Shown: one piece after another, positions 1 to 64,000 of the stretch | How positions within the stretch are numbered: position 1 is the stretch's first letter | Layout: each line of letters starts with the position of its first letter | Assembly: GCF_036711975.1 (NCBI RefSeq) | Contig: NC_091976.1 | Span: 3,038,001-3,102,000 of the forward strand | Length of the DNA stretch: 64,000 bases | Origin: Onthophagus taurus | Taxonomy: Eukaryota; Arthropoda; Insecta; Coleoptera; Scarabaeidae | Reading direction: 5' to 3' | Made by a program: the position numbers and the translations under genes | The notes under the pieces: generated by a model | The model's input: only the letters and a program-made list of their open reading frames with translations | What the model was told of the DNA's origin: nothing | Database searches by the model: none

Positions 1-592
1 TGTTATAAACAGCTTCTGCCACACTGATAGTCTATTTTAAATCGTCAAGTTGTATGGTTTACAGAAAACATTATTGGCAATAACATCAATAATAACGAAT
101 AACAAGATATTAATTTTATAATTAATAAAAATTTCCTATAACATGTAGTAAATATTTGTAAGAATCAGGTGTGAAGTTAACCCTAGAACCACAACGTGGA
201 ATTTTGATCACATTAGTCACAACCTGGCGTCGCATACGACTCCATAATAAAATCCTATTTATACCTTGTTTTTTTGATTAAAACGTCCATATAATTATAC
301 ATATGGAAAGCAAATGAAGTACTGGAAAGGTTGTAATAGTATATTACATTATGAGGACTGTAAGGACCTTATTATATGCGAGTAGGAAAGCTGCGCGCGA
401 GCCGCGTAGCGGCGAGTGCAGTAATTCTACGAGCATGTAATAAGCTTACAATTCGAGTTATGTACTATACTATTTCTACGAAAGAAAAAAATCGTATATA
501 TATTTTCAATTTTTTTTCAGAATTACGACGTTTTGACAGCGTGTATCTGTCAGAACAGCGTCTACCAATTCGATTCGATTTTGATTGGTCAG

Positions 593-644
593 AATGAACC
601 GGAACTATAACGTAATGAATATTACATTACAGTTCCGGTTCATT
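593..644. repeat. Short perfect hairpin in the non-coding arm of piggyBac A
   Basis: Two 14 bp arms (593-606 and 631-644; AATGAACCGGAACT and its complement) with further partial pairing inward around an AT-rich loop. It lies between the left terminal repeat and the 3' end of the transposase gene. It could be a structured 3' element or a trace of a small insertion. Confidence 0.5.
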
Positions 645-836
645 ATGTTACAGTGTTCGCAATTGTCCGTTTACTTATGTTAGTAACCAAACAGTACATA
701 ATCGGTAACTTACTAATATGGGAGTAGAAAAATATACTTAGTTCAAGTAAATACTAGAATTTTATTTATTTATAAAAAGAAAGAAACCACGCTAAAACTG
801 AAATAAAAAACTATGGTATTTGAAATAAAAGTTTTA

Positions 837-2600
837 TTATTTGCAGTCTACACAAATGCTGAGGCGGTGCTCGGCGCATACGCTTTTTTTGCAATGTTCG
901 CATTTGTTTCGCGCTTTACGGTTTTTTGCCCTGGGGCAGTAATCACAACGACCTAATGGCCCCTCAGCCCTTTGCAATACCTCTTCTTCGTCGCACTTTA
1001 ATATTTGGCGAATATTACTTCTTATTTCCCTCGGAAGTCGTCCATTATTCATCCTGCCTCTAAGATGTTCTTCTACCAGTGACATAGACAGTTGCTTTAG
1101 GAAGGCTGACCGTTGAACTGGTTTATCGGCATCCTCGTTCCATTTGTAAATGACATACGAGTTGATTCCTGCAATGTCCATCATTCCATAAAAGATTCTT
1201 AGTGGCCATCTACGAGTTTTTCTGGACACTGTCGTCGAATGACATAGCTGGTCGAATGTATCAACGCCACCTTTTGTTTCATTATAAAACATGATCATTT
1301 CTGGCTTTTTGGTGTGTTCATTTATATCTGGTTGGGTATGCATTGTTGATATTAGAATAACTGTTTTGTTCTTTTTTGGGACGTACGAAACCAGAGTGCT
1401 TTGGTCGTTATGTACAAACATACTCGATTGTACCGCTTTTCCTTTTGTTTCCACAAGCTGTTTTGGTATGTCTGGTTTGTTCTTTCTCAAGGTTCCCACC
1501 ATGGTTAGCTTGAGTTCTAATAATTTTTCCGCTACCTCTAATGAACTAAACCAATTATCCATTGTGCAGTTTCGGTTTGAGCCTTGAATTTCTTTCGTCA
1601 AGTTCAAAACATAATGTGTCGGAATGGAAAACGGTCCTTCCCTGACCTCTTTACCGATATAAGGCTTGGCCGAGCACATATAAAATGTTCTTGAATCACA
1701 CATGGTCACAAGTTTTAAACCGTATTTATCCGGCTTACTAGGGATATACATTTTAAAAGGACATCGTCCTCTAAATGCCAGTAAAGTTTCATCAATAGTT
1801 ACATATTCTGAGGGGCTGTAGTTTCTTCTACAACATCCCTCAAAAATATCCCATATCTCTCTGGTAGCAGCGAATTTGTCTTGTTTTTTCCTTTCTTCCC
1901 TTGTCGCTTTATTGTCAAACCGCAAACAATTGATCAGAAATTCAAATCGGTTTTTACACATTGTTGCTCTGAAAACCGGAGGTCCTAACTCTAATGAAAA
2001 TAAATCATGTAGGGTAAGATGCGCGCTTTTCATAACACCGCTAAGATATAAAAGACCAAGTAAAGCACGCAATTCAACAACATTTGTTTCACCAATATAT
2101 CGCTGAGCGGTTTTATAACGTGTCCTTTTTATATTGATTTGGTGGTTTGTATATTGAACAATTATGTCGAGGATCTCGTCAGTAAAAAATGAATTCCAAA
2201 TTTTACGTATGCATTTCAAGTTGCGCAAACAACCTTTTGGACCGGGTAAATGAAGTACAATGTTCTTCCGGGCAGTTCTTGCATTTCTAGCATGAAAACT
2301 TTTCAAATACCATTTACGACCATTCTTCGCATATATCGCTTTCCTATTTTCTGTCTCATAACTGCTTGAAGAAGCTGCAGTATTATCGCTCACGTCATTA
2401 CACTGATTACTTTCTTCATTAGTATTTTGTGGTTCAGCTGCATCAAACTCGTCGTCTTCTAAAATTTCATTTGTTGTAAAATCTTCTGTTTCACTTTCTT
2501 CACTTTCAGCTGCTTCATCGTCCTCCAATTCGTCATTTTGAATCGCAAGTGCTATTCTTTCTAACTCTATCTGAGACAAGGGACGTTTTCTTTCATTCAT
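837..2600 (-). CDS. piggyBac transposase (PGBD4-like), intact
   Basis: DDD transposase that would excise and reinsert element A at TTAA sites in the nucleus. Starting at the ATG at 2600 the protein is 587 residues, normal for the family. It has an acidic N-terminal tail, then the RNase H-like DDE_Tnp_1_7 core with catalytic aspartates at about D270 (in TIDETLLAFRGR), D348 (in TMDNWF) and D447 (in GGVDTFDQL), and a C-terminal cysteine-rich zinc-binding domain (about 552-587) of CxxC type. The frame is open 15 codons further upstream, but that part overlaps a predicted 5'UTR intron, so the later ATG is preferred. Its catalytic segment resembles the decayed copy at 43-45 kb. No frameshift or stop is seen. 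Confidence 0.93.
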   Translation of the reverse strand: MNERKRPLSQIELERIALAIQNDELEDDEAAESEESETEDFTTNEILEDDEFDAAEPQNTNEESNQCNDVSDNTAASSSSYETENRKAIYAKNGRKWYLKSFHARNARTARKNIVLHLPGPKGCLRNLKCIRKIWNSFFTDEILDIIVQYTNHQINIKRTRYKTAQRYIGETNVVELRALLGLLYLSGVMKSAHLTLHDLFSLELGPPVFRATMCKNRFEFLINCLRFDNKATREERKKQDKFAATREIWDIFEGCCRRNYSPSEYVTIDETLLAFRGRCPFKMYIPSKPDKYGLKLVTMCDSRTFYMCSAKPYIGKEVREGPFSIPTHYVLNLTKEIQGSNRNCTMDNWFSSLEVAEKLLELKLTMVGTLRKNKPDIPKQLVETKGKAVQSSMFVHNDQSTLVSYVPKKNKTVILISTMHTQPDINEHTKKPEMIMFYNETKGGVDTFDQLCHSTTVSRKTRRWPLRIFYGMMDIAGINSYVIYKWNEDADKPVQRSAFLKQLSMSLVEEHLRGRMNNGRLPREIRSNIRQILKCDEEEVLQRAEGPLGRCDYCPRAKNRKARNKCEHCKKSVCAEHRLSICVDCK

Positions 2601-2607
2601 ATTTGCT

Positions 2608-2666
2608 CTACAAGGTATATATTTGCATAAAAATAAATAAAACAAAATACAAACAGAAGCACATAC
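2608..2666 (-). other. Predicted 5'UTR intron of piggyBac A
   Basis: On the minus strand a consensus donor (AGAG|GTATGT, intron from 2666) is followed 59 bp later by a pyrimidine-rich acceptor ending TTGTAG (at 2608), eight bases before the ATG at 2600. A comparable GT-AG pair sits just before the ATG of the related piggyBac at 43-45 kb. Predicted from sequence only. Confidence 0.6.
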
Positions 2667-2895
2667 CTCTGGAATTTCTATGTTTTAAAGAACAACGTGG
2701 CGTCGTATACGACGGCTAATTTTTTTGACACAGATACAATTGTTTAAATTTGGAACTGATTCGTCTACACACTTTTCACTCTTAACCTAAAAGGTACTGA
2801 GACGCGTGATCACCTACGTCATATAGCGCAAGCGCACGTTAAGATTTAAATTTCTTGCGGTCGCATACGACGCCACGTTGTGGTTCTAGGGTTAA

Positions 2896-3108
2896 AATAA
2901 AGGAATTTACTGTACTTTAACTAGTTTTCTTTGTCTGACTAGTTTCGCGTATAAAGGCATCTTCAGCAACTTCGTTAAAAAGTTGAGAAAATAACAATTT
3001 CAAAAACCTTCAAACTCAAAAATTATAGCACGATTTACTAGACTGAATATTTACAAACATTTATTTTTGAACAAAAAAATATGGTTTTGTTCCCAATTGA
3101 GAACAATG
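2896..3108 (-). repeat. Possible Penelope-type 3' end remnant
   Basis: No ORF. Read on the minus strand, the stretch near 2950-2985 has the pattern 'GCTGAAGATG...CGCGAAACTAG', a sentence often found near Penelope-like termini, and a similar 'CTGAAGAAGATTC...GAATCGAAA' follows the real Penelope ORF at 58.85 kb. This is a motif-level resemblance only. Confidence 0.28.
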
Positions 3109-3110
3109 TA

Positions 3111-3421
3111 CCGGGTGGGCCACTAAGAAAGGACGCCGGCTATATCTCAGAAACTGTTGATCGCATAGTTTTCAGACAAAAAAATTCTTATACAAAGTGA
3201 CCCATAGAAACTGCTGGAAATTATTTTCAAGTTTGTAAAACTACCGCTAGGGGGCGTAATGCCAACGACAAAATTTAAAATGGAGTTTTTCGTAAAATTT
3301 TGATAATAAAACTTCATTCGGCTATAACATTTTTAGAATCTTTAGATAATTTCTGACAACTTTCGGTAGTCAATTTTTTTGCTTACTGCTTAAATAAGTG
3401 AGGTACGGGGTGTTACATTTA
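3111..3421 (+). repeat. Left long terminal inverted repeat of the 3.1-5.5 kb element
   Basis: About 311 bp, complementary to 5188-5495 with scattered substitutions and small indels. It starts CCGGGTGGGCCACTAAG and ends inward at GGTGTTACATTTA. Both arms contain the phrase GGGGTGTTACATTTA at their inner limit, after which similarity stops abruptly. Confidence 0.88.
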
Positions 3422-3806
3422 CTATTATAAAAGTAGCCCTAACTTAATAATTGTTCATCCGAATACATCAAAATTGGTCTTGTTGGAAAGAGGAGGAATT
3501 TTTGTATTCCATGACATCCCAAATTAGCCGATTTACTTTCTAAGTCAAACGCTAGGTGGCGTAATTTGTCAGTTTTATTTATTTTTACAATTTTCTCGAA
3601 AAATTCAAATGAAAACGTATATTTTTGACAAGGTATGTGAAAAGAGCGTTAAAAAGTACGTTATACAGTGAAAACCGCAATATCGTACATGTTTTAGTCT
3701 TACAGATATTCAAAAAAAGAAGGATAAATTAAAACGTAACTACGTTTGGGTGATTATTTAATATCATAATAAGCTTTCAAAGAACAACTTTAACCAATTA
3801 AAGAAA

Positions 3807-5048
3807 TCAGTGATGTCTTAAATGTTCAAATTGTCTGCCATCAGCAGCAATGCACTGTTGTAGGCGCTGGTGCGTAGATAAGACGGCAGCCTCTATTTCC
3901 GGTAATGAAATATTGCGGATAACATTTCCTATCCGTTCGATCATGTCTTCTCGCGTCGTAGGCCTGGTTGTAAAGACGAGGTCTTTTATTCGCCAGACAA
4001 ATAAAACTCTAAACATGTTAAATCGGGCGATCTAGAGAACAAAAATTATTAGTTAGATGTATCACAGAATCATAGGTACTACAGACTTGTAAAGTTTAAA
4101 AACTGCTAAGTAAGAGGTACCTTGCTGGCCAAGGATATAAACTTCCTCTGCCTATCCACTTATTAAGAAAAGTTTCGTTCAAAAATTGTCGCACTTTTGC
4201 GGAGAAATGTGCCGGGCACCCATCGTGCTGAAAAGACATGTCTCTGCGAATAGCTAAAGGCACATCTTCCAAAAGAATTGACAGTTCATTTCTTAAAAAA
4301 TTGAGGTACGTTGCACCATTTAGTCTATTGTTAAATATATAAGGACCAATAATGCGTCCACCTAAAATCCCGCACCAAACGTTTACGATCCACAGGCCTT
4401 GATGCTGTATTTCTCGCATCCAATGAGGGTTGTTACGCGACCAGTAATGCATATTATGCAGGTTTGCACCATCACTATTGAATGTGGCCTCGTCAGTCCA
4501 CAGCATCCTTGAAATCAGTTAAGGATCTTCTATTAACATGTTTGTTAACCAGTGGCAGTAATCCAGACGAATATCACAATCTCTTGCAGTCAGAGCTTGA
4601 TGGAGAACTACGTGGTACGAGTGCATCCTACATTAAAATGTGTTAGTTCGTATTCTCGCTGGTTGATTTCATAAAACATGTAGTATTTTCATATATTCTT
4701 TTATACCTACCCATATTCTCTTAAAATACGTCGGACCGTCGTCCGAGTAACACCTAAACCATCAGCGATTGTTCTTGTGCTAAGCTGTGGATTGAATTCC
4801 ACATACGCTAAAACATTTATTACGTTTTCTTCAGTGCGACTTCTACGTGTTCTATGATATATAGAACGATGAATACTTCCTGTAGTCCTTAACTAATGGG
4901 CTATACGGATGAAAACATTTGTGTTATAATGCTGCCGTTGTGGATGACGAACTGCATAATGTCTTGCAGCAATAGTTGCATTCTGCATGCATTCAAAGTA
5001 ACTCGCAAGCATATCATACGCTTCCTCATTGGTCGGGATTTTTAAAAT
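3807..5048 (-). pseudogene. DD41D mariner-like transposase with two introns, decayed
   Basis: Pieces of one transposase can be followed from 5048 down to 3807: an N-terminal segment (NEEAYDML...), a helix-turn-helix part (STRTIADGLGVTRTTVRR), the first catalytic block WTDEATF, the second QHDGCPAHFS, and the C-terminal FEHL. Two GT-AG introns restore the reading exactly: 4628-4710 (83 bp, between ILREYG and MHSYHV) and 4032-4120 (89 bp, joining WPA to RSPDLT). After splicing the third acidic residue is E rather than D, 41 residues after the second D. Decay: stops after the N-terminal block (near 4894) and near 4530, and a one-base frameshift near 4010. Normal copies are about 350 residues. Confidence 0.8.
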
Positions 5049-5187
5049 AGCTAAATTAAGTTATTCACACGACAGAGAAAACACTAAATGACAGTAACAA
5101 CAGTTTGACTTGACGCCATAAAATTAAACAATCGGATTTTGTTTTATCATGGCCCGCTAAGATCAATGAGAATATTTTGATATTACC

Positions 5188-5495
5188 TAAATGTAACACC
5201 CCGTACCTCACTTATTTAAGCAGCAAGCAAAAAAATGGACTAACGAATGTTGTCAGAAATTATCTAAAGATTCTAAAAATATTATAGCTGAATGAAGTTT
5301 ATTATCAAAATTTTACGAAAAACTACATTTAAATTTTGTCGTTGGCATTACGCCCCTAGCGGTAGTTTTACAAACTTGAAAATAATTTCCAGCAGTTTCT
5401 ATAGGCCACTTTGTATAAGAATTTTTTTGTCTGAATACTATGCCATCAACAATTTATGAGATATAGCCGGCATCCTTTCTTAGTGGCCCACCCGG
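5188..5495 (-). repeat. Right long terminal inverted repeat of the 3.1-5.5 kb element
   Basis: About 308 bp, the inverted partner of 3111-3421. The outer end reads CTTAGTGGCCCACCCGG followed by the TA duplication. Promoter signals for the transposase would have to lie in or just inside this arm, because the gene's N-terminus starts about 140 bp inward. Confidence 0.88.
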
Positions 5496-5607
5496 TACAT
5501 AAAAACTACAGTTTTCCAAAATTAATATTAAAACTAGAAGCGCAAGAAAAATCAACAAGATAAAAGATGTAAACAAAATATTTCGGGTTAACGACATAAC
5601 TGTATGT

Positions 5608-6193
5608 TTAATCGTCACTTACAATGAAATTGTTTAAAACAATTATTGTTTTAGTGGAAACAGAGGTGCACTCTACATTATTCACACATAGTCCGAGATT
5701 TTCTATAACAATTGTGGTTTTTACATCTTTCGCGGTTATCCGTGTGTAAAGGCCAATGTCCAATGTTGTCAGACCTGATACTATATGTTGGCCGAGGCTC
5801 ATCACTTCCTCTTTTTGATGGAAGGGATAAAGCAGAACGAGTGCGCTTAGAGCGATTGGGCCGTCCCTTTTTGTTTTCAGGTGCAATTTTACCATTCAAA
5901 CATAAGTCTCGCGCTAATGTAGTTTTAAATTCTAGCAAGGAACAACAGTCATTGTTATTTAGTTGCTTGTTTATTCAGCGAAAGAGTAACCAAGCATTAA
6001 CTACAACAACGTCCAGCATGTGAAAAAATATGCGAAGATAGCATTTACGACTTTTTAATTTTATAGGATACAGGCCTAATAGAGAATCTTGCAAATCCAC
6101 GCCACCCATATGCATATTATATACAGTAACAACGTCTGGACGACCAATGTCCTTTCTACAATTCTCTGCTTTCTCAAAAAAAAATCGGTTCAA
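5608..6193 (-). pseudogene. piggyBac transposase C-terminal fragment
   Basis: Minus-strand reading gives IGRPDVVTVYNMHMGGVDLQ (the third catalytic aspartate block), then SRKCYLRIFFHMLDVVVVNA and a C-terminal cysteine-rich tail (RCKN..., KCNVHLCFH). These are typical of PGBD2/3-like piggyBac proteins. Only the last ~200 residues remain, spread over two frames and with a stop, and no terminal repeat or TTAA was found. This is an old relic unrelated to the complete copies A and C. Confidence 0.75.
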
Positions 6194-6273
6194 AAAAAAT
6201 CATCTCCATCACATTCCTTTTTTTCCCAAGATTTAAGACATGAAATAGAATTTGTAACACAAAGTTAATAAGC

Positions 6274-6453
6274 GAGGGTTTTGATTTCTTTTCGCGTTAA
6301 CCCACAGTAAATATCCGAAGCTTGAAGAATATAATCTTTAAATTCCTTCTCAACGTTATCAGGAAAAACCTTTCTGTTTGGAAAATAACCAACGATGACC
6401 GAAGGTTGGACTCTCTTTTCATCGTCGATTTTGAATTGCTAAAGAATATCTGC
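6274..6453 (-). pseudogene. Tigger/pogo-like transposase DNA-binding fragment
   Basis: About 60 residues between two stops include VFPDNVEKEFKDYILQASDI followed by YCGLTRKEIKTLAY. That wording matches the second CENP-B-type helix-turn-helix of Tigger/jerky-like pogo transposases ('...EEELVEYLLEM...FGLTRKDVRRLAY'). No catalytic part is adjacent; the Tigger catalytic fragment at 7.6-8.3 kb is on the same strand but in the wrong order to be a simple continuation. Confidence 0.45.
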
Positions 6454-6751
6454 AAGTGTCGGGGAAGTATAAGAATTGTCCGTGGTAAGACGGTGTCTCA
6501 AATTCAAAATTGGTCTCATTTAAGACATAACAATTTGTGTTCCCATTCCCTGGTCTTAATCTAATCAATTATAATTACTATCGATTATTGTTTCCCTTTC
6601 TGTGTAAATTACGAATGACCAAATATATCCAGATTTCGATTCGCATAAAATGTAAAATTTGATGCCGAATCTGGCCCCAGGTATCATAATAAAAATAGTC
6701 GTTTTTAATATAGTTTCTATATTTTTATCAATTAATTCCTATTTGCTGCGA

Positions 6752-7335
6752 CCGGGGTATTACACTATAATAGGGTAATATCATCATATACGAGTATATT
6801 TGATGAAAAATATTACAGTGTAATGTACCAAATCTTTTTTATATATAGTTTTGATGTAAGGAAGAAAGTCAATGGATTAAGCTAAGGACAAAGGATAAGA
6901 TAAGATTCACCAGCTGCTAAGAATCTAAGTTTTACAATAAGGCGGTCTTCCACCGTTGTACTGTTTCTTAAATGAGTATATTTCTGTGAAATCAATTTAT
7001 ATACTTTAGACGCCTAGAAACAAAAGCTCTTCTCATCCACTTTAAATAGTTCTCGTAATGGTTTGGATCTTCACTTTTCAATTCCCTCAATAAATGATTT
7101 TGCCCACATTCATTTTGTCTTCTTTTTGCGTTACTTTTTCAATAATAAACAGATTGCAGTTATTGAACTCAAACAGGCACCAAAAGCAAAAAGCTGTGGT
7201 TCATGCATTTTATATAATAATATGATCAAATATATTACGTAGTGTAAATAGACAACATATTTTCCATAATATTTTCTCATCAAACGTTATATTACAAATA
7301 TTTAATAATAGATCTATGATAGTGTAATATCGGCC
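6752..7335. repeat. Possible MITE with ~20 bp inverted ends
   Basis: A phrase GTATTACACTATAATAG at about 6757-6773 recurs inverted at about 7314-7333 (CTATGATAGTGTAATAT). The ~580 bp between contain no coding potential that I recognise, and a further internal copy of TATTACAGTGTAAT lies near 6811. The arms are imperfect and no clear target duplication was found. Confidence 0.3.
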
Positions 7336-7599
7336 TGAGAAATGCCGAATTGGTTAAAATCACTTAATAAATCAATCATTTCAAATAAACCATAGTTGAG
7401 TATTAACAATTAGAAAAATATTATCAAAATCCTTACGAAATATAAATTTAAAGACAAGAACTGTATAATACATAAAATCCTCAAAAATCATAACACTTTA
7501 TTGTGTGCATTTATATATTTATTATATATTATATATTTATATATTTTATTATATTTATTTTTGTAGGTAAGAGCTTGCTTCCTACAAAGTTTTTTCAAA
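7336..7599. other. AT-rich spacer with TATAT low-complexity tract
   Basis: No gene seen. Positions 7509-7562 are an almost pure A/T run of TATTATATATT-type repeats. It separates the possible MITE from the Tigger fragment. Confidence 0.5.
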
Positions 7600-8297
7600 A
7601 CTTCTGCTATCGTGATTGCTGACTTCAGCAGAAATGTCTTCAAATATAGGCTTATCCATTTCCAGTACCGATAGACTTTCAGCTTCTCGTGGAATAGGGT
7701 GTAGTTACCTTCAGCGTATGTTGCCTCTGATGGAGGACTGCCAAAATTGTTTGGGTCATATCGCAGGTGGTCTAAAGAAGCAGAAACCGGCAATTCTGTA
7801 GATGGTCCTGATTGTTCTCAGTCGGTGACTGCTGACGGCATGAAACTAATTTTTTCAAAAACGTCTGCGTATGGAAAAATTCTACATTTTTTTAAAGCTA
7901 CTACAATATTTATTGGCATCATTGCTTTTTGATATGCTTGACCCACACACTCGGGAACGTTGTAGATTGCTATCTGTTTGCCTCTGTTCTTCACAACTAG
8001 AAACCTACAGCGCTATTATAATACTCACATCAAGTGATTGCCTTTTAGCTGTTGTGTGTGGGTGTAGGATAAGAACACAGACTTCAGATCTTTTGGCTAG
8101 ATCTAAAGTGTCAATACTCAGATGGGATTCGTGATTAACCATTATTAACGATGCGGGATTTTCTGGGGATGCACAAGTATGTTTTATAAAGTGCTGCATG
8201 ACTTGGACAAACAGCTCCGCATTCATCCATTCACTCGGGTTAGCAAGTCCAAAAGATCCTGGAGGTGCACCAGTTGACATAAAATCCTTGTCGTAGG
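7600..8297 (-). pseudogene. Tigger/pogo-like DDE transposase, C-terminal half
   Basis: The minus strand encodes GAPPGSFGLANPSEWMNAEL, then LIMVNHESHLSIDTLDLAK and the C-terminal proline-rich tail (around 7680-7900, PSAVTD...). These are landmarks of the DDE_1 domain of Tigger/jerky-like transposases. The expected LDN of the catalytic block is MVN here, and the expected PPHTSHKLQPLD reads HPHTTAKRQSLD, so the domain is mutated. The 5' part has been lost where a BEL/Pao fragment abuts at about 8298. Confidence 0.7.
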
Positions 8298-9401
8298 GGG
8301 GTCATAAATCTTACTGATCATGTACAACACCCTTCGTTTTGTTATTGTTTTGTAGTTATCGGAAGAAACATAATAATTAAGGTGATCTTTGTGCGGCTGC
8401 CAAAATAATGTTCGACTTGATTCGTTATCACTTAAATTTATTATTGTTAAGGGTTGTTCTACGAGGTCATGGTCTTGAACTGAGTTTAAAATTTGCCTGT
8501 CGTTCGTTATCCACTTTCGTAGGTTGAATGTTGCAGTCTGCAAAATCTGTGTAATTTCTGTTTTCATCTTTAGTGCCTCGTCTAAGGCATCAACTCCTGT
8601 TAAAAGATCTTTTTGTATAGCCTTGGAAACTAAAGGATATTGGTGCTGATTTTCGATGGCAAGTTGTTTTAGACATCGTGTCGCCAAATACGAGGAAGAT
8701 GTCAATCCGTATGTTACTATGTTGAGTTCATAGCATTTTATGTCTTCATCGGTATTATTTAGAATGCGTTGATATTTTTGTTGACTTGGGTTAATAAGTA
8801 CTTGTCTTTCTCGACATCTGCACCAAGTACGTACTTATGTTTTCAAAATCGTATCAGTATATCAAACAGATCGCTTTGAACGGTAGATCCTTTCATTTGC
8901 ACATCATTTAAGTTTAAATGATAAGTTTAGCCCGGTGTCAGTCGTCGCTGACCCATCAAACTGTTCGTAATTTCGTTGTGCTACTGGATTGTTTTAAAAC
9001 GGCATGGTGCACCAGATAATATGTACCTGCTTCATTCTACACAAGGAGACAAATGATCTAAATCTTGGTATTCAGAGATAAAAGACTTAAACTGTACGCT
9101 TAAGTTCTCATCGCGAGAAAATCTTTGCTCCAATGCAAAAAAAAAACTGCGTAAGGTTCTCTCGGAATGGGATGTCTACTACAAATCGCCCATCTACTTC
9201 TCGTTTTGTGGTTTGTTCGAAAATTATTTCACTTGCGGATTCTTCATTGTTCATAGTTCGTTCTGGTAGTTCTTCTTGTTCCCAAAATCTAGCCAGCTGG
9301 TCTATTATTGCGCAGAAAACGTTCGTTTTCTGTTTGGAATAATCTACGCAACCTGTGCCTGCCAATACGTAACCTAATTTCGTTTGATGTAAGGTTGGCA
9401 C
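8298..9401 (-). pseudogene. BEL/Pao retrotransposon pol fragment lacking the YVDD motif
   Basis: Two blocks of a Pao-type polyprotein are visible: 9108-9401 (LGYVLAGTG..., FWEQEELPE..., GRFVVDIPF) and 8223-8705 (SSYLATRCLKQLA..., LLTGVDALDEALKM..., RVLYMISKIYDP). The first lies just upstream of the reverse transcriptase, the second spans palm and connection. The catalytic stretch expected between AIQKD and LLTG (FYVDD in the family) is missing as an in-frame loss of about five codons near 8609. The 400 bp between blocks are frameshifted. The fragment ends abruptly at the Tigger junction. Confidence 0.75.
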
Positions 9402-9499
9402 ATTGTTTTCCCATGTGTATTTGTTTATTTAACAACCTAGACCAAAACACTGGCTATGCCAGCAGTACGTCTACACGCTTATTTACATTTTTGATTTTT

Positions 9500-9690
9500 C
9501 CTCAATAATGACGTAAGTGGAGAAATAATTGTTGAGAAATTCAGCACAAACCAACGATACCAGGATGCAACTCCAACCATCCTACGAACTTCAGAAACGT
9601 TTCTAGGTATCGGGATTTCTAAAATAGCTCTTACTGTATCTGGATCTACTTGTGAACCAATTCTGTCCGTGGTATTTCAATGACTCTACA
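9500..9690 (-). pseudogene. Ty3/gypsy reverse transcriptase C-terminal fragment
   Basis: Minus-strand translation gives GSQVDPDTVRAILEIPIPRN and then VRRMVGVASWYRWFVLNFST followed by APL-type residues (SPLTSLLRKNQK). This is the strongly conserved segment between the palm and RNase H of Ty3/gypsy polymerases. A stop follows directly after RKNQKCK, and nothing else of the element is attached. Confidence 0.7.
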
Positions 9691-9894
9691 GAAATTCCAC
9701 CTATCTTTACTGAGCGTCACTCAAGCTTTACTGATGCGTGCAAAACTTCAGTCATGCGGTAGAATTTATCATTGAAACTTATATATAAGTGAAACATGTT
9801 GTACTGAATGAAAAATGTATTAAATAAATCATAAAATATCTTTGTGGATCGAAGCTTTCTACTTCATTTATTATTCCAGATTTTGCAGGACTCG

Positions 9895-10200
9895 AAAATG
9901 TTTCTTGAATCTGCTATGCGTGCATTGGAGTCGTTAAAATCATTCGTCGAATCCAAAAGAGATGATTTTGATAAATACGAAGAAGCAGCTAAACAAATAT
10001 CAAATATTTATGAATACGTACAATCACGCATCAGAAAAAGAAGTTCACACTTCTTTGAACCAGCTCGATTACATGAAAGCACAAGACACAAATCTGTCAC
10101 CAAAAGAGAAATTTAAAGTGTCCGATTTTATCCCAGTGATTGATCAACTTTGTGTTTCTCTCACTGAAAGATTCGCTCGTTTTCAAAAATTAAAATTATA
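9895..10200 (+). pseudogene. hAT transposase fragment (ZMYM1-like)
   Basis: Two overlapping plus-strand frames join into one hAT reading: ESAMRALESLKSFVESKRDD..., RKRSSHFFEPA, then PKEKFKVSDFIPVIDQLCVS and LTERFARF. This corresponds to the middle helical region of ZMYM1/DUF4371-type hAT proteins, upstream of the dimerisation domain. A frameshift lies near 10030-10060. Only about 100 residues are left. Confidence 0.6.
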
Positions 10201-10340
10201 AAGAATAGGCTTTTTGCATACATCTTAACTTAGCTAAGAAAGTATCTCAAATGCTACAAGTGTCTGTCCTTGGGTAACCAAACGAGATGTTGAAATGTTT
10301 CGTGAAAATTGTTCTATAGCTTTCATAGGATACAGAACAG

Positions 10341-10910
10341 TCAGGATGAGTCTCTTTGAACATCGAAAACATCCTTTTCAAATTGTAGTACTGTAATGAC
10401 TCGCACGTCCCTTGAAAGAGGCGATATGATCGTTAATTTTTTTGCTCCATAAACACGCTTGCCCGCTAAATTAGTACAGTTCAAAATTTCTTGTACAATA
10501 ACTGGAGTTACAAATAACTGAAACGCTTCTTTTGGTGTTGCAGCCATATGTTTCCTTGCTAGTCCTGGCGCATGCCGAATAATGTTGTGTGGTTGACTTT
10601 TATTTTTTGCTGGAGGTTCCAAACTCCATACCAGACCACTTGGAGCAATGTAACCGCTCGTTGAAGGCTTACCAATATCATCAACATCATCCTCTGAATT
10701 ATCGTCACCATGATCAGAACTGGATCCAGAATACTCGTCAGGCACCAATTCGAAATTTCTATCTTCTGTGTCATCATTTTCTGCTTCTGACACATCACTT
10801 TCTTCAGAAGGCAGATCATCACATTCAGCTGACCACTGCACCAATATTTCTTCATAACCGGGGTCACCAAATCTCACGCTTTTCACAATCCTTTTTGACG
10901 CCTTTATCAT
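10341..10910 (-). pseudogene. piggyBac transposase N-terminal fragment
   Basis: 189 residues starting at a good ATG. An acidic low-complexity N-terminus (SEESDVSEAENDDTED, SGSSSDHGDDNSEDD) leads to the conserved linker HNIIRHAPGLAR and TPKEAFQLFVTPVIVQEIL, the entry to the DDE_Tnp_1_7 domain. No catalytic aspartate is present because the ORF stops at 10341, so it cannot transpose. It sits correctly about 410 bp inside the terminal repeat at 11322. Confidence 0.8.
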
Positions 10911-11322
10911 ATATATCTCACAAGTTCACTCAATCCAACTTCTATTCCAACTGAATGAAAAACAGCTTTTATACATCCAACAGTAATGCACGTTTTAACT
11001 TGCACAGACACGCACAATTCCGCGCAGCAGTGTTTGACAAATTATAATAATCCTCAACCTGCAATGAACAAGTTGAAACTTGTTCTATAGTAACTAGTAG
11101 TACACGGCCTTCGGAGGCCCGGTTTATGCAAATACGGGGTGCTAATGGAAACGATTTTTTTTTTCGATTGTTGATTACACTTGAATGTTTTTGAATCAAG
11201 TGTTGAATAAAGACGTGTTTAGAGCATATCTAAATGCTCAAGCCGATTGAAATTATTTTAAGAAAATTATGAATAACTAAAATCTCGCCGGGCCTGAGAG
11301 GCCCGGTTTATGCATCCTAGGG
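10341..11322 (-). mobile_element. piggyBac element B, 5' half only
   Basis: The right end is a piggyBac-type terminus at 11322 (outer bases CCCTAGGATGCATAAACCGG on the minus strand) abutting TTAA at 11323-11326. A subterminal copy of GAGGCCCGGTTTATGCA occurs near 11113-11130. The terminus itself contains a palindrome with arms CCGGGCCT and AGGCCCGG around 11289-11307. The other half, including the catalytic core and the left end, is missing below about 10340. Confidence 0.75.
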
Positions 11323-11480
11323 TTAAAGATGGAAAAACGTTTATTTTCCTGGAACTTTGAAGACCTTCATCTCGAAAACGGTGCGATTTTGAATAAGACT
11401 ATTTTTGGTCAATGGTCATTATTTGACACGTAGTATCTCTAGTTAAAATATTTCCCATTATTAATGAAACAACCTGTATA

Positions 11481-12590
11481 CAGGGTGATTCATAAGTAAT
11501 GGGCCAAATTGTAAATGTACGTTCAGGAGGCCAAAATAATAATATTTTCATTAACAATAATGGGTCTTAGTCTGCTCCATACTGAGATACAGGATGTTAA
11601 AGCGAAAAAAATAAAATAGATTTTTGTTAATAGATCAGCTACTTTTCTACATAATGACTCATAGTTGACTTATAGTTTTTGTAAGGGTAAACAATAATGT
11701 GTGAGAGGATTTGAGTTAACTCGTAGATGTCGCCACATGCGCCATATGAATTAGATGAAATCAGCTACAAATTTTTTATCGCTCATTATTTTACAACATA
11801 CTTGTTTAATTTGGATAGCCCCATCATTTCTGTAGAAAAAAGCTATACTTCTTTGATCTTGAAAATATTAACGATTTTCGAGATATTTGAATTTTACTAA
11901 TTCACTACACTACATTTCACGGTGGTCGACGTAGCATTAATCTGTTAAGACACAAGCATGGCATGGAATGTTGACATTTACCTAACCGTAATTGATAATT
12001 GATAACAATATTAAACTGAAACCATAAAAAAATTACGTAATAAAACAATTTATTGTACGCCAGTTAATAAAACGAAATACAACATTAGAACAGACTTGAA
12101 CTAAGACCACTTACGACAACTGTTATCAAAACCTACATGTTAATGTTGTGCGAAGTTAAATTAAATTTAAGCTTAATTATGAGCTACTGCAAAAGGGTTT
12201 CAACATGACCACCACCAGCATTTATACACGCATTTAACCGTTTGGTTAAGGATTGTCTGACTTTAAAAAATGTAGCAGGATTATTTCGTATTGAATTGGC
12301 TGCATCTTGAATTCTATTCCATAACTCGTCTCGTGTATTTATAGTAGGTTCAGCATAGACCATTGATTTCATGTAACCCCACACATAAAAATCAAGTGGA
12401 TTAAAATCGGGACTGCGAGGTGGCCACTGAAATTCACTACCACGTCCAATCCAACGGTGAGGGAATGTTTCATTCAGATGTTCGCGCACAGCACGTGAAA
12501 AATGTGGAGGAGCACCGTCTTGCATGAACCACATATTTCTTCTTAGTTGTAATGGAAGATCTCCCAAGAGGTCGTTTTCCTTTGTAGTAA
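11481..12590 (-). mobile_element. DD41D mariner-like element, 5' part lost
   Basis: The left end starts CAGGGTGATTCATAAGTAATGG after a TA at 11479-11480, the same type of terminus as the elements at 22981 and 49323. The 3' half of the transposase follows at 12184-12567; the 5' half and right terminus are missing where a hAT fragment begins at about 12600. The 700 bp between the terminus and the gene (11481-12183) hold no ORF that I can identify. Confidence 0.7.
12184..12567 (-). pseudogene. DD41D transposase C-terminal fragment
   Basis: 127 residues. The second catalytic block is MQDGAPPHFS, then HRWIGRGSEFQWPPRSPDFN and PLDFYVWGYMKS with the third aspartate 41 residues after the second, the spacing that names the DD41D group. 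The C-terminus ends GGGHVETLLQ, as in other members. The first catalytic block and the N-terminal DUF4817/HTH domain are absent. Confidence 0.85.
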
Positions 12591-12616
12591 GTCTTGTAAT
12601 TTTACATAGACATTAT

Positions 12617-13399
12617 TCACCCCTTTGCGTCTATTATATTCCCCTTTCGCCCACCAAAATTTGTATTTGTATTATTAGCTAATAGTGCAATAACTTTAGA
12701 TTTTAAATTGTTTTCATTTGATATGTATAGGTGATTTGATAAAATTTCAGCAACTTCACCCTCAATAGATTCTAAATTTAAATTTTTTAATAGAACGCCC
12801 TTCTTAACATTATGAAATCTGACTAATATTGGATACAATTTGATTTCATTGTGATTTGGAGGCATCAGATGAAATCGTAACCAAATTTGCATTTTTCAAG
12901 TCGTCCGCAAGTATTTTATCGCAGTAATTTTTAAATACTGATTTAATAATAGCTTCACATTTTGCCCTAGCACATGAAAATTTAACATTGTGAAATTTTT
13001 TTAATAGTTTGCTTGTACAATCCAAACTTTGGTTGTGCATGATGATGTGGAACGCAAACGTTCCTTCCATTATAGCTAATTGTTTTTCGTCATCAGAATA
13101 ATTAGAAATTTTAAAAAAATTTGTAACTTTGCTACTAGAAGCTGACGCATCTAAGGCTTGCTTATGTTTATTTGTGTTCACGTGCTATGTTACAGCTGCT
13201 CTACCTCCTCTGCAATGCAAAATATATCTCCTCTGCAAATAGTGCAGAAAACAATGGTGTCCTTTTTTGATGTTATGAATAGAAATTCTTTTTCAATTGA
13301 CCATTGAAATGGCATTTTCTCTTTTTGGATTTTTCCATCCCTTAAAAGAAATTTAAAAATTAAAAACGTAATAAAAAAGAAAATTAAAAACGTAAGCAT
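12617..13399 (-). pseudogene. hAT transposase N-terminal half
   Basis: Three minus-strand frames read as one protein: a zinc-finger-like start (CTICRG...), a middle EGTFAFHIIMHNQSLDCTSK..., KFSCARAKCEAIIKSVF..., NANLVTISSDAS, and a last part LYPILVRFHN... with ANNTNTNFGG. These phrases are typical of a widespread animal hAT family with a BED finger. The block NLVTISSDAS includes the first catalytic aspartate region. Frameshifts lie near 12870 and 13185, and the protein is truncated at 12617. The dimerisation domain of a similar hAT occurs separately at 29.3-29.7 kb. Confidence 0.7.
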
Positions 13400-13594
13400 A
13401 TTATATTTATTATGAATAAATAAAATTCAGAATTAAAGAATAAAACGTACTTGAATTGTAATTACTTCAGTAAAATGTTAAATATTCGTTACGTTAAGAA
13501 AGATCTATTTTTTTTAGAACAAAAAATAGTAGCACCAGTAGTAGTAGTACAAGTTATGTATAAATTCACGCCAGCATTCACGCTATAATAAGAA

Positions 13595-13860
13595 ATCACG
13601 AATTGAGAAGTGAGTCGAGACAGAGCGAGTGTTGAAATTTAATAGAGTGTTCGGGTGGACTGGTCGAAGTGAAATGCGCACTCAGTGCAGAGACGCGTAT
13701 ATGTATATCTCTTTCTATCGAAACTGATTTCTATCTTCCATTTCACTTTACCAGTGCAAAGAGCAGCCCACCCGAAAACACTATAAAATCATATGCTGGG
13801 CATGGTATTGCCTTCAATCTCTGTATTAACAGACTCGACACTCGCTTGTGACTCGCTTAA
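13595..13860. repeat. MITE-like imperfect hairpin of ~265 bp
   Basis: Reading inward from 13600, AAGTGAGTCGAGAC...GCGAGTGTTG...TAGAGTGTTCGGGTGGACTG is matched in inverted order by sequence between 13857 and 13765 (GCGAGTCACAAGCGAGTGTC..., TAGTGTTTTCGGGTGGGCTG). Both arms continue to a GTGAAATG core. The arms differ by several small indels. No ORF of note inside. It looks like an old foldback or MITE insertion. Confidence 0.5.
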
Positions 13861-14157
13861 CGCTCGATGTATGATATGTTCGCTATCGCATTTAACAGTT
13901 CGGTGTTATTATTTTAACTTTTAACACATCAAAAAGGAGGACAGTTAGGAGGACACTTATCAAGGAAGGACAGAACATACAAAAGGACTCTCCTCCCTAA
14001 AGGAGGACGATTGGTCACCTTAATAATAAGCCATGCCCTGAATTTAAAATATTTTTGATGATTTGTTTCATTTAGAAAAGTAAAAGCAAAAGAAGAAAAG
14101 CAATTCGATTACTAAATGTTAAAGGGCATTTTAATCTTACTTACAAAAATTATACAT

Positions 14158-14620
14158 TTAGAATAATGTTAATATCTCATTGAGATAGCCTTTTTGTTTA
14201 ACAGCACTCAGTATCGATTCCACTAGTTTAGTGGTTAATTGAGGTGATATTTGAACCCATTCTGTTCTGAAGGCTTCTTTTAAATCGACTGTGTTTCTAA
14301 TTTCATAATGATAATGATTTCCTTTTGAATATTGACCACAAATTTTCAATAGGATTGAGATCTGGGCTTTGTGGTGGTATTTTGAGGTACTTTGGACAGT
14401 TGTGGAAGATCCAAAGTCTAGTATCTAGCGCGGTATGTTTCGGATCATTTTCCTGTTGAAAGATAAAATATCCCAAAGATCCAAACTTTTCTGCACATTG
14501 CTTTAATTTTTTTTAATGTTTAGGTATCCCTTCGCAGTCAATATTCCATTTCCGAGCCTCCACCATGTTTGAACGTAATTACCATGTTATTTGGACGTCC
14601 ATCTGATATTTTTATAATGA
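14158..14620 (-). pseudogene. Tc1-like (DD34E) transposase fragment
   Basis: Minus-strand translation shows GYFIFQQENDPKHTALDTRL (second catalytic D), then PPQSPDLNPIENLWSIFKRK (catalytic E), and a C-terminal tail WVQISPQLTTKLVESILSAV...KGYLN. The D-to-E interval and wording are those of Tc1. A stop lies near 14513 and a frameshift near 14340. The N-terminal paired-like DNA-binding domain is missing. Confidence 0.75.
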
Positions 14621-14836
14621 ATTTTATTCAACAGTGAAAATTATCGTTTTTAAAAGGTTGACATACGTATTTTGGCATTATTTAACACGAAAACGCACCA
14701 TTTTTTTAATGGAATTTAAGCTTATTTTGACTTGAAATTAACAATAGATATCAACAAAATTTGAAAAGTAATACTTTCGGTTTTTATAAGTTTTACAAAA
14801 TGTACAAGTTTATAATCTACATGAAAACGAAGATTT

Positions 14837-15275
14837 TTACTGAAGATGTTCAAAATGTTGACCTGCAACATCAATACAGTTTCTAATTCTGCGTTCAAAG
14901 GAAGCCCGAACTCTTTCAATTAACCCGTATTTTCCACTAATTGTCCAGCAAGTCTTCAAGATCGTTTACAGGTGTCACATAAGCTAAACTTTTTAAGTAG
15001 GCCCACAAACAAAAGTCTACCGGGTTCAAATTCGGCGAACGTACGGGGCCTGCAATGGGCCCCCTCGCCCTATCCATCTCCCAGGAAATCTTTCATTCAA
15101 ATGTTCTCTAACAATACGCGTAAAGTGCTGGGGACCTCCATCCTGCATAAACCACAGATTTTGTCTTTGATTTCACGGCAAGTCTTCCAAAAGTTGAGGT
15201 AGACTGTTTTCCGAGAAATCAAAGTATGTTGGACCGTTTAATGGTTGTGGTAAAACTATCGGTCCCATTTACCTA
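14837..15275 (-). pseudogene. DD41D transposase C-terminal fragment, heavily mutated
   Basis: The reading runs LNGPTYFDFSENSLPQLLED..., LWFMQDGGPQHFTRIVREHL, RFPGRWIGRGGPL, and ends RVRASFERRIRNCIDVAGQH with FEHLQ and a stop at 14837. Several internal stops and frameshifts lie between 14930 and 15050, where the third catalytic block should be. This is a different copy from those at 12.2, 23.2 and 49.5 kb. Confidence 0.7.
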
Positions 15276-16402
15276 TCCCCTACGACGCTTAAGTTTCGGT
15301 TATATCAAGGCAACGTCACGCTTCTTCAGCTTGAATTGTGGTTATAAACGATAATTATATAATGCAATATATCCATAAATTGTACATTGCGAGATTTATT
15401 TCTAATTAGTTACAATACCACATTTTTCAAATCTAATTTTTTTTGTGTGTATTTTAGGTGGGGCTGCCCTCTAAAAGTATAGATAGTTACCGATTTGTCT
15501 CTGTTGTGCACTGCTTAACCTTGCACTGAAATTACAAACACCCTCAAGAAAGTTATTTTGCTTAACAATTAAATGACACCAACTATGGTTTTTCTGTAGT
15601 CTAATTTTCGAAGACAATTCCTCAGTTTAACAGGTAATAGTTTAATTTTTTTTATCATGTTTGTTCATAAATTAATCAGCATCAGATTATAATAATTTTT
15701 GTGTTAATGTATTACAATAATGATTCTGTATTATGACTTTTAATCATAAAGAATCTTGTAAGCCTTTTTTTTGCAAAATTACAAAATTGTTTGATGTAGA
15801 AAAATTGAACAAAGAATCTTTCATAACGAATTAACTAACCAAAGCATGATTTATCAATCACATTAAATATCAAATTAATTTATTGGGAAAAGTACTAAGT
15901 ACATTGTTGTTTGCAACTATAACTCTTTAAATTAGGAAGTGTTCAGATAATTTTAATAACTTTTACAATGATTGTGTTAAGGTTCTTTGTTATCATCGTA
16001 ATGTTAAATTTTGATAATAGAAATAATATTCGTACTTAACAATGGAGATTTTTATTTATTTTTAGGTTTCAACCAGTTTCGGCTATCGCCATCTTCAGGA
16101 AACCACGTTGTAGTGAATCAATTTTTTGTTCACAAACCATAATATTACTTCTCTTCTATTTTCTTATTCTTTCTCTATTGTTCTTACTTATTTTGTAACA
16201 TTTACTATATTTACTTAATTAAATAATGTGTGTAATCCAAATTTATTATATCTTATTTCTATTTTCTTTGTGATAAAATTTAGGCGCGATCATTGTTTAT
16301 TTTTAGAAGAGTATAACCTAAAAATTGGCAATGATTTCAGCGGCGCCGCGGCGTTCAGTTACAAGGTGTAATATTTAACAGATTTTCCTAACAAGAAGAT
16401 AC
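15276..16402. other. AT-rich intergenic stretch, no gene seen
   Basis: No ORF or repeat family is recognised over about 1.1 kb. Near 16064-16110 the minus strand reads CCTGAAGATGGCGATAGCCG followed by AAACTGG, similar in style to the tail of Penelope-like elements (compare 58.85 kb). A short GC-rich patch (GCGGCGCCGCGGCG) occurs near 16339. Confidence 0.35.
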
Positions 16403-16464
16403 TATCTTCGTCTTCCAACATGCACAATTTCAGTTTAAATAAACATTCATAATGAAACTACTAA
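16403..16464 (+). repeat. Direct repeat copy 1 flanking the Harbinger element
   Basis: About 62 bp, TATCTTCGTCTTCCAACATG...AATGAAACTACTAA, repeated in the same orientation at 19203-19264 with few differences. The two copies bracket the Harbinger insertion but are separated from its ends by unrelated sequence, so they are not its target duplication. Confidence 0.65.
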
Positions 16465-16510
16465 TGAAGGTCAATAGGTATCCTACTAATGAATAGACCC
16501 TGAGTTGAGG

Positions 16511-16619
16511 TGGCATGGTTGGCTATCCTTCTCGCTACAATACACCGACTTATAGACTCCATGCCACGTCGTGTAGCGATGGTACGCGAAGCTCACGGGG
16601 ATACTCTTGCTATTGATGT
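16511..16619 (+). pseudogene. Tc1-like transposase extreme C-terminus
   Basis: A short plus-strand reading (HRLIDSMPRRVAMVREAHGD) resembles the conserved last helix of Tc1/Sleeping Beauty-type transposases ('...LIDSMPRRCQAVI.A.GGHT.Y'). It lies within about 200 bp of otherwise unassigned sequence and nothing upstream is recognisable. Confidence 0.4.
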
Positions 16620-16936
16620 TTCTCCTCCCAGCAGAGTTGTGCCGCTCTCCATGTGAGAGTAAGTTATACTACTTTAGTACTACTTCCATACCAAATTTTA
16701 TTGCGCTAACGCGGTGTCCTGCGTGAGCGACGAATACGACGCGACGCGATGCTACATGCGACATATGTCAATCATGGAGAAGTACAGCACAATTTTGCTT
16801 GAAAGTTCATATTTAATGTACAGACTTTTAAAAAATATCGTAAAAAGTACAGAAAGAAAACAAATATAGTATTTTTACAAAGAAACACATTTGCGAGTTC
16901 CATCATTTATATCCAAAATTAAGAAACGATTCTAAA

Positions 16937-18833
16937 ATGTTTAAACAATATTGTGGAGTGTTACCTTCTACTTTCGATTACATTATTGCTGGTATTAAGT
17001 CTGAATTTCAATTAAAAACAACAAATTTTCAAAAACCTATTTCTATTGAAGAAAGATTACTGTTGACATTGCGGTGAGTACATAGAAATGAAACTACATA
17101 ATATTGTATTATTGAAAATATTTTAATTATTATGAAAGTATCACTGAGATGAATCACCAGAAGTGAAGTAACTCATCGTTGAAGATTCTGTGTTTGATGG
17201 GGTATTCAGTTTTGATATTTCGTTGATGAGCATCTCCTGAACCTGAGTCCGAAATAATAATTTATTCAGAGATGGTAGCTTTTTCATATACGGCATTATA
17301 GACTTGAACCAGTTCAAGTCGTCGTCGACTTCATTTAAATCTTTCTTCATTAGGTCTATTTTTTCTCGTTCGAGTGTTATTAAAATTTCTTCAATACTTT
17401 TTGCTGCACTTTCTTGTACCTTTTGGTCGCGATGGGGTATGCAACGATACAGGTGTCGAGGTATCATATCGTATCTGTGCCGAAATAGCATTTTGTGCAG
17501 TTGCAGCATCAGTCGTAGGGCCATCAATTGTTGCCAAATTGGTATCATCTGTATTGAACTGCGATTCATCGGTTTGTGTATTGTATGATGTTTGCTCAGA
17601 AAGAATAGACATCATTGTATCATCATCGATAATGTCGCTTTCATCTAATATTTCATTTTGAATATTACTAGTAGTTTTACGAGGTTTCAAAATTGTCTTT
17701 AAAAATTGCATTGATTCAAAATGTGGCCAATCGCCTTGATATTGACCATTTTGATCTGCATCCGAACCCGATCTTGGCTTTTCTACTTTGTTAAGGTCTC
17801 TGTTATAGGAATCTCTTAAATTCTTCCACTTCTTTTTCACATCATCAGCTGAAATTGAAACAATATTATTATTTACAGATATTTGGTTACTGGAACACCA
17901 TATAGAAAGTTATCATTCAATTTCCGAATATCAAAAACTGCCATTTCAAACATAGTGAAAGAAGTGTATACTGGAATTTGGAAGACTTTAGTAATAAAAC
18001 ATATGCCTATACCTACAACTGAAATGTGGAAAAGTATCGTAAAAAAATTCTGGGAGAAATGGCAATTTCCTAATTGCATTGGTAGCCTTGATAGCAAACA
18101 CATACGTATTAAGAAACCAAAAACATTTGGTTCTATGTACTACAATTATAAGGGATTTTTCTCTATTGTATTACTAGCCTTAACTGATGCTAACTATAAA
18201 TTTATAATGGTTGATATTGGTGCCTATGGAAAAGATAACGACGCTGGAGTTTTTCACGCGTGTACTTTACGACAAGCAATAGAACATAAAAAATTACAAA
18301 TACCGGAACCCGACTTTTTACCAAATACCCTCATTAAAGCGCCTTTTGTGTTTGTGGGTGATGCTGCATTCCCATTAAAAACATACCTTCTGAAGCCTTA
18401 TGCACAAAAAAATGTCAGCGAGGGAGATATTAAAGAGCGGTTCAACTATAGATTGTCTCGAGCGAGGATGGTCGTTGAGTGTTCTTTTGGTTCAATAACG
18501 TCAAGATTTGGATTACTTAATAGGCCAATTGAGACAGATATTGAAAATACAATTAACACTATAAAAGCTATAACTCTACTTCACAATATAATACGTGATC
18601 TTGAGAGTAATTGCGAAAATTTGACGTCAACTTCGTCACCTCATCTTCAACCATCAAGAAGATATAATGCCTCAAGTCACATACAAGAGAGACATTCGCG
18701 AAATATTTTAATGAACATTGAAGGTTTCATATTATTAAATTATTTCGATGTCTCTATAAAATATATTTTATCTTCCAATATCAAGTATCCATTCGCTTCT
18801 TTAGGGTATTCTGCCAATATATTACTATATTAA
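16937..18833 (+). CDS. Harbinger transposase, two exons (16937-17073, 17879-18833)
   Basis: DDE transposase for the 16.7-19.1 kb element. Exon 1 encodes MFKQYCGVLPSTFDYIIAGI...EERLLLTLR and ends at donor CG|GTGAGT; exon 2 begins after ATTTACAG at 17878. Splicing recreates a split arginine codon and the conserved LLLTLR-YLVTGTPYRKL. The product is 363 residues from this ATG; the frame is open another ~30 codons upstream with family-like residues (EFHHLYPKL), so the true start may be earlier. Catalytic positions are seen in GSLDSKHIR (D), AYGKDNDAGVF (D) and RARMVVECSFG (E). The 805 bp intron contains MADF exon 2 in antisense. An AATAAA at 18857-18862 could end the transcript inside the MADF intron. 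Confidence 0.85.
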
Positions 18834-19004
18834 ATACTAAACTTGATAATAATTTAAATAAAACTTACCTGTGCATTCTAATGCTTCGGCAACATTCTTC
18901 CAACTTCTTTGTATTAATAAACGATTCCTATAATGTTTATGTTTTTTGTCCCACAACAATCTTTGCTCACGCACTGCGGCGATCAACGCTTCTGAATCAA
19001 CCAT
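17141..19004 (-). pseudogene. Harbinger MADF/BESS accessory protein (18869-19004, 17141-17848), one frameshift
   Basis: The MADF domain (MVDSEALIAAVREQRLLWDK...) binds DNA; in Harbinger elements the Myb/MADF partner helps the transposase enter the nucleus and bind ends. Exon 1 ends at ACAG|GTAAGT (intron from 18868), and exon 2 starts after TTTCAG (intron end 17849). The joined reading is ...AEALECTADDVKKKWKNLRD, as expected for MADF. The tail carries a BESS-like motif (LFRTQVQEMLINEIS). A frameshift near 17420 shifts the last ~90 residues. The 1020 bp intron encloses transposase exon 2 with about 30 bp to spare on either side. The start at 19004 is preferred over 19040 because MADF begins there. 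Confidence 0.8.
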
Positions 19005-19202
19005 TACGTAGTTCGTGGTGTCGCATCTGATCGCCCTCAAAACAAGTCTGCGTTACGTCGCGTCTCGCCGCTGACTGTCATATAGGCCGCAAGTAGGGTA
19101 TGCCGTTGAGTTGATCGCGTTCGTCGCTCACGCAGGACACCACGTAAACACAAGCGTTCAGATTATACAGGGTGTGCTCGTGAATTATTTCCAACAGTGT
19201 AT

Positions 19203-19264
19203 TATCTTCGTCTTCTAACATGCACAATTTCAGTTTAAATAAACATTAATAATGAAACTACTAA
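19203..19264 (+). repeat. Direct repeat copy 2 flanking the Harbinger element
   Basis: Partner of 16403-16464. It follows a mariner-like phrase TTATACAGGGTGTGCTCGTG at about 19166, suggesting that both copies are pieces of mariner-type ends or a MITE family. Confidence 0.6.
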
Positions 19265-19477
19265 GTCTAATATGAATGTATAATACGGTCATAATTTTCA
19301 ACTACTATGCACCATGGGAAAGCATTGACCATAATTAATACTTCTAATTTTTTCTAATAACTATGAAGTGTCGAATAGAGATAATGCATATAAATTATTG
19401 AATTACAATACTTATTAATTAATTAATTACATGTTTTTCTTTTTGTTTCAGCTTGTGTGCGAATTGCATGAATTTAA

Positions 19478-21992
19478 CCCTGCGTGTGTACACTACATTT
19501 TTCGAGACACGGTGTGTACACTGGGTCTTTTAGAGAACTGTCGTGTTTTCTGAGATTTCTAGGTTTACAAAAATCTGAAAAAATTCAGAGTTACTCTTGG
19601 AAAGATATATCACAAGACATGATAGTTTCCAAACTCGAAATTTTAAATGTATTGCTAATAAAAATTGAAGTACAGTCAAAACTACAACAAAACACACGTG
19701 TTGTTCAAAAATTCGTAATTCTATAATAAATATATATAAATATAAAAACTACGCTAAGGGTTTGTAGCTTAGACTATGACTTTTGAAATGAATATAGTGT
19801 CATTGATGTCGACTCCGAAAAGTTTAATTATTTCGGCACTTGAATGTAGGAGACATTTTATTGATTTAGACAGGTAATAAGAATTTGGAAAGATAATTAT
19901 TTGCTACTAAATAAGTGTTTATTATAAAAAAATACAAACGATATAATGATATATGTAAACTAAAAAAAAAGAAGATATTTGTTATGCACAATTGTGGCAA
20001 AAGTGAGTTCGGTGATCGTCGCACACAGGTGATCCACACGACGCACAACTGTACAAAGTTTTTTTGTTGTCTCTCCAACTACAAACAGAACACCGTTTTC
20101 GTTTTTGTAATCTACCAGTTTCGTTAGAACGATGTTCGTTTACTTCAAGAACTTCACTAACTAAGGTTCTGACGCTTCTGCGTAAGGTGGATTTTCGTAG
20201 CCGGTCTTCTAGATGAGGCTTTATAAGACTGAAAGTTAACTCCTTCAAAAACGAACGGCAATTTAAAGCGGAGTTAGCTTCTCTCAAATTATATAGAACT
20301 GCGCTGTTGACTCCTGCCTGATCTAGCATTCCAAAAAATAGGCGCATAGGCCATCGCTTTGTAATTCGGCTTGTGCTGTAGCATTTACAAAGCTGGTCGA
20401 ACGTATCTGTTCCTCCTTTAGTAGCATTATAAAATGCGACGATGTCTGGCTTGCCAATTTCTTCATTCATATGGCCTCTTTTGTGTAAGCTGGATAATAA
20501 CAAAACCACCTTATTTCGTTTCGGGCTATACGACAATAAAGTCATTCCATCGGCGTAGGCGTACCTCACCGTGCCGGCAGCAGTTGATTGGAGGAAAGTC
20601 GATGGTATTTCAGGCTTATTTTTGCGCAACGTGCCAACCATACTCAAGGAATAATTGTGCTTCATTTCTCTTACAATATTGACAGACATAAACCAGTTAT
20701 CACAGGTAATATTGCGTCCAGTATTACGTATAGTCTCAGTCAATTTCTTTATGTAATAACTGGGCACTGTATCTCCTGCGGCTGTTTCTATCCGTCCAAC
20801 ATAAGGTTCGGCATCTATCGTATACGATGTCTGCACGTCGTTGCAACTAACAATTTTTATACCATATTTGTCCGGTTTATTGGCAATGTACACTTGCGCT
20901 GCAAAACGGCCACGAAACCCCAGAAGTTGTTCGTCGATGGTGCAATTAGTAGAGGGCGAATAATACTTCTTGCAATTTACAATAAATGCGTCCCATAGTT
21001 CTTTTATGGGGGCTAAAGCATGTTCTGTTCTTCTTACATTTCGACTATTCTTCTCGTCGAACCGAAGGTTTTGCAAGAGGTATTGAAATCGACGTTCTGG
21101 CATTACAGCTCTGTATAAATTATATCCAAATTGAGGACTCCATAGATCCTCTAAATTTGTGTGGTTGTGTTTTTCCATGCCGGTAAAATACAGCAATCCG
21201 ATTAAAGCTTTTAGCTCGACTATATCTGTATTTCGGCAAAATGATGCGTTTTGATTTTCAATGTTCACTCGGTTTCTCTCGATTTCTTCATTCGTATGCT
21301 GAATAATCATTTCAAGCATTTCGGGAGTAAATAATAGGGTCCAAGCTTCCAATGGTGTTGAGACATTCTTTGCTTCTTCCCTCGCTGAGGGCAAGTAAAC
21401 GTGAAATGAACGGCGTCCCCGGGATTCAGGTGCGATCGTGGACCACTTGAAATTATTTTTACCTTTTATTACTGACCGCGGACGGCCTAGCCGAGGTTGG
21501 ATATTTTCCTCGATCTCGTCTACTTGTCGTCTTCTGAGCTCATCAAAATCAGAGTCCTCATCGGCATCTTGCTCATCAGCTATTTCTTCATGAACTTCCT
21601 CACCGTCAACATCATTATCGCTTTCTTCGTCATAACACACATCAAGGCGACGGTCACGTAGATAATACATCACCTGGTTTCCATTTCGTTCGCCCATCTT
21701 CAAAAACTGTTCAATCAACAACACTTTAAACGACTTGTTTAAACTTATTTAAATGACGCTTGAAAACACCAACGTCAATTGTACACTGACCCTTTCGGGG
21801 AACGGTCGCGAATAAAATTACCTGTCGTTGTCAAATAAATAATCAAATCAGGGCGCTATTTAACCGACTAATCCCCACTACTACCTAGATTTTTTACGGG
21901 TGCAATTTGAAACCCGATCCTTGTTAATAGAACGAAAATTTGATTTTAAAGTTTTTACTGTTCCTTTAAAGACCCAGTGTTCACACGCAGGG
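19478..21992 (-). mobile_element. Complete piggyBac element C with TTAA duplication
   Basis: TTAA at 19474-19477 and 21993-21996 flank inverted ends starting CCCTGCGTGTG(T/A)ACAC. Inside the left end a second GTGTACACTGGGTCTTT is found at about 19510-19527, and TAAAGACCCAGTGTTCACAC closes the right end, giving a bipartite terminal structure typical of piggyBac. The one gene is uninterrupted, so this copy is a good candidate for an autonomous element. Confidence 0.93.
19982..21724 (-). CDS. piggyBac transposase, intact (580 aa)
   Basis: Acidic N-terminus (residues 30-65), then DDE_Tnp_1_7 with catalytic aspartates at about D264 (CTIDEQLLGFRGR), D342 (ITCDNWFMS) and D440 (KGGTDTFDQL). The C-terminal cysteine-rich domain (about 545-580) has CSVC, CASC, CDDH and CHNC pairs for zinc binding. 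Length is normal for the family. A second ATG nine codons in (MGERNG) may be the true start. The protein is clearly different from piggyBac A, so the two belong to separate families with different terminal repeats. Confidence 0.93.
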   Translation of the reverse strand: MLLIEQFLKMGERNGNQVMYYLRDRRLDVCYDEESDNDVDGEEVHEEIADEQDADEDSDFDELRRRQVDEIEENIQPRLGRPRSVIKGKNNFKWSTIAPESRGRRSFHVYLPSAREEAKNVSTPLEAWTLLFTPEMLEMIIQHTNEEIERNRVNIENQNASFCRNTDIVELKALIGLLYFTGMEKHNHTNLEDLWSPQFGYNLYRAVMPERRFQYLLQNLRFDEKNSRNVRRTEHALAPIKELWDAFIVNCKKYYSPSTNCTIDEQLLGFRGRFAAQVYIANKPDKYGIKIVSCNDVQTSYTIDAEPYVGRIETAAGDTVPSYYIKKLTETIRNTGRNITCDNWFMSVNIVREMKHNYSLSMVGTLRKNKPEIPSTFLQSTAAGTVRYAYADGMTLLSYSPKRNKVVLLLSSLHKRGHMNEEIGKPDIVAFYNATKGGTDTFDQLCKCYSTSRITKRWPMRLFFGMLDQAGVNSAVLYNLREANSALNCRSFLKELTFSLIKPHLEDRLRKSTLRRSVRTLVSEVLEVNEHRSNETGRLQKRKRCSVCSWRDNKKTLYSCASCGSPVCDDHRTHFCHNCA

Positions 21993-21996
21993 TTAA

Positions 21997-22694
21997 GATA
22001 ATCTAATAGTAAATATTTTGTGTGATATTCTATGGAATTTCTTTCAGTAGGTCTATCAAATTAATTTCGAAAAATGCTGAATTGATGGTGATAGTGATTT
22101 TCCAAATTTTTATATTATTTCCACAATATGCTATTGAGATGTCTAAATGATTCCATATTTGTAAAATGTATTTATTAACCAGCTTTTAAAGCTGTGCTAT
22201 GGATAGGTACGCAAGCGTTCTACCAAGAATGATTTCCAATAGAAATTGAATAATTCTTTGTGAAACGCATGTGTACGTGCAACCTGTACGTTTTGGGATC
22301 TGCTTTTTTGATAATTTGTTTTATTAAAATTCCCAAAATGTAACTCGTCTTTATAACTCTGCATATTTTTCCGTGTACTGGATATTATGTACAGGGAGTA
22401 CTTGACTTACGACGGGATTGCGTTCCAATGACTTCGTCATAAGTCGGTTTTGTCCTAACTCAAGAATTGTTATGAACTGTTTGGTTTTACAGCTGACCCA
22501 AGATGAATTGGCCCCTCAAGGCCGTGTCAGTTGCGCGAAAGAAGGAGTGCGACGGTAAATCGTTAAAGGGAGATTGCTATATCCGAGAGCAGGTATAAAG
22601 CGGGTGTAACAAGAGTATAGCGCGTGGCAAAAGTTGATTTATAGGGAAACACGAATAATAGTTTTGCTACAAATTTTTGGAATTTCAACAAATT
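21997..22694. other. Non-coding spacer
   Basis: About 700 bp without a recognised gene or element boundary. A less AT-rich patch lies at 22490-22630. Confidence 0.4.
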
Positions 22695-22902
22695 GTATTG
22701 TCTGTTTTGTTACTTCTTTGGGGAAATATGGGAAACGGTCAGTTTAGTTAAGGCCGTTTTTTACATAATAATTGTTAATATCTCTGCAAATAGTATTGTT
22801 TGTTTTGTTACCTCTTCGGGGGAAATATGGGAAACGGCCAGGTTAGTTAAGGCCGTTTTTTACATAATAATTGTTAAAATAGTATTGTCTATTTTGTTAC
22901 TT
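22695..22902 (+). repeat. ~99 bp tandem repeat, two full copies and a partial third
   Basis: The unit starts GTATTGTCTGTTTTGTTAC and includes GGGAAATATGGGAAACGG and AAGGCCGTTTTTTACATAAT. Copies begin at 22695, 22793 and 22882; the third stops after about 20 bp. The first two differ at under ten positions. No gene is evident. Confidence 0.85.
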
Positions 22903-22980
22903 AAGTTTCTGGCCAGGCAAAATTACTTTAAACACGTTTTATAAATCAAAAGAAATGGAAAAATATTGAAAAGAAATATA

Positions 22981-23830
22981 CAGGGTGTAACATAAGTGAT
23001 GACTTTAATTTCAAGGGGTGATTCCTTGTTATATTTTAAGCACAAAAGTTCATACGAACATGGGTCCGCAAATGCTTCGTTTCCAAAATATAGGGTGTTA
23101 AAGTTGAGAAAATAAATAATAATATAACCTTCAAAAAAACATTTATTTGTGCATTTTTATTTGAATGTACAATAATAATAATATTTCATTTATCAAACTT
23201 TAATTAAATCAAATGCTCAAAATGAGAGCCGCGATTTTCAATACAAGCATGTAATCTTCTGCTCATCGACTGTCGCATACGTTCAAAAATTCCTGGAGTG
23301 TTGCGTATGATATTACAAGAATTTACAATTCTGTTTCTTAAATCATGTACATCTTCAACTGGCGTTGCATAAACAAGCGATTTCAGATGTCCCCAAAAGA
23401 AATAGTCCAGCGGATTAACGTCTGGAGATCGTGGTGGCCACGGCTGAGGTCCTCCCCGACCTATCCATCGTTGAGCAAAAGTGTAATTAAGATGTTGGCG
23501 AACAGCAAGACTAAAATGAGCAGGTGCCCCGTCGTGCATAAACCACATGCCATTTTTGGTTGCTAGTAGTAAGTACATATTCTAACAGACCAGGCAATGT
23601 GTCATCTAGAAATTGTCTGTAAGTCTCACCATTCAGTCGAGGAGGAAGAAAATGCGGTCCGATGACATGATCACCAAGAACTCCGGCCCACACATTGACC
23701 GAAAACTGCTGCTGAAATCCACGTTCTTCAATGGCATGGGGATTTTCATAGTCCCAAAAATGATTATTGTGGAAGTTTCTGATGGCCGGTAATCCATTTC
23801 TTGTAATTCTTGAAATTCATTTCCCGGTGG
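22981..23830 (-). mobile_element. DD41D mariner-like element, 5' truncated
   Basis: The left end starts CAGGGTGTAACATAAGTGATG after TA at 22979-22980. The transposase's catalytic half follows in the expected orientation. No right terminal repeat is found; at about 23830-23856 the sequence passes into the intron/exon boundary of an unrelated IS630-like transposase. Confidence 0.7.
23204..23830 (-). pseudogene. DD41D transposase, catalytic half with frameshifts
   Basis: Minus-strand pieces read AIRNFHNNHFWDYENPHAIE, FSVNVWAGVLGDHVIGPHFL, PPRLNGETYRQFLDDTLPGL, then WFMHDGAPAHFSLAVRQHLN, RWIGRGGPQPWPPRSPDVNP-LDYFFW and SHFEHLI. The second and third aspartates keep the 41-residue interval. Frame changes occur near 23570 and 23690. 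The first catalytic block and the N-terminal HTH are missing. Confidence 0.8.
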
Positions 23831-23856
23831 TAATCCCCTGTAGTGCAGGAACTTAC

Positions 23857-24600
23857 GCTCCAGGAACAAACCCATTCTCACTGCCGGCATGAACAATAAT
23901 TATTCGATCGCCTTTAGAAACTGGTTTCTGGAGGCCAGTATTGGTATTATCATCCCAATTTTTGGCGTTGGTATGGGATGAGTGAATATATGTTTCGTCC
24001 ATATAAATTATAGGGCGTTTTGCTTCCCTATACTGTTTGACATTTCTTAAAGATGTACATCTCAAATTGGCGATGTCATTTTTTTCCATTAGTAGCTTTC
24101 TATTGGTTTTTGTTTTCCTCCAGCGATAACCGATACCGTGCAATATTTTTCGCAAACTTTCTGGACAGCCCCTATACCCCGTATCCGCAGAAAATTTTGC
24201 TAAAATTCCCTTTACGGTTGGTACCTTCTTTTCTGTTATATAGAAATTTTGAATTGTTCGTCGAAGAATGCCTACATCGGTGTCATCCAAATCTATTTTG
24301 CTTTTTTTCTGGTCACGATTTTCGTATAGAGTTTTAAAGGTCGACGTTTCTCCACTATCAATTTTTCTAGATTCTGTAACTATCCGTTTTAAAGTTCTTA
24401 CAGAAACTCCAGTCGCTGTCGAAACGCGATCCTGTATCTTTAAATACAACACTTGTAAGGTTAAAGTGATACTTAAAATTGGAATTAAATATTTACCTTT
24501 TGAAGTGGAATTATCCATTCGCCATTTTCGGATTCTTGCGTCGTGAATTTAAAAACGTTTGCAATCAATTCTTTAGATTTGACGACGCATTTGACCTTGA
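23857..24600 (-). pseudogene. IS630/Tc1-like transposase 5' part with introns
   Basis: Exon 2 (23857-24437) reads IQDRVSTATGVSVRTLKRIV (HTH), then DTDVGILRRTIQNFY..., KRPIIYMDETYIHSSHTNAK (first catalytic D) and KGDRIIIVHAGSENGFVPGA, ending at donor GC|GTAAGT (intron from 23856). Exon 1 (from 24497 upward) contains ESENGEWIIPLQK; the intron 24438-24496 (59 bp) joins it in frame. This is a recognisable arthropod DDE family whose proteins continue after GFVPNA with the second and third catalytic residues. Those are absent here because the DD41D fragment replaces the rest. The exon 1 start was not located with confidence. Confidence 0.65.
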
Positions 24601-25086
24601 GGGGCCAGTTTGGTTTCGGTCAGCTGTACATGCCTAAATATCAATAAATAACTTTAAAAAATCTTGTATATACATAATATAATGTACATGATATATAATT
24701 ACAATATAAGGTACATAGTATGTATCTACTATTACAACTGATAAGAATTGTTTTTTTAAAAAAGTGTCAATGTTGCTTGTGTTGTGATTTTCTTTTTTTA
24801 ACAACTTCCCTGTCCAATGAGTCATATATATAAGACTCACAGGAACGTATTAGAATAAGTTCATGAGTCATCGGTGACTCATTTCTCTGTACAATTTGTG
24901 GAACATATGTGGACGTATAGGAAAAAACCTAATGTTTACAATAATAAAAGAAAATTTCGCTATTTTTTTATGTTTGTCATCAAGAATACTGGAATCTGAC
25001 AAATTTATTCAAAGAAAATATTATAAAATCAAGCATGTTTATCATTATAACATTCTAAACAGAACGCTTTTTCACAGCTTCTGCAC
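24601..25086. other. AT-rich spacer, no gene seen
   Basis: About 490 bp of AT-rich sequence between the IS630-like and piggyBac fragments. A TATA/ATAT-rich tract runs from 24660 to 24720. No terminal repeat of either neighbour is visible. Confidence 0.4.
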
Positions 25087-26335
25087 TCAGTGTGTACTTG
25101 TCTTTGCTTTTCTTGCCAATAATCCTTTATTTTTCAACGTGACATAACACCCAGTGCATCTTTTACGGACGAGTTTATTGTTTGCATTTCGAGGTATTTC
25201 TTGTAAAGAATGTCTAGAATTGCTTGAAGAGGCTATTGAAGATTTTGAAGAGCTAGAGGAAATTGAAGATCTTTGAGGTTGCTTACATTCTGTGGTTGAT
25301 GCTGCAGGTCCAAGGAAATGTCGGACTAGATGTTCTTGGACTTGTAAAACTGTCAACATAGGGCCGTCTGCCAACTCGTTCTAGATGCATCTGGCATTGA
25401 TAATGGCGACTCGAAATAGTAAATCTATTGCTATCTTTTTGTACCCCGTTAAACTTTTACGTAACGGCGAATGAAGGGAAGCAAGTTGATCTGAAATATC
25501 AATGCATTTTTTCGCATCATTGTAATCGATGATTGCATCAGGTTTCATAACGACGTTTGGTAGTTAGACATACCGTCTCCATGACAGGTTGAGATCATCA
25601 GGACGTCGCGTTTATCATGCCATTTTAGTACAGTATAGAGGTTGTCCTTTTGTCTAGCTATTTGTTCTCCCTTTCTTAGCTTCGCTTTTACTACTTCTTC
25701 TGGCAAATTTCTTTTAGTTTTACGTAAAGTGCCGCATAAATCAGTATTGCGACCTTTTAGATACTCAGCCAATGGCAAACTGGTATAATAGTTATCAGCG
25801 ACGATAATACGACCTGCATCTAAAAGCGGCTCTGTGAGCTGTACCATTGTTGAACCAGGTTTATCAAGTCCCTCTAATTGGTGCGAAATCCCGGAATAAA
25901 TTTGGTAGGACCATGTGTAACTATTTATTGTGCAGGCCTTATATATTTTCATACCGTAGCGATCTGTTTTGGTTGGGTTATAAGTTCTCATTAGCAATCT
26001 TCCATGAAATTTGACCATCGACTCATCAACGACAATAATTTCGGAAGGTATATAAAGACTACGAAAATTGTTTACCATTTTATGTATGAGTGGGTCTATT
26101 TTATGAGTTCTTCGCTCTCCAATGACACCTATTTGGATTTCAGTAAAGTGCCAGCATCTTAGAATGGAGCTGAACCTGTTATACGACATATTTATTTTGT
26201 GCATAAGAGGATTATAGTAAAGCACGTCTAATTTCCAGTAGTGCTCGATTGACGGCTTAGGATAGGCCGCGTACATTTCTGCCACAAAAGGTTTCCCTTT
26301 TAATGCCCGAACCTTAATCGCGGCAAGTTTTTCAA
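25087..26335 (-). pseudogene. piggyBac transposase D, truncated and frameshifted
   Basis: The core reads KPSIEHYWKLDVLYYNPLMH, IIVVDESMVKFHGRL (first D), RIIVADNYYTSLPLAEYLKG (second D) and, after a frameshift near 25550, DAIIDYNDAKKCIDISDQLA, where the usual GVD is CID but the third aspartate remains. A TAG near 25383 interrupts the tail, after which a serine-rich segment and a cysteine-rich end (KRCTGCYVTLKN) follow. The N-terminus is cut at about 26335 by a LINE ORF1 fragment. No TTAA ends were found. Confidence 0.8.
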
Positions 26336-26344
26336 AAATCACCA

Positions 26345-26875
26345 CATCAGAGACTGGTACCGCCGCGGATAGCACGTCCAGATAGAAGCCGTCGAGTGGT
26401 CACCGGCACACTTAACGGAACGAGGTGCACCATTGCACATCCGTTGGGAGTGACCGTAACGCTGACAGCGATGACCCTGTCCGACTTCCGTCTTCTTTTT
26501 AGCGCTCTCGACGGTCATGGTCAATCCCTTTACCGTCTTGAGATCGAAAATCCTCTTGGCGTCCGCGGTGTTTTTCAAGACACACAGAACCAGGGGAATT
26601 GGTCTCCTTTCAGAGCTCTGGCGCAATCGTTTCACGGTTTCTGTCCAGAATCCCTGCTTTCTCAGGTCGGTAGCAATGCTATCCTCCCCAATACTGGTAG
26701 GGACGCCTGGAAAGACCACCTTTAGCAGCTTTTCATCGGGGAGAGCAAATGTATGGTACTGATGTTTACCAACCATCAACATTTTCACCAAAGCGCGGTA
26801 GGCTTCCACGGTGGGGAGCTCTATCTTGATTCTTTGCGGAACCGCTCTGGGTTTCGAAAAGGCGATCCTAACGGT
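26345..26875 (-). pseudogene. LINE ORF1 C-terminal half (PRE_C2HC plus zinc knuckle)
   Basis: The minus strand encodes KIELPTVEAYRALVKMLMVG, then PGVPTSIGEDSIATDLRKQG, RPIPLVLCVLKNTADAKRIF and a CCHC knuckle CQRYGHSQRMCNGAPRSVKC with AGDHST. This is the nucleic-acid-binding ORF1p organisation of jockey/X-element-type LINEs. The N-terminal half of a matching ORF1 is at 28.36-28.72 kb; the ~1.5 kb between is made of MITE-like inserts. The end toward 26345 abuts the piggyBac fragment. Confidence 0.72.
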
Positions 26876-27654
26876 ACGTTCACACACATACTGTTTACGG
26901 GACCTTTTTTTGCGGATCCGATTTTATTTCTGCGAAGACGTATATATTTAAACGGGCGTGTTCAAATATATGACAGTATACCGGATCCAAGGTTTGTACA
27001 GCGTATTGTACCAGGTTGGCCAGAGATGGAAAAACGCGATTTGAAGAGTGAAGGGGGGATGACGTCACCAGATCTGGAGATCCGAGTCGGAGTAGACGAC
27101 GAACCTTTTCTAATATAAACAGAACAAAAAGTTAAGTCTTTATTTTGGTCTACGTTTTATTTTTTTATTCAAAATTTGTTTAATTTTAATGATTTTTCTT
27201 TTAAATGCATTTAATTTTTTTAACGATTCATACTTTTCATTTAAAAAGTTAATTCAAATAAGACGATATATTTAAACCAATAACTGTTGATACAACATAA
27301 TTCGAACGACAGTTTTTAATTGCACATGAAACGGGCATCTAAAATTACAAATTTTGATGGGGGGTTATAATAAATCATAGCTTATCTGAAAATAATTACC
27401 TTGGTATTGAAATTATTAAAAAGTTTCTTAACACTAATTATAAATTTTCAACAATAAAAACCAGTAATAAACAAAAAAAACTATTTTATAATATAAAATA
27501 ACCGAAATAACAATGAAAAAAACAGAAATCGTATAACAGTACGTTCTCACACATACTGTTTACAGGACCGTTTTTTGCGGATCCGATTTTATTTCTGCGA
27601 AGACGTATATATTTAAATGGGGGCGCGTTCAAATACATGACAGTATACCGGATC

Positions 27655-27888
27655 CAGTAAAAAATACTGATCCGTCAAAATGTGTCGTTCCGTTTTGCCA
27701 ACAAAAACTGGACGTCGAAACAGTAAAAATACGAATCAGCGCTCGATATATTGGCACCTTTACCTTTTTTTTTGTGTAGTGAAAGACGATAGTACCAAAA
27801 TAACACAAGAACATCCATTCTACGCGACTTTCGGTCGAATAATGATCGACCTCCCAATAGTGTGTGAATATAAATAATAGTCTGATCC
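27655..27888 (+). repeat. Direct repeat unit 1 of ~235 bp
   Basis: Starts near AAAAATACTGATCCGTCAAA and ends AATATAAATAATAGTCTGA. It is about 90% like 28124-28360 in the same orientation, which carries an extra short palindrome (AAAATGGATGTTCCATTTTA) in its middle. It contains a putative stem (TTTTGTGTAGTG) and no gene. Confidence 0.75.
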
Positions 27889-28123
27889 TGTAAATACGGA
27901 ACCGTTGAATTGTGTGTGAACATCACATCCAGTAGTGACGGATCGGAGAAAAAACGGTCCTGTAATACCGGGCCGCTGTGTGAACGTACCGTTACGGTGT
28001 ATTACGGCTGGATCTGGTGACGTCACGATGAGGGCATCTAAGGGGGGGAATATTTTCGTTCATTGAAAAGGTTGAGTCTGGCCAACCTGGTACAATACAC
28101 TTTACAAACCTTGACCGGATCCA

Positions 28124-28360
28124 GTAAAAAATACTTATCCGTCAAAATGTGTCGTTCCGTTTTGCCAACAAAAACTGGACGTCGAAACAAGAAAAATACG
28201 AATCGGCGCCAGATATATTGGCGCCTCCACCTTTTTTTTGTGTAGTGAAAGACGATAGTACCAAAATAACAACGCGTAAAATGGATGTTCCATTTTACGC
28301 GACTTTCGGTCGAATAATAATCGACCTCCCAATAGTGTGTGAATATAAATAATAGTCTGA
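28124..28360 (+). repeat. Direct repeat unit 2 of ~235 bp
   Basis: Partner of 27655-27888. The added palindrome centred near 28287 (CGTAAAATGGATGTTCCATT...) is the main difference; the rest differs by point changes. Its right end directly abuts the LINE ORF1 N-terminal half. Confidence 0.75.
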
Positions 28361-28364
28361 GACT

Positions 28365-28722
28365 GAGAATAATAGCCTCGCTGCACGCCGAGGCGGATCT
28401 TGGCGGGCGTGCTTTCTTGATCGTCGCCTTCAACGAGGACGGCCGGCCTGAATTTTTTGGTAGCAGCCTCCACAGGGGAGGCGGAACTGACCCGGCGTGA
28501 GGGTTTGGTCGCCGCCTTCAACGGGGAAGGCGGACAAGCTGACGATGCGTTTGCCACCTCCACGGGCGTGAGGGTTTTGTCGCCGCCTCCAGCGGGGATG
28601 CGGCTGGGAAGAACGGGAACCAACTTCCCGTTCTTGTCGACGGTATGTGTGTCGACCAAACTTGCTAGCAAGCTAAAGTCTTCACACGATGCGGACGTGC
28701 CCCTTCCAAATTTAAAAGGCAT
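28365..28722 (-). pseudogene. LINE ORF1 N-terminal half
   Basis: Starts at an ATG at 28722 (MPFKFGRGTSASCEDFSLLA) and runs through a proline/alanine/lysine-rich disordered region (PSPLKAATKPSRRVSSASPV) to AKIRLGVQRGYYSQSQ, where insert sequence begins. A basic, low-complexity N-terminus is usual for jockey-type ORF1p. GC content is clearly higher than the surroundings, as in 26.3-26.9 kb, supporting one original gene. Confidence 0.65.
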
Positions 28723-29045
28723 TTCTGCCGATTAAACTATGAGGCAAAAACTCCCTTGTTCCCTTGCGGGAACAACCCTAAAAAGGGCGCTCTTAGTTTC
28801 GAAAGAAACTTATCTGCTCCGGATTACGCCTTGACGAGGTCACCGAGGTAGAATATGAACCTTCCCCCTTCCTTTTCCAAATTTAAAAGGCATTTCTGCC
28901 GATTAAAAGATAAGGTGAGAACTCATTTTACCTTGCGGGGCAACAAACCCTAAAAAGGGCGCTTTCAGTTTCAAAAGAAACTTACCTGCTCCGGATTACG
29001 CTTGACGAGGTCACCCATGTAGAACTCGAATCTTCCCCCTTCCTT
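28703..29045 (-). repeat. ~171 bp tandem monomers in the LINE 5'UTR, spanning the ORF1 start
   Basis: The phrase CCAAATTTAAAAGGCATTTC recurs at 28706 and 28877, and CTTCCCCCTTCC recurs near 28861 and 29033, a period of about 171 bp. Read on the minus strand each monomer has GAAATGCCTTTTAAATTTGG, so the ORF1 start codon and its first six codons (MPFKFG) are part of the monomer; the upstream copy gives a short decoy ORF. Tandem 5'UTR monomers act as promoters in some LINEs. Confidence 0.75.
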
Positions 29046-29285
29046 CGCTCTCGCTGCAGGTGGTGGATTCTTCAAACTTCCATTAGAGAATATTCTGTCA
29101 TAGTTGCTCACCCAATAAATAAATCATTAGATATCGCCCAATTTATATCGTTTATGAAATTTATAGGAAATTAATTCTCAACAGACCTTTATTTTTAATT
29201 TTTTGCATTTTTCAACCGAATTTGACAATGTATTTGCGGAGCTTTGTAGATTTAGGGACATTAGCTGTAAATGTGGAGGTTGCAT

Positions 29286-29730
29286 TTATTTTTCTTCAAA
29301 TTTTATAATAAATAAACAGAAATAATTATATGAGCAGTAAGCGTTTTTATTGTAACATATCTCATTTACAATTTCTAGGATATCATTAAAATCACTAAAA
29401 TCAGTTTCTTCGTTTTCATAATTTTTTGTATTTATAAATATCAACGTTTTATCACTTGGAGTGAAACTACGGCGGCTGCAAATCTGTTCATTTTGAAAGT
29501 TTATTTTCATTCTCAAAATGGCATCTGATTTTACACCTAACTAAATTCATTATTGAAAATACACGTTTCACCACTGCATTACTGAGTGGCAAAGACAACA
29601 GTTTCTAAGCAAAATTAGATATATGAAGAAACATGAACTCACCACCTGCATTTCTGTATCTACTCACGTAACTCCAGAAATCAATAGGATTACTTGTAAT
29701 ATTTCCATTAAACTCTTGCATTCAGTTTAT
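29286..29730 (-). pseudogene. hAT transposase C-terminal (dimerisation) fragment
   Basis: Minus-strand reading gives NPIDFWSYVSRYRNAGGEF, then LSLPLSNAVVKRVFSIMNLV and RCKIR, the highly conserved hAT C-terminal dimerisation block, followed after a frameshift by RMKINFQNEQIC.... Stops interrupt the upstream portion. It would complete the type of hAT whose N-terminal half is at 12.6-13.4 kb but is not adjacent to it. Confidence 0.7.
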
Positions 29731-30139
29731 GACAATCAAATATCTCCACTCATTTTCGGAAAATGTTTTAATTGTTTTTCTCTACTAAAATTACAATTAA
29801 TGTTACTGTATTGTACAGCAATGGGTTCAGAAAAAAAATCTCTATCCAATAACGTGAAGAAAAACATCCGAGCAATTTGAAAATCAAAAGTTGATAATCG
29901 CTTGAAATTGAAGACGGGGTTGGAAAAAATCGGAAGGTAAATGACAGAGTTACAGCTTAGGGCGTTTTTTTATCTGACACCTGTATATAATATAACGCTA
30001 CTACGCAACACAATTTTATGTGTTTCATGTTTTTATTATGTTATTAATATTAACGGCAGAATATTTTTATTATACTTTTTGTTTAAAATTTATACGACGT
30101 TGGGATTACTTTTGCTTGGATTAATGCTAAACTGACACG

Positions 30140-30530
30140 ATAGAATTGATAAATATCACCACGAACTGGAACATTTCAAATCACATAGATATTGTAGTAA
30201 TTGTTAAAGTTATTGCCTTCAATGTATTAACTGCTTCAAGTCGACCAAGAGCGTTTTCGGCGGTTTTGACTACAGGGAGAAGTTTTCTGTGTAATTCTTC
30301 TGATAAGTCATACTTTGTAATTTTTGATTAACCAGTGCGATAAACATCTGCTCTTGCTGACTGATATCTTTTCTTCCCAGCTGAACGCGTTTCTCTAAAG
30401 GTACCACGTTGTGGTCTAGTTGCGACGATTTCTCTTTTAATTACTCCGGGGGCTGCACCATAATGAGCATTTACAGCTTGCGCTATATACTCTCTGCCTT
30501 GACTCGTTCGGTGCGATGCACGGTAATTCC
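30140..30530 (-). other. Unidentified coding-like remnant
   Basis: One minus-strand frame reads SHRTSQGREYIAQAVNAHYG then AAPGVIKREIVATRPQRGTF and RETRSAGKKRYQSARADVYR before a stop, continuing with LLPVVKTAENALGRLEAVNT after it. The composition looks protein-like, with few rare residues, but I cannot place it in a family. It lies between hAT and HARBI1-like fossils. Confidence 0.3.
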
Positions 30531-30649
30531 ATGGGTATTAGAATAATTTGTAGGAACACATAATTAATAAAACAGATAACAAACCGAAGATTGTATCCTT
30601 CACAATTTATTTATTTAGTAATACAGCTACATTATAACACATATTAATT

Positions 30650-31660
30650 AAAATTACGTTCTATAAATGCAACTCGCATCATGCTGCCTCTTAAGTTGTG
30701 TTCAGGTAGAATTTCCTCCATATTTATTCTGTTCATTTCCTGTCAGATGCTGAATTTGTCTCGAACGTTTAATATTGTGCGGCACTGCTGTTGCTATAAT
30801 AATTGTTATAGAATTCCTTAACTTGTGTTGCAAAGTACTTTGTAAGCACCGAAATGTAGATTTCCATAATCTAAATGTCCTCTCTATAGAGTTTCTAGTA
30901 GTAACGTGTGCCCTATTATACCGCAGTTCAGATCGTGTTTGTGGGTTAAGAACAGGTGTGAACAGATAATCTGTTTGCTGAGAGGCACTGTGTCCCCTAA
31001 TATTATCCCTGAAACTTCACCTCTTTCTAATTTCAACTTAGTGGCACTATTTGCAAACATTCGACTCGCAAACATCAAGTGTCGATCCAGGCCATCGTAC
31101 CACGATGTATTGTATCCGTAAGTCTGCATCATTAACTACTTGTACGTTAAGGGACATCCAAGCTTTCCCATTACGGAAAACTTCAGCATTTTGTCCTCCA
31201 GGGCTTTTTTTTTATGTGCGTACCGTCGATGCTTCCATTCACACCTGAAAATCCACCAAGCAAGAAAAATTTTCTTTTATGTCTTGCAACTTCTGCCACT
31301 GTGGATGGAAACTTGATATATTGAGGTACCTTGCGAGCTAATAGTTCCGACACTTCCGAGATTGTTAAGGAACATGTAGGCTGACTTATGTTTACAAGAT
31401 CACCGCATACCACCTATTATTTTGGTATAGATCAATTTTTATATTTTCAATTTTATCTCATGTTTACCTGTATACTGCCAGTTGCGTATAAACGTAATGC
31501 GGCTTTCACAAACTTTCATTATGGGAGGAATCGGTAAACCCCGTCTTGATTGGTTCTTATTTTGTCCATAAATAAGTAGCATAATTATGGTTTCTATTTC
31601 GTGTCTTCGAAACCTGTACCTCAGCTGTGATTGGTCTCCGCGATAACCTGAATCATTTTT
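30650..31660 (-). pseudogene. HARBI1-like (PIF/Harbinger) transposase, decayed
   Basis: Pieces in order: IETIIMLLIYGQNKNQSRRG (31.6 kb), LVNISQPTCSLTISEVSELL and GGFSGVNGSIDGTHIKKKPW (first catalytic D, 31.2-31.4 kb), then WYDGLDRHLMFASRMFANSA (second D region), GIILGDTVP, and IERTFRLWKSTFRCLQ with the E block (about 30.85 kb). The ~350-residue protein is spread over at least three frames. It belongs to the HARBI1 clade and differs from the MADF-partnered Harbingers at 17 and 59 kb. No terminal repeats were found. Confidence 0.75.
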
Positions 31661-31906
31661 CATTGCTCATAGCAATGGCTTCCCACATAATGGGAATATT
31701 GTATTCCCATTAACGCTGTCCAAGAGATTGTCAAGAAATTTGATTGCTTTTGCTGTCCCAATGGCAGATTTGTTTAAAAATATATCGCTGTATAGTCCTA
31801 CAAACAATACCTTAGAATTAGGTTACTATAAAACACCATGGATAAAATGTATGTAATGAAATAAAAGTTATACTTTTCATGTATTACACGTAATAACAAT
31901 AGCACA

Positions 31907-32110
31907 TTACCTGTTTTTGCCATAACATTTATATTGGCAGCTAACTAATAATTGAGTTGCATTTGCAATCTTCATTTTCTTTAAAATCTTTTTGGGATCA
32001 CAGTGCTCTTCTGTTAACTTTGGCAGTCTTAATTCACCTGAAGCATTATCCAATAAATAGACATTATAAATAACCTCCCATTTTGCTTTGATACAATCAC
32101 CATATAGCAT
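31907..32110 (-). pseudogene. P-element (THAP9-like) transposase fragment
   Basis: The 67-residue ORF contains KWEVIYNVYLLDNASGELRL then PKLTEEHCDPKKILKKMKI and ANATQLLVS. That matches the segment of P-element/THAP9 transposases around 'LTESHVYPEKIKKMKV...AAQVFS'. No THAP domain or ends are visible. It sits just outside the left TTAA of the 32-36 kb element. Confidence 0.5.
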
Positions 32111-32753
32111 TTCCCGATTGGATATTCCTGTTCATTTAAGGGGAGGTTCCCGTCCAAAGGCAATAAAAATGCTTCAATTTCTGGATTTTTTTTTGAATAC
32201 AAAATAAATTATTTTGCGAAATTTTTTTTATGAGTTTAGTTTATATATAAATGAAGTATTATGTTGAATTGTTTCGTAATAAAATAATTGAAAATGGCGG
32301 CTCCAGATCTCGTCAAAGAAGTCCGCTCCCGGCGCGATGTGTTGTGCGCGGTACCTTCTGCAGCCTCGCCAAGTGATCTGAAATCAAAAAACCAAGAAAA
32401 ATCATAAAATAGATTAAATTTGTGGGGCCCTATCGGTTTCCGATTTTTAAAAAAGCCCTTTCAATCAAAATGGCGGCCGTTTGCAAAAAAACTCATTTTC
32501 TCATGCTTTTTTTGGGCTTCAACTTAAATAAAAATATATTTACAATAATTTTTTTGAAAAAAACGCTCCGTCAGGGCCCCCCAAATTTAATTAGCTTTAA
32601 TTTGAGAGGTGAAACTTTGCAATCGGTGCATTCCTCGAAGCTCTAGAGCGTACCGCGCGTCGAAAAACATTGTTTCGAGAAAAACGCATTTAAAGTTTTA
32701 TATAGTAAAAAATTGTAAAAATGTAGTAAAAAGTTAGTTTTTGACAACTTACT

Positions 32754-34455
32754 CTAATCAGCTATTCCAGCACCATACAGAATTCCTTCTTCTTCTTCGA
32801 AGAGCGCGTTACTTTCAATCTCCAAGGTCATTTTTTCAGTTCTTGCTCGTTTTGCGTGTTCCGACAATTTTTGCTCCCCTGCCGTGATGCGTTTGTCGTC
32901 CGTTTTCTCGGCGAAGCTCCTGCTGTAGTTACCAATAACGATTCCCAGTGTATTCATCGTTCTCAAAATTGATGAGCAGCCTTCATTGAAGATACCAGCA
33001 GCTGTATATGCTGATATTTGAATCGTTTGTACACCGCAATGAGTGTGTTTAGGAGAAAGTTTCCAAATGATGGCGTTAAAACTTTCATTATCATTTTGTG
33101 TGTTTCCGCCGGTGCACCTTTGTAATAAGTCGTCACTCGAAAGAGCCTCATACACCGGTCGAATGGCTTTTTGGACAGATTCTTGAAGGGCAGGTTCATG
33201 GTGGAAATCGTTGAGTCCCGTAGCTTCGGCGACACGCCACTTACACCAGCTGTTTTCTCCTCGCGGGCAGTTCTCGTGCTTCGGTTCGTCGTCTGTGGAG
33301 CATTTATGATGGAAAGTTGCCCATACAGCCTTTTTCATTTCCTCGGCAGAATCGGGGTGTCTTCGGATGGCAAGACCGTAATACAAAGTTAAATTTTTGA
33401 TTAGTTTATCTGTTAACTTCCCAGAACCTTTGCCTCCGATTCCTTTAGTTTTTTTTTTAACTTCGCGCTGCCGAGAACCCATGCGCTTTTGAACATGCCC
33501 TATAAACTCTTTTTTTCGCATTCTAGGAAAGCTTTGAATGTTTTGGTGTCTCCATCACCAATGTATGTCTCGTATTTCACGCCGAGTTCATTTGAACGAC
33601 AAAACATTTCTTTCATCGAATCTACCTCCATCTTGCCAGCACTTCCAGTGTGATTTATGCAGCAATTTTCTTCATGACTTTCGAGCCACGTATCGTACTC
33701 CACAGTTCCATTTTTTGAGGCCCAGTTGCTGCAAGTTTGGCAAAATGAAGATTTTACCACAAAATCTATAATTTTATGAGTGTATTTGCCGATCAAAGTT
33801 GTAACCCCGAATAGTGAAGAAAACCCACGTTTCTTCCATGAACCGTCTCCAGAAACACTCAGATGTGTTTTTACATTTCGTGCCTTGACGTTCAACTCCT
33901 TTTCTTCATCAACTGCTTTTCGTTGAACCATTTCAAACGTGCTCTTTGATGCCCCCAGTAGATTCTCTATGAAAGTGTAATATGCACTTTTGCCAAAACC
34001 GGTAGATAATTCCATAAGCGAACAAAACGTGTTTATCGAATGCATCCCAAGTCCCAAAAGGCGCATAACAAACATCAGTCGGCGATTTATTTCGTACGAA
34101 GTATTCACTGACGGACTCGAGGGAACGGCGGCGTTTATTTTTGCATGAGCACGTCAAAAGTAAATTGAAGCCGAGTCCACGTTTGCACGTTTGGGTAAAT
34201 ATTACATCCCCGTCACATTCTTTACTTTTTAAGCATTGCGATAAAAAGTTAAACACTGCTAAAAAGTCGATAATAACGTTAGTATGGCCAACATCGATTT
34301 CGATATCATCGTAACTCGCGTTCTTCAATTTCTTAGCGGATGTGCTGACAAATTCTTTTTCATTTTCCATTTCCTCTGGATCATAACTGACTTTCTTTTT
34401 CCGCGGCCGAGCAGGATGCGCTCTTCCCGGTAAACATTTTCGCGTGTTCGGCATT
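32754..34455 (-). pseudogene. Kolobok/Mutator-like transposase, two frameshifts
   Basis: Read from MPNTRKCLPG at 34455. An N-terminal basic region is followed by GHTNVIIDFLAVFNFLSQCL and a zinc-binding-like CKSKEC/CKRGLGF part, then YEINRRLMFVMRLLGLGMHS, VSGDGSWKKRGFSSLFGVTT (first acidic D), CQTCSNW...HEENCCINHTGSAGKMEV, YIGDGDTKTF (second D), FIGHVQKRMGSRQ, CTGGNTQNDNESFNAIIWKL (E). Frameshifts occur in an A-run near 34135 and near 33515, the latter with loss of some residues. The full protein would be about 560 residues. The DGDxK and NES triad is shared by Mutator/Kolobok-type DDE enzymes. Confidence 0.75.
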
Positions 34456-34529
34456 TTCCGGCACGTCGTCGCACGAGTAAAACTACGTTTTAAAAGAAAC
34501 GGTTGCACACAACTATACCTTTTACAGTA

Positions 34530-34795
34530 TGATTTCACACTTATGAAATATGATTTCGCACTAGCGAAAACAGATTACATGCAAATGAAATTTGATTTCG
34601 CACTAGCGAAAACAGATTACATGCAAATGAAATTTGATTTCACACTAACGAAAACAGATTTCATACAAATGAAATTTGATTTCTCACTAACGAAAACAGA
34701 TTTCATACAAATGAAATATGATTTCACACTAACGAAAACAGAATTCATACAAATGAAATTTTATTTCAAACCAATGAAAACAGATTTCACAGTAT
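34530..34795 (+). repeat. Left subterminal array of ~42 bp repeats
   Basis: Six or so units of the form GAAAACAGATTTCATACAAA + TGAAATTTGATTTCACACTAAC, with variants GCAAATG/ACAAATG. A half-unit (~21 bp) similarity is visible because each unit holds two GATTT.CA phrases. The repeat length is a multiple of three and has no stop, creating spurious long ORFs on both strands. Confidence 0.85.
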
Positions 34796-34880
34796 TTAAA
34801 TATTTAATTAGAACATTATTTATAACAAAAAATTATTAAATTAAATTTAACAACCAATCTAGCAACCAATAAATTATTAA

Positions 34881-35939
34881 TTATATTTCTTGAATGTTTT
34901 CTTGTTGTAGTGCTGCTGCATAATAACGTTCTACATGATTCGAATATCTTAGTAAGTGTTGTTGTTGAACTTCTTGAATTGCTCTATCTGAAATTTCTTC
35001 TAAGATGCGCATTCTATATTCATGAAGTGTTAACCCTTGATTATTAACGCGTCTGTAATTCAATATTTCTTGCATTCTTTCTTGCATTTGCACTTTTACG
35101 GAAGATTTGAAACTACTCCATAACAACTCAATCGGATTTAGTAAATAAGAATATGGAGCAAGGCGTACTATTTCTATATCTTCTTCGGGTTCAAGTTCAG
35201 ATTCAAGATTTGAATGTACAGGAGCATTATCAATAATAAATGTTGGCTTCTCGATGCCATCCGCAGTGCAAGTTGCTATTAAGCGACGCAGCCATTGTTT
35301 ACAGTCGTGAGCTTTGTAGGATCCTCTTCTATGTTCAAATGAGATAATTCGCATCGCACTCATTGCCCCAATGCAATGTAAATTGCTTCCTTTACAAGCC
35401 GGAAGAATTACGTGTGCTTTATGACCTATTTTGGATCTACCTTCTTTTCGCCGACAATATAAATTAAAATTTGTTTCATCGATCCAAATAAGAGTTCTAC
35501 CATTTGCTCGACTTTGTAATATTTGGTTTACATACTCTTTACGCTTGACTTTGTTTTCCTCATTATTCATATTTACTATTTGTGGTCTTAGTGCCTTAAG
35601 TGAAAATAATTGCCCGTCCAACCAGTTTTTCATTGTGTTTTGGCAAACGTTAACTTGAAATTCATTGCTAACATGATCACATAAGCCTTTCAATGTTATT
35701 GTAGAATCTTCCTCAATCCATCTAACCAATGCATCGGAAATTGCGGCGGTCTTTTTGGAAGAAGCATTACCACCTTTCTTTTTTGGAAGTGATTGATCTT
35801 TTTTCAACCATTCATAAGCAGTACGAACGTTCACTCCTAAAGCTGTAGCTGTAGCTCGCCAATCTTTGCCTTCTTCGTGTGCTTTTATAATTCTTTCTCT
35901 ATCACTAATTGATATTTTATTATATTTAACACGAGACAT
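34881..35939 (-). CDS. IS630/Tc1-like transposase, intact, D-33-E spacing
   Basis: 352 residues from a clear ATG. An N-terminal helix-turn-helix (about residues 10-47, SISDRERIIKAHEEGKDWRA) is followed by a DDE_3-type catalytic domain: D154 in LIWIDETNFNLY, D237 in TFIIDNAPVHSN, E271 in YLLNPIELLW. Thirty-three residues separate the last two catalytic positions, one fewer than canonical Tc1 (DD34E). The protein cuts and pastes its own element at TA sites. The gene occupies almost the entire space between the two repeat arrays. No intron is needed. Confidence 0.88.
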   Translation of the reverse strand: MSRVKYNKISISDRERIIKAHEEGKDWRATATALGVNVRTAYEWLKKDQSLPKKKGGNASSKKTAAISDALVRWIEEDSTITLKGLCDHVSNEFQVNVCQNTMKNWLDGQLFSLKALRPQIVNMNNEENKVKRKEYVNQILQSRANGRTLIWIDETNFNLYCRRKEGRSKIGHKAHVILPACKGSNLHCIGAMSAMRIISFEHRRGSYKAHDCKQWLRRLIATCTADGIEKPTFIIDNAPVHSNLESELEPEEDIEIVRLAPYSYLLNPIELLWSSFKSSVKVQMQERMQEILNYRRVNNQGLTLHEYRMRILEEISDRAIQEVQQQHLLRYSNHVERYYAAALQQENIQEI

Positions 35940-36082
35940 TGCAAATGTAAAATCAAAACTTATGATATATTTTTATGATTGTCACAAAATGTCAAATAAT
36001 TTTCATTCAAAATTAAAAATGATATTTGCCAAATATTTATTTAAATATTAATGAAACCAATATCTAATTATTAATTATTAAT

Positions 36083-36345
36083 TGTGAAATCTGTTTTCAT
36101 TGGTTTGAAATCAAATTTCATTTGTATGAAATCTGTTTTCGCTAGTGTGAAATCAAATTTTATTTGTGTGAATTCTGTTTTCGTTAGTGTGAAATCAAAT
36201 TTCATTTGTATGAAATCTGTTTTCGCTAGTGTGAAATCAAATTTCATTTGTGTGAATTCTGTTTTCGTTAGTGTGAAATCAAATTTCATTTGTATGAAAT
36301 CTGTTTTCGCTAGTGTGAAATCATATTTCATAAGTGTGAAATCAT
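36083..36345 (-). repeat. Right subterminal array of ~42 bp repeats (inverted)
   Basis: Inverted counterpart of 34530-34795 with the same unit and number of copies within one. Two variants (GAATTC-type and GAAATC-type units) alternate here, whereas the left array has grouped variants, showing that the two arms have been rearranged independently. Confidence 0.85.
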
Positions 36346-36651
36346 ACTGTAAAAGGTATAGTAAACTCGCCTATCAGGAATGTTGTTATGAAATCAACTT
36401 GTGTCACATTGACGTTTGAACTTTTGTTATTCAAAAAATACGCACTACTTAGATTGACACTTTGTACCGAACGCAAGCAGCGAATTTATTTCGCACTAGC
36501 AAAATGAGACCCCGTCTATCTCGAGAACTACATCATATGTCAAAATATCCTTACTCCCACGTATTCTCAACAACATAAAGATGACAATTAAGCAAAAAAA
36601 AAATTCTTTTCGATTTGGACGGGAACCTCCCCTTAAAGAATTCTTCATTAA

Positions 36652-38960
36652 CCTTCCGTCGGGCGCGGTCTTAAAATCCAAAAAATCGGGTGCGGTCTTA
36701 AAATCCAAAAAATCTGGCGCGGTGTATCAAATTGATCACGCGCCTGTTAGCCCTAATACTTTGCAAATAATTACAATAAATTTTAATATTATGTATTTTA
36801 TTTATCTATATATTTATATATATATTTCGCAAGTATATTCTACCTTTATAAAACTTAAAGAATACATTAGAATACAAAAATACATTAAAGTAAAAAGTAA
36901 CTTTCTAAAATCTCAACATCCCCTCATCTATGTCATCTTGTGGTATTTCTGACAATATTTGACTGCAATTATTACAAAAGCATTCTATGTGCATAAGACA
37001 AATGGGTTTTTTACATTTTTTGCAATTATATTTTGTTAAACGCCTTTGTCCAATGCAAGTATGACATCTTTTGCGTTTTCCTACATTTTCATTTTCTTCT
37101 TTCTGTTGTTCTTGGTCTACTGGCGTAATTTCTTTCAGACGTTGTTGCATGCCAGTATGAATCCCTGATGTCTCTAAACTTCTTCGAGCCATATGAGGTA
37201 AAACTAATGCATGTGACAATGCTTTCAAAAATGCTTTTCTTCGAATAACATTTTGATCATTGCCAAAATATATTACCTGAGCATTGATTCCGCTAATATT
37301 GAGCATAGCAAAAAATACCACCATGGGCCAACGGCGAATATTTCTAGCCACGTTGAATGACGCACACAGTTTATCTGCAGTGTCAACTCCACCTTTGGTA
37401 CCATTATAAAAAGTAATGATACATGGCTTCTTTTTATCTCCGATATCAAGATCGATAGAGTTATCTTCATGTAAACTTGAAGCCAAAATCACAGATTTTC
37501 CTTTTTTAGGAACGTAAGAAACCAAAGTGCACCCCTTCTTGAAGGCAAACAAGCTACTGTTAACAACTCTCGTCTTATTTGGCAGGAACTCAAGTGGAAT
37601 TTCGATCTTATTTTTTTTTAATGTTCCAACGTAAGAGATCTTTTTACTTCGTAACTCGTCTATCAATGGAATACTGGTAAACCAGTTATCTGCTGTTACA
37701 TTTCGTCCGGTCTGATAAATAGGTTGGCAAAGTCGCAGAACCACATCCGATGGTGAATTGTTCAATCGGAATGGGCCTTCAGGTTGTAATCCTGCATATA
37801 TTTCTAAATTATATACACAGTAAACCTGAGAATCAACAAGTGCGTAGATTTTAACTCCATATTTATTAGGTTTATTCGATATGTATTGTACAAAACCGCA
37901 TCTTCCACGGAATCCCTCCAGTTTCTCATCAATAGTTACATTTTGTCCTAAACTATAGGACTTCTGTGAATTTTTCACGAACATTGTAAAAATGTCTCGA
38001 ATTGCTGCAATTTTATCTATTTTTCTTCTTTCATTCCTCATGCTCCGATCGTCAAATCGCATACAACGCATAATGAATTTAAATCTTTTGATGTTCATGA
38101 CTAGTCGAAATTTTTCAATGCCGTCCCAGTCGGATCCCCACAGGTCTTCCAAACTTTGTCTGTTACCTCTGTGAACACCAGCTAAATATAAGAGACCTAT
38201 AAATGCCTTCAGCTCAACAATATCTGTAGGTTTGGCATCTCTATCGCGTTTGAAGAGTGATTTAATACTTTCAATATATTGGTTGGTCTGTTGTACAATT
38301 ATACCCATTATTTCGTCATCCATAATGCAACTCCAACATTCTAAAAGAGTTTTTGCCATTCTTGCAGCACCTATTACACCCGGTAACTTGCGAATAAGAT
38401 TATGTGGTTTTGAACGAATTCGATTTCATGTTCCTCATCTGTATCTTCTTCATCATCAAAATCATCCTGTAAGTTAGCTTCGTCATCTTCAAACAACATT
38501 CTTTGTAGCTTCTCAACATCTTTTGGATCCTCCAGATCATATTTTTTACTACAACTTGCCATTATCAGCGTATTTCTGATCTAAAACGCATATGATTATC
38601 TTTACATACTGAAAAATCTACAATCGGGCGTAGTGTATCAATTTGATATTTATAGAGTAAGTATGTGAAAAATATATCCGTGAATAAAAAAATGTAAGTA
38701 GTAGTAGTATAAATAAATAGCACTTACCAAAATAACTAATATGTAACAAATTTACATAAGTGATTTTGTTACACGTATGGGCGCGGTGTATCAATCTGAA
38801 CAATATTATAATATCTTTCTTCTAGCAAAGATTACTTACGACTAACTGGTCTCGTTCCGTAGGAGAATGCGAGATAGGAAGCTATTGGTAACGAATATTT
38901 CCGACTATTTACGAGTCAAAAGTACTAGCACAAAACATTTCCGTTGTATCAATCTGATTA
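36652..38960 (-). mobile_element. piggyBac element E, right end uncertain
   Basis: Left end CCTTCCGTCGGGCGCGGTC follows TTAA at 36648-36651, only 11 bp beyond the TTAA of the Kolobok-like element. A 26 bp unit (GCGGTCTTAAAATCCAAAAA) is tandemly duplicated at 36666-36717, followed by GGCGCGGTGTATCAAATTGA. Related GGCG(T/C)(A/G)GTGTATCAAT phrases recur inside the right side near 38627, 38772 and 38943. I could not find a matching CCTTCC terminus with TTAA on the right, so that end is truncated or mutated. Confidence 0.65.
36905..38562 (-). pseudogene. piggyBac transposase E, one frameshift
   Basis: The acidic N-terminus (38374-38562, MASCSKKYDLEDPKDVEKLQ...) passes by a single frameshift near 38410 into the 484-residue core (SKPHNLIRKLPGVIGAARMA...). 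Catalytic blocks are TIDEKLEGFRGR, VTADNWFTS and KGGVDTADKL. The C-terminal cysteine-rich domain (CHTCIGQ..., CKKCKKPICLMHIECFCNNC) is present and followed by a short tail. Apart from the one frameshift near residue 45 the gene is open, so it decayed recently. Confidence 0.85.
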
Positions 38961-39374
38961 GCCGATTTGACAACTCTTGATCGCTAACACTTGAAATAAT
39001 TTGTAAGCCAATGCTGTTACATTTTCGAATTATTTTCTTGAATTCTAACCAAATCTTTTGTTTTTATGTAACTTTTTGTAAAACCAAATGCTATTGGCTG
39101 TTGTCAACGTCTGCTGACCCCTCTTAACATAAAGATAATTGCATGGTCAGCTATATCATCTGAAGATGTCTCCTAGATCTTGCAAACCTTCAAAATCCGT
39201 ACTATTTCCATTATGAGGAATATGTGGTTGTATAGCCATTTCATCAAATAATTAAATACAAATTTAACACGGTGTGATGGTTAAATTCAATTTATTAGCA
39301 CTTTCTTCATCAAATTCCACTCCAATATCGGTTATTATTGAAAATTTTGCCTGCTTGCACTTCCAAACATCGAG
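38961..39374. other. Spacer without recognised gene
   Basis: About 400 bp between piggyBac E and the LINE. AT-rich, no terminal repeat or ORF that I recognise. The 5' truncation point of the LINE lies at its right edge. Confidence 0.4.
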
Positions 39375-39382
39375 CTTTTTGA

Positions 39383-40453
39383 TTGCTATTGGCATATCTG
39401 GTATATCTGGGTTTTGGTGAAGGCGCAGTAACACTATTGAGTAGCTATCTTAGTGATCGCACACAGAGGGTGAAAATTGATGATGCCATCTCTGGTGAAC
39501 TCGCACTTTGTAATGGTGTTCCCCAAGGATCTGTGCTGGGACCTATTTTATTTTCTATCTATACGTCACAATTTAATAAATTTATTAAATTCTGTAAAAT
39601 GAGTACATATGCGGATGATACCCAGCTTTACGCTTCATACGCGACAGCGGGCAGTGGTATTGCCGAGGCTGGTATTAGCGGTGACCTTGATACGATTTTT
39701 GAATTAGCAACATACCACCAGCTTAAAATAAATCCTGACAAATCTATGTGGATGAGTTTTAATGGGCAACAGCGCAACCCTACTTCGCACTTAGCCATTA
39801 AGATGAATAACACCTTAATTAAAAAGGTCTCTGAAGCTAAGTGTCTTGGTATGATTTTAGATACTAGCTTAAGATTTAGAAAACAAATTCAAACATATAT
39901 TCAGAGATCATATTTTTTTTTGCGTCGGCTGTACCCGCATCGTTCATGTTTACCTTTGAAATTAAAAGTGCTCCTCTGTGATATGTTTGTTCTTTCACAA
40001 TTTAATTATATGTCTGCTGTATATCATAGGGCTATAGATGCAGTCACGTCACGAAGTATACAAAAGGTTCAGAATAGTTGCCTCAGATTCATTTATGGGA
40101 TTCGCAAATTTGATAGAGTTTCTTATAAACTTAAGGATGCTGGGTGGCTGAACATGAGCTCTCGACGGGAGTTTCATAGTTTGTCTCTCTATCATAGAAT
40201 CGTTACCTCTGGAGTCCCGGAGTACCTGCATAATAAAATTAAATATAAACCACAGTGCGAGGGAAGTCAGACAAGGTCAGGTATTAGTTTCTATCCTCCA
40301 AAACATAGAACATCACTTTTTCAAAGGTCATTTACATATCATGTTTATAAATCGTATGGAAGCTTGCCACATGCACTACGTCAACTGAAATATGACCAAT
40401 TTCGAATAAAATTGAGGAATATGATTTTTCAGCAGTCAACGGGTCTTGTCTGA
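39383..40453 (+). pseudogene. LINE reverse transcriptase C-terminal part (jockey/CR1-like)
   Basis: 356 open residues beginning inside the RT domain. Landmarks: FGEGAVTLLSSYLSDRTQRV, CNGVPQGSVLGPILFSIYTS (motif B region), MSTYADDTQLYASY (motif C, catalytic YADD), HQLKINPDKSMWMSFN, KCLGMILDTSLRF, and a C-terminal zinc-less tail ending with a stop at 40453. The endonuclease and RT fingers are missing through 5' truncation, so the fragment is inactive despite its open frame. Confidence 0.85.
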
Positions 40454-40903
40454 TGTTTGTTATTCTTTGTTTCTCTGTGATTTTTTTGTGACCTTATTCT
40501 TATTGATATAAAGTCATTGTTACGATGTTAACAGTTAAGCCATCAGTTATTACAATGAGTCCTTTTTTAATTTTCATTATTTTTTTTTTTTTTCTTTTTT
40601 TTGCTCCTCATTTCTTTTTTTTTTCTCTTTCATTTAATTTACGTTTGGGTCTTTTGGGCCCTTTCATTTAATTTAATTATGTTTAAATTTAGATTTGATA
40701 TGATGCGGGTGATACTGTATTAATGATTTCAAGATTTTGCCTTTGTTTTTTTTTTCTTTTTATTTGTTATAATTCATAGAATTTTTTTTTTTTTATTTTA
40801 CGGTTGGATAGAACAGACTATTCTGGATCCCGCCGTTTGATCTCCATACATTATGTATATATTTGTATTGTAGTTTCTTTTTTGTAATGGAGACAATAAA
40901 GTC

Positions 40904-40908
<5 letters not shown>

Positions 40909-40938
<30 letters not shown>
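40909..40938 (+). repeat. (TTA)n microsatellite, LINE tail
   Basis: About ten TTA units directly after the LINE 3' end, ending in TATATA. Confidence 0.9.
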
Positions 40939-40940
<2 letters not shown>

Positions 40941-41185
40941 TTGCTCATAGTAGGACATGACATTTATTTATTTGTTTATTTATTCTGTTTACGGGATACA
41001 AACAGGAAAAATCCCAGTGAAGTATCCACTAGAAAAACAATTGTACAACAATATTTTTTCAAAGTGACAATCAGTACAAAAAGATAAACAAAGAAACAAT
41101 CATAATACAAATCAAATCAAATTAATTGTATAAAATTAACTAAATGGTAAAAAAAGAAAATTAACAAATTATAATTACTACCGCA

Positions 41186-42208
41186 CTACATCCGAAGAGG
41201 CAAGGGCACGTTTAAACGATTGCAAGGACATGCCGACAAGTCACACAAATAGCAGTGCCGATTATAAAACTGCATAATACGTAGCAAAGGTGAATTCATG
41301 TGATCGATCGAGGCGGATGCGGGCAATCTGAACAGGCTATGAGCGCGCACATTATATAAAGGGGTAATATAACATACTTCGTAGACAAGGTTTGGGCAGT
41401 CTATCAATCCATTTACTAACTTAAACAGAAATGTTGAATCCGAGAAGTTACGGCGACTCCGTAAGGTCCTCAGACCAAAGATCGCACATCTCCGAGCATA
41501 ATCGCAATATGGCAAGAAAAACTTATGCGCTAAATACCGTACAAACCTTTGTTGCACCAACTCAATACGATCAACATAAGTTGCATACACGGGATTCCAA
41601 ATCATTGGCGCAAAATTAAGAATGCTGTGCACGTAAGCCGTATAAAGTTTTATAATACAAGATATATTGGTGAAAGCTCTACACGATCTAATAATAAAAC
41701 CCAAACGTTGCAGAGTCAAACAGCAGTTTAGAGTCCATCGCAATTCCGAGATCGTTAACGCAAGAACTAGACACGTAATTCACGGGATAACGTTTTCTTC
41801 CATAGGTAATCTTGCTGCAATTATTCAGATTAAGAAAGAAATAGTTTTCAGAGCAAAAATCATGTAATCGATTTAAGTCTTCCCATAGCAAATCACAATC
41901 AGACAAAGACCGAACATATGAAAAATTTTTGCAATCATCAGCATACAACAAAAAATTAGAGTAGCGAAAACATTTATTAATATCGTTAATATACGCTAAG
42001 AAAAGTATGGGTCCAAGATGACTTCTCTGCGGTTCTCCGGAAGTAACCAGTACGAAATCAGATATAAAGTTGTTAGAAGTCTGTTAGATATGTATGATCC
42101 AAGCCAACGTATCAGGCCGTATGAAAGGTCAAACGCTTGTAATTTTATTTGTGACGGGTGTTGGTTGATCTTTGCTGAGCTGTAGCATTTTTTGATATTC
42201 GCTGGCAA
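41186..42208 (-). pseudogene. Second LINE reverse transcriptase fragment
   Basis: Three minus-strand frames join: QIKLQAFDLSYGLIRWLGSY, then LVTSGEPQRSHLGPILFLAY (motif B, with GEP for the usual GVPQG) and LLYADDCKNF (motif C), and a C-terminal half TLQRLGFIIRSCRAFTNISC... PMIWNPVYATYVDRIELVQQ RFVRYLA. It is a different family from the LINE at 39.4 kb, closer to the type in which the protein ends with a short histidine/cysteine-rich tail. Frameshifts lie near 42050 and 41750, and the 5' end is truncated near 42208. Confidence 0.75.
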
Positions 42209-43018
42209 GTTCTGCTAGGTTATAAGCAGGTTTCTGGATTGTTTCTGATCTTATTTGACATGTTTTCCGTTTACATGAAGCTGTAATTATAGTAAGTCTG
42301 ATTGGGATAGAACACTCGCTATGTTTTATGATAACATATAATCTATTAACAATAAATTTATAAGTTAATTCGATATTAAAGGGTGAATGAAATTAAAACG
42401 CAAAAAACATTTCATTTTTTATTGTAATGGAATAACTAAAAATTAAATTGAATTAATTATATTTGATATTTATAAGTATAAATTACTTATACATGTTCCA
42501 CAACAAAATTCGCCCCTGGTAGCTACAACTACAGATCCGCCTGGGGCATCTATGATTACAATGATCTGACCAACCTTCCCATTAAGGATGTCATCGATTT
42601 ACTTGGTCTCTACTAATACTACTAGCCCCTGTAAGTTGAAGAGAATGATGTATTACTAGTGGCTACAATTCGGAAAGAATAAAGATCGTTAAAATATTAC
42701 TTACATTTTCCAAAATTAATATGCATAAATATGGCTGCGTTACAATTTAGGGAAACTGCTTGAAGAGCGTGTTTGTTCCCTAAAAACGTTTATTTGAAGG
42801 TTAACTATTTTTCGTTGTAAAAGAATATGATTCAACAAAATATCGCAAGGAAACACAAAAGTTAATGTTATTAACAAAAATAACAAAAATTAACAAAATA
42901 AGAAATTCAAAGAGTACGATCTGGCGTGAAGCGCTTAGATGACTGTTTTATACCTTACGATGATACAATTATACTTAATTTATAACCTTACGATGAATAT
43001 CGAATCTCAACTCTCTAC
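42209..43018. other. AT-rich spacer
   Basis: No gene, terminal repeat or known element recognised in about 800 bp. A slightly GC-richer patch at 42505-42640 has no coding reading that I can name. Confidence 0.4.
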
Positions 43019-43368
43019 ATGTACTACAACGTCGGGTCTTTTTGACCCAACTCACTTTTTAGTCATTTTTAACATTTTAGGAGGCATTAAAATCATTTTT
43101 TTTAAATAAATACTTTTATTAACCTGTTAGGCAATAAGAAAAGCAAATCTTTACAAAATAAATACTTTTGAAAAAAAAAAAAACACAAAAAAATCAATCC
43201 TTCTTTGACAAAAAAAATAGTTTCGACCTTAAATATATTTTAATTTTTATAAGTGTGTAAAGAAAAAAAGTAACTTTAGGAATGCAACGCATTATCACAA
43301 GAAACAAAATAATAAAACGAAATCCACATAGGTAAATCTAAAATCTCAAAAAGAAAGTAAACGTAAGT

Positions 43369-45041
43369 TTACTTACGTTTCCTGTTGTTGGTGCACTTGT
43401 AGCATCTTTTTCTTGTAGCTGGTAGGTACAGGCGTGGGGGGGCAGATTGGATAGGCTCTGAAAGTCCTAGAACTGCTCTTATTTCTGCTCGCAGACTTCT
43501 TGGTAACCGTGGGTTGTTCACTCTCAACTTCATGAAGGGCTCCGTCAATGAGAATGGCAGTGATTTTAGAAAGTCGGATCGGCTGACTCTTGTGACTGTG
43601 TTGTTATTGAGCCGATGCAGTACGAAAGCATTTATACCTGCAGCATCAAGTACTCCATAAAAAAGGCGCATTGGCCATCGTCTGGAACCCCTTTTCGTTG
43701 AATAGCTGTGACACAACTTGTCGAAAACGTCAACACCACCTTTCGACAAGTTGTAAAATTCCACAACATCAGGTTTTTGCGTTTTTGGGTTCACAGTTCC
43801 AGTATCGTGCATTGATGAAAGTAGAATTACGTTTTTATTTTTTTTCTGGTGGTACGAAACCAACATCTTATCAGGCTGATAGAGGAAGTGCGAAGTACCT
43901 AATGGCACTCCTCTGGTTGCAATGAAAGATGGAGGAATTTCTCACTTGTTTTTGCGCAATGTGCCAACCATTGTGATCTTACGTTCACTGAGCTTTTCAC
44001 AAAGCTCTATCGAAGAAAACCAGTTGTCGCATGTGACATTGCGATTCGTTCCAATAAGAGGTTCTGTTAGTCGAAGCACGTATTGCGTAGGTAATTGTAA
44101 ACACCACCGCAGAAGAAGAAGGTTCTAGCGTCACAAAGCTACACAATTTTCAGACCGTATTTGTCTGGTTTGGACGGTATGAACATTTTAAACGGGCACC
44201 TACCCCTGAAGCTGAGTAGTGTTTCGTCCACCGTCACATATTCAGACGGAGTGTAGTACGCAGAACAATTTTCATTGAACATGTTCCAAAACTGACGAAA
44301 TGCTGCAAATCTATCAGTTTTTTTTCTTTCTAATCGGGTCGCTTTACAATCAAATCTGAGGCAGCAAAATAGAAACACAAATCTGTTTTTTGACATGACT
44401 GTTCGAAAAATCGGTGGTCCATATACTCGTGAAAACATGTCTGAAATATTCAGATTGGAATTCCTCATAACACTACTGAAAAATAGAAGGCCGAACAATG
44501 CTTTCACTTCAATAGCATCTGTTTGTCCAGTGTAATGTTGTTCAGACTTGTATTGACCTTTTTTGCGGTCTATCTCTTCATTAGTAAATTGTACAATGAT
44601 GTCAATCATGGCTTGGTTGATGAACAAGGACAACAATGATACCTCATCTACAAGGTTCCGAGCTTCTCATTTGGCACCAGTCAAGTGGGTTATAATATTC
44701 TTTGAAGGTACTCTGATGTTTCTGGAAGGTAAAAGACTAGTTTTCGTCCAGATAGGTTCCCCATCTTTGCCCAGCACAAATTGTCTACTTTGTTCTTCAT
44801 GTTCTGATTCCAAGTCTGAATCAAGTTCTAAATCTTCAAAATGATCCACTGAATTAGCGTCGTCTTCAGGAAGAACTTCAAATTCATCTGGTACATTGTC
44901 ATCGTTTTGTAACACATCATTTTCATCTTCGCTGTCTGATAATTCATCAGAAAAGTATTCTTCGTCATCATCAAAATTGAGGCCATTCAGTCTTTCGAGT
45001 TCTCGTCGGATTTCTTCAGCTATAAAACTGTCGTTTTCCAT
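43369..45041 (-). pseudogene. piggyBac transposase F, multiply frameshifted and shortened
   Basis: From ATG 45041: an acidic N-terminus (NFDDDEEYFSDELSDSEDEN), core piece 2 (44139-44636) with YVTVDETLLSFRGRCPFKMF (first D), a frameshifted stretch near 43910-44140 with the second D block, and piece 3 (43369-43908) with LSKGGVDVFDKLCHSYSTK (third D). The product ends KRCYKCTNNRKRK at a stop, cutting the cysteine-rich domain after the first CxxC pair. The catalytic text is close to that of piggyBac A. Confidence 0.82.
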
Positions 45042-45043
45042 AA

Positions 45044-45140
45044 CTGAACAGAGGGTTGGGTTGGTATCGTACAAGGTGGGGTCATATTGACCCAGGCCAA
45101 GTTTTGTCTTATTATATTCGAATATTACAAGATCACTTAC
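45044..45140 (-). other. Predicted 5'UTR intron of piggyBac F
   Basis: Donor CACAG|GTAAGT (intron from 45140) and acceptor CTGTTCAG (ending 45044) define a 97 bp intron that finishes two bases before the ATG at 45041. The arrangement parallels the 59 bp intron before the ATG of piggyBac A. Confidence 0.6.
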
Positions 45141-45506
45141 CTGTGACAAGAGTTCCTGCCGTGTACGCATCTGCAGAAACACTAGGAGAACACTTGCTAC
45201 TCAAAGCCCCAAGCCCCACCCAACAACTGCCTCTGACGCATGTGCGTTTCAGGCAGTATCGGGTCATTTTGACCCGTACGTTGTAGACGGAGGGTTAATA
45301 AAACTTCAACAATATTACTTTTTTGTTATGTCCTATACCATTCACATTTTCTTTTGCATTGTCTACAACAATTTTTTTAGAACCATTTTCTTAATTATGT
45401 AATCCACTGTTTTAATATCATTAGCATTAAATAATTTTGTAATAATATTGTTTAATAATTGTGCCGGCATCGATTTATAACAAACATTCACATGCCGGGG
45501 CATATA

Positions 45507-47090
45507 CAGTGTGTCCCCGGATAGGTGAAACGACTCTTATAAAATGTAAATTTTTTTCGATATAAACTGTCACCTTTTGGGGTTCAGGCCTGCTTGATTA
45601 AAGACTAATTTTGAACATATTTTCAAATTTTAAAAAACAAGTGAGTGTTGATACTGAAGCTAAAACTTCTTGTGTGTCAGGTAAAGTACCTTTTCTGTTT
45701 ACAGTATGGTAAAATGTTACTAAGAAACTTTATTCAGAATGAAAAGTTATGGCCATATGCAAATTTTCATCAGCCTACTTTGATAAAACCTATTGTTTAT
45801 TATTTTCGTCAATAGTACCTTATTACGACTTTTTGTTTTGAGATTCAGATTATTAGGGAGAAATAAACAAACCGTTCTGAAAATGTTCACAAGAAATTAA
45901 GTGTGTGTTCGCCCACAAAGGAAAACAGTTGATCATAGTTAATCAGTTTCATCATAATTTTTTTTTCTTAGAGTGAATACTTCCTGCTGTAAGAAATCTT
46001 TTGATTAAACGCCAACAAGTACTTCTTTTAATTGCAGTATTTGGAAATTTTTCACAAAATAAAGCAATAATCGGTTTTTTCCCGGTTCCATAACACTGAA
46101 TCACGTAAACTTTTTCCTGTAATGTTAACATTCTGTTTAAAAAACACTTTAAGTTTACTAAGTTACAGTTTGAGAGATTAACAGTGACAGGAAAGCAATT
46201 TTGTTTTTCCATGGCAGTCTTTGTTAGAAATAAAATTGTTTGATATGGATTTTTTCAAAGTAGGCCGATCAATCCGAAAATTTGCATATGCCCATAGTTT
46301 TTCATTCTGAACAAAACTTCTTAGTATAGTTTCCGATATTTCTGGTGGTTTTTATAACTTAATTGCAGTCATATAACGAACAAAGATGGGGTTGTATACA
46401 GGTAGTTTACGAACCCCAAACTCTGGCGTGAGTTGTTCAGGTCCACATTAACGAAAATTTCAATAACATAATATTTTAAAACTTAAATATCATTACTTTG
46501 TGTGAAAATACAACAATTTATTTAAATCTATCTAAAAAGTACATTTGCTTAAATAATTTATGATTATTATTATAAAATTTATTATCTTTTCACACTAATT
46601 CTAAGATAATTATAAAAAATATGTTTTAATTTTTATATTATAAATTAATACTTGCTTTTTTTTGTAAAATCATTTAAGTATAAGTAAATTTATATTTTTT
46701 ACTACATTTCTGTTTTATTTTGTTGAATTTAAAATAAAATAAAAAAGAAGTACGTCCCTGGACCTAGTTCCCTAGGAGGACCTATCATAAATCATGTCCA
46801 GGTACTTTTTCCGGGTGATAATTACTGCCACTACTGTTTCTGAGGGTCATAAAAACCACCAGAAATATCGGAGACTATAACACTTTCACGTACTGTAAAC
46901 AGAAAAGGTAGTTTACCTGCCACAAAAAGAGTTTTTCTTTCACTGTCAAGGCTCACTTGTTTTTTAATAATTGATAATATGTTCAAAATTAGTCGTTAAT
47001 CAAGCAGGGCTAAACCCCAAAAGATGACAATTAATATCGAAAAAATTTTACCTTTTATAAGAGTCGTTTCACCTATCCGGGGACACACTG
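45507..47090 (-). mobile_element. Mariner-like foldback derivative with >200 bp inverted repeats
   Basis: Ends CAGTGTGTCCCCGGATAGG at 45507 and inverted ending 47090 are flanked by TA (45505-45506, 47091-47092). The inverted repeats extend at least 210 bp (to about 45720 and 46880) and end at TTTTCTGTTTACAGTA. Internally, 45725-45790 is inverted again at 46255-46325, and CCGATATTTCTGGTGGTTTT at about 46337 is inverted at 46848, so nested inversions are present. Only an N-terminal DNA-binding ORF remains; the catalytic domain is gone, so it could move only in trans. Confidence 0.8.
45952..46212 (-). pseudogene. DUF4817/HTH N-terminus of a mariner-like transposase
   Basis: 86 residues; the part from the internal methionine, MLTLQEKVYVIQCYGTGKKP and then FCEKFPNTAIKRSTCWRLIK with FLTAGSIHSKKKK, matches the DUF4817 helix-turn-helix that precedes DDE domains in DD41D-type elements ('...ERVFIVE.Y......F...FP.....S..TI.RL..KF..TGSV'). 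It stops at 45952 right after the HTH. A solo DNA-binding domain inside its own inverted repeats could in principle compete for ends. Confidence 0.6.
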
Positions 47091-47445
47091 TATGTACAGT
47101 TCTGTTCAGATATAATGCGAAAAAAGCCGCTCGTAGAGGCATAAAATTGTACTAGAAACGACCTACGTTCACGAGGCATTCAATCCAGGTTTTACCTGCT
47201 CTGTGGTGTTGTACAAGTTCCGAACAGGCTAGCGGGGTGATGTGATTTATGGCCAAGATGACTGAATCACAAAGAAAAATTAAGAAAATAAATAAGTATA
47301 AGCAATCCATTTACTTTACACAATTCCTGTAGTAAATGAAAATAATCACTAATAATTACTGTATTATTTTGGTAATACAGTGGAACGATAAGTCGAACCT
47401 CATAAGAAAAAGATTAAAATTATATATTGATAGTAAGTTATATAT

Positions 47446-49156
47446 GAGGAGCTTGTTTTCAAAGTGCAATATGTCCAAAAATTGTTTTTCGAGATAAACA
47501 GAAAAAACATGTTTCTCGATAATGGGTTGAGATATTCAACCAACTCTGTTTTCTTCAATAGCTATTGACTTAAGCACATTATAATACATAGTTTGGTAAA
47601 TATCTGATGACTACTTTCAACAAAAATAATTCTCGATACCTGTGAAATCTTGATTTTTCAGGAAATGGAAGATTGCGGAACCGGTTGCATTGGATCCTCT
47701 ACCGCAAAGATTCTCTGTCCAGTTATAAAATACTGGGTGAAGACTTTTTGGATCTACAATGCAAAATGCGTAGTATGACACTTGTAATGAGTAGAATGCT
47801 TCTTGTATTGGAAGTTTTGGGAGCACTTGAACTTGTTGGAGGTCAAAATAAAATGTTTGGACATTATCATTTTGCTGTTGATTCAGCAATAAGTGAAATT
47901 GTTTTGCACGCATCTTGTGCACTTTGTAATCACGGGTGGCAGTAGTTTTTGCTTCCAAAGAAGATGCTGTTCTCACTTGATACTTTAGCCTTTCACAATA
48001 GCTGCAGATATTGCTAGCTGGTGATCCAAACCCCAAATTGAACTCATTTGAAAACACTTTATGAAAATAGGCGTAATTTACTTGTAAAGATTCATCAACA
48101 CTAGAATTGTACATGGTACACATTTTAGAAATCGTTAAATCGCACGGTAAATACAGCATCGGGAATTTTTGTCGGTTTTAGTGTGACTCGCGTGCTTTAA
48201 ATTTCCCTATAAAGAAACAACACTTTCCTTTTTATGTAGTAGTTTGTCTTTCCATTGATTTCCACCTCGATTTTCACATAACTCCTCGCCATTGTTAATA
48301 CATTTTGCTACCCATAAAACTCGCCGGTGTGAAAGTTCCAAAAGTGTTTCGAAAAATTTCTTGCACCCTTGATAACTTTTGGTTTTCGTTGCAATCTTAT
48401 ATTCTATTTGAAACTGATGCGGTTTTCTAGTTGAGGCCGATACACGTTCACGATGTCTTTTAGGATGCTTTACTTTTATTACATGAGAAAGTCTCACATT
48501 TTGGTTCATTAAGTTATTGTCTTTATAAAACCACCGTTTAACACGAAGCATCGTTTCTTGTCCAACTTGTTTACATTCGAATTCCTTGTTATGCGGATGA
48601 TTACACTGCAACTTCCAGTTTTGCAACTGCATATCTCTGGCAGCATATCTACAAACAAATTCAATTAATTATAATATTAGCTAGTAATAAGCGTATAGCA
48701 ACTTACTTAGATTCCTTTACTTGTTTTCTAACCTCTTTCTGCTACCTACACTGTTTTCAGACACTGACACACCTCCCTCTTCTTCCATTTTTGTAAAACT
48801 TGAATACAAACTTTTTCTGTTAAATATTATAATGACACAATCTACGAAATCTTAGTGTTATCAAAAAGAAGCAATGAAATTAACTAAGTAAAACACGCTA
48901 ATACCCCTATTCTGTGAGCATACCGGCATTCCTGATTGGCTGAATGGACATGTTGCGGTTAGAAAATAAAAATAAGTAGGACTTGTTGCAGTTCGAAAAT
49001 TTAAGAGATATTTGTCGCTGTAAGTAGTAGGACTTATTGCGGTTTGTCATAAAAGTTTAATAACCAACTTTTAAAGATGGTTATAGACTACGTAAGGACA
49101 TCTATATCTCAAAATTACGAATTTTGGACACGTTGCGTTTTGAAAATAAGCTCCTC
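47446..49156 (-). mobile_element. Sola-like DNA transposon with 4 bp ATAT duplication
   Basis: Inverted ends GAGGAGCTTGTTTTCAAAGT (from 47446) and GAGGAGCTTATTTTCAAAAC (minus strand from 49156) are flanked by ATAT at 47442-47445 and 49157-49160. A 4 bp duplication and ends starting GAG/GRG fit the Sola superfamily. The internal protein matches an arthropod family seen as repetitive 'uncharacterised' genes. The gene lacks its C-terminal half, so this copy is non-autonomous. Confidence 0.65.
47617..48788 (-). pseudogene. Sola-like transposase N-terminal part, three exons or fragments
   Basis: A first exon can start at ATG 48788 (MEEEGGVSVSENSVGSRKRL, one stop), with donor AA|GTAAGT near 48708 and acceptor TTTGTAG near 48650. 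The next block (48207-48632) has RYAARDMQLQNWKLQCNHPH and HRRVLWVAKCINNGE. The last block (47617-48159) has YFHKVFSNEFNLGFGSPASN, ICSYCERLKYQ (CxxC) and FYFDLQQVQVLPKLPIQEAF, YNWTENLCGRGSNATGSAIF. The phrase 'FNLGFG.P..D.C..C' and 'GRG.N' are hallmarks of the family; the remaining ~200 residues with the last catalytic positions are missing. Confidence 0.6.
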
Positions 49157-49322
49157 ATATAAACTATATATATTGAAATATATCGCAAACCATTTTCATA
49201 TAATAAAATCAAAAATCAATATAATAAAATATAATACTCCTATATAAGAAAAAAATACAATATATTATTATACATATTGTGATGAACGTGTATTTTATAT
49301 CAAAACACAATTTTTAAATATA

Positions 49323-50336
49323 CAGGGTGATTCATTAGCTCTATGACAAACTTTGGCAGATGAAAGGTAATGCGATTCTAAGGAAAAAATGTTATATGAA
49401 TATGGGTCCGATTCATTTTGGTTAAAGAGTTACAAGCCTTTGAAAATTGTACACAGTTTAATAGGCAAATGAAAATGTAACATAAAAAATAAGATTAAAA
49501 ATTACAAAAATTGTTCGAAATGTCCGCCTTCAGCTTGAATGCACGCCTCACATCGACGAAGTAAAGATTCTATCACACGACGTATGATATTTGGATCATT
49601 CCGTATGCTATTAGCTGCATCTTGAATTCTGTCCAGTAGTTGCTGACGGGTAGTAATTTCTACATGGTACACAAGCTGCTTCATGTGTCCCCAGAAATAA
49701 TAATCCAGCGGATCTGGGGATCGTTGTGGCCAGACTACTGGACCTCCATTGCCAATCCATTTGTTTGGAAAATGTTCATGTAACCAAGCGATGACTTCTC
49801 TTTCTCGATGATGTGGTTCACCATCGTGCTGATACCACATATTTTGAACGATGTTAAGGGGTACGTCGTCGATAAAATCGAAAAGGTTATGTCCCAAGAA
49901 ATTTCTGTATATATTTGCATTTAAGCGTTCATTTATCACCCATACAGGTAGCAAAGAATTGTTAAAAATGTCACCCCAAACGTTTACACTAAACCGTTGC
50001 TGAAATCTTCCTGGTCTAATTGCATGTGGATTTTGCAAGGACCACACATGTTCGTTATGATAATTATTTATGCCGTCCCTAGTGAAACACGCTTCATCAG
50101 ACCACAGAACTTGGGAAATGAAGTTATTATTTTAAGCATATTGTTGAATAATCCAGTGGCAAAATGCTAAGCGTTGCTCAGTATCTCCAGGATGTAATGC
50201 TTGAACATTTTGGCGATGAAACGGATGTAACATTTCTCGATTCAATACACGCCATACAAAACTTTGAGATATTTGTATCATGTTCGCTATACGCCGAGTA
50301 CTAATTGAAGGGTCATAGAGCTAATGAATCAGCCTG
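49323..50336 (-). mobile_element. Short DD41D element with both termini
   Basis: Ends CAGGGTGATTCATTAGCTCT (49323) and the inverse of CAGGCTGATTCATTAGCTCT (ending 50336) flanked by TA at 49321-49322 and 50337-50338. At about 1 kb it is shorter than a full element because the transposase 5' part (N-terminal HTH) is deleted and the right terminus directly follows. Similar termini occur at 11481 and 22981, so this locus reveals the full terminal sequence of the group. Confidence 0.85.
49502..50300 (-). pseudogene. DD41D-type transposase, N-terminally deleted
   Basis: Read from the right end: STRRIANMIQISQSFVWRVL (second HTH), HRQNVQALHPGDTEQRLAFC, a stop near 50136, then FISQVLWSDEACFTRDGINN (first D), and the open 181-residue part PHAIRPGRFQQRFSVNVWGD..., MWYQHDGEPHHREREVIAWL (second D), WIGNGGPVVWPQRSPDPLDY (third D) and GHFEQFL. 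The usual SPDLNPLD is SPDPLD, a two-residue loss that shortens the catalytic interval from 41 to 39. Confidence 0.82.
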
Positions 50337-50606
50337 TATAAGAGAATTTTTCGGTAGCAGGTTCAAACAGAAATTCGTTAATTCAAAAATCCGACTTAAC
50401 ACTTTTTTATGTTTATTTACTATTTTTTTTTTTTTTTTTTGGTTCCATGACTTTTTATTTTTTGATATTAACGCCACCTCTTCATGCTATCATAAGTGAT
50501 ATTATTACAATATAAAATATAATAAATATTATAATAATCTAATTGGGGAGAATTTTATAAGGTCCATTATACCATCAAATGTTATCAGTATTTTGTATAA
50601 TACCCA

Positions 50607-51241
50607 TTATTCTGTATGCAACATTGCAATCTGGTGGACATCGAATTTGGCTACTCTTTCGCATACATCCTTGCCGTGAAACAATTCCCACACAAATGTA
50701 ATGTTGCGGCGCAAATTATCCACGTTGCGAATCGGAAAGTTGACATTTTTATTGAACTGTTTTTCCACCAAAGCCCATAGAGTTTCGATTGGGTTAAGAG
50801 CAGGTGACCGCGCTGGCCAGGGTATTCACCTAACCTCATTATGATCGTCAAACCAATCATCAACAATTGTTGAAGAATGCACAGGTGAATTGTCTTGAAC
50901 AATCGTGATGATCCCTTCTGGATATAAGGTTCTTACTGATGGTATCAAAACATCCTCCAGCACTCGTATGTATTCAATCGAATTAAATCCTTGATAATTG
51001 TGGACGTTGTAAATGGATTGGCGGTGACGTATTCAGCAATTCCCCTTCGTTGAGCATTATTAAGAATAAGCCTTCGACCTGATCTAGATGTTGTAAGGCC
51101 AACTTTCCCGTTTTCTTCAAATCTTACTGATAAGCCTACACGTTCGGCAATTTCCCGTTTATCTATTCCTTCTTGATGAAGTGCAATAATTGCTCGCCTC
51201 GTAGTCAAACATGACTCTCGTTGACCAGGAACACGAGCCAT
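50607..51241 (-). pseudogene. Tc1-like transposase with a large internal deletion
   Basis: The N-terminus (MARVPGQRESCLTTRRAIIA, HTH region to TTSTIIKDLIRLN) is open from 51241, then sequence jumps to YPEGIITIVQDNSPVHSSTI (second D) and WPARSPALNPIETLWALVEK (E). The segment carrying the first catalytic D is gone, and the reading is frameshifted near 50945 and 50830. The C-terminal stop is at 50607. Confidence 0.7.
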
Positions 51242-51856
51242 GTTGTGTTTAAGAAAACGGACAAATTTGAATGCACGTAATTTTGATATTGAGTAATTCT
51301 ATTTAAAATTTGAAGGAGAGTTTCAAAAAACTTTATTGATAAGTTTTATATTATATTAATTATATTACTGAGATTTTTATCTGACGTTTTATTTATAGAA
51401 ATACTCTAAAATCATTTATTAGAGGAACATATAAAAAATCGTGTATTTGTTGTTCTTAAAAATATCAAAAAAGATTTAAAATAAAAGAAAATTAACACAT
51501 TTAAAAAAGGGTGATCCATTCTTCGGCCCACTTCAAACTGGGACGGTTTTACCCGGGTTAAGGAAGAGGGTAACTTCCTTTAGTCTCAGAAATCGAATTG
51601 AATAGAAACAAAAGATGTCTCCGTCTTCTTCCAGTACCAGCGTCATGTCGGAGCTAACAGCGGACGATTCGCATTAAATCTGAACAAAGCTGTATGTACA
51701 TGTTATGACATGTACACAACAGTCGTAAGTTTTTACTAGATGTGTCGAGTGTTTAGTCATGTATTGTTTATTAATATAATCACAGTGTCATATTATTAAA
51801 ACCTAACGAAACAGCATTGTTTAAGTTTTATATTAGAACCAGGTTTTAGTTGAACT
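51242..51856. other. Spacer, no gene seen
   Basis: A short phrase GGGTGATCCATTCTTCGGCC near 51508 has the style of a mariner-type terminus but no partner was found. The rest is AT-rich and unassigned. Confidence 0.35.
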
Positions 51857-52123
51857 CTATTTCGTTCTAAAGTTCTGTAACGTACGTAATAATACAGATT
51901 TCTTTTGCGAACTTTTTCTAAAATACACAGTTGATCCTACAGTTATCTGTGGAGTTGTACGAGATTCATTTCGATTAGCAATTACCTCTTCTTTATTTGT
52001 TTCTTGCATATTGCTTACATCGTAAAGTAATTTTGTAAATTCTTTATGCTGCTTAATGTAATCTTCTACTAGCAATAGTACAAAACTTGCAAAACCATTG
52101 TGACGTTTAAAAAAAAAATGCAA
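51857..52123 (-). pseudogene. Retroelement integrase C-terminal fragment
   Basis: 88 residues with YIKQHKEFTKLLYDVSNMQE, TNKEEVIANRNESRTTPQIT and VGSTVYFRKSS. The pattern of a long helix followed by 'VGD.VY.R' corresponds to the linker and C-terminal SH3-like domain of Ty3/gypsy-type integrases. No catalytic core or LTR is attached. Confidence 0.45.
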
Positions 52124-53739
52124 AACGGATCAAAATGAATTTTAAATAATGAGTGAACCAAAATAGTTCCCCCCCTTGAGTCCTTATTTTGCCTGCAGTT
52201 CAGTGGAGACGGCGGGGTTCGTTGAAAAAGGAGCCCCACACCATTTAATAATAAGGACTCCACTAATGGTGAAATGTGAGGGGTTAATAACAAAAAAAAA
52301 AATTATATAAAAAAAAATAATAATGGTATGCACTTCTCTTTATTCAAAAAAACAAAAGGAGGATTAATAAGCAGGAGGTTGTATCGAACAATATTTAAAA
52401 AAAAAAAAAATTGGTGATTAAATCTTTCGACAACAAAAAAAGACCAAATACAATGACCGTAAGGTCACGCAAACTATATAAAAGAAAATTGATAAACCAA
52501 AAGAAATGATTGAAGTTAAATTTAAATCAAGGAAAAATTTTCTAGGCCTAGTAAATCTTTTTAAAAATAATCTTAAACAGGATGTAAATGAAAATGAACG
52601 TAAAAAAAAAAGATTTTATATTGTTCTAACAAAATCGAACAGAACAACAAAAAAACATATAAAGTTTTAAAAAAAATTAAATGATAATTTTTACAAGAAT
52701 TAATTTTAGTTTTAAGTTAAATTGAATGAATAGTGTGTTTTTTTTTTGAATGAAATTATAATTGAAGAAAAGGTTGACATTTTTCCACAACGTGGTTACT
52801 TAGGCCATCTTCAATCGTGTGAATAATAGATTAAAAATATCTTTTCTGACCTTATTCCTGAACCTTAGAAGCTATGATTCCAATCCACAGGAGCGGCGGC
52901 GTCCTTGGGATGACGGGGATAAAAGAAAGGGATAATTCCTTCAACGGGTTGAAGTCGAAATAAATTTATAAATATTGTCCACAAGTTAATGCCCAAAATT
53001 TATAACTCCAAAGTAAAAAGCCTGAGTAAAAAAATAAAAAAATACGTCTAAGACTAATTGCAATTATTGAAAATTAATTGATCAAAAAAAACATACCTGA
53101 GTTGAAATACGGCTTTAAAATGTTCGCGATTGTACCAAAAATGTTCTTTTGAACGGCAAATAAAACCAAATAATTTTTAACAATAAATTCAAAGGATATT
53201 CAGAAAAAAATACTCCCGAAAACTACGGAAAACCAAAATCTGAATTCCACTAACGTCTGTTATCAGTAATTCAATCGCAGCAAAAGAGAGCTAAATCGGG
53301 TTGAACCTCGCTTAAATAATATGCGGAACTTTGAAAAAACTTGTTTAAAAAGGCGTATCAAAATACGGCCTCGGTAATAACTCAATAATTGAACTTGAAA
53401 TTTAGAAAATTATACAATAAAATTAAATAAAAGGGCTCAAAATATGTAGGAACAATAAAATAATTAAAATTTAAATTTAATTAAAGAAAATTAAGAGTTC
53501 AAAAACTTAGTGGAAGAGGTAAATGATTAAGACATGTATGGGCAAGGAGTAAATTACGCCACTCCTGTAGACCTAGAACAGAAATCTTAATCGCAAATTT
53601 TAAAACGGTAACAAGGAAAATTAAACAAAAATCAATACTGTTCGATAAAGATGTTATATAAGCAGAGGAAGGGTTCTAAGGGAAAAATAAATCGTTACAC
53701 CATTTATTTGTTTAACAACACTCCCAGCAGCGTCTATTT
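52124..53739. other. Very AT-rich 1.6 kb stretch with one hairpin
   Basis: No ORF of interest. A hairpin has arms GAGTCCTTATT (52169-52180) and AATAAGGACTC (52249-52259). Long A runs occur at 52294-52320, 52399-52411 and elsewhere; near 52770-52825 there is TTTCCACAACGTGG...GGCCATCTTCAATC, another phrase in the style of Penelope tails. I could not assign this region to an element. Confidence 0.4.
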
Positions 53740-54112
53740 GCAGCGATGGTAATTAAGTAGCAAGCAGGTAAATCAATTTTATATGTTTCAACAATATCGG
53801 TCCAGGACGTTACTTTTTCATGAACTAAAAATTTTAGTTTTGGACTCAAAAAGTTATTTCTCAAATATTTCATCAAATGTGATGCGTCAAAACAAGTAAA
53901 TATCTTTTTGTTATCTAAAGTCGCTATCTATGTCGCAGGGAAATATAGAATATTAGGAAATATTAGGATTGTCTGTAGTAGCTCCTAACAGTAGTAGTGC
54001 TCTTCTATTATTTGAACCTTGATCGCTTACCAACATAAGGGGATTGAAGTTCATCTTCAATAACTCTCTTATCACATCTTTGATAATAAGATGTAGCGAC
54101 CAACTTTTAACT
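53740..54112 (-). pseudogene. P-element (THAP9-like) transposase middle fragment
   Basis: The minus strand shows VIRELLKMNFNPLMLVSDQG then SNNRRALLLLGATTDNPNI, the catalytic-domain signature of P-element/THAP9 proteins ('...ALVCDQG.NNR..L..LGV'), where D of SDQG is a catalytic residue. After a degraded stretch, ASHLMKYLRNNFLSPKLKFL and VTSWTDIVETYKIDLPACYL-like text follows in other frames. A relic of a few hundred bases without ends. Confidence 0.65.
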
Positions 54113-54192
54113 GGTCTAATTATGCGCTATTTTCCAATTATGGAGTAAGCCGCGAAGATAAAATACTAATGAGTAATCCGGATTGCGTTCTG

Positions 54193-54455
54193 GATGTCTA
54201 CCGCGTAATGATTTCAATGGTACCGTTATAAAGCCAGGAAAATGCGCTTTCAGATGCCTATCAGCACAAGTCGGTGGCGCAATGGCTTCTCGAGAAAAGA
54301 AGTCTCGTTTTCGGATTTTCAATTTTTCAGTCAACTTTAAGAGTATCTGCTGTGATGACACCTTACGCCAGCGGCCACTGCGAGTACCTTTTCTTAATTA
54401 ATCTTCCTGGCTTTATAACGGTACCATTGAAATCATTACGCAGTAGACGATTCTT
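54193..54455. repeat. MITE related to the element at 62.0-62.2 kb
   Basis: CTACCGCGTAATGATTTCAATGG... near 54199 and its inverse CCATTGAAATCATTACGCAG ending 54447 form ~45 bp inverted arms (with GTACCGTTATAAAGCCAGG). The centre contains GAGAAAAGAAGTCTCGTTTTCGGATT. The same phrases, in inverted order, make up the MITE at 61995-62236, so they are two copies of one family; the outer GCAGGGTTTGACGCC ends are not obvious here. Confidence 0.65.
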
Positions 54456-55019
54456 AAGGTGCGTACTGACTTGAGCATTTTAGTCCGAACGAACCAAACG
54501 AACCGAGCGCGCATAACCGAATTCGCCTAGTTACTACGGGACGCCGAACCGAACTCCGCGAACCGAACGCGCCGAACTTTTTCGTAGACTTGTCGGTAAA
54601 TGTGAGTTGCTCAAAGGCGTTTGTTTATTCGTTGATATTATTGGTATTATTTATTACAATTTTTGTTTTTATTTCGGTACCTAAATGTTTATTTTACTTC
54701 AGGCAGGCATGAAATTTATGTTTCCAAATGGTTTGCCTTCGGACGTTTGGCATTTCTTTTGGATAGAGATGAACCCAGGACAACTTTAGATACTGTTGAG
54801 GTATGTACCTAGTTAATTACAACATTCAGAAATTGTTTAATAATTGTGGTATTTATAAAAAAAACTTTTTATTCAATATATTTTCATATTTATTTTTACA
54901 ATAGTTTTGTGGATTTTCAAAATAAATTTTAATTCGGTATTGCATAGTTACATATTAATAGATACCAAATCATTTACAAAAAAACATGAAACCGAGATAC
55001 TTAGAAAGTGAAATAGGTA
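54456..55019. other. GC-richer flank of a Harbinger fragment
   Basis: Contains GGTGCGTACTGACTTGAGC at 54459 followed by CG-rich repeats of CGAACCGAAC/CGAACGCGCCGAAC to about 54580, of the kind found in Harbinger terminal regions (compare 16.7 and 19.1 kb). It is probably the left end of the element that contains the 55.0-55.8 kb transposase exon. No ORF. Confidence 0.45.
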
Positions 55020-55767
55020 CTACATATTATCACGTAGGTACTCAGCAAAGTCATTACGAATTTCTTTCGCTGCATTTGCCGATTTACGCGGAATATTTAT
55101 GATAGGCAAAAATGATGTTCCAGTATCATTTGCTTTTCTCCAACAACCTGGGGTAATGTTGCCCACATCGTCTTCTTGGTCGAAAGTCCCTTGCGGCGTG
55201 TAAATGTTTCTAGAGCTACCGCTATTTCTAAGAAAATTATGCAGATAAACAGTTGTCAAAACAACTAATTGTGCTTTTTCAGGGCTAAGTAACATTGGTT
55301 TTCTTAGTACTCTAAAAACTGCCGACTGGATCCCAAAAACATTTTCTACTACCCTTCTTGCTCGACTAAGCCGAAAATTAAACGTTCTTTCAATTGATCC
55401 CTTTGAATGTAACCCAGAAAAAGGTTTAAGTATATGTTTTGTTAATGGAAATGCTTCATCGGCCAAAAAAACATACGGTAATGTCTTGTTCAGGTTAGGT
55501 AACATTGAATCTGTAGGTAAGTCTAAAGTACCGTTTTCCAATTTTTTATGAAGTGTAGAATTTTTGAAAACTCCGCCGTCTGATATCCGACCTTGACAAC
55601 CAACATCCACAAATATGAAATTATAGTCTGCATCCACGAGAGCAAATAAGACGATGCTAAAAGTTGATTTGTAATTATAGAAGTCACTTCCACTTTGAAA
55701 CGGGGCCTGAATTACTACATGCTTCCCATCCATACATCCTACACAGTGAGGAAATTGCCATTTTCGC
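55020..55767 (-). pseudogene. Harbinger transposase exon, 5' end cut by another Harbinger
   Basis: About 245 residues from ERKWQFPHCVGCMDGKHVVI (first D) through VDVGCQGRISDGGVFKNSTL (second D), LADEAFPLTKHILKPF and RARRVVENVFGIQSAVFRVL (E) to a C-terminal tail ending at stop 55020. The ORF nominally starts at 55934, but residues upstream of ERKW derive from the terminus of the next Harbinger (from 55770). The catalytic triad is complete and the exon is open; the first exon is missing. Confidence 0.78.
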
Positions 55768-56089
55768 TCAAAGCAGCGAGCAGAGCGGTGAGGAAAGCGG
55801 CGAAAACAAACTATACATATCCAAATGAGTAGAACATAGTGGTGCGGCGCAGCGCCAAGTAGCAGTGTGGTCATAAGAAAGGATAGCGACGCGTTCAAGC
55901 AAGTTTGTTTTCTCCGCTCTCCTCTTTGATACAAAATGGATGTTGAAGCTTTAATAAGTAGTGTTTTTGTAAAAAAAAACCATTATGGGATCAAAGAGAT
56001 GGTCATCATCATAATCGTTTTATTTTGGATAAGTTATGGGATGCTGTGGTCGATGAATTAAAGTCATCCAGTAAGTATTTTATATTAAT

Positions 56090-58920
56090 ATTTCATACAG
56101 GTAACTGAGAGTTGTGGACTATGTTGCGAACCAAGGGGTTCTTACTGGGAAGAAGAATAGGGTTTGCAAGTTAAACCAAAAGCTTCCTTGACGAACTTCT
56201 TTTATTTGATGTTTTTCCGTTGGAAACAACTTACATTCTGTTTTACAATTTGAAAAACAAGCGGACAATCACGTACGACTAGGCGATATCGTATTACCGC
56301 TCGTCAGCGTAAAAAATAGAAAATGAAATGAAATTAATTAAAAAATAAATTGGTCGGTTTATAACAACTAAAATGCAAAACATTTATAAAAATAATTTAA
56401 AAAAAACAACAAAAATAAAAATAAATCACATAATATTCCAGTCATTAGAAAATAGTCTTTGTACTGCACAAAGTTACAGTAATAGTTAAAATAAAAAGTC
56501 CATTCATTATTCATTCATTAAAAAGTTCATTACAATTCATATTTTTTTTAAATTTTATTTCGACAGCTGAATTGATTTTAAATTGAATTGATTTTTTTTT
56601 GGTGATTGCTGATTTTAAAGCGTCAATCAATGTAAATCTAGATAAAACACTTTTTAGCTTTGGGCCCCAAATACGTGTACCCTTTAACTGATAAAACATT
56701 TTGTGCTAAACACATCTTAATGGAAATAGAAAATATAGTCGGTTCATTATCCACCAATATAAGAGATAAAGCAAGAGCGAGAGCGACGAACATCCTTAAT
56801 AATTTTCTAACTGAGAATTCTCCACCTACCTGGTTGGAGTCACATTTGATTACTTGCCAGAGACAAACGGTAAAATTTTTGAAAGAAAACTCTAATATCA
56901 TTGTCACTAAAGCAGATAAAGGTTCAACCACAGTTATTATGAAAAAAGAAATATATGTTAATAAGGCTGAGGATATGCTTAAAGATATTGATACTTATAA
57001 ATCTTTTGGTAATAACAAAGACAAAACTAATTATGTTCAAAACATTATGAATAATTTGTTGAAAGATCTGTTAAATAAAAATTTTATTAATGATATAGAA
57101 TTAAAAAGGTTGATAAATCATAACACAGTCATATCTAAGGCATATTTTCTCCCTAAGATTCATAAAACTGATGTTCCGCTAAGACCTATAATTTCATCAG
57201 TTGGCGCTGCTACGTACGGTATTTCTACACATTTTGCTAAGATGCTCGCTGTTGCTTTTGACTCTAGAACAGACTATAATGTTAAGAACACTTTTCAGTT
57301 TGTTGAAGAGGTGAGAGGGTTGGAGCTTCCTCAGGGTTACGTCATTGTTTCTCTTGATGTTGTCAGTCTCTTTACCAACGTCCCCATATCTCTTGTTTTG
57401 GAAATTATCAGTGAGAATTTTGATTATGTGTTGGAGCATTTTGATGTTGATAAAGATTTATTCTTGAAGGCTATATCTGTCATTTGTGACAGTACGTTTT
57501 TCACTTTCAACGGTGTTACATACAAGCAGATTTTCAGTACACCCATGGGTTCCCCAATCTTCCCGATTCTGGCACAGATAGTAATGGACCATGTGTTAAA
57601 CAAAATATTACCTACTTTAGAGTTTGAGTTAGCTTTCTTGAAAAAGTACGTTGATGACATAATAACTTCGATCCCTGAAAATTCGTTGGATTCGATCTTA
57701 GATAGTTTCAACAAATTTAACAAGTATATACAATTTACTTTAGAAAGGGAAACTAATAATGCTGTTCCATTTTTGGACACGAAAGTTATCAGAAACATCG
57801 ACAATAAAATCGAATTTGATTGGTACACTTTTTCCGGTAGATATGTGCACTTTACATCATCACATAAAATAAAACACAAAATTAACACAGTTTTGGCCAT
57901 GAAGTACAGAGTTGGGAAGATTTCGGAACCTGGGTTGGTTAACGTCAATTTGAAAAAACTTAAGGCTATTTTTGTTGCTAACATGTATCCCCCAAAGTTA
58001 CTTAATAAACTTTTGTTTGGAGTTATGACAGTTAATGGTGATGTTGCTAATCGGACTGACAACAATGAGACTGCTGATCCTCCGGGTTTAACTGAAAAGT
58101 TGATAAAAATGTTCAAAAATCATTGCAATCTGGAAAATATTAAAATAGTGGAGCATTATCCACGTAAATCTCAATCTATATTTACTAACCTTCAGGATCC
58201 AACACCCTTACCTTACAAATCTGGGATTGTTTACAGTATTTCATGTGGTGGTTGCTATGTGGGACAAACTTCTCAATGGTTGAAAAAGAGAATCAGCAAA
58301 CGTAGAAGTGACATACGTTGTAATAAGAGATCTTGTGCTCTTGCACAACATAGTTTGGATAATGGTCATATCTTCGATTTTGATAACACTAAAGTTTTAG
58401 ATGTGAGTAATAATTACCACAACAGAATTTTTTTGGAGATGTTCCACATAGCAATTACCAATGATACTGTGAACTATAGAACTGATATAGATTCTTTAAG
58501 TAACATTTATGCTTTGATTTTTGATTTTTGTAAAAATAAATTTAAGAATTCTGATGTATCGTTTGTTGCGTAGTTGGGTTGTTGTTTTGGTTGCATAACC
58601 TTGATTTTAACTTTCGCGCACTTTTCGCTTCACGAATAGTTGCCGTTTCACTTTTTGTTTCATTACGCTCACATGTTTGGTTGGGTTAATACGTTATGGT
58701 TGTAACGGCGTGGTTTTGTTTTTTATATGAAGAAAAATTAAGACGTAATACTTTTGTATTTAACTTTTGCCAGGATTCTTTACAATCGTGAGTTACTTTT
58801 GTACTTTTATGTAATTTGAGAGTTTTGACTTGATATTTTATAGTAAGTTCACTCCCTGAAGAAGATTCAATATAGAATCGAAATATTGGAATGATTAATT
58901 GATTGTCGTTTTTTAATCCA
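56090..58920 (+). mobile_element. Penelope-like element inside a Harbinger intron
   Basis: Contains the Penelope ORF and a 3' region with CTGAAGAAGATTCAATATAG followed by AATCGAAA, typical of Penelope-like tails. The 5' 550 bp (56090-56640) hold no recognised domain. The boundaries are approximate, taken from where Harbinger exons begin and end; no target duplication was identified. The element appears truncated at the 5' end. Confidence 0.75.
56642..58573 (+). CDS. Penelope-like reverse transcriptase with GIY-YIG endonuclease
   Basis: About 640 residues. RT landmarks: ITKADKGSTTVIMKKEIY, KAYFLPKIHKTDVPLRPIIS, GYVIVSLDVVSLFTNVPISL, FSTPMGSPIFPILAQIVMDH and LKKYVDDIITSIPE with the catalytic YVDD at about 330-333. 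A GIY-YIG nuclease follows from about residue 522: GIVYSISCGGCYVGQTSQWL, KKRISKRRSD, and FLEMFHI with its glutamate. The frame begins just after a stop at 56639; residues resembling the family lie upstream in another frame (LDKTLFSFGP), implying a frameshift in the C-run at 56664. Complete Penelope proteins are longer at the N-terminus. No methionine start is evident. Confidence 0.88.
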   Translation: MKHFLALGPKYVYPLTDKTFCAKHILMEIENIVGSLSTNIRDKARARATNILNNFLTENSPPTWLESHLITCQRQTVKFLKENSNIIVTKADKGSTTVIMKKEIYVNKAEDMLKDIDTYKSFGNNKDKTNYVQNIMNNLLKDLLNKNFINDIELKRLINHNTVISKAYFLPKIHKTDVPLRPIISSVGAATYGISTHFAKMLAVAFDSRTDYNVKNTFQFVEEVRGLELPQGYVIVSLDVVSLFTNVPISLVLEIISENFDYVLEHFDVDKDLFLKAISVICDSTFFTFNGVTYKQIFSTPMGSPIFPILAQIVMDHVLNKILPTLEFELAFLKKYVDDIITSIPENSLDSILDSFNKFNKYIQFTLERETNNAVPFLDTKVIRNIDNKIEFDWYTFSGRYVHFTSSHKIKHKINTVLAMKYRVGKISEPGLVNVNLKKLKAIFVANMYPPKLLNKLLFGVMTVNGDVANRTDNNETADPPGLTEKLIKMFKNHCNLENIKIVEHYPRKSQSIFTNLQDPTPLPYKSGIVYSISCGGCYVGQTSQWLKKRISKRRSDIRCNKRSCALAQHSLDNGHIFDFDNTKVLDVSNNYHNRIFLEMFHIAITNDTVNYRTDIDSLSNIYALIFDFCKNKFKNSDVSFVA

Positions 58921-58925
58921 TTATC

Positions 58926-61020
58926 CTATCCTGGAACAACAACTTTTACGTGTTTATTTCGACATACATAACTTTTAGAGGTTTCTGTAATGAAAGTGGC
59001 AGTTGCAGATGCCCTGTTATTTTCTCGCACTGCACCAACTTGTTCACATTGAGGCAAAAATTGATTATCTTCAATGTTAATGTTTTCCATGTCAATTATT
59101 ATATTGTGTAAAATGCATATACACTTAATAATATTATCCGCTAAATGTGGAGATGTTTCTATGGGCTTCCAAAGAATACGAAACTTGCCATTCATTATCC
59201 CAAAAGCACATTCGACCACGCGTCTTGCACGTGAAAGCCGCATATTAAAATATTCTTTTTCGGTATCCAAATTCCTTCTACTGAAAGGTTTTATTAGATT
59301 ATTTAACAGAGGATAAGCTTCATCTCCGATAAACATAAGGTACAGTAATTGTTGTTAATGGTAATGCATCATCTGCAGGAATGCTTAGACGTTTAGTTTC
59401 AATTTGTTGAAATAGGGATGATGAATGTATGAATGTACTCCCGTCACTCTGCTTGCCATATCCTCCGACATCAATTGTTATAAATTTATAATTTGCATCA
59501 GTAACAGCTTGAAGGACGATGGAAAAAAAGTGTTTGTAATTATAGTACATACTTCCAGATTGAGAGGGACATTGTACACGTATGTGTTTATCATCAATCG
59601 CCCCCAAGCAATTAGGAAAGTTCCACGTTTCGTAAAATTCTTTTGCAATGTTTTTAAAATCATTTTCTGTAGGAACTTTCATATGAAAAGGTTGAAATGT
59701 GTCCCATATAACTATTACTGTTTCTCGTACAATTAATGACACAGTCGTTGCACCCATTCGAAAAGTAAAACCCAGAGTTTTAAATGATGATCCTGTTGCC
59801 AAATATCTAAAAACAATAAAAGAAATATGTCACTGATCGGATACTAACTAGAAGTAATTTTATCATTTTAGGAAGTTTAGTGAGGACAAAATGGAAGAAT
59901 ATACGAGATTCATTTCGAAAAGAACTGAAAAAGATGCCATAGAATCGATCAGGAGATGGAGCATCTTCATTGAAGTCAAGTTGGCCATATTTTGAAAGTG
60001 TATATTTTTTAAAAGACCAGTTTACTGCCCGAGCTAGTACCGGAAATCTTCCAGATACAGAGCATGACAATATTCTGGATGAAGATGCAAACTCCTACTT
60101 ATCGCAATCAAAGACACAAAATTTGGATGAATCCATTACTGTCGACACATCACCATTGGAGAGTACTTCTGTACAAAACAAAGGTATTGAGATGAATGCG
60201 TCCATACATGCTGCTAAGGAAAGCAAAAGGAAACGATGTGATTCAGACATTGGTACAGCACTTATTAGATTAGAAGAAGAAAAAATACAAATTTTAGAAA
60301 AACAACATAAAAAATCACATGATGAAGACGAAAGTTTTTTTCAAAGCCTTTTACCGCACATACGCACACTCAGCCCACAAAGAAAAATGTTATTAAGAAT
60401 GAAAATGCAAGAACTAGTTTACAACTTTGTTTACGGGCCAAGCGAAGGTATTGCAAGCCAAACTACTTCTCGAACTCAAAACATACATATCTACGAAACT
60501 AATCCATCCCAACTAGTACAGTTGCAGCCTGCTGTACATGACTACTCGAATCCTACATCAGTAGGGTCTTATTTAAGAAATTTTTCCGAGGAATCCGTTC
60601 ATGAAGCTAATACTTTTAAACATATATAACATAACAAAATATTTGTTTTTTAACATTATGTTTGCAACTTCTTGTGTTTTTAGTTATATAAAATACAAAA
60701 TCAAAAAAAAAAGTGTTTACTTACCTTAAGGTCACTGCAAGACGTTCTGTGGGATTGATAGGTTTGCAATTAAAATTAGTCCAATTTTTTAATAACTTAT
60801 GTTGAATTTTTTCCAAGATATAATCGAATGTTGTAATAGTCATACGAAAATAGGAATGAAACTTCCGTGGATGCTGGCGTAGTTGTTCATACAAATGATG
60901 ATATTCGCTATGTATATGTCTACTTTTATTTATTTCATGTACATTACAACTTCTCTTCCTTTTATATTTTAATAAATACCAAATTTTCAGGGAAGTATTA
61001 TCTAATAGTAATAAATCCAT
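58926..61020 (-). pseudogene. Transposase of the second Harbinger (60725-61020, 58926-59806)
   Basis: Exon 1 (99 codons from ATG 61020, MDLLLLDNTSLKIWYLLKYK..., FRMTITTFDYILEKIQHKLL, TERLAVTLR) ends at AAG|GTAAGT (60724). Exon 2 starts after TTTTTAG (59807), giving TLR-YLATGSSFKTLGFTFR, the same split arginine codon as in the first Harbinger. Catalytic blocks: LGAIDDKHIRV (D), GYGKQSDGSTF (D), RARRVVECAFG (E). A one-base frameshift near 59335 separates VPYV from FIGDEAYPL. The 918 bp intron encloses MADF exon 2 in antisense. The C-terminus ends next to the Penelope tail. Confidence 0.78.
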
Positions 61021-61197
61021 ACCTCCTTATTAGACGCGCCACTATGTGAATGCAACTCTCTTATTACCGCGATTCTCGGTCGCCGCTTTCTTCACCGCTC
61101 TCCTCGCCGCGATATATCCCGGATGCGATATACCGTTTTCAGCGTGTATCGAGACCCGTACCTTTGGGCAAAGAGCAGGCTCGATATCGCTACGCAC

Positions 61198-61229
61198 TCC
61201 TTCCTGGAGATACCCTCCCTCCAGGAAGG
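61198..61229. repeat. Perfect 12 bp-arm hairpin
   Basis: Arms TCCTTCCTGGAG and CTCCAGGAAGGA around a ~10 base loop (ATACCCTCCC). It lies in a GC-rich stretch (61070-61250) beyond the Harbinger end with no gene. It is not followed by a T tract on either strand. Confidence 0.6.
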
Positions 61230-61456
61230 ATATTGCGCCAGTAGGATATATGCCAATCGAACGTACGTAATTTTACGCCATACTGGGCACTTAATCATCT
61301 CTAAGGTTTGGATCACCTGCAGAATCCTGTAACAATTAACGAAATAAGTATATACACAGTAGTGATGGTTTACGTAGGTCAAAGTACAGGGTATGTTTCG
61401 TTTATTTTTAAGAAATTTACAGAATTTGATTGTGTATTTCTTAATTGCTATACATA

Positions 61457-61851
61457 CACGGTGTTCCGAAATTGGCGGATAATCTACACGTGCGATATTC
61501 TTCATTCGATTCTAAAGCGAAAATCTTAATTGCAAAATGTTGTACCATACCTTGATACGTCTTCACGAGGTTCTCAAAGGTCGGATAATTTATCCATAAA
61601 TAATCATAAATATTCAATATCTGTTGATAAAGAAGCTGTAATTTGGAATAAAAAGAATTTTGAAAACTAGTTTTTTTGTTCGTTATTTTGTTTAGCTTTA
61701 AAGTTCGTTTTTAACATTTTTTCATTATCACATCTGCATGAAAAAGATATTTTTCAACATAGTAGAACATTTTTACATTAAGATTTTCGATTCAGAATCG
61801 GTCGTAAAATGACGCTACGTGTAGATTATCCGCCAATTGCTGAACACGCTG
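61457..61851. mobile_element. Mariner-type MITE (~395 bp) with TA duplication
   Basis: Inverted ends CACGGTGTTCCGAAATTGGC and CAGCGTGTTCAGCAATTGGC (minus strand), both continuing GGATAATCTACACGT, are flanked by TA at 61455-61456 and 61852-61853. The interior has no ORF above 40 codons that resembles a protein. It would depend on a mariner-like transposase in trans. Confidence 0.75.
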
Positions 61852-61994
61852 TATAACATTAAAAAATATTTGACCATCTTTCTTAGGAAGTTTTCCTGGA
61901 TGGTATGTAAAAGGTGTTTGTTCCATGTATCTGGCTGTTGTAAATTTAAATATATTTTATAACTACTAGTAATTGAAATTTTTTAAATCTCATT

Positions 61995-62236
61995 AAGAAA
62001 TGCAGGGTTTGACGCCGAAAAGATTTATTTAAGAACCGTTTACGCAGATACTCCTAAAGTTGACCTTTGAAAATCCGAAAACGAGACTCCTTTTCGGGAG
62101 AAGCCATTGTGCTACCTACTTGGGTGGTCACGCATCTGAAAGCTCATTTTCCTGGCTTTATAACGCTACCATTCAAATCATTACGCGGTAGACGGTTCTT
62201 ACACGAATCCTTTCGGCGTCAAACCCTGCATTTCTT
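61995..62236. mobile_element. MITE (~240 bp) with 28 bp inverted ends
   Basis: AAGAAATGCAGGGTTTGACG + CCGAAA at 61995 and its inverse ending 62236 are nearly perfect for 28 bp, and inner arms (AAGAACCGTTTACGCAG / GCGGTAGACGGTTCTT) add more pairing. The body shares ~100 bp with the MITE at 54193-54455. No ORF. The target duplication is unclear. Confidence 0.75.
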
Positions 62237-62295
62237 GAAATCCGACTCCGTCGGAGTGAATGATATTGAAAATTCTCGGTGAAGGAATGATTTTG

Positions 62296-62700
62296 TCATA
62301 TAGATAAGTGCGGCGAAAATTTTTTTTCATCCGCAGGTGCAGAGGTTCGGGAAAACGCATATCGAAAATTTCGAGGCCGCGACAGGTTCACTTGCTTCAT
62401 ATTATTTTGCCAAGTAACTGCTCCCTCATTATTGAAGTAATTTTTATATTTCTCTCGCATTTTCTCTGCTATTGCTTTCGATCTGTTATTGATCCGCGAG
62501 CGATGGATGCTTTGTAATTCATCAATTTCTGACCTCCACTGCCCCAAATTGATTTCAAAGTTCACGATGTCTTTATAATCTGTCGTTCCTAGTGGTGTAT
62601 AGGTTCTTGATGCAGTGATACGTAACCAGTTGTGTAACGTACATGCGCATAAGACGATATTTATCGCAGTGTCTTTGTTCGCGCGGCAAATAACCGGGTA
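62296..62700 (-). pseudogene. Harbinger transposase C-terminal fragment
   Basis: NKDTAINIVLCACTLHNWLR then TYTPLGTTDYKDIVNFEINL, GQWRSEIDELQSIHRSRINN RSKAIAEKMREKYKNYFNNE and GAVTWQ. The 'LHNWLR' helix and 'FNNEGAV.WQ' ending are the C-terminus of insect Harbinger transposases. It overlaps in content with the end of the fragment at 63.6-64.0 kb, so the two come from different copies. The frame continues past the normal end. Confidence 0.7.
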
Positions 62701-63106
62701 ACAAAAATTAGGTGTTGGTTCTTTAATTGAAACAAAATGATAATAAAGATGAATAATAAAATAAAAAAATCGCAACTGATTAAATTTAATATAAATAAAA
62801 TTGAAAATATAATTACCTTGATTTAATATAAGTGTGAGCGTGGGTGGACGTGATAGCAGAACGTGGTTTTTTGAATTATTGACACGTGTGATAGAAAGTA
62901 TGATTGAAAAGTAAGTGAGTGAGAGTATTTTAAACTTGAAAACTCCAGGTTGAGCGCACATAACTCAGACATCGGGTGAAAATAAGAAAATTAAATACAC
63001 CCACCAACAAATGTGACCGTGAACATTTTTAAATAATAATTAAACAAGTAAGTAAAATAAACTAAAGTAAAATACATAAACAAACAATGACTTTGAATTT
63101 ACAAAC
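62701..63106. other. AT-rich spacer
   Basis: About 400 bp with no gene or repeat boundary recognised. It may include LTR or 3' sequence of the BEL/Pao fragment that follows, but no TG...CA ends were found. Confidence 0.35.
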
Positions 63107-63597
63107 TTAGCGGTATAAACAAAGGTAGGGAAGTTTTTCGTTTTTAAATTGGCAACGGACAAATCTTAACCGTCGCGTCGGTCGCTTCAAGTGTCCATGA
63201 TTGGTTTTGAGTGTTACGACGCGAACAATTCCGTCTGCTCTTGGGTGCGACGCTTCGATCCGTCCCAAGTCCCAGTGAAGTGGAGGTAGATTTTCATTTT
63301 TTATTAGAACGAGGTCCCCAACGGATGGATTCGCAGATTTGGTCGTCCATTTTGATCGGTGTTGGAGCGTGTGGAGGTAATCACGTCGCCATCTCTTCCA
63401 GAAATCCTGATTCATGCGTTGAATCAATTGTCAGCGGTCCAATCTATTGAGAGGTACGTGTGACAGATCGGGATCAGCAATAGAATTGTTTATAGATTCA
63501 AGCATCAAAAAATGAGCTGGCGTAAAAGCTTGAAGGTCGTTAAGATCACTGGAAAGGGGGGTTAGAGGTCGTGAGTTAAGAACGGCCTCTATTTGCC
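63107..63597 (-). pseudogene. BEL/Pao integrase C-terminal fragment (DUF5641)
   Basis: Minus-strand reading: RQIEAVLNSRPLTPLSSDLN, DLQAFTPAHFLMLESIN, a stop near 63436, then MNQDFWKRWRRDYLHTLQHR, SKWTTKSANPSVGDLVLIKN and LPPLHWDLGRIEASHPRADG with VRVVTLKT. This is the integrase end and DUF5641 region of BEL/Pao polyproteins. It has landed next to or within a Harbinger fragment; no LTR is visible. Confidence 0.8.
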
Positions 63598-63599
63598 GC

Positions 63600-64000
63600 G
63601 CGAACAGTCTTCTTTAACTTTAATTGGTGTTCCCAAAATACGAAAACGAGATGCTAGAATGCCAAACCCATTCTCAACGATTCTTCTTGCTCTGCTCAAT
63701 CTATAATTATAAATGTTTTCTCTTATAGTTGGTGTATGTTTGTAGGGCTTTAGTAAGTACGGCCTTAAAGGGAAGGCATCATCTCCAACTAGAAGCCCAT
63801 TTTCAGGCAAAAATAAGTTGTTTTCCAGATAAGGATACAAAGAGCAGTTTTGGAATACCTCACCATCCAGCATTCCGACCATATGAGCCGATATCTACGT
63901 ATCTAAAACAATAATCGTGGTCCACGACGGCCATAAGAACTATACTGTTTGTTCCTTTGTAATTATAGTATTCACTTCCACAATTTGGTGGGGCTTGAAT
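63600..64000 (-). pseudogene. Harbinger transposase middle fragment, runs off the window
   Basis: From the window edge: [40 protein letters not shown] (second D region), a frameshift near 63870, then [37 protein letters not shown] and RARRIVENGFGILASRFRIL (E). It ends at about 63600 where BEL/Pao sequence starts. The 5' portion lies beyond base 64000. Confidence 0.78.

What the first reader, a model, noticed from the sequence alone, without database searches (positions are those of the whole stretch)
16710..19144. Two transposon genes on opposite strands with mutually interlocked exons and introns
In this Harbinger element the order is transposase E1 (+), MADF E2 (-), transposase E2 (+), MADF E1 (-). 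The transposase intron (17074-17878) holds MADF exon 2, and the MADF intron (17849-18868) holds transposase exon 2, with about 30 bp clearance. All four splice sites are consensus and restore the expected protein text. Mature mRNAs would not overlap, but the two pre-mRNAs would be complementary over nearly 2 kb, so splicing decides whether double-stranded RNA persists. That could couple expression of the two proteins or make the element a natural source of small RNAs. Harbinger is known to encode a transposase plus a Myb/MADF protein; I am not aware of this interlocked layout being described as a conserved feature.
Basis: partly seen in the sequence, partly recalled or inferred. Interest (0 to 1): 0.88.

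Follow-up and report, generated by a model that had tools for sequence, protein, structure and literature searches.

The report
Beetle transposons with interlocked genes
In a dung beetle's genome, several very different families of a cut-and-paste transposon carry their two genes on opposite strands, each with an exon sitting inside the other's intron; the layout looks old and compatible with recent jumping, but splicing and purpose are not yet tested in RNA.

Summary
Window 16710-19144 is a PIF/Harbinger element (TIRs, TAA target duplication) whose transposase (+) and MADF/BESS gene (-) are interlocked: tpase exon 1, MADF exon 2, tpase exon 2, MADF exon 1. The window copy is decayed in both genes, but the splice sites are kept in all 4 copies found. 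The host is taken to be Onthophagus taurus. Of 10 families in this genome with a readable exon order, 9 are interlocked (7 with all four parts, 2 with three) at 33-58% transposase identity. Family B has 8 of 9 copies full-length, 99.9-100% identical, open in both genes. Eight of the nine have introns at the same sites as far as these could be located; one (F) has the same topology with different introns in both genes. One family (G, decayed, ends not found) reads tail-to-tail with short introns at the same sites. The two acceptors face each other across 21-98 bp in 6 of 7 families measured. Ten library searches listed no description of this layout. All families come from one genome; no RNA data were available, so splicing, dsRNA and coupled expression remain untested.

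The parts
16707..16709 (.). target site duplication, left (TAA)
16701..16739 (+). left terminal inverted repeat region (element proper begins 16710)
   Evidence: pair I1, 39 nt, 85% complementary to 19115-19153
16774..17073 (+). transposase exon 1 (frame broken in this copy; in-frame internal ATG at 16937)
   Evidence: N-terminus MEKYST read in the sister copies
17074..17878 (+). transposase intron, phase 2, hosts MADF exon 2 on the other strand
17141..17848 (-). MADF/BESS gene exon 2 (11-bp deletion at 17426/17427 in this copy)
   Evidence: domains scanned on a sister copy
17849..17878 (.). 30-bp spacer shared by both introns; holds both 3' splice sites, facing each other on opposite strands
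17849..18868 (-). MADF intron, phase 1, hosts transposase exon 2 on the other strand
17879..18721 (+). transposase exon 2 (DDE domain); frame shifted near 18678 in this copy, then runs to 18833
   Evidence: domains scanned on a sister copy
18869..19004 (-). MADF exon 1 with start codon 19004-19002
19115..19153 (-). right terminal inverted repeat region (element proper ends 19144)
19145..19147 (.). target site duplication, right (TAA)

Best explanation
This is a degenerate copy of an autonomous PIF/Harbinger transposon whose two genes are mutually nested in antisense. Each gene is likely driven from its own end of the element (inferred). Each pre-mRNA runs through the partner's downstream exon, which is removed within its own intron. 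Each coding region is followed by a possible polyadenylation signal placed before the partner's first exon, so mature mRNAs need share no complementary sequence, while unspliced RNAs are complementary over 1.6-2.1 kb (families A-D). The layout is an old, inherited architecture of this Harbinger lineage, not an oddity of one copy, and works well enough for recent transposition (families B and C). The likeliest reason it persists is that it is functional and hard to undo: leaving it needs a rearrangement that moves one 3' exon past the other without breaking either gene, and most internal deletions hit both genes. Shown: order, splice signals, phases, recurrence across families, intact young copies. 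Inferred: promoters, actual splicing, poly(A) use, reason for persistence.
For: Splice sites kept in 4 of 4 family-A copies. Same order in 9 of 10 families with a readable order: A, B, C, D, F, I, J with four parts, E and H with three. The tpase acceptor (TLR|Y/FxATG, phase 2) and the MADF acceptor (inside the MADF domain, phase 1) are at the same places in A, B, C, D, E, H and J; in I both donors are at the same places. Family B: 8 of 9 copies full length, 99.9-100% identical, 394- and 267-aa frames open, different flanks; family C: 6 of 9 copies open in both genes, and 8 of 8 copies with both ends carry the same duplication (TTA or TAA) on both sides, two of them sharing flanks. NCBI's O. 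taurus proteins equal my spliced models: P0124 (A MADF), P0129 (B tpase, 100%). Lepidopteran P0122 (Pieris napi, 287 aa) aligns across the MADF exon junction at 87%. Sense AATAAA in 6 and ATTAAA in the other 2 of the 8 outer gaps of A-D. Eight of the nine interlocked families fall in three groups with support 98/99, 99/95 and 100/99; F is unplaced.
Against: No RNA evidence of splicing; annotated proteins may be predictions. AATAAA by chance is not rare in these AT-rich gaps (6-75% per gap by shuffling). Families were found by DNA similarity to A or to L028, all in one genome, and the Pfam-wide genome search did not complete, so this is no census. Only B, C and D have open frames for all exons of both genes (and D was read in one copy); E, H, I and J are decayed. 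G reads tail-to-tail although it groups with C/H/I. Elsewhere the layout differs: a frog gene model has MADF and DDE on one strand (P0238) and a termite model joins MADF exon 1 to tpase exon 2 (P0029). F does not fit simple inheritance of the same introns.
Confidence: 0.72

Rival explanations
1. The topology itself is selected: convergent transcription and the complementary pre-mRNAs limit or couple the two proteins (dsRNA and small RNAs from unspliced RNA, or collision of polymerases), giving the element copy-number self-control.
For: Topology shared by families at 33-58% tpase identity. Family F has the topology with different intron positions in both genes. Possible poly(A) signals in the gaps would keep mature mRNAs apart, so only unspliced RNA would pair.
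Against: No small-RNA or RNA-seq data. Family G seems to lack the topology. Family B reached at least 8 near-identical full-length copies, so any brake is not strict.
Confidence: 0.2
2. Interlock arose more than once from a tail-to-tail ancestor with short introns at the same sites, for example by tandem duplication of the two 3' exons followed by loss of one copy of each.
For: G has both introns at the same positions but 98 and 62 bp long and reads tail-to-tail. F has other introns, so needs either a second origin or replacement of both introns. Tail-to-tail Harbingers are reported in Ectocarpus (PMC12477816, passages read).
Against: One loss in G explains the data as well: the fewest changes on the tree is 1. 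G rests on one decayed locus (L028) that also holds fragments of other Harbingers and shows no TIRs, plus L045, where the tpase and only the 3' part of MADF were recognised. The branch that sets C/H/I apart from G is weak (89/73) and F's place is unsure.
Confidence: 0.3
3. Neutral frozen accident without any function beyond coding.
For: The element is no shorter than a tail-to-tail one with short introns would be, apart from the two introns; nothing measured here needs a benefit.
Against: Spacers of 21 and 25 bp in E and H mean that 19 and 15 of 23 positions of the usual branch-point zone lie in the partner's coding exon, a cost that drift alone must carry. F suggests re-creation of the topology.
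Confidence: 0.35
4. Artefact: the introns are not spliced and the order is chance nesting of broken copies.
For: The window copy is decayed; no RNA was seen.
Against: Open young copies at many sites; same order and intron phases in diverged sequence; the annotated P0129 and P0124 agree with the splices.
Confidence: 0.03

Closest known systems
PIF/Harbinger transposons (Ping/Pong, Harbinger3_DR, insect PIFs)
   Same: DDE_Tnp_4 transposase plus a second Myb/MADF gene, TIRs, 3-bp TWA duplications. Two element proteins are required for transposition in the tested elements (PMC2836001 passages; PMC9710019 section 3).
   Different: The gene layout. A passage of PMC2836001 says that the two genes appear to be independent; I read no description of interlocking.
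Domesticated insect PIF pairs, as in Anopheles APLG/APM (PMC9710019)
   Same: Tpase-MADF pairs taken to come from one insertion.
   Different: Neighbouring genes 97 and 179 bp apart in A. gambiae, not always in one direction, without TIRs or TSDs (section 6 read; figures not held).
Ectocarpus Harbingers (PMC12477816, passages read)
   Same: Two genes on opposite strands in one Harbinger.
   Different: Reported as tail-to-tail; this resembles family G, not the window family.
Ordinary nested and antisense-overlapping host genes (search listings only)
   Same: A gene or exon inside another gene's intron on the other strand.
   Different: Here nesting is reciprocal, within one mobile element, and repeated across families.

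Membership tests
PIF/Harbinger | DDE_Tnp_4 transposase | tested here: met
   PF13359 E 3.9e-26 in a family-A tpase (sister copy L003, from the internal ATG), also in B, C and F
PIF/Harbinger | D-D-E catalytic residues | tested here: met
   columns D76, D166, E205 invariant in 17 of 17 aligned sequences (A, B, C and 14 relatives); that these are the catalytic triad is recalled
PIF/Harbinger | 3-bp TWA target site duplication | tested here: met
   family A: TAA (window), TTA (L002), TAA (L003/L004); family C: same triplet on both sides in 8 of 8 copies with both ends
PIF/Harbinger | terminal inverted repeats | tested here: met
   A, B, C, D and, only 71-76% complementary, F; none found around G or in the short E, H, I stretches
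PIF/Harbinger | second gene with a Myb/SANT/MADF domain | tested here: met
   MADF E 5.7e-23 plus BESS in family A (sister copy); MADF also in B, C, D, F, and partial in H and J; BESS alone in the piece of I
PIF/Harbinger | both proteins needed for transposition | not testable with these tools
   bench assay needed
Tail-to-tail Harbinger layout | 3' ends adjacent, neither gene inside the other | tested here: not met
   window family and 8 other families; met only by G

The most novel reading that the evidence does not exclude
The interlocked topology is under selection in its own right and has been rebuilt with different introns (family F), making Harbinger a transposon class whose two proteins can only be made when splicing removes two mutually antisense introns, through a shared acceptor spacer as short as 21 bp.
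Probability: 0.2. Interest if true: 0.85.

Novelty: new variant of a known kind. Interest (0 to 1): 0.66.

Why it matters
If spliced as predicted, these elements are natural experiments on how cells handle reciprocal antisense genes: two convergent transcripts, two acceptors within 21-98 bp on opposite strands in most families measured, and two proteins that probably must be made together. The layout may also matter in practice: gene finders and repeat annotators may miss or fuse such genes, and domesticated Harbinger pairs may carry long introns that are relics of it. Comparison of interlocked, tail-to-tail and shifted-intron families makes the question of why the genes are interlocked testable.

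Tried and rejected
Rejected: chance nesting or artefact (see rivals). Rejected as sole reason: compaction, because exons do not overlap and the saving is at most two short introns.

Led nowhere: viral-contig scans (no relative). The genome-contig scan gave 1 locus, L023, a likely eukaryotic contaminant in a bacterial MAG, whose tpase runs through the TLR site without an intron; no MADF gene was recognised on it. No other insect genome could be read, so layout outside this genome is unknown. The tpase B search (best 120 of 4,830 listed) was meant to find transcript-derived full-length proteins; for O. taurus it gave NCBI's annotated P0129, which is not RNA evidence.

Loci without a usable order, not counted among the 10 families: L017 (fragment), L020/L030 (fragments), L021/L029 (mixed fragments; one TE2-/ME2+ pair is consistent with interlock), L022 (only short tandem matches), L047 (C-like, tpase exon 2 next to MADF exon 2 on opposite strands, partial), L023 (above). 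In H and E tpase exon 1 was not found (in H a mariner-like ORF, recognised from memory, lies upstream). In I the MADF middle part and the tpase acceptor were not found. F's first copy (L026) has a damaged tpase exon 2 start; the second copy (L024) reads through; F's tpase 5' end was not defined.

Literature searches: searches gave 0 papers; one gave 6, 27 gave 2, 36 gave 5, 37 gave 3, 79 gave 1,452 (15 listed), 83 gave 192 (20 listed). Seen: PMC9710019 (outline, passages, sections 3 and 6), PMC12477816, PMC11893794 and PMC2836001 (passages); all other papers as listings only. Casola et al. 2007 on Drosophila PIFs is recalled and was not read; Repbase was not available. Either may already show this layout.

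Full report
What was checked. The window is G000:C11:3038001-3102000 of a 291-Mb genome. An NCBI protein of Onthophagus taurus (P0124) is listed on a contig of 34,988,216 bp, the length of C11, and equals the window's spliced MADF letter for letter, so the host is taken to be this dung beetle. The element runs from 16710 to 19144 between TAA duplications, with inverted ends. Its transposase intron (17074-17878) contains the second exon of a MADF/BESS gene on the other strand, whose intron (17849-18868) contains transposase exon 2. Pfam confirms both proteins on sister copies.

State of the window family. A DNA search, whose counts are lower bounds, found 4 full copies at 95-100% identity: the window, L002, and L003/L004, which are a tandem duplication. 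Splice sites are the same in the 4. No copy has both genes intact. In the window, tpase exon 1 has two frame changes, exon 2 a 10-bp deletion near its end, and MADF an 11-bp deletion. L002 is broken in both genes. L003 and L004 have a full MADF frame without ATG and a broken tpase exon 1. The tpase start is most likely 16774, read from the sister copies.

Is the layout conserved? DNA similarity to tpase exon 2 led to other Harbinger families in the same genome. I translated the four parts of the window family and searched the other loci, then used newly found families as queries. Ten families have a readable exon order. Nine are interlocked: A (window), B (L012), C (L009), D (L024), F (L026 and a second copy in L024), I (L044) and J (L046) with all four parts, and E (L027) and H (L043) with tpase exon 2 lying between the two MADF exons on the other strand but without a found tpase exon 1. 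The tenth, G (L028), reads tail-to-tail. Identity of tpase exon 2 among the interlocked families is 33-58%, over partial sequence in E, I and J. Only B, C and D have open frames in all exons of both genes; E, H, I and J are decayed. The families were reached from A or from L028, so the sample is not a census.

Same introns. In A, B, C, D, E, H and J the tpase acceptor follows the same place (TLR|, before Y/FxATG, phase 2) and the MADF acceptor the same place inside the MADF domain (phase 1), with AG at each; in I both donors are at these places but the acceptors were not found. C has a further short MADF intron. Intron lengths in A-D and J are 717-1,273 bp (tpase) and 983-1,238 bp (MADF); in G they are 98 and 62 bp at the same places. 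So G and the interlocked families share introns but not order: ME1-ME2-TE2-TE1 against ME1-TE2-ME2-TE1. One route between them, by inference, is tandem duplication of the two 3' exons and loss of one copy of each. G is the weak point of this comparison: L028 is decayed, holds fragments of other Harbingers and shows no TIRs, and in L045, its relative by DNA, only the tpase and the 3' part of MADF were recognised.

Same topology, other introns. In F the tpase reads straight through the TLR site and has its intron 42 residues later; the MADF domain is whole in exon 1 and the intron lies behind it; both introns read as phase 0. Its 333-aa MADF frame is open and scores for PF10545, and its tpase exon 2 for PF13359. 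Its ends are inverted repeats of only 71-76% complementarity. F therefore has the topology without the shared introns. Its place in the tree is unsure because its branch is long.

Mobile and young. Of 9 family-B copies fetched, 8 are full length at 99.9-100% identity to L012, both frames open (394 and 267 aa), with different flanks; L034 is truncated. Of 9 family-C copies, 6 are open in both genes (408 and 306 aa); in L039 the script did not find the MADF motifs, and L014 and L042 are broken and share flanks. In the 8 C copies with both ends, both sides carry the same triplet, TTA or TAA. The interlocked unit thus moved recently. NCBI's O. taurus protein P0129 is 100% identical to my spliced 394-aa tpase. 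These annotated proteins may be predictions and are not RNA evidence.

Fine structure. The two introns overlap only in a spacer that holds both acceptors face to face: 21 bp in E, 25 in H, 30 in A, 52 in B, 92 in C, 98 in D and 362 in J. In E, H and A, 19, 15 and 10 of 23 positions of the usual -18 to -40 branch-point zone fall in the partner's coding exon (the zone itself is general knowledge). The outer gaps of A-D hold a sense AATAAA in 6 of 8 cases and ATTAAA in the other 2; shuffles give AATAAA in 6-75% of cases per gap, so this is suggestive only. If used, these signals would end each mRNA at or before the partner's exon 1.

How widespread? A tree of 32 tpases puts eight of the nine interlocked families in three supported groups: A, D, E (98/99), B and J (99/95), C, H, I with G (100/99), together with sequences from other insects, a shrimp and a frog whose layout is unknown; the root is not known. 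Among the 120 best relatives of A listed (of 3,168), 90 come only from unannotated contigs; 61 of these begin near the TLR boundary (-37 to +22 residues), 27 begin later and 2 were counted as reading through it, one of them (P0037) doubtful. The split tpase is thus common, with the caveat that short contigs can cut frames; whether those introns host MADF is unknown. Contrary cases: L023 has an unsplit tpase, a frog model has MADF and DDE on one strand (P0238), and a termite model joins MADF exon 1 to tpase exon 2 on one strand (P0029; the frame shift at the join is my reading).

Mechanism. Shown: order, splice signals, phases, recurrence, intact young copies. Inferred: promoters at both ends, splicing, poly(A) use, and persistence because the layout works and is hard to undo. 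Selection for the topology through dsRNA, collision or coupling is possible and is favoured by F and by the tight spacers, but no RNA was seen.

Known work. Two-gene Harbingers are well known, and both proteins are needed in tested elements (PMC2836001, PMC9710019, read in part). Reported layouts that I read are genes that appear independent, neighbouring domesticated pairs 97 and 179 bp apart, and tail-to-tail genes in Ectocarpus. Ten library searches gave no paper that, from listings and the passages read, describes the interlocked layout; two of them were listed only in part, and subscription papers and Repbase could not be checked.

Noticed in passing
P0122, P0125, P0127: The window family's MADF protein is 87% identical over its full length in the butterfly Pieris napi, with partial matches at 81-82% in Helicoverpa and Colias: a candidate for horizontal transfer between beetles and Lepidoptera.
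   Followed up: partly
window 19982-21748 (-): A 588-aa open frame that looks like a piggyBac transposase (recognised from memory, not scanned) lies 0.8 kb from the Harbinger element.
   Followed up: no
window 16400-16464 and 19200-19264: A 65-bp direct repeat, 95% identical, flanks the element outside its target duplications.
   Followed up: no
L003/L004 (G000:C8:16382731-16389210): Tandem duplication of one element with its flanks, 3,969 bp apart.
   Followed up: partly
L026 4328-7274 and L024 3435-6455: Family F: interlocked topology with different intron positions in both genes.
   Followed up: yes
P0029 (Zootermopsis), P0238 (Rhinoderma darwinii): Gene models with MADF and DDE parts on one strand, suggesting other layouts in termites and frogs, or merged models.
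   Followed up: partly
L023 (contig JAHZIU010000197.1): A contig filed under a betaproteobacterial MAG encodes an animal-like Harbinger transposase: likely contamination.
   Followed up: partly
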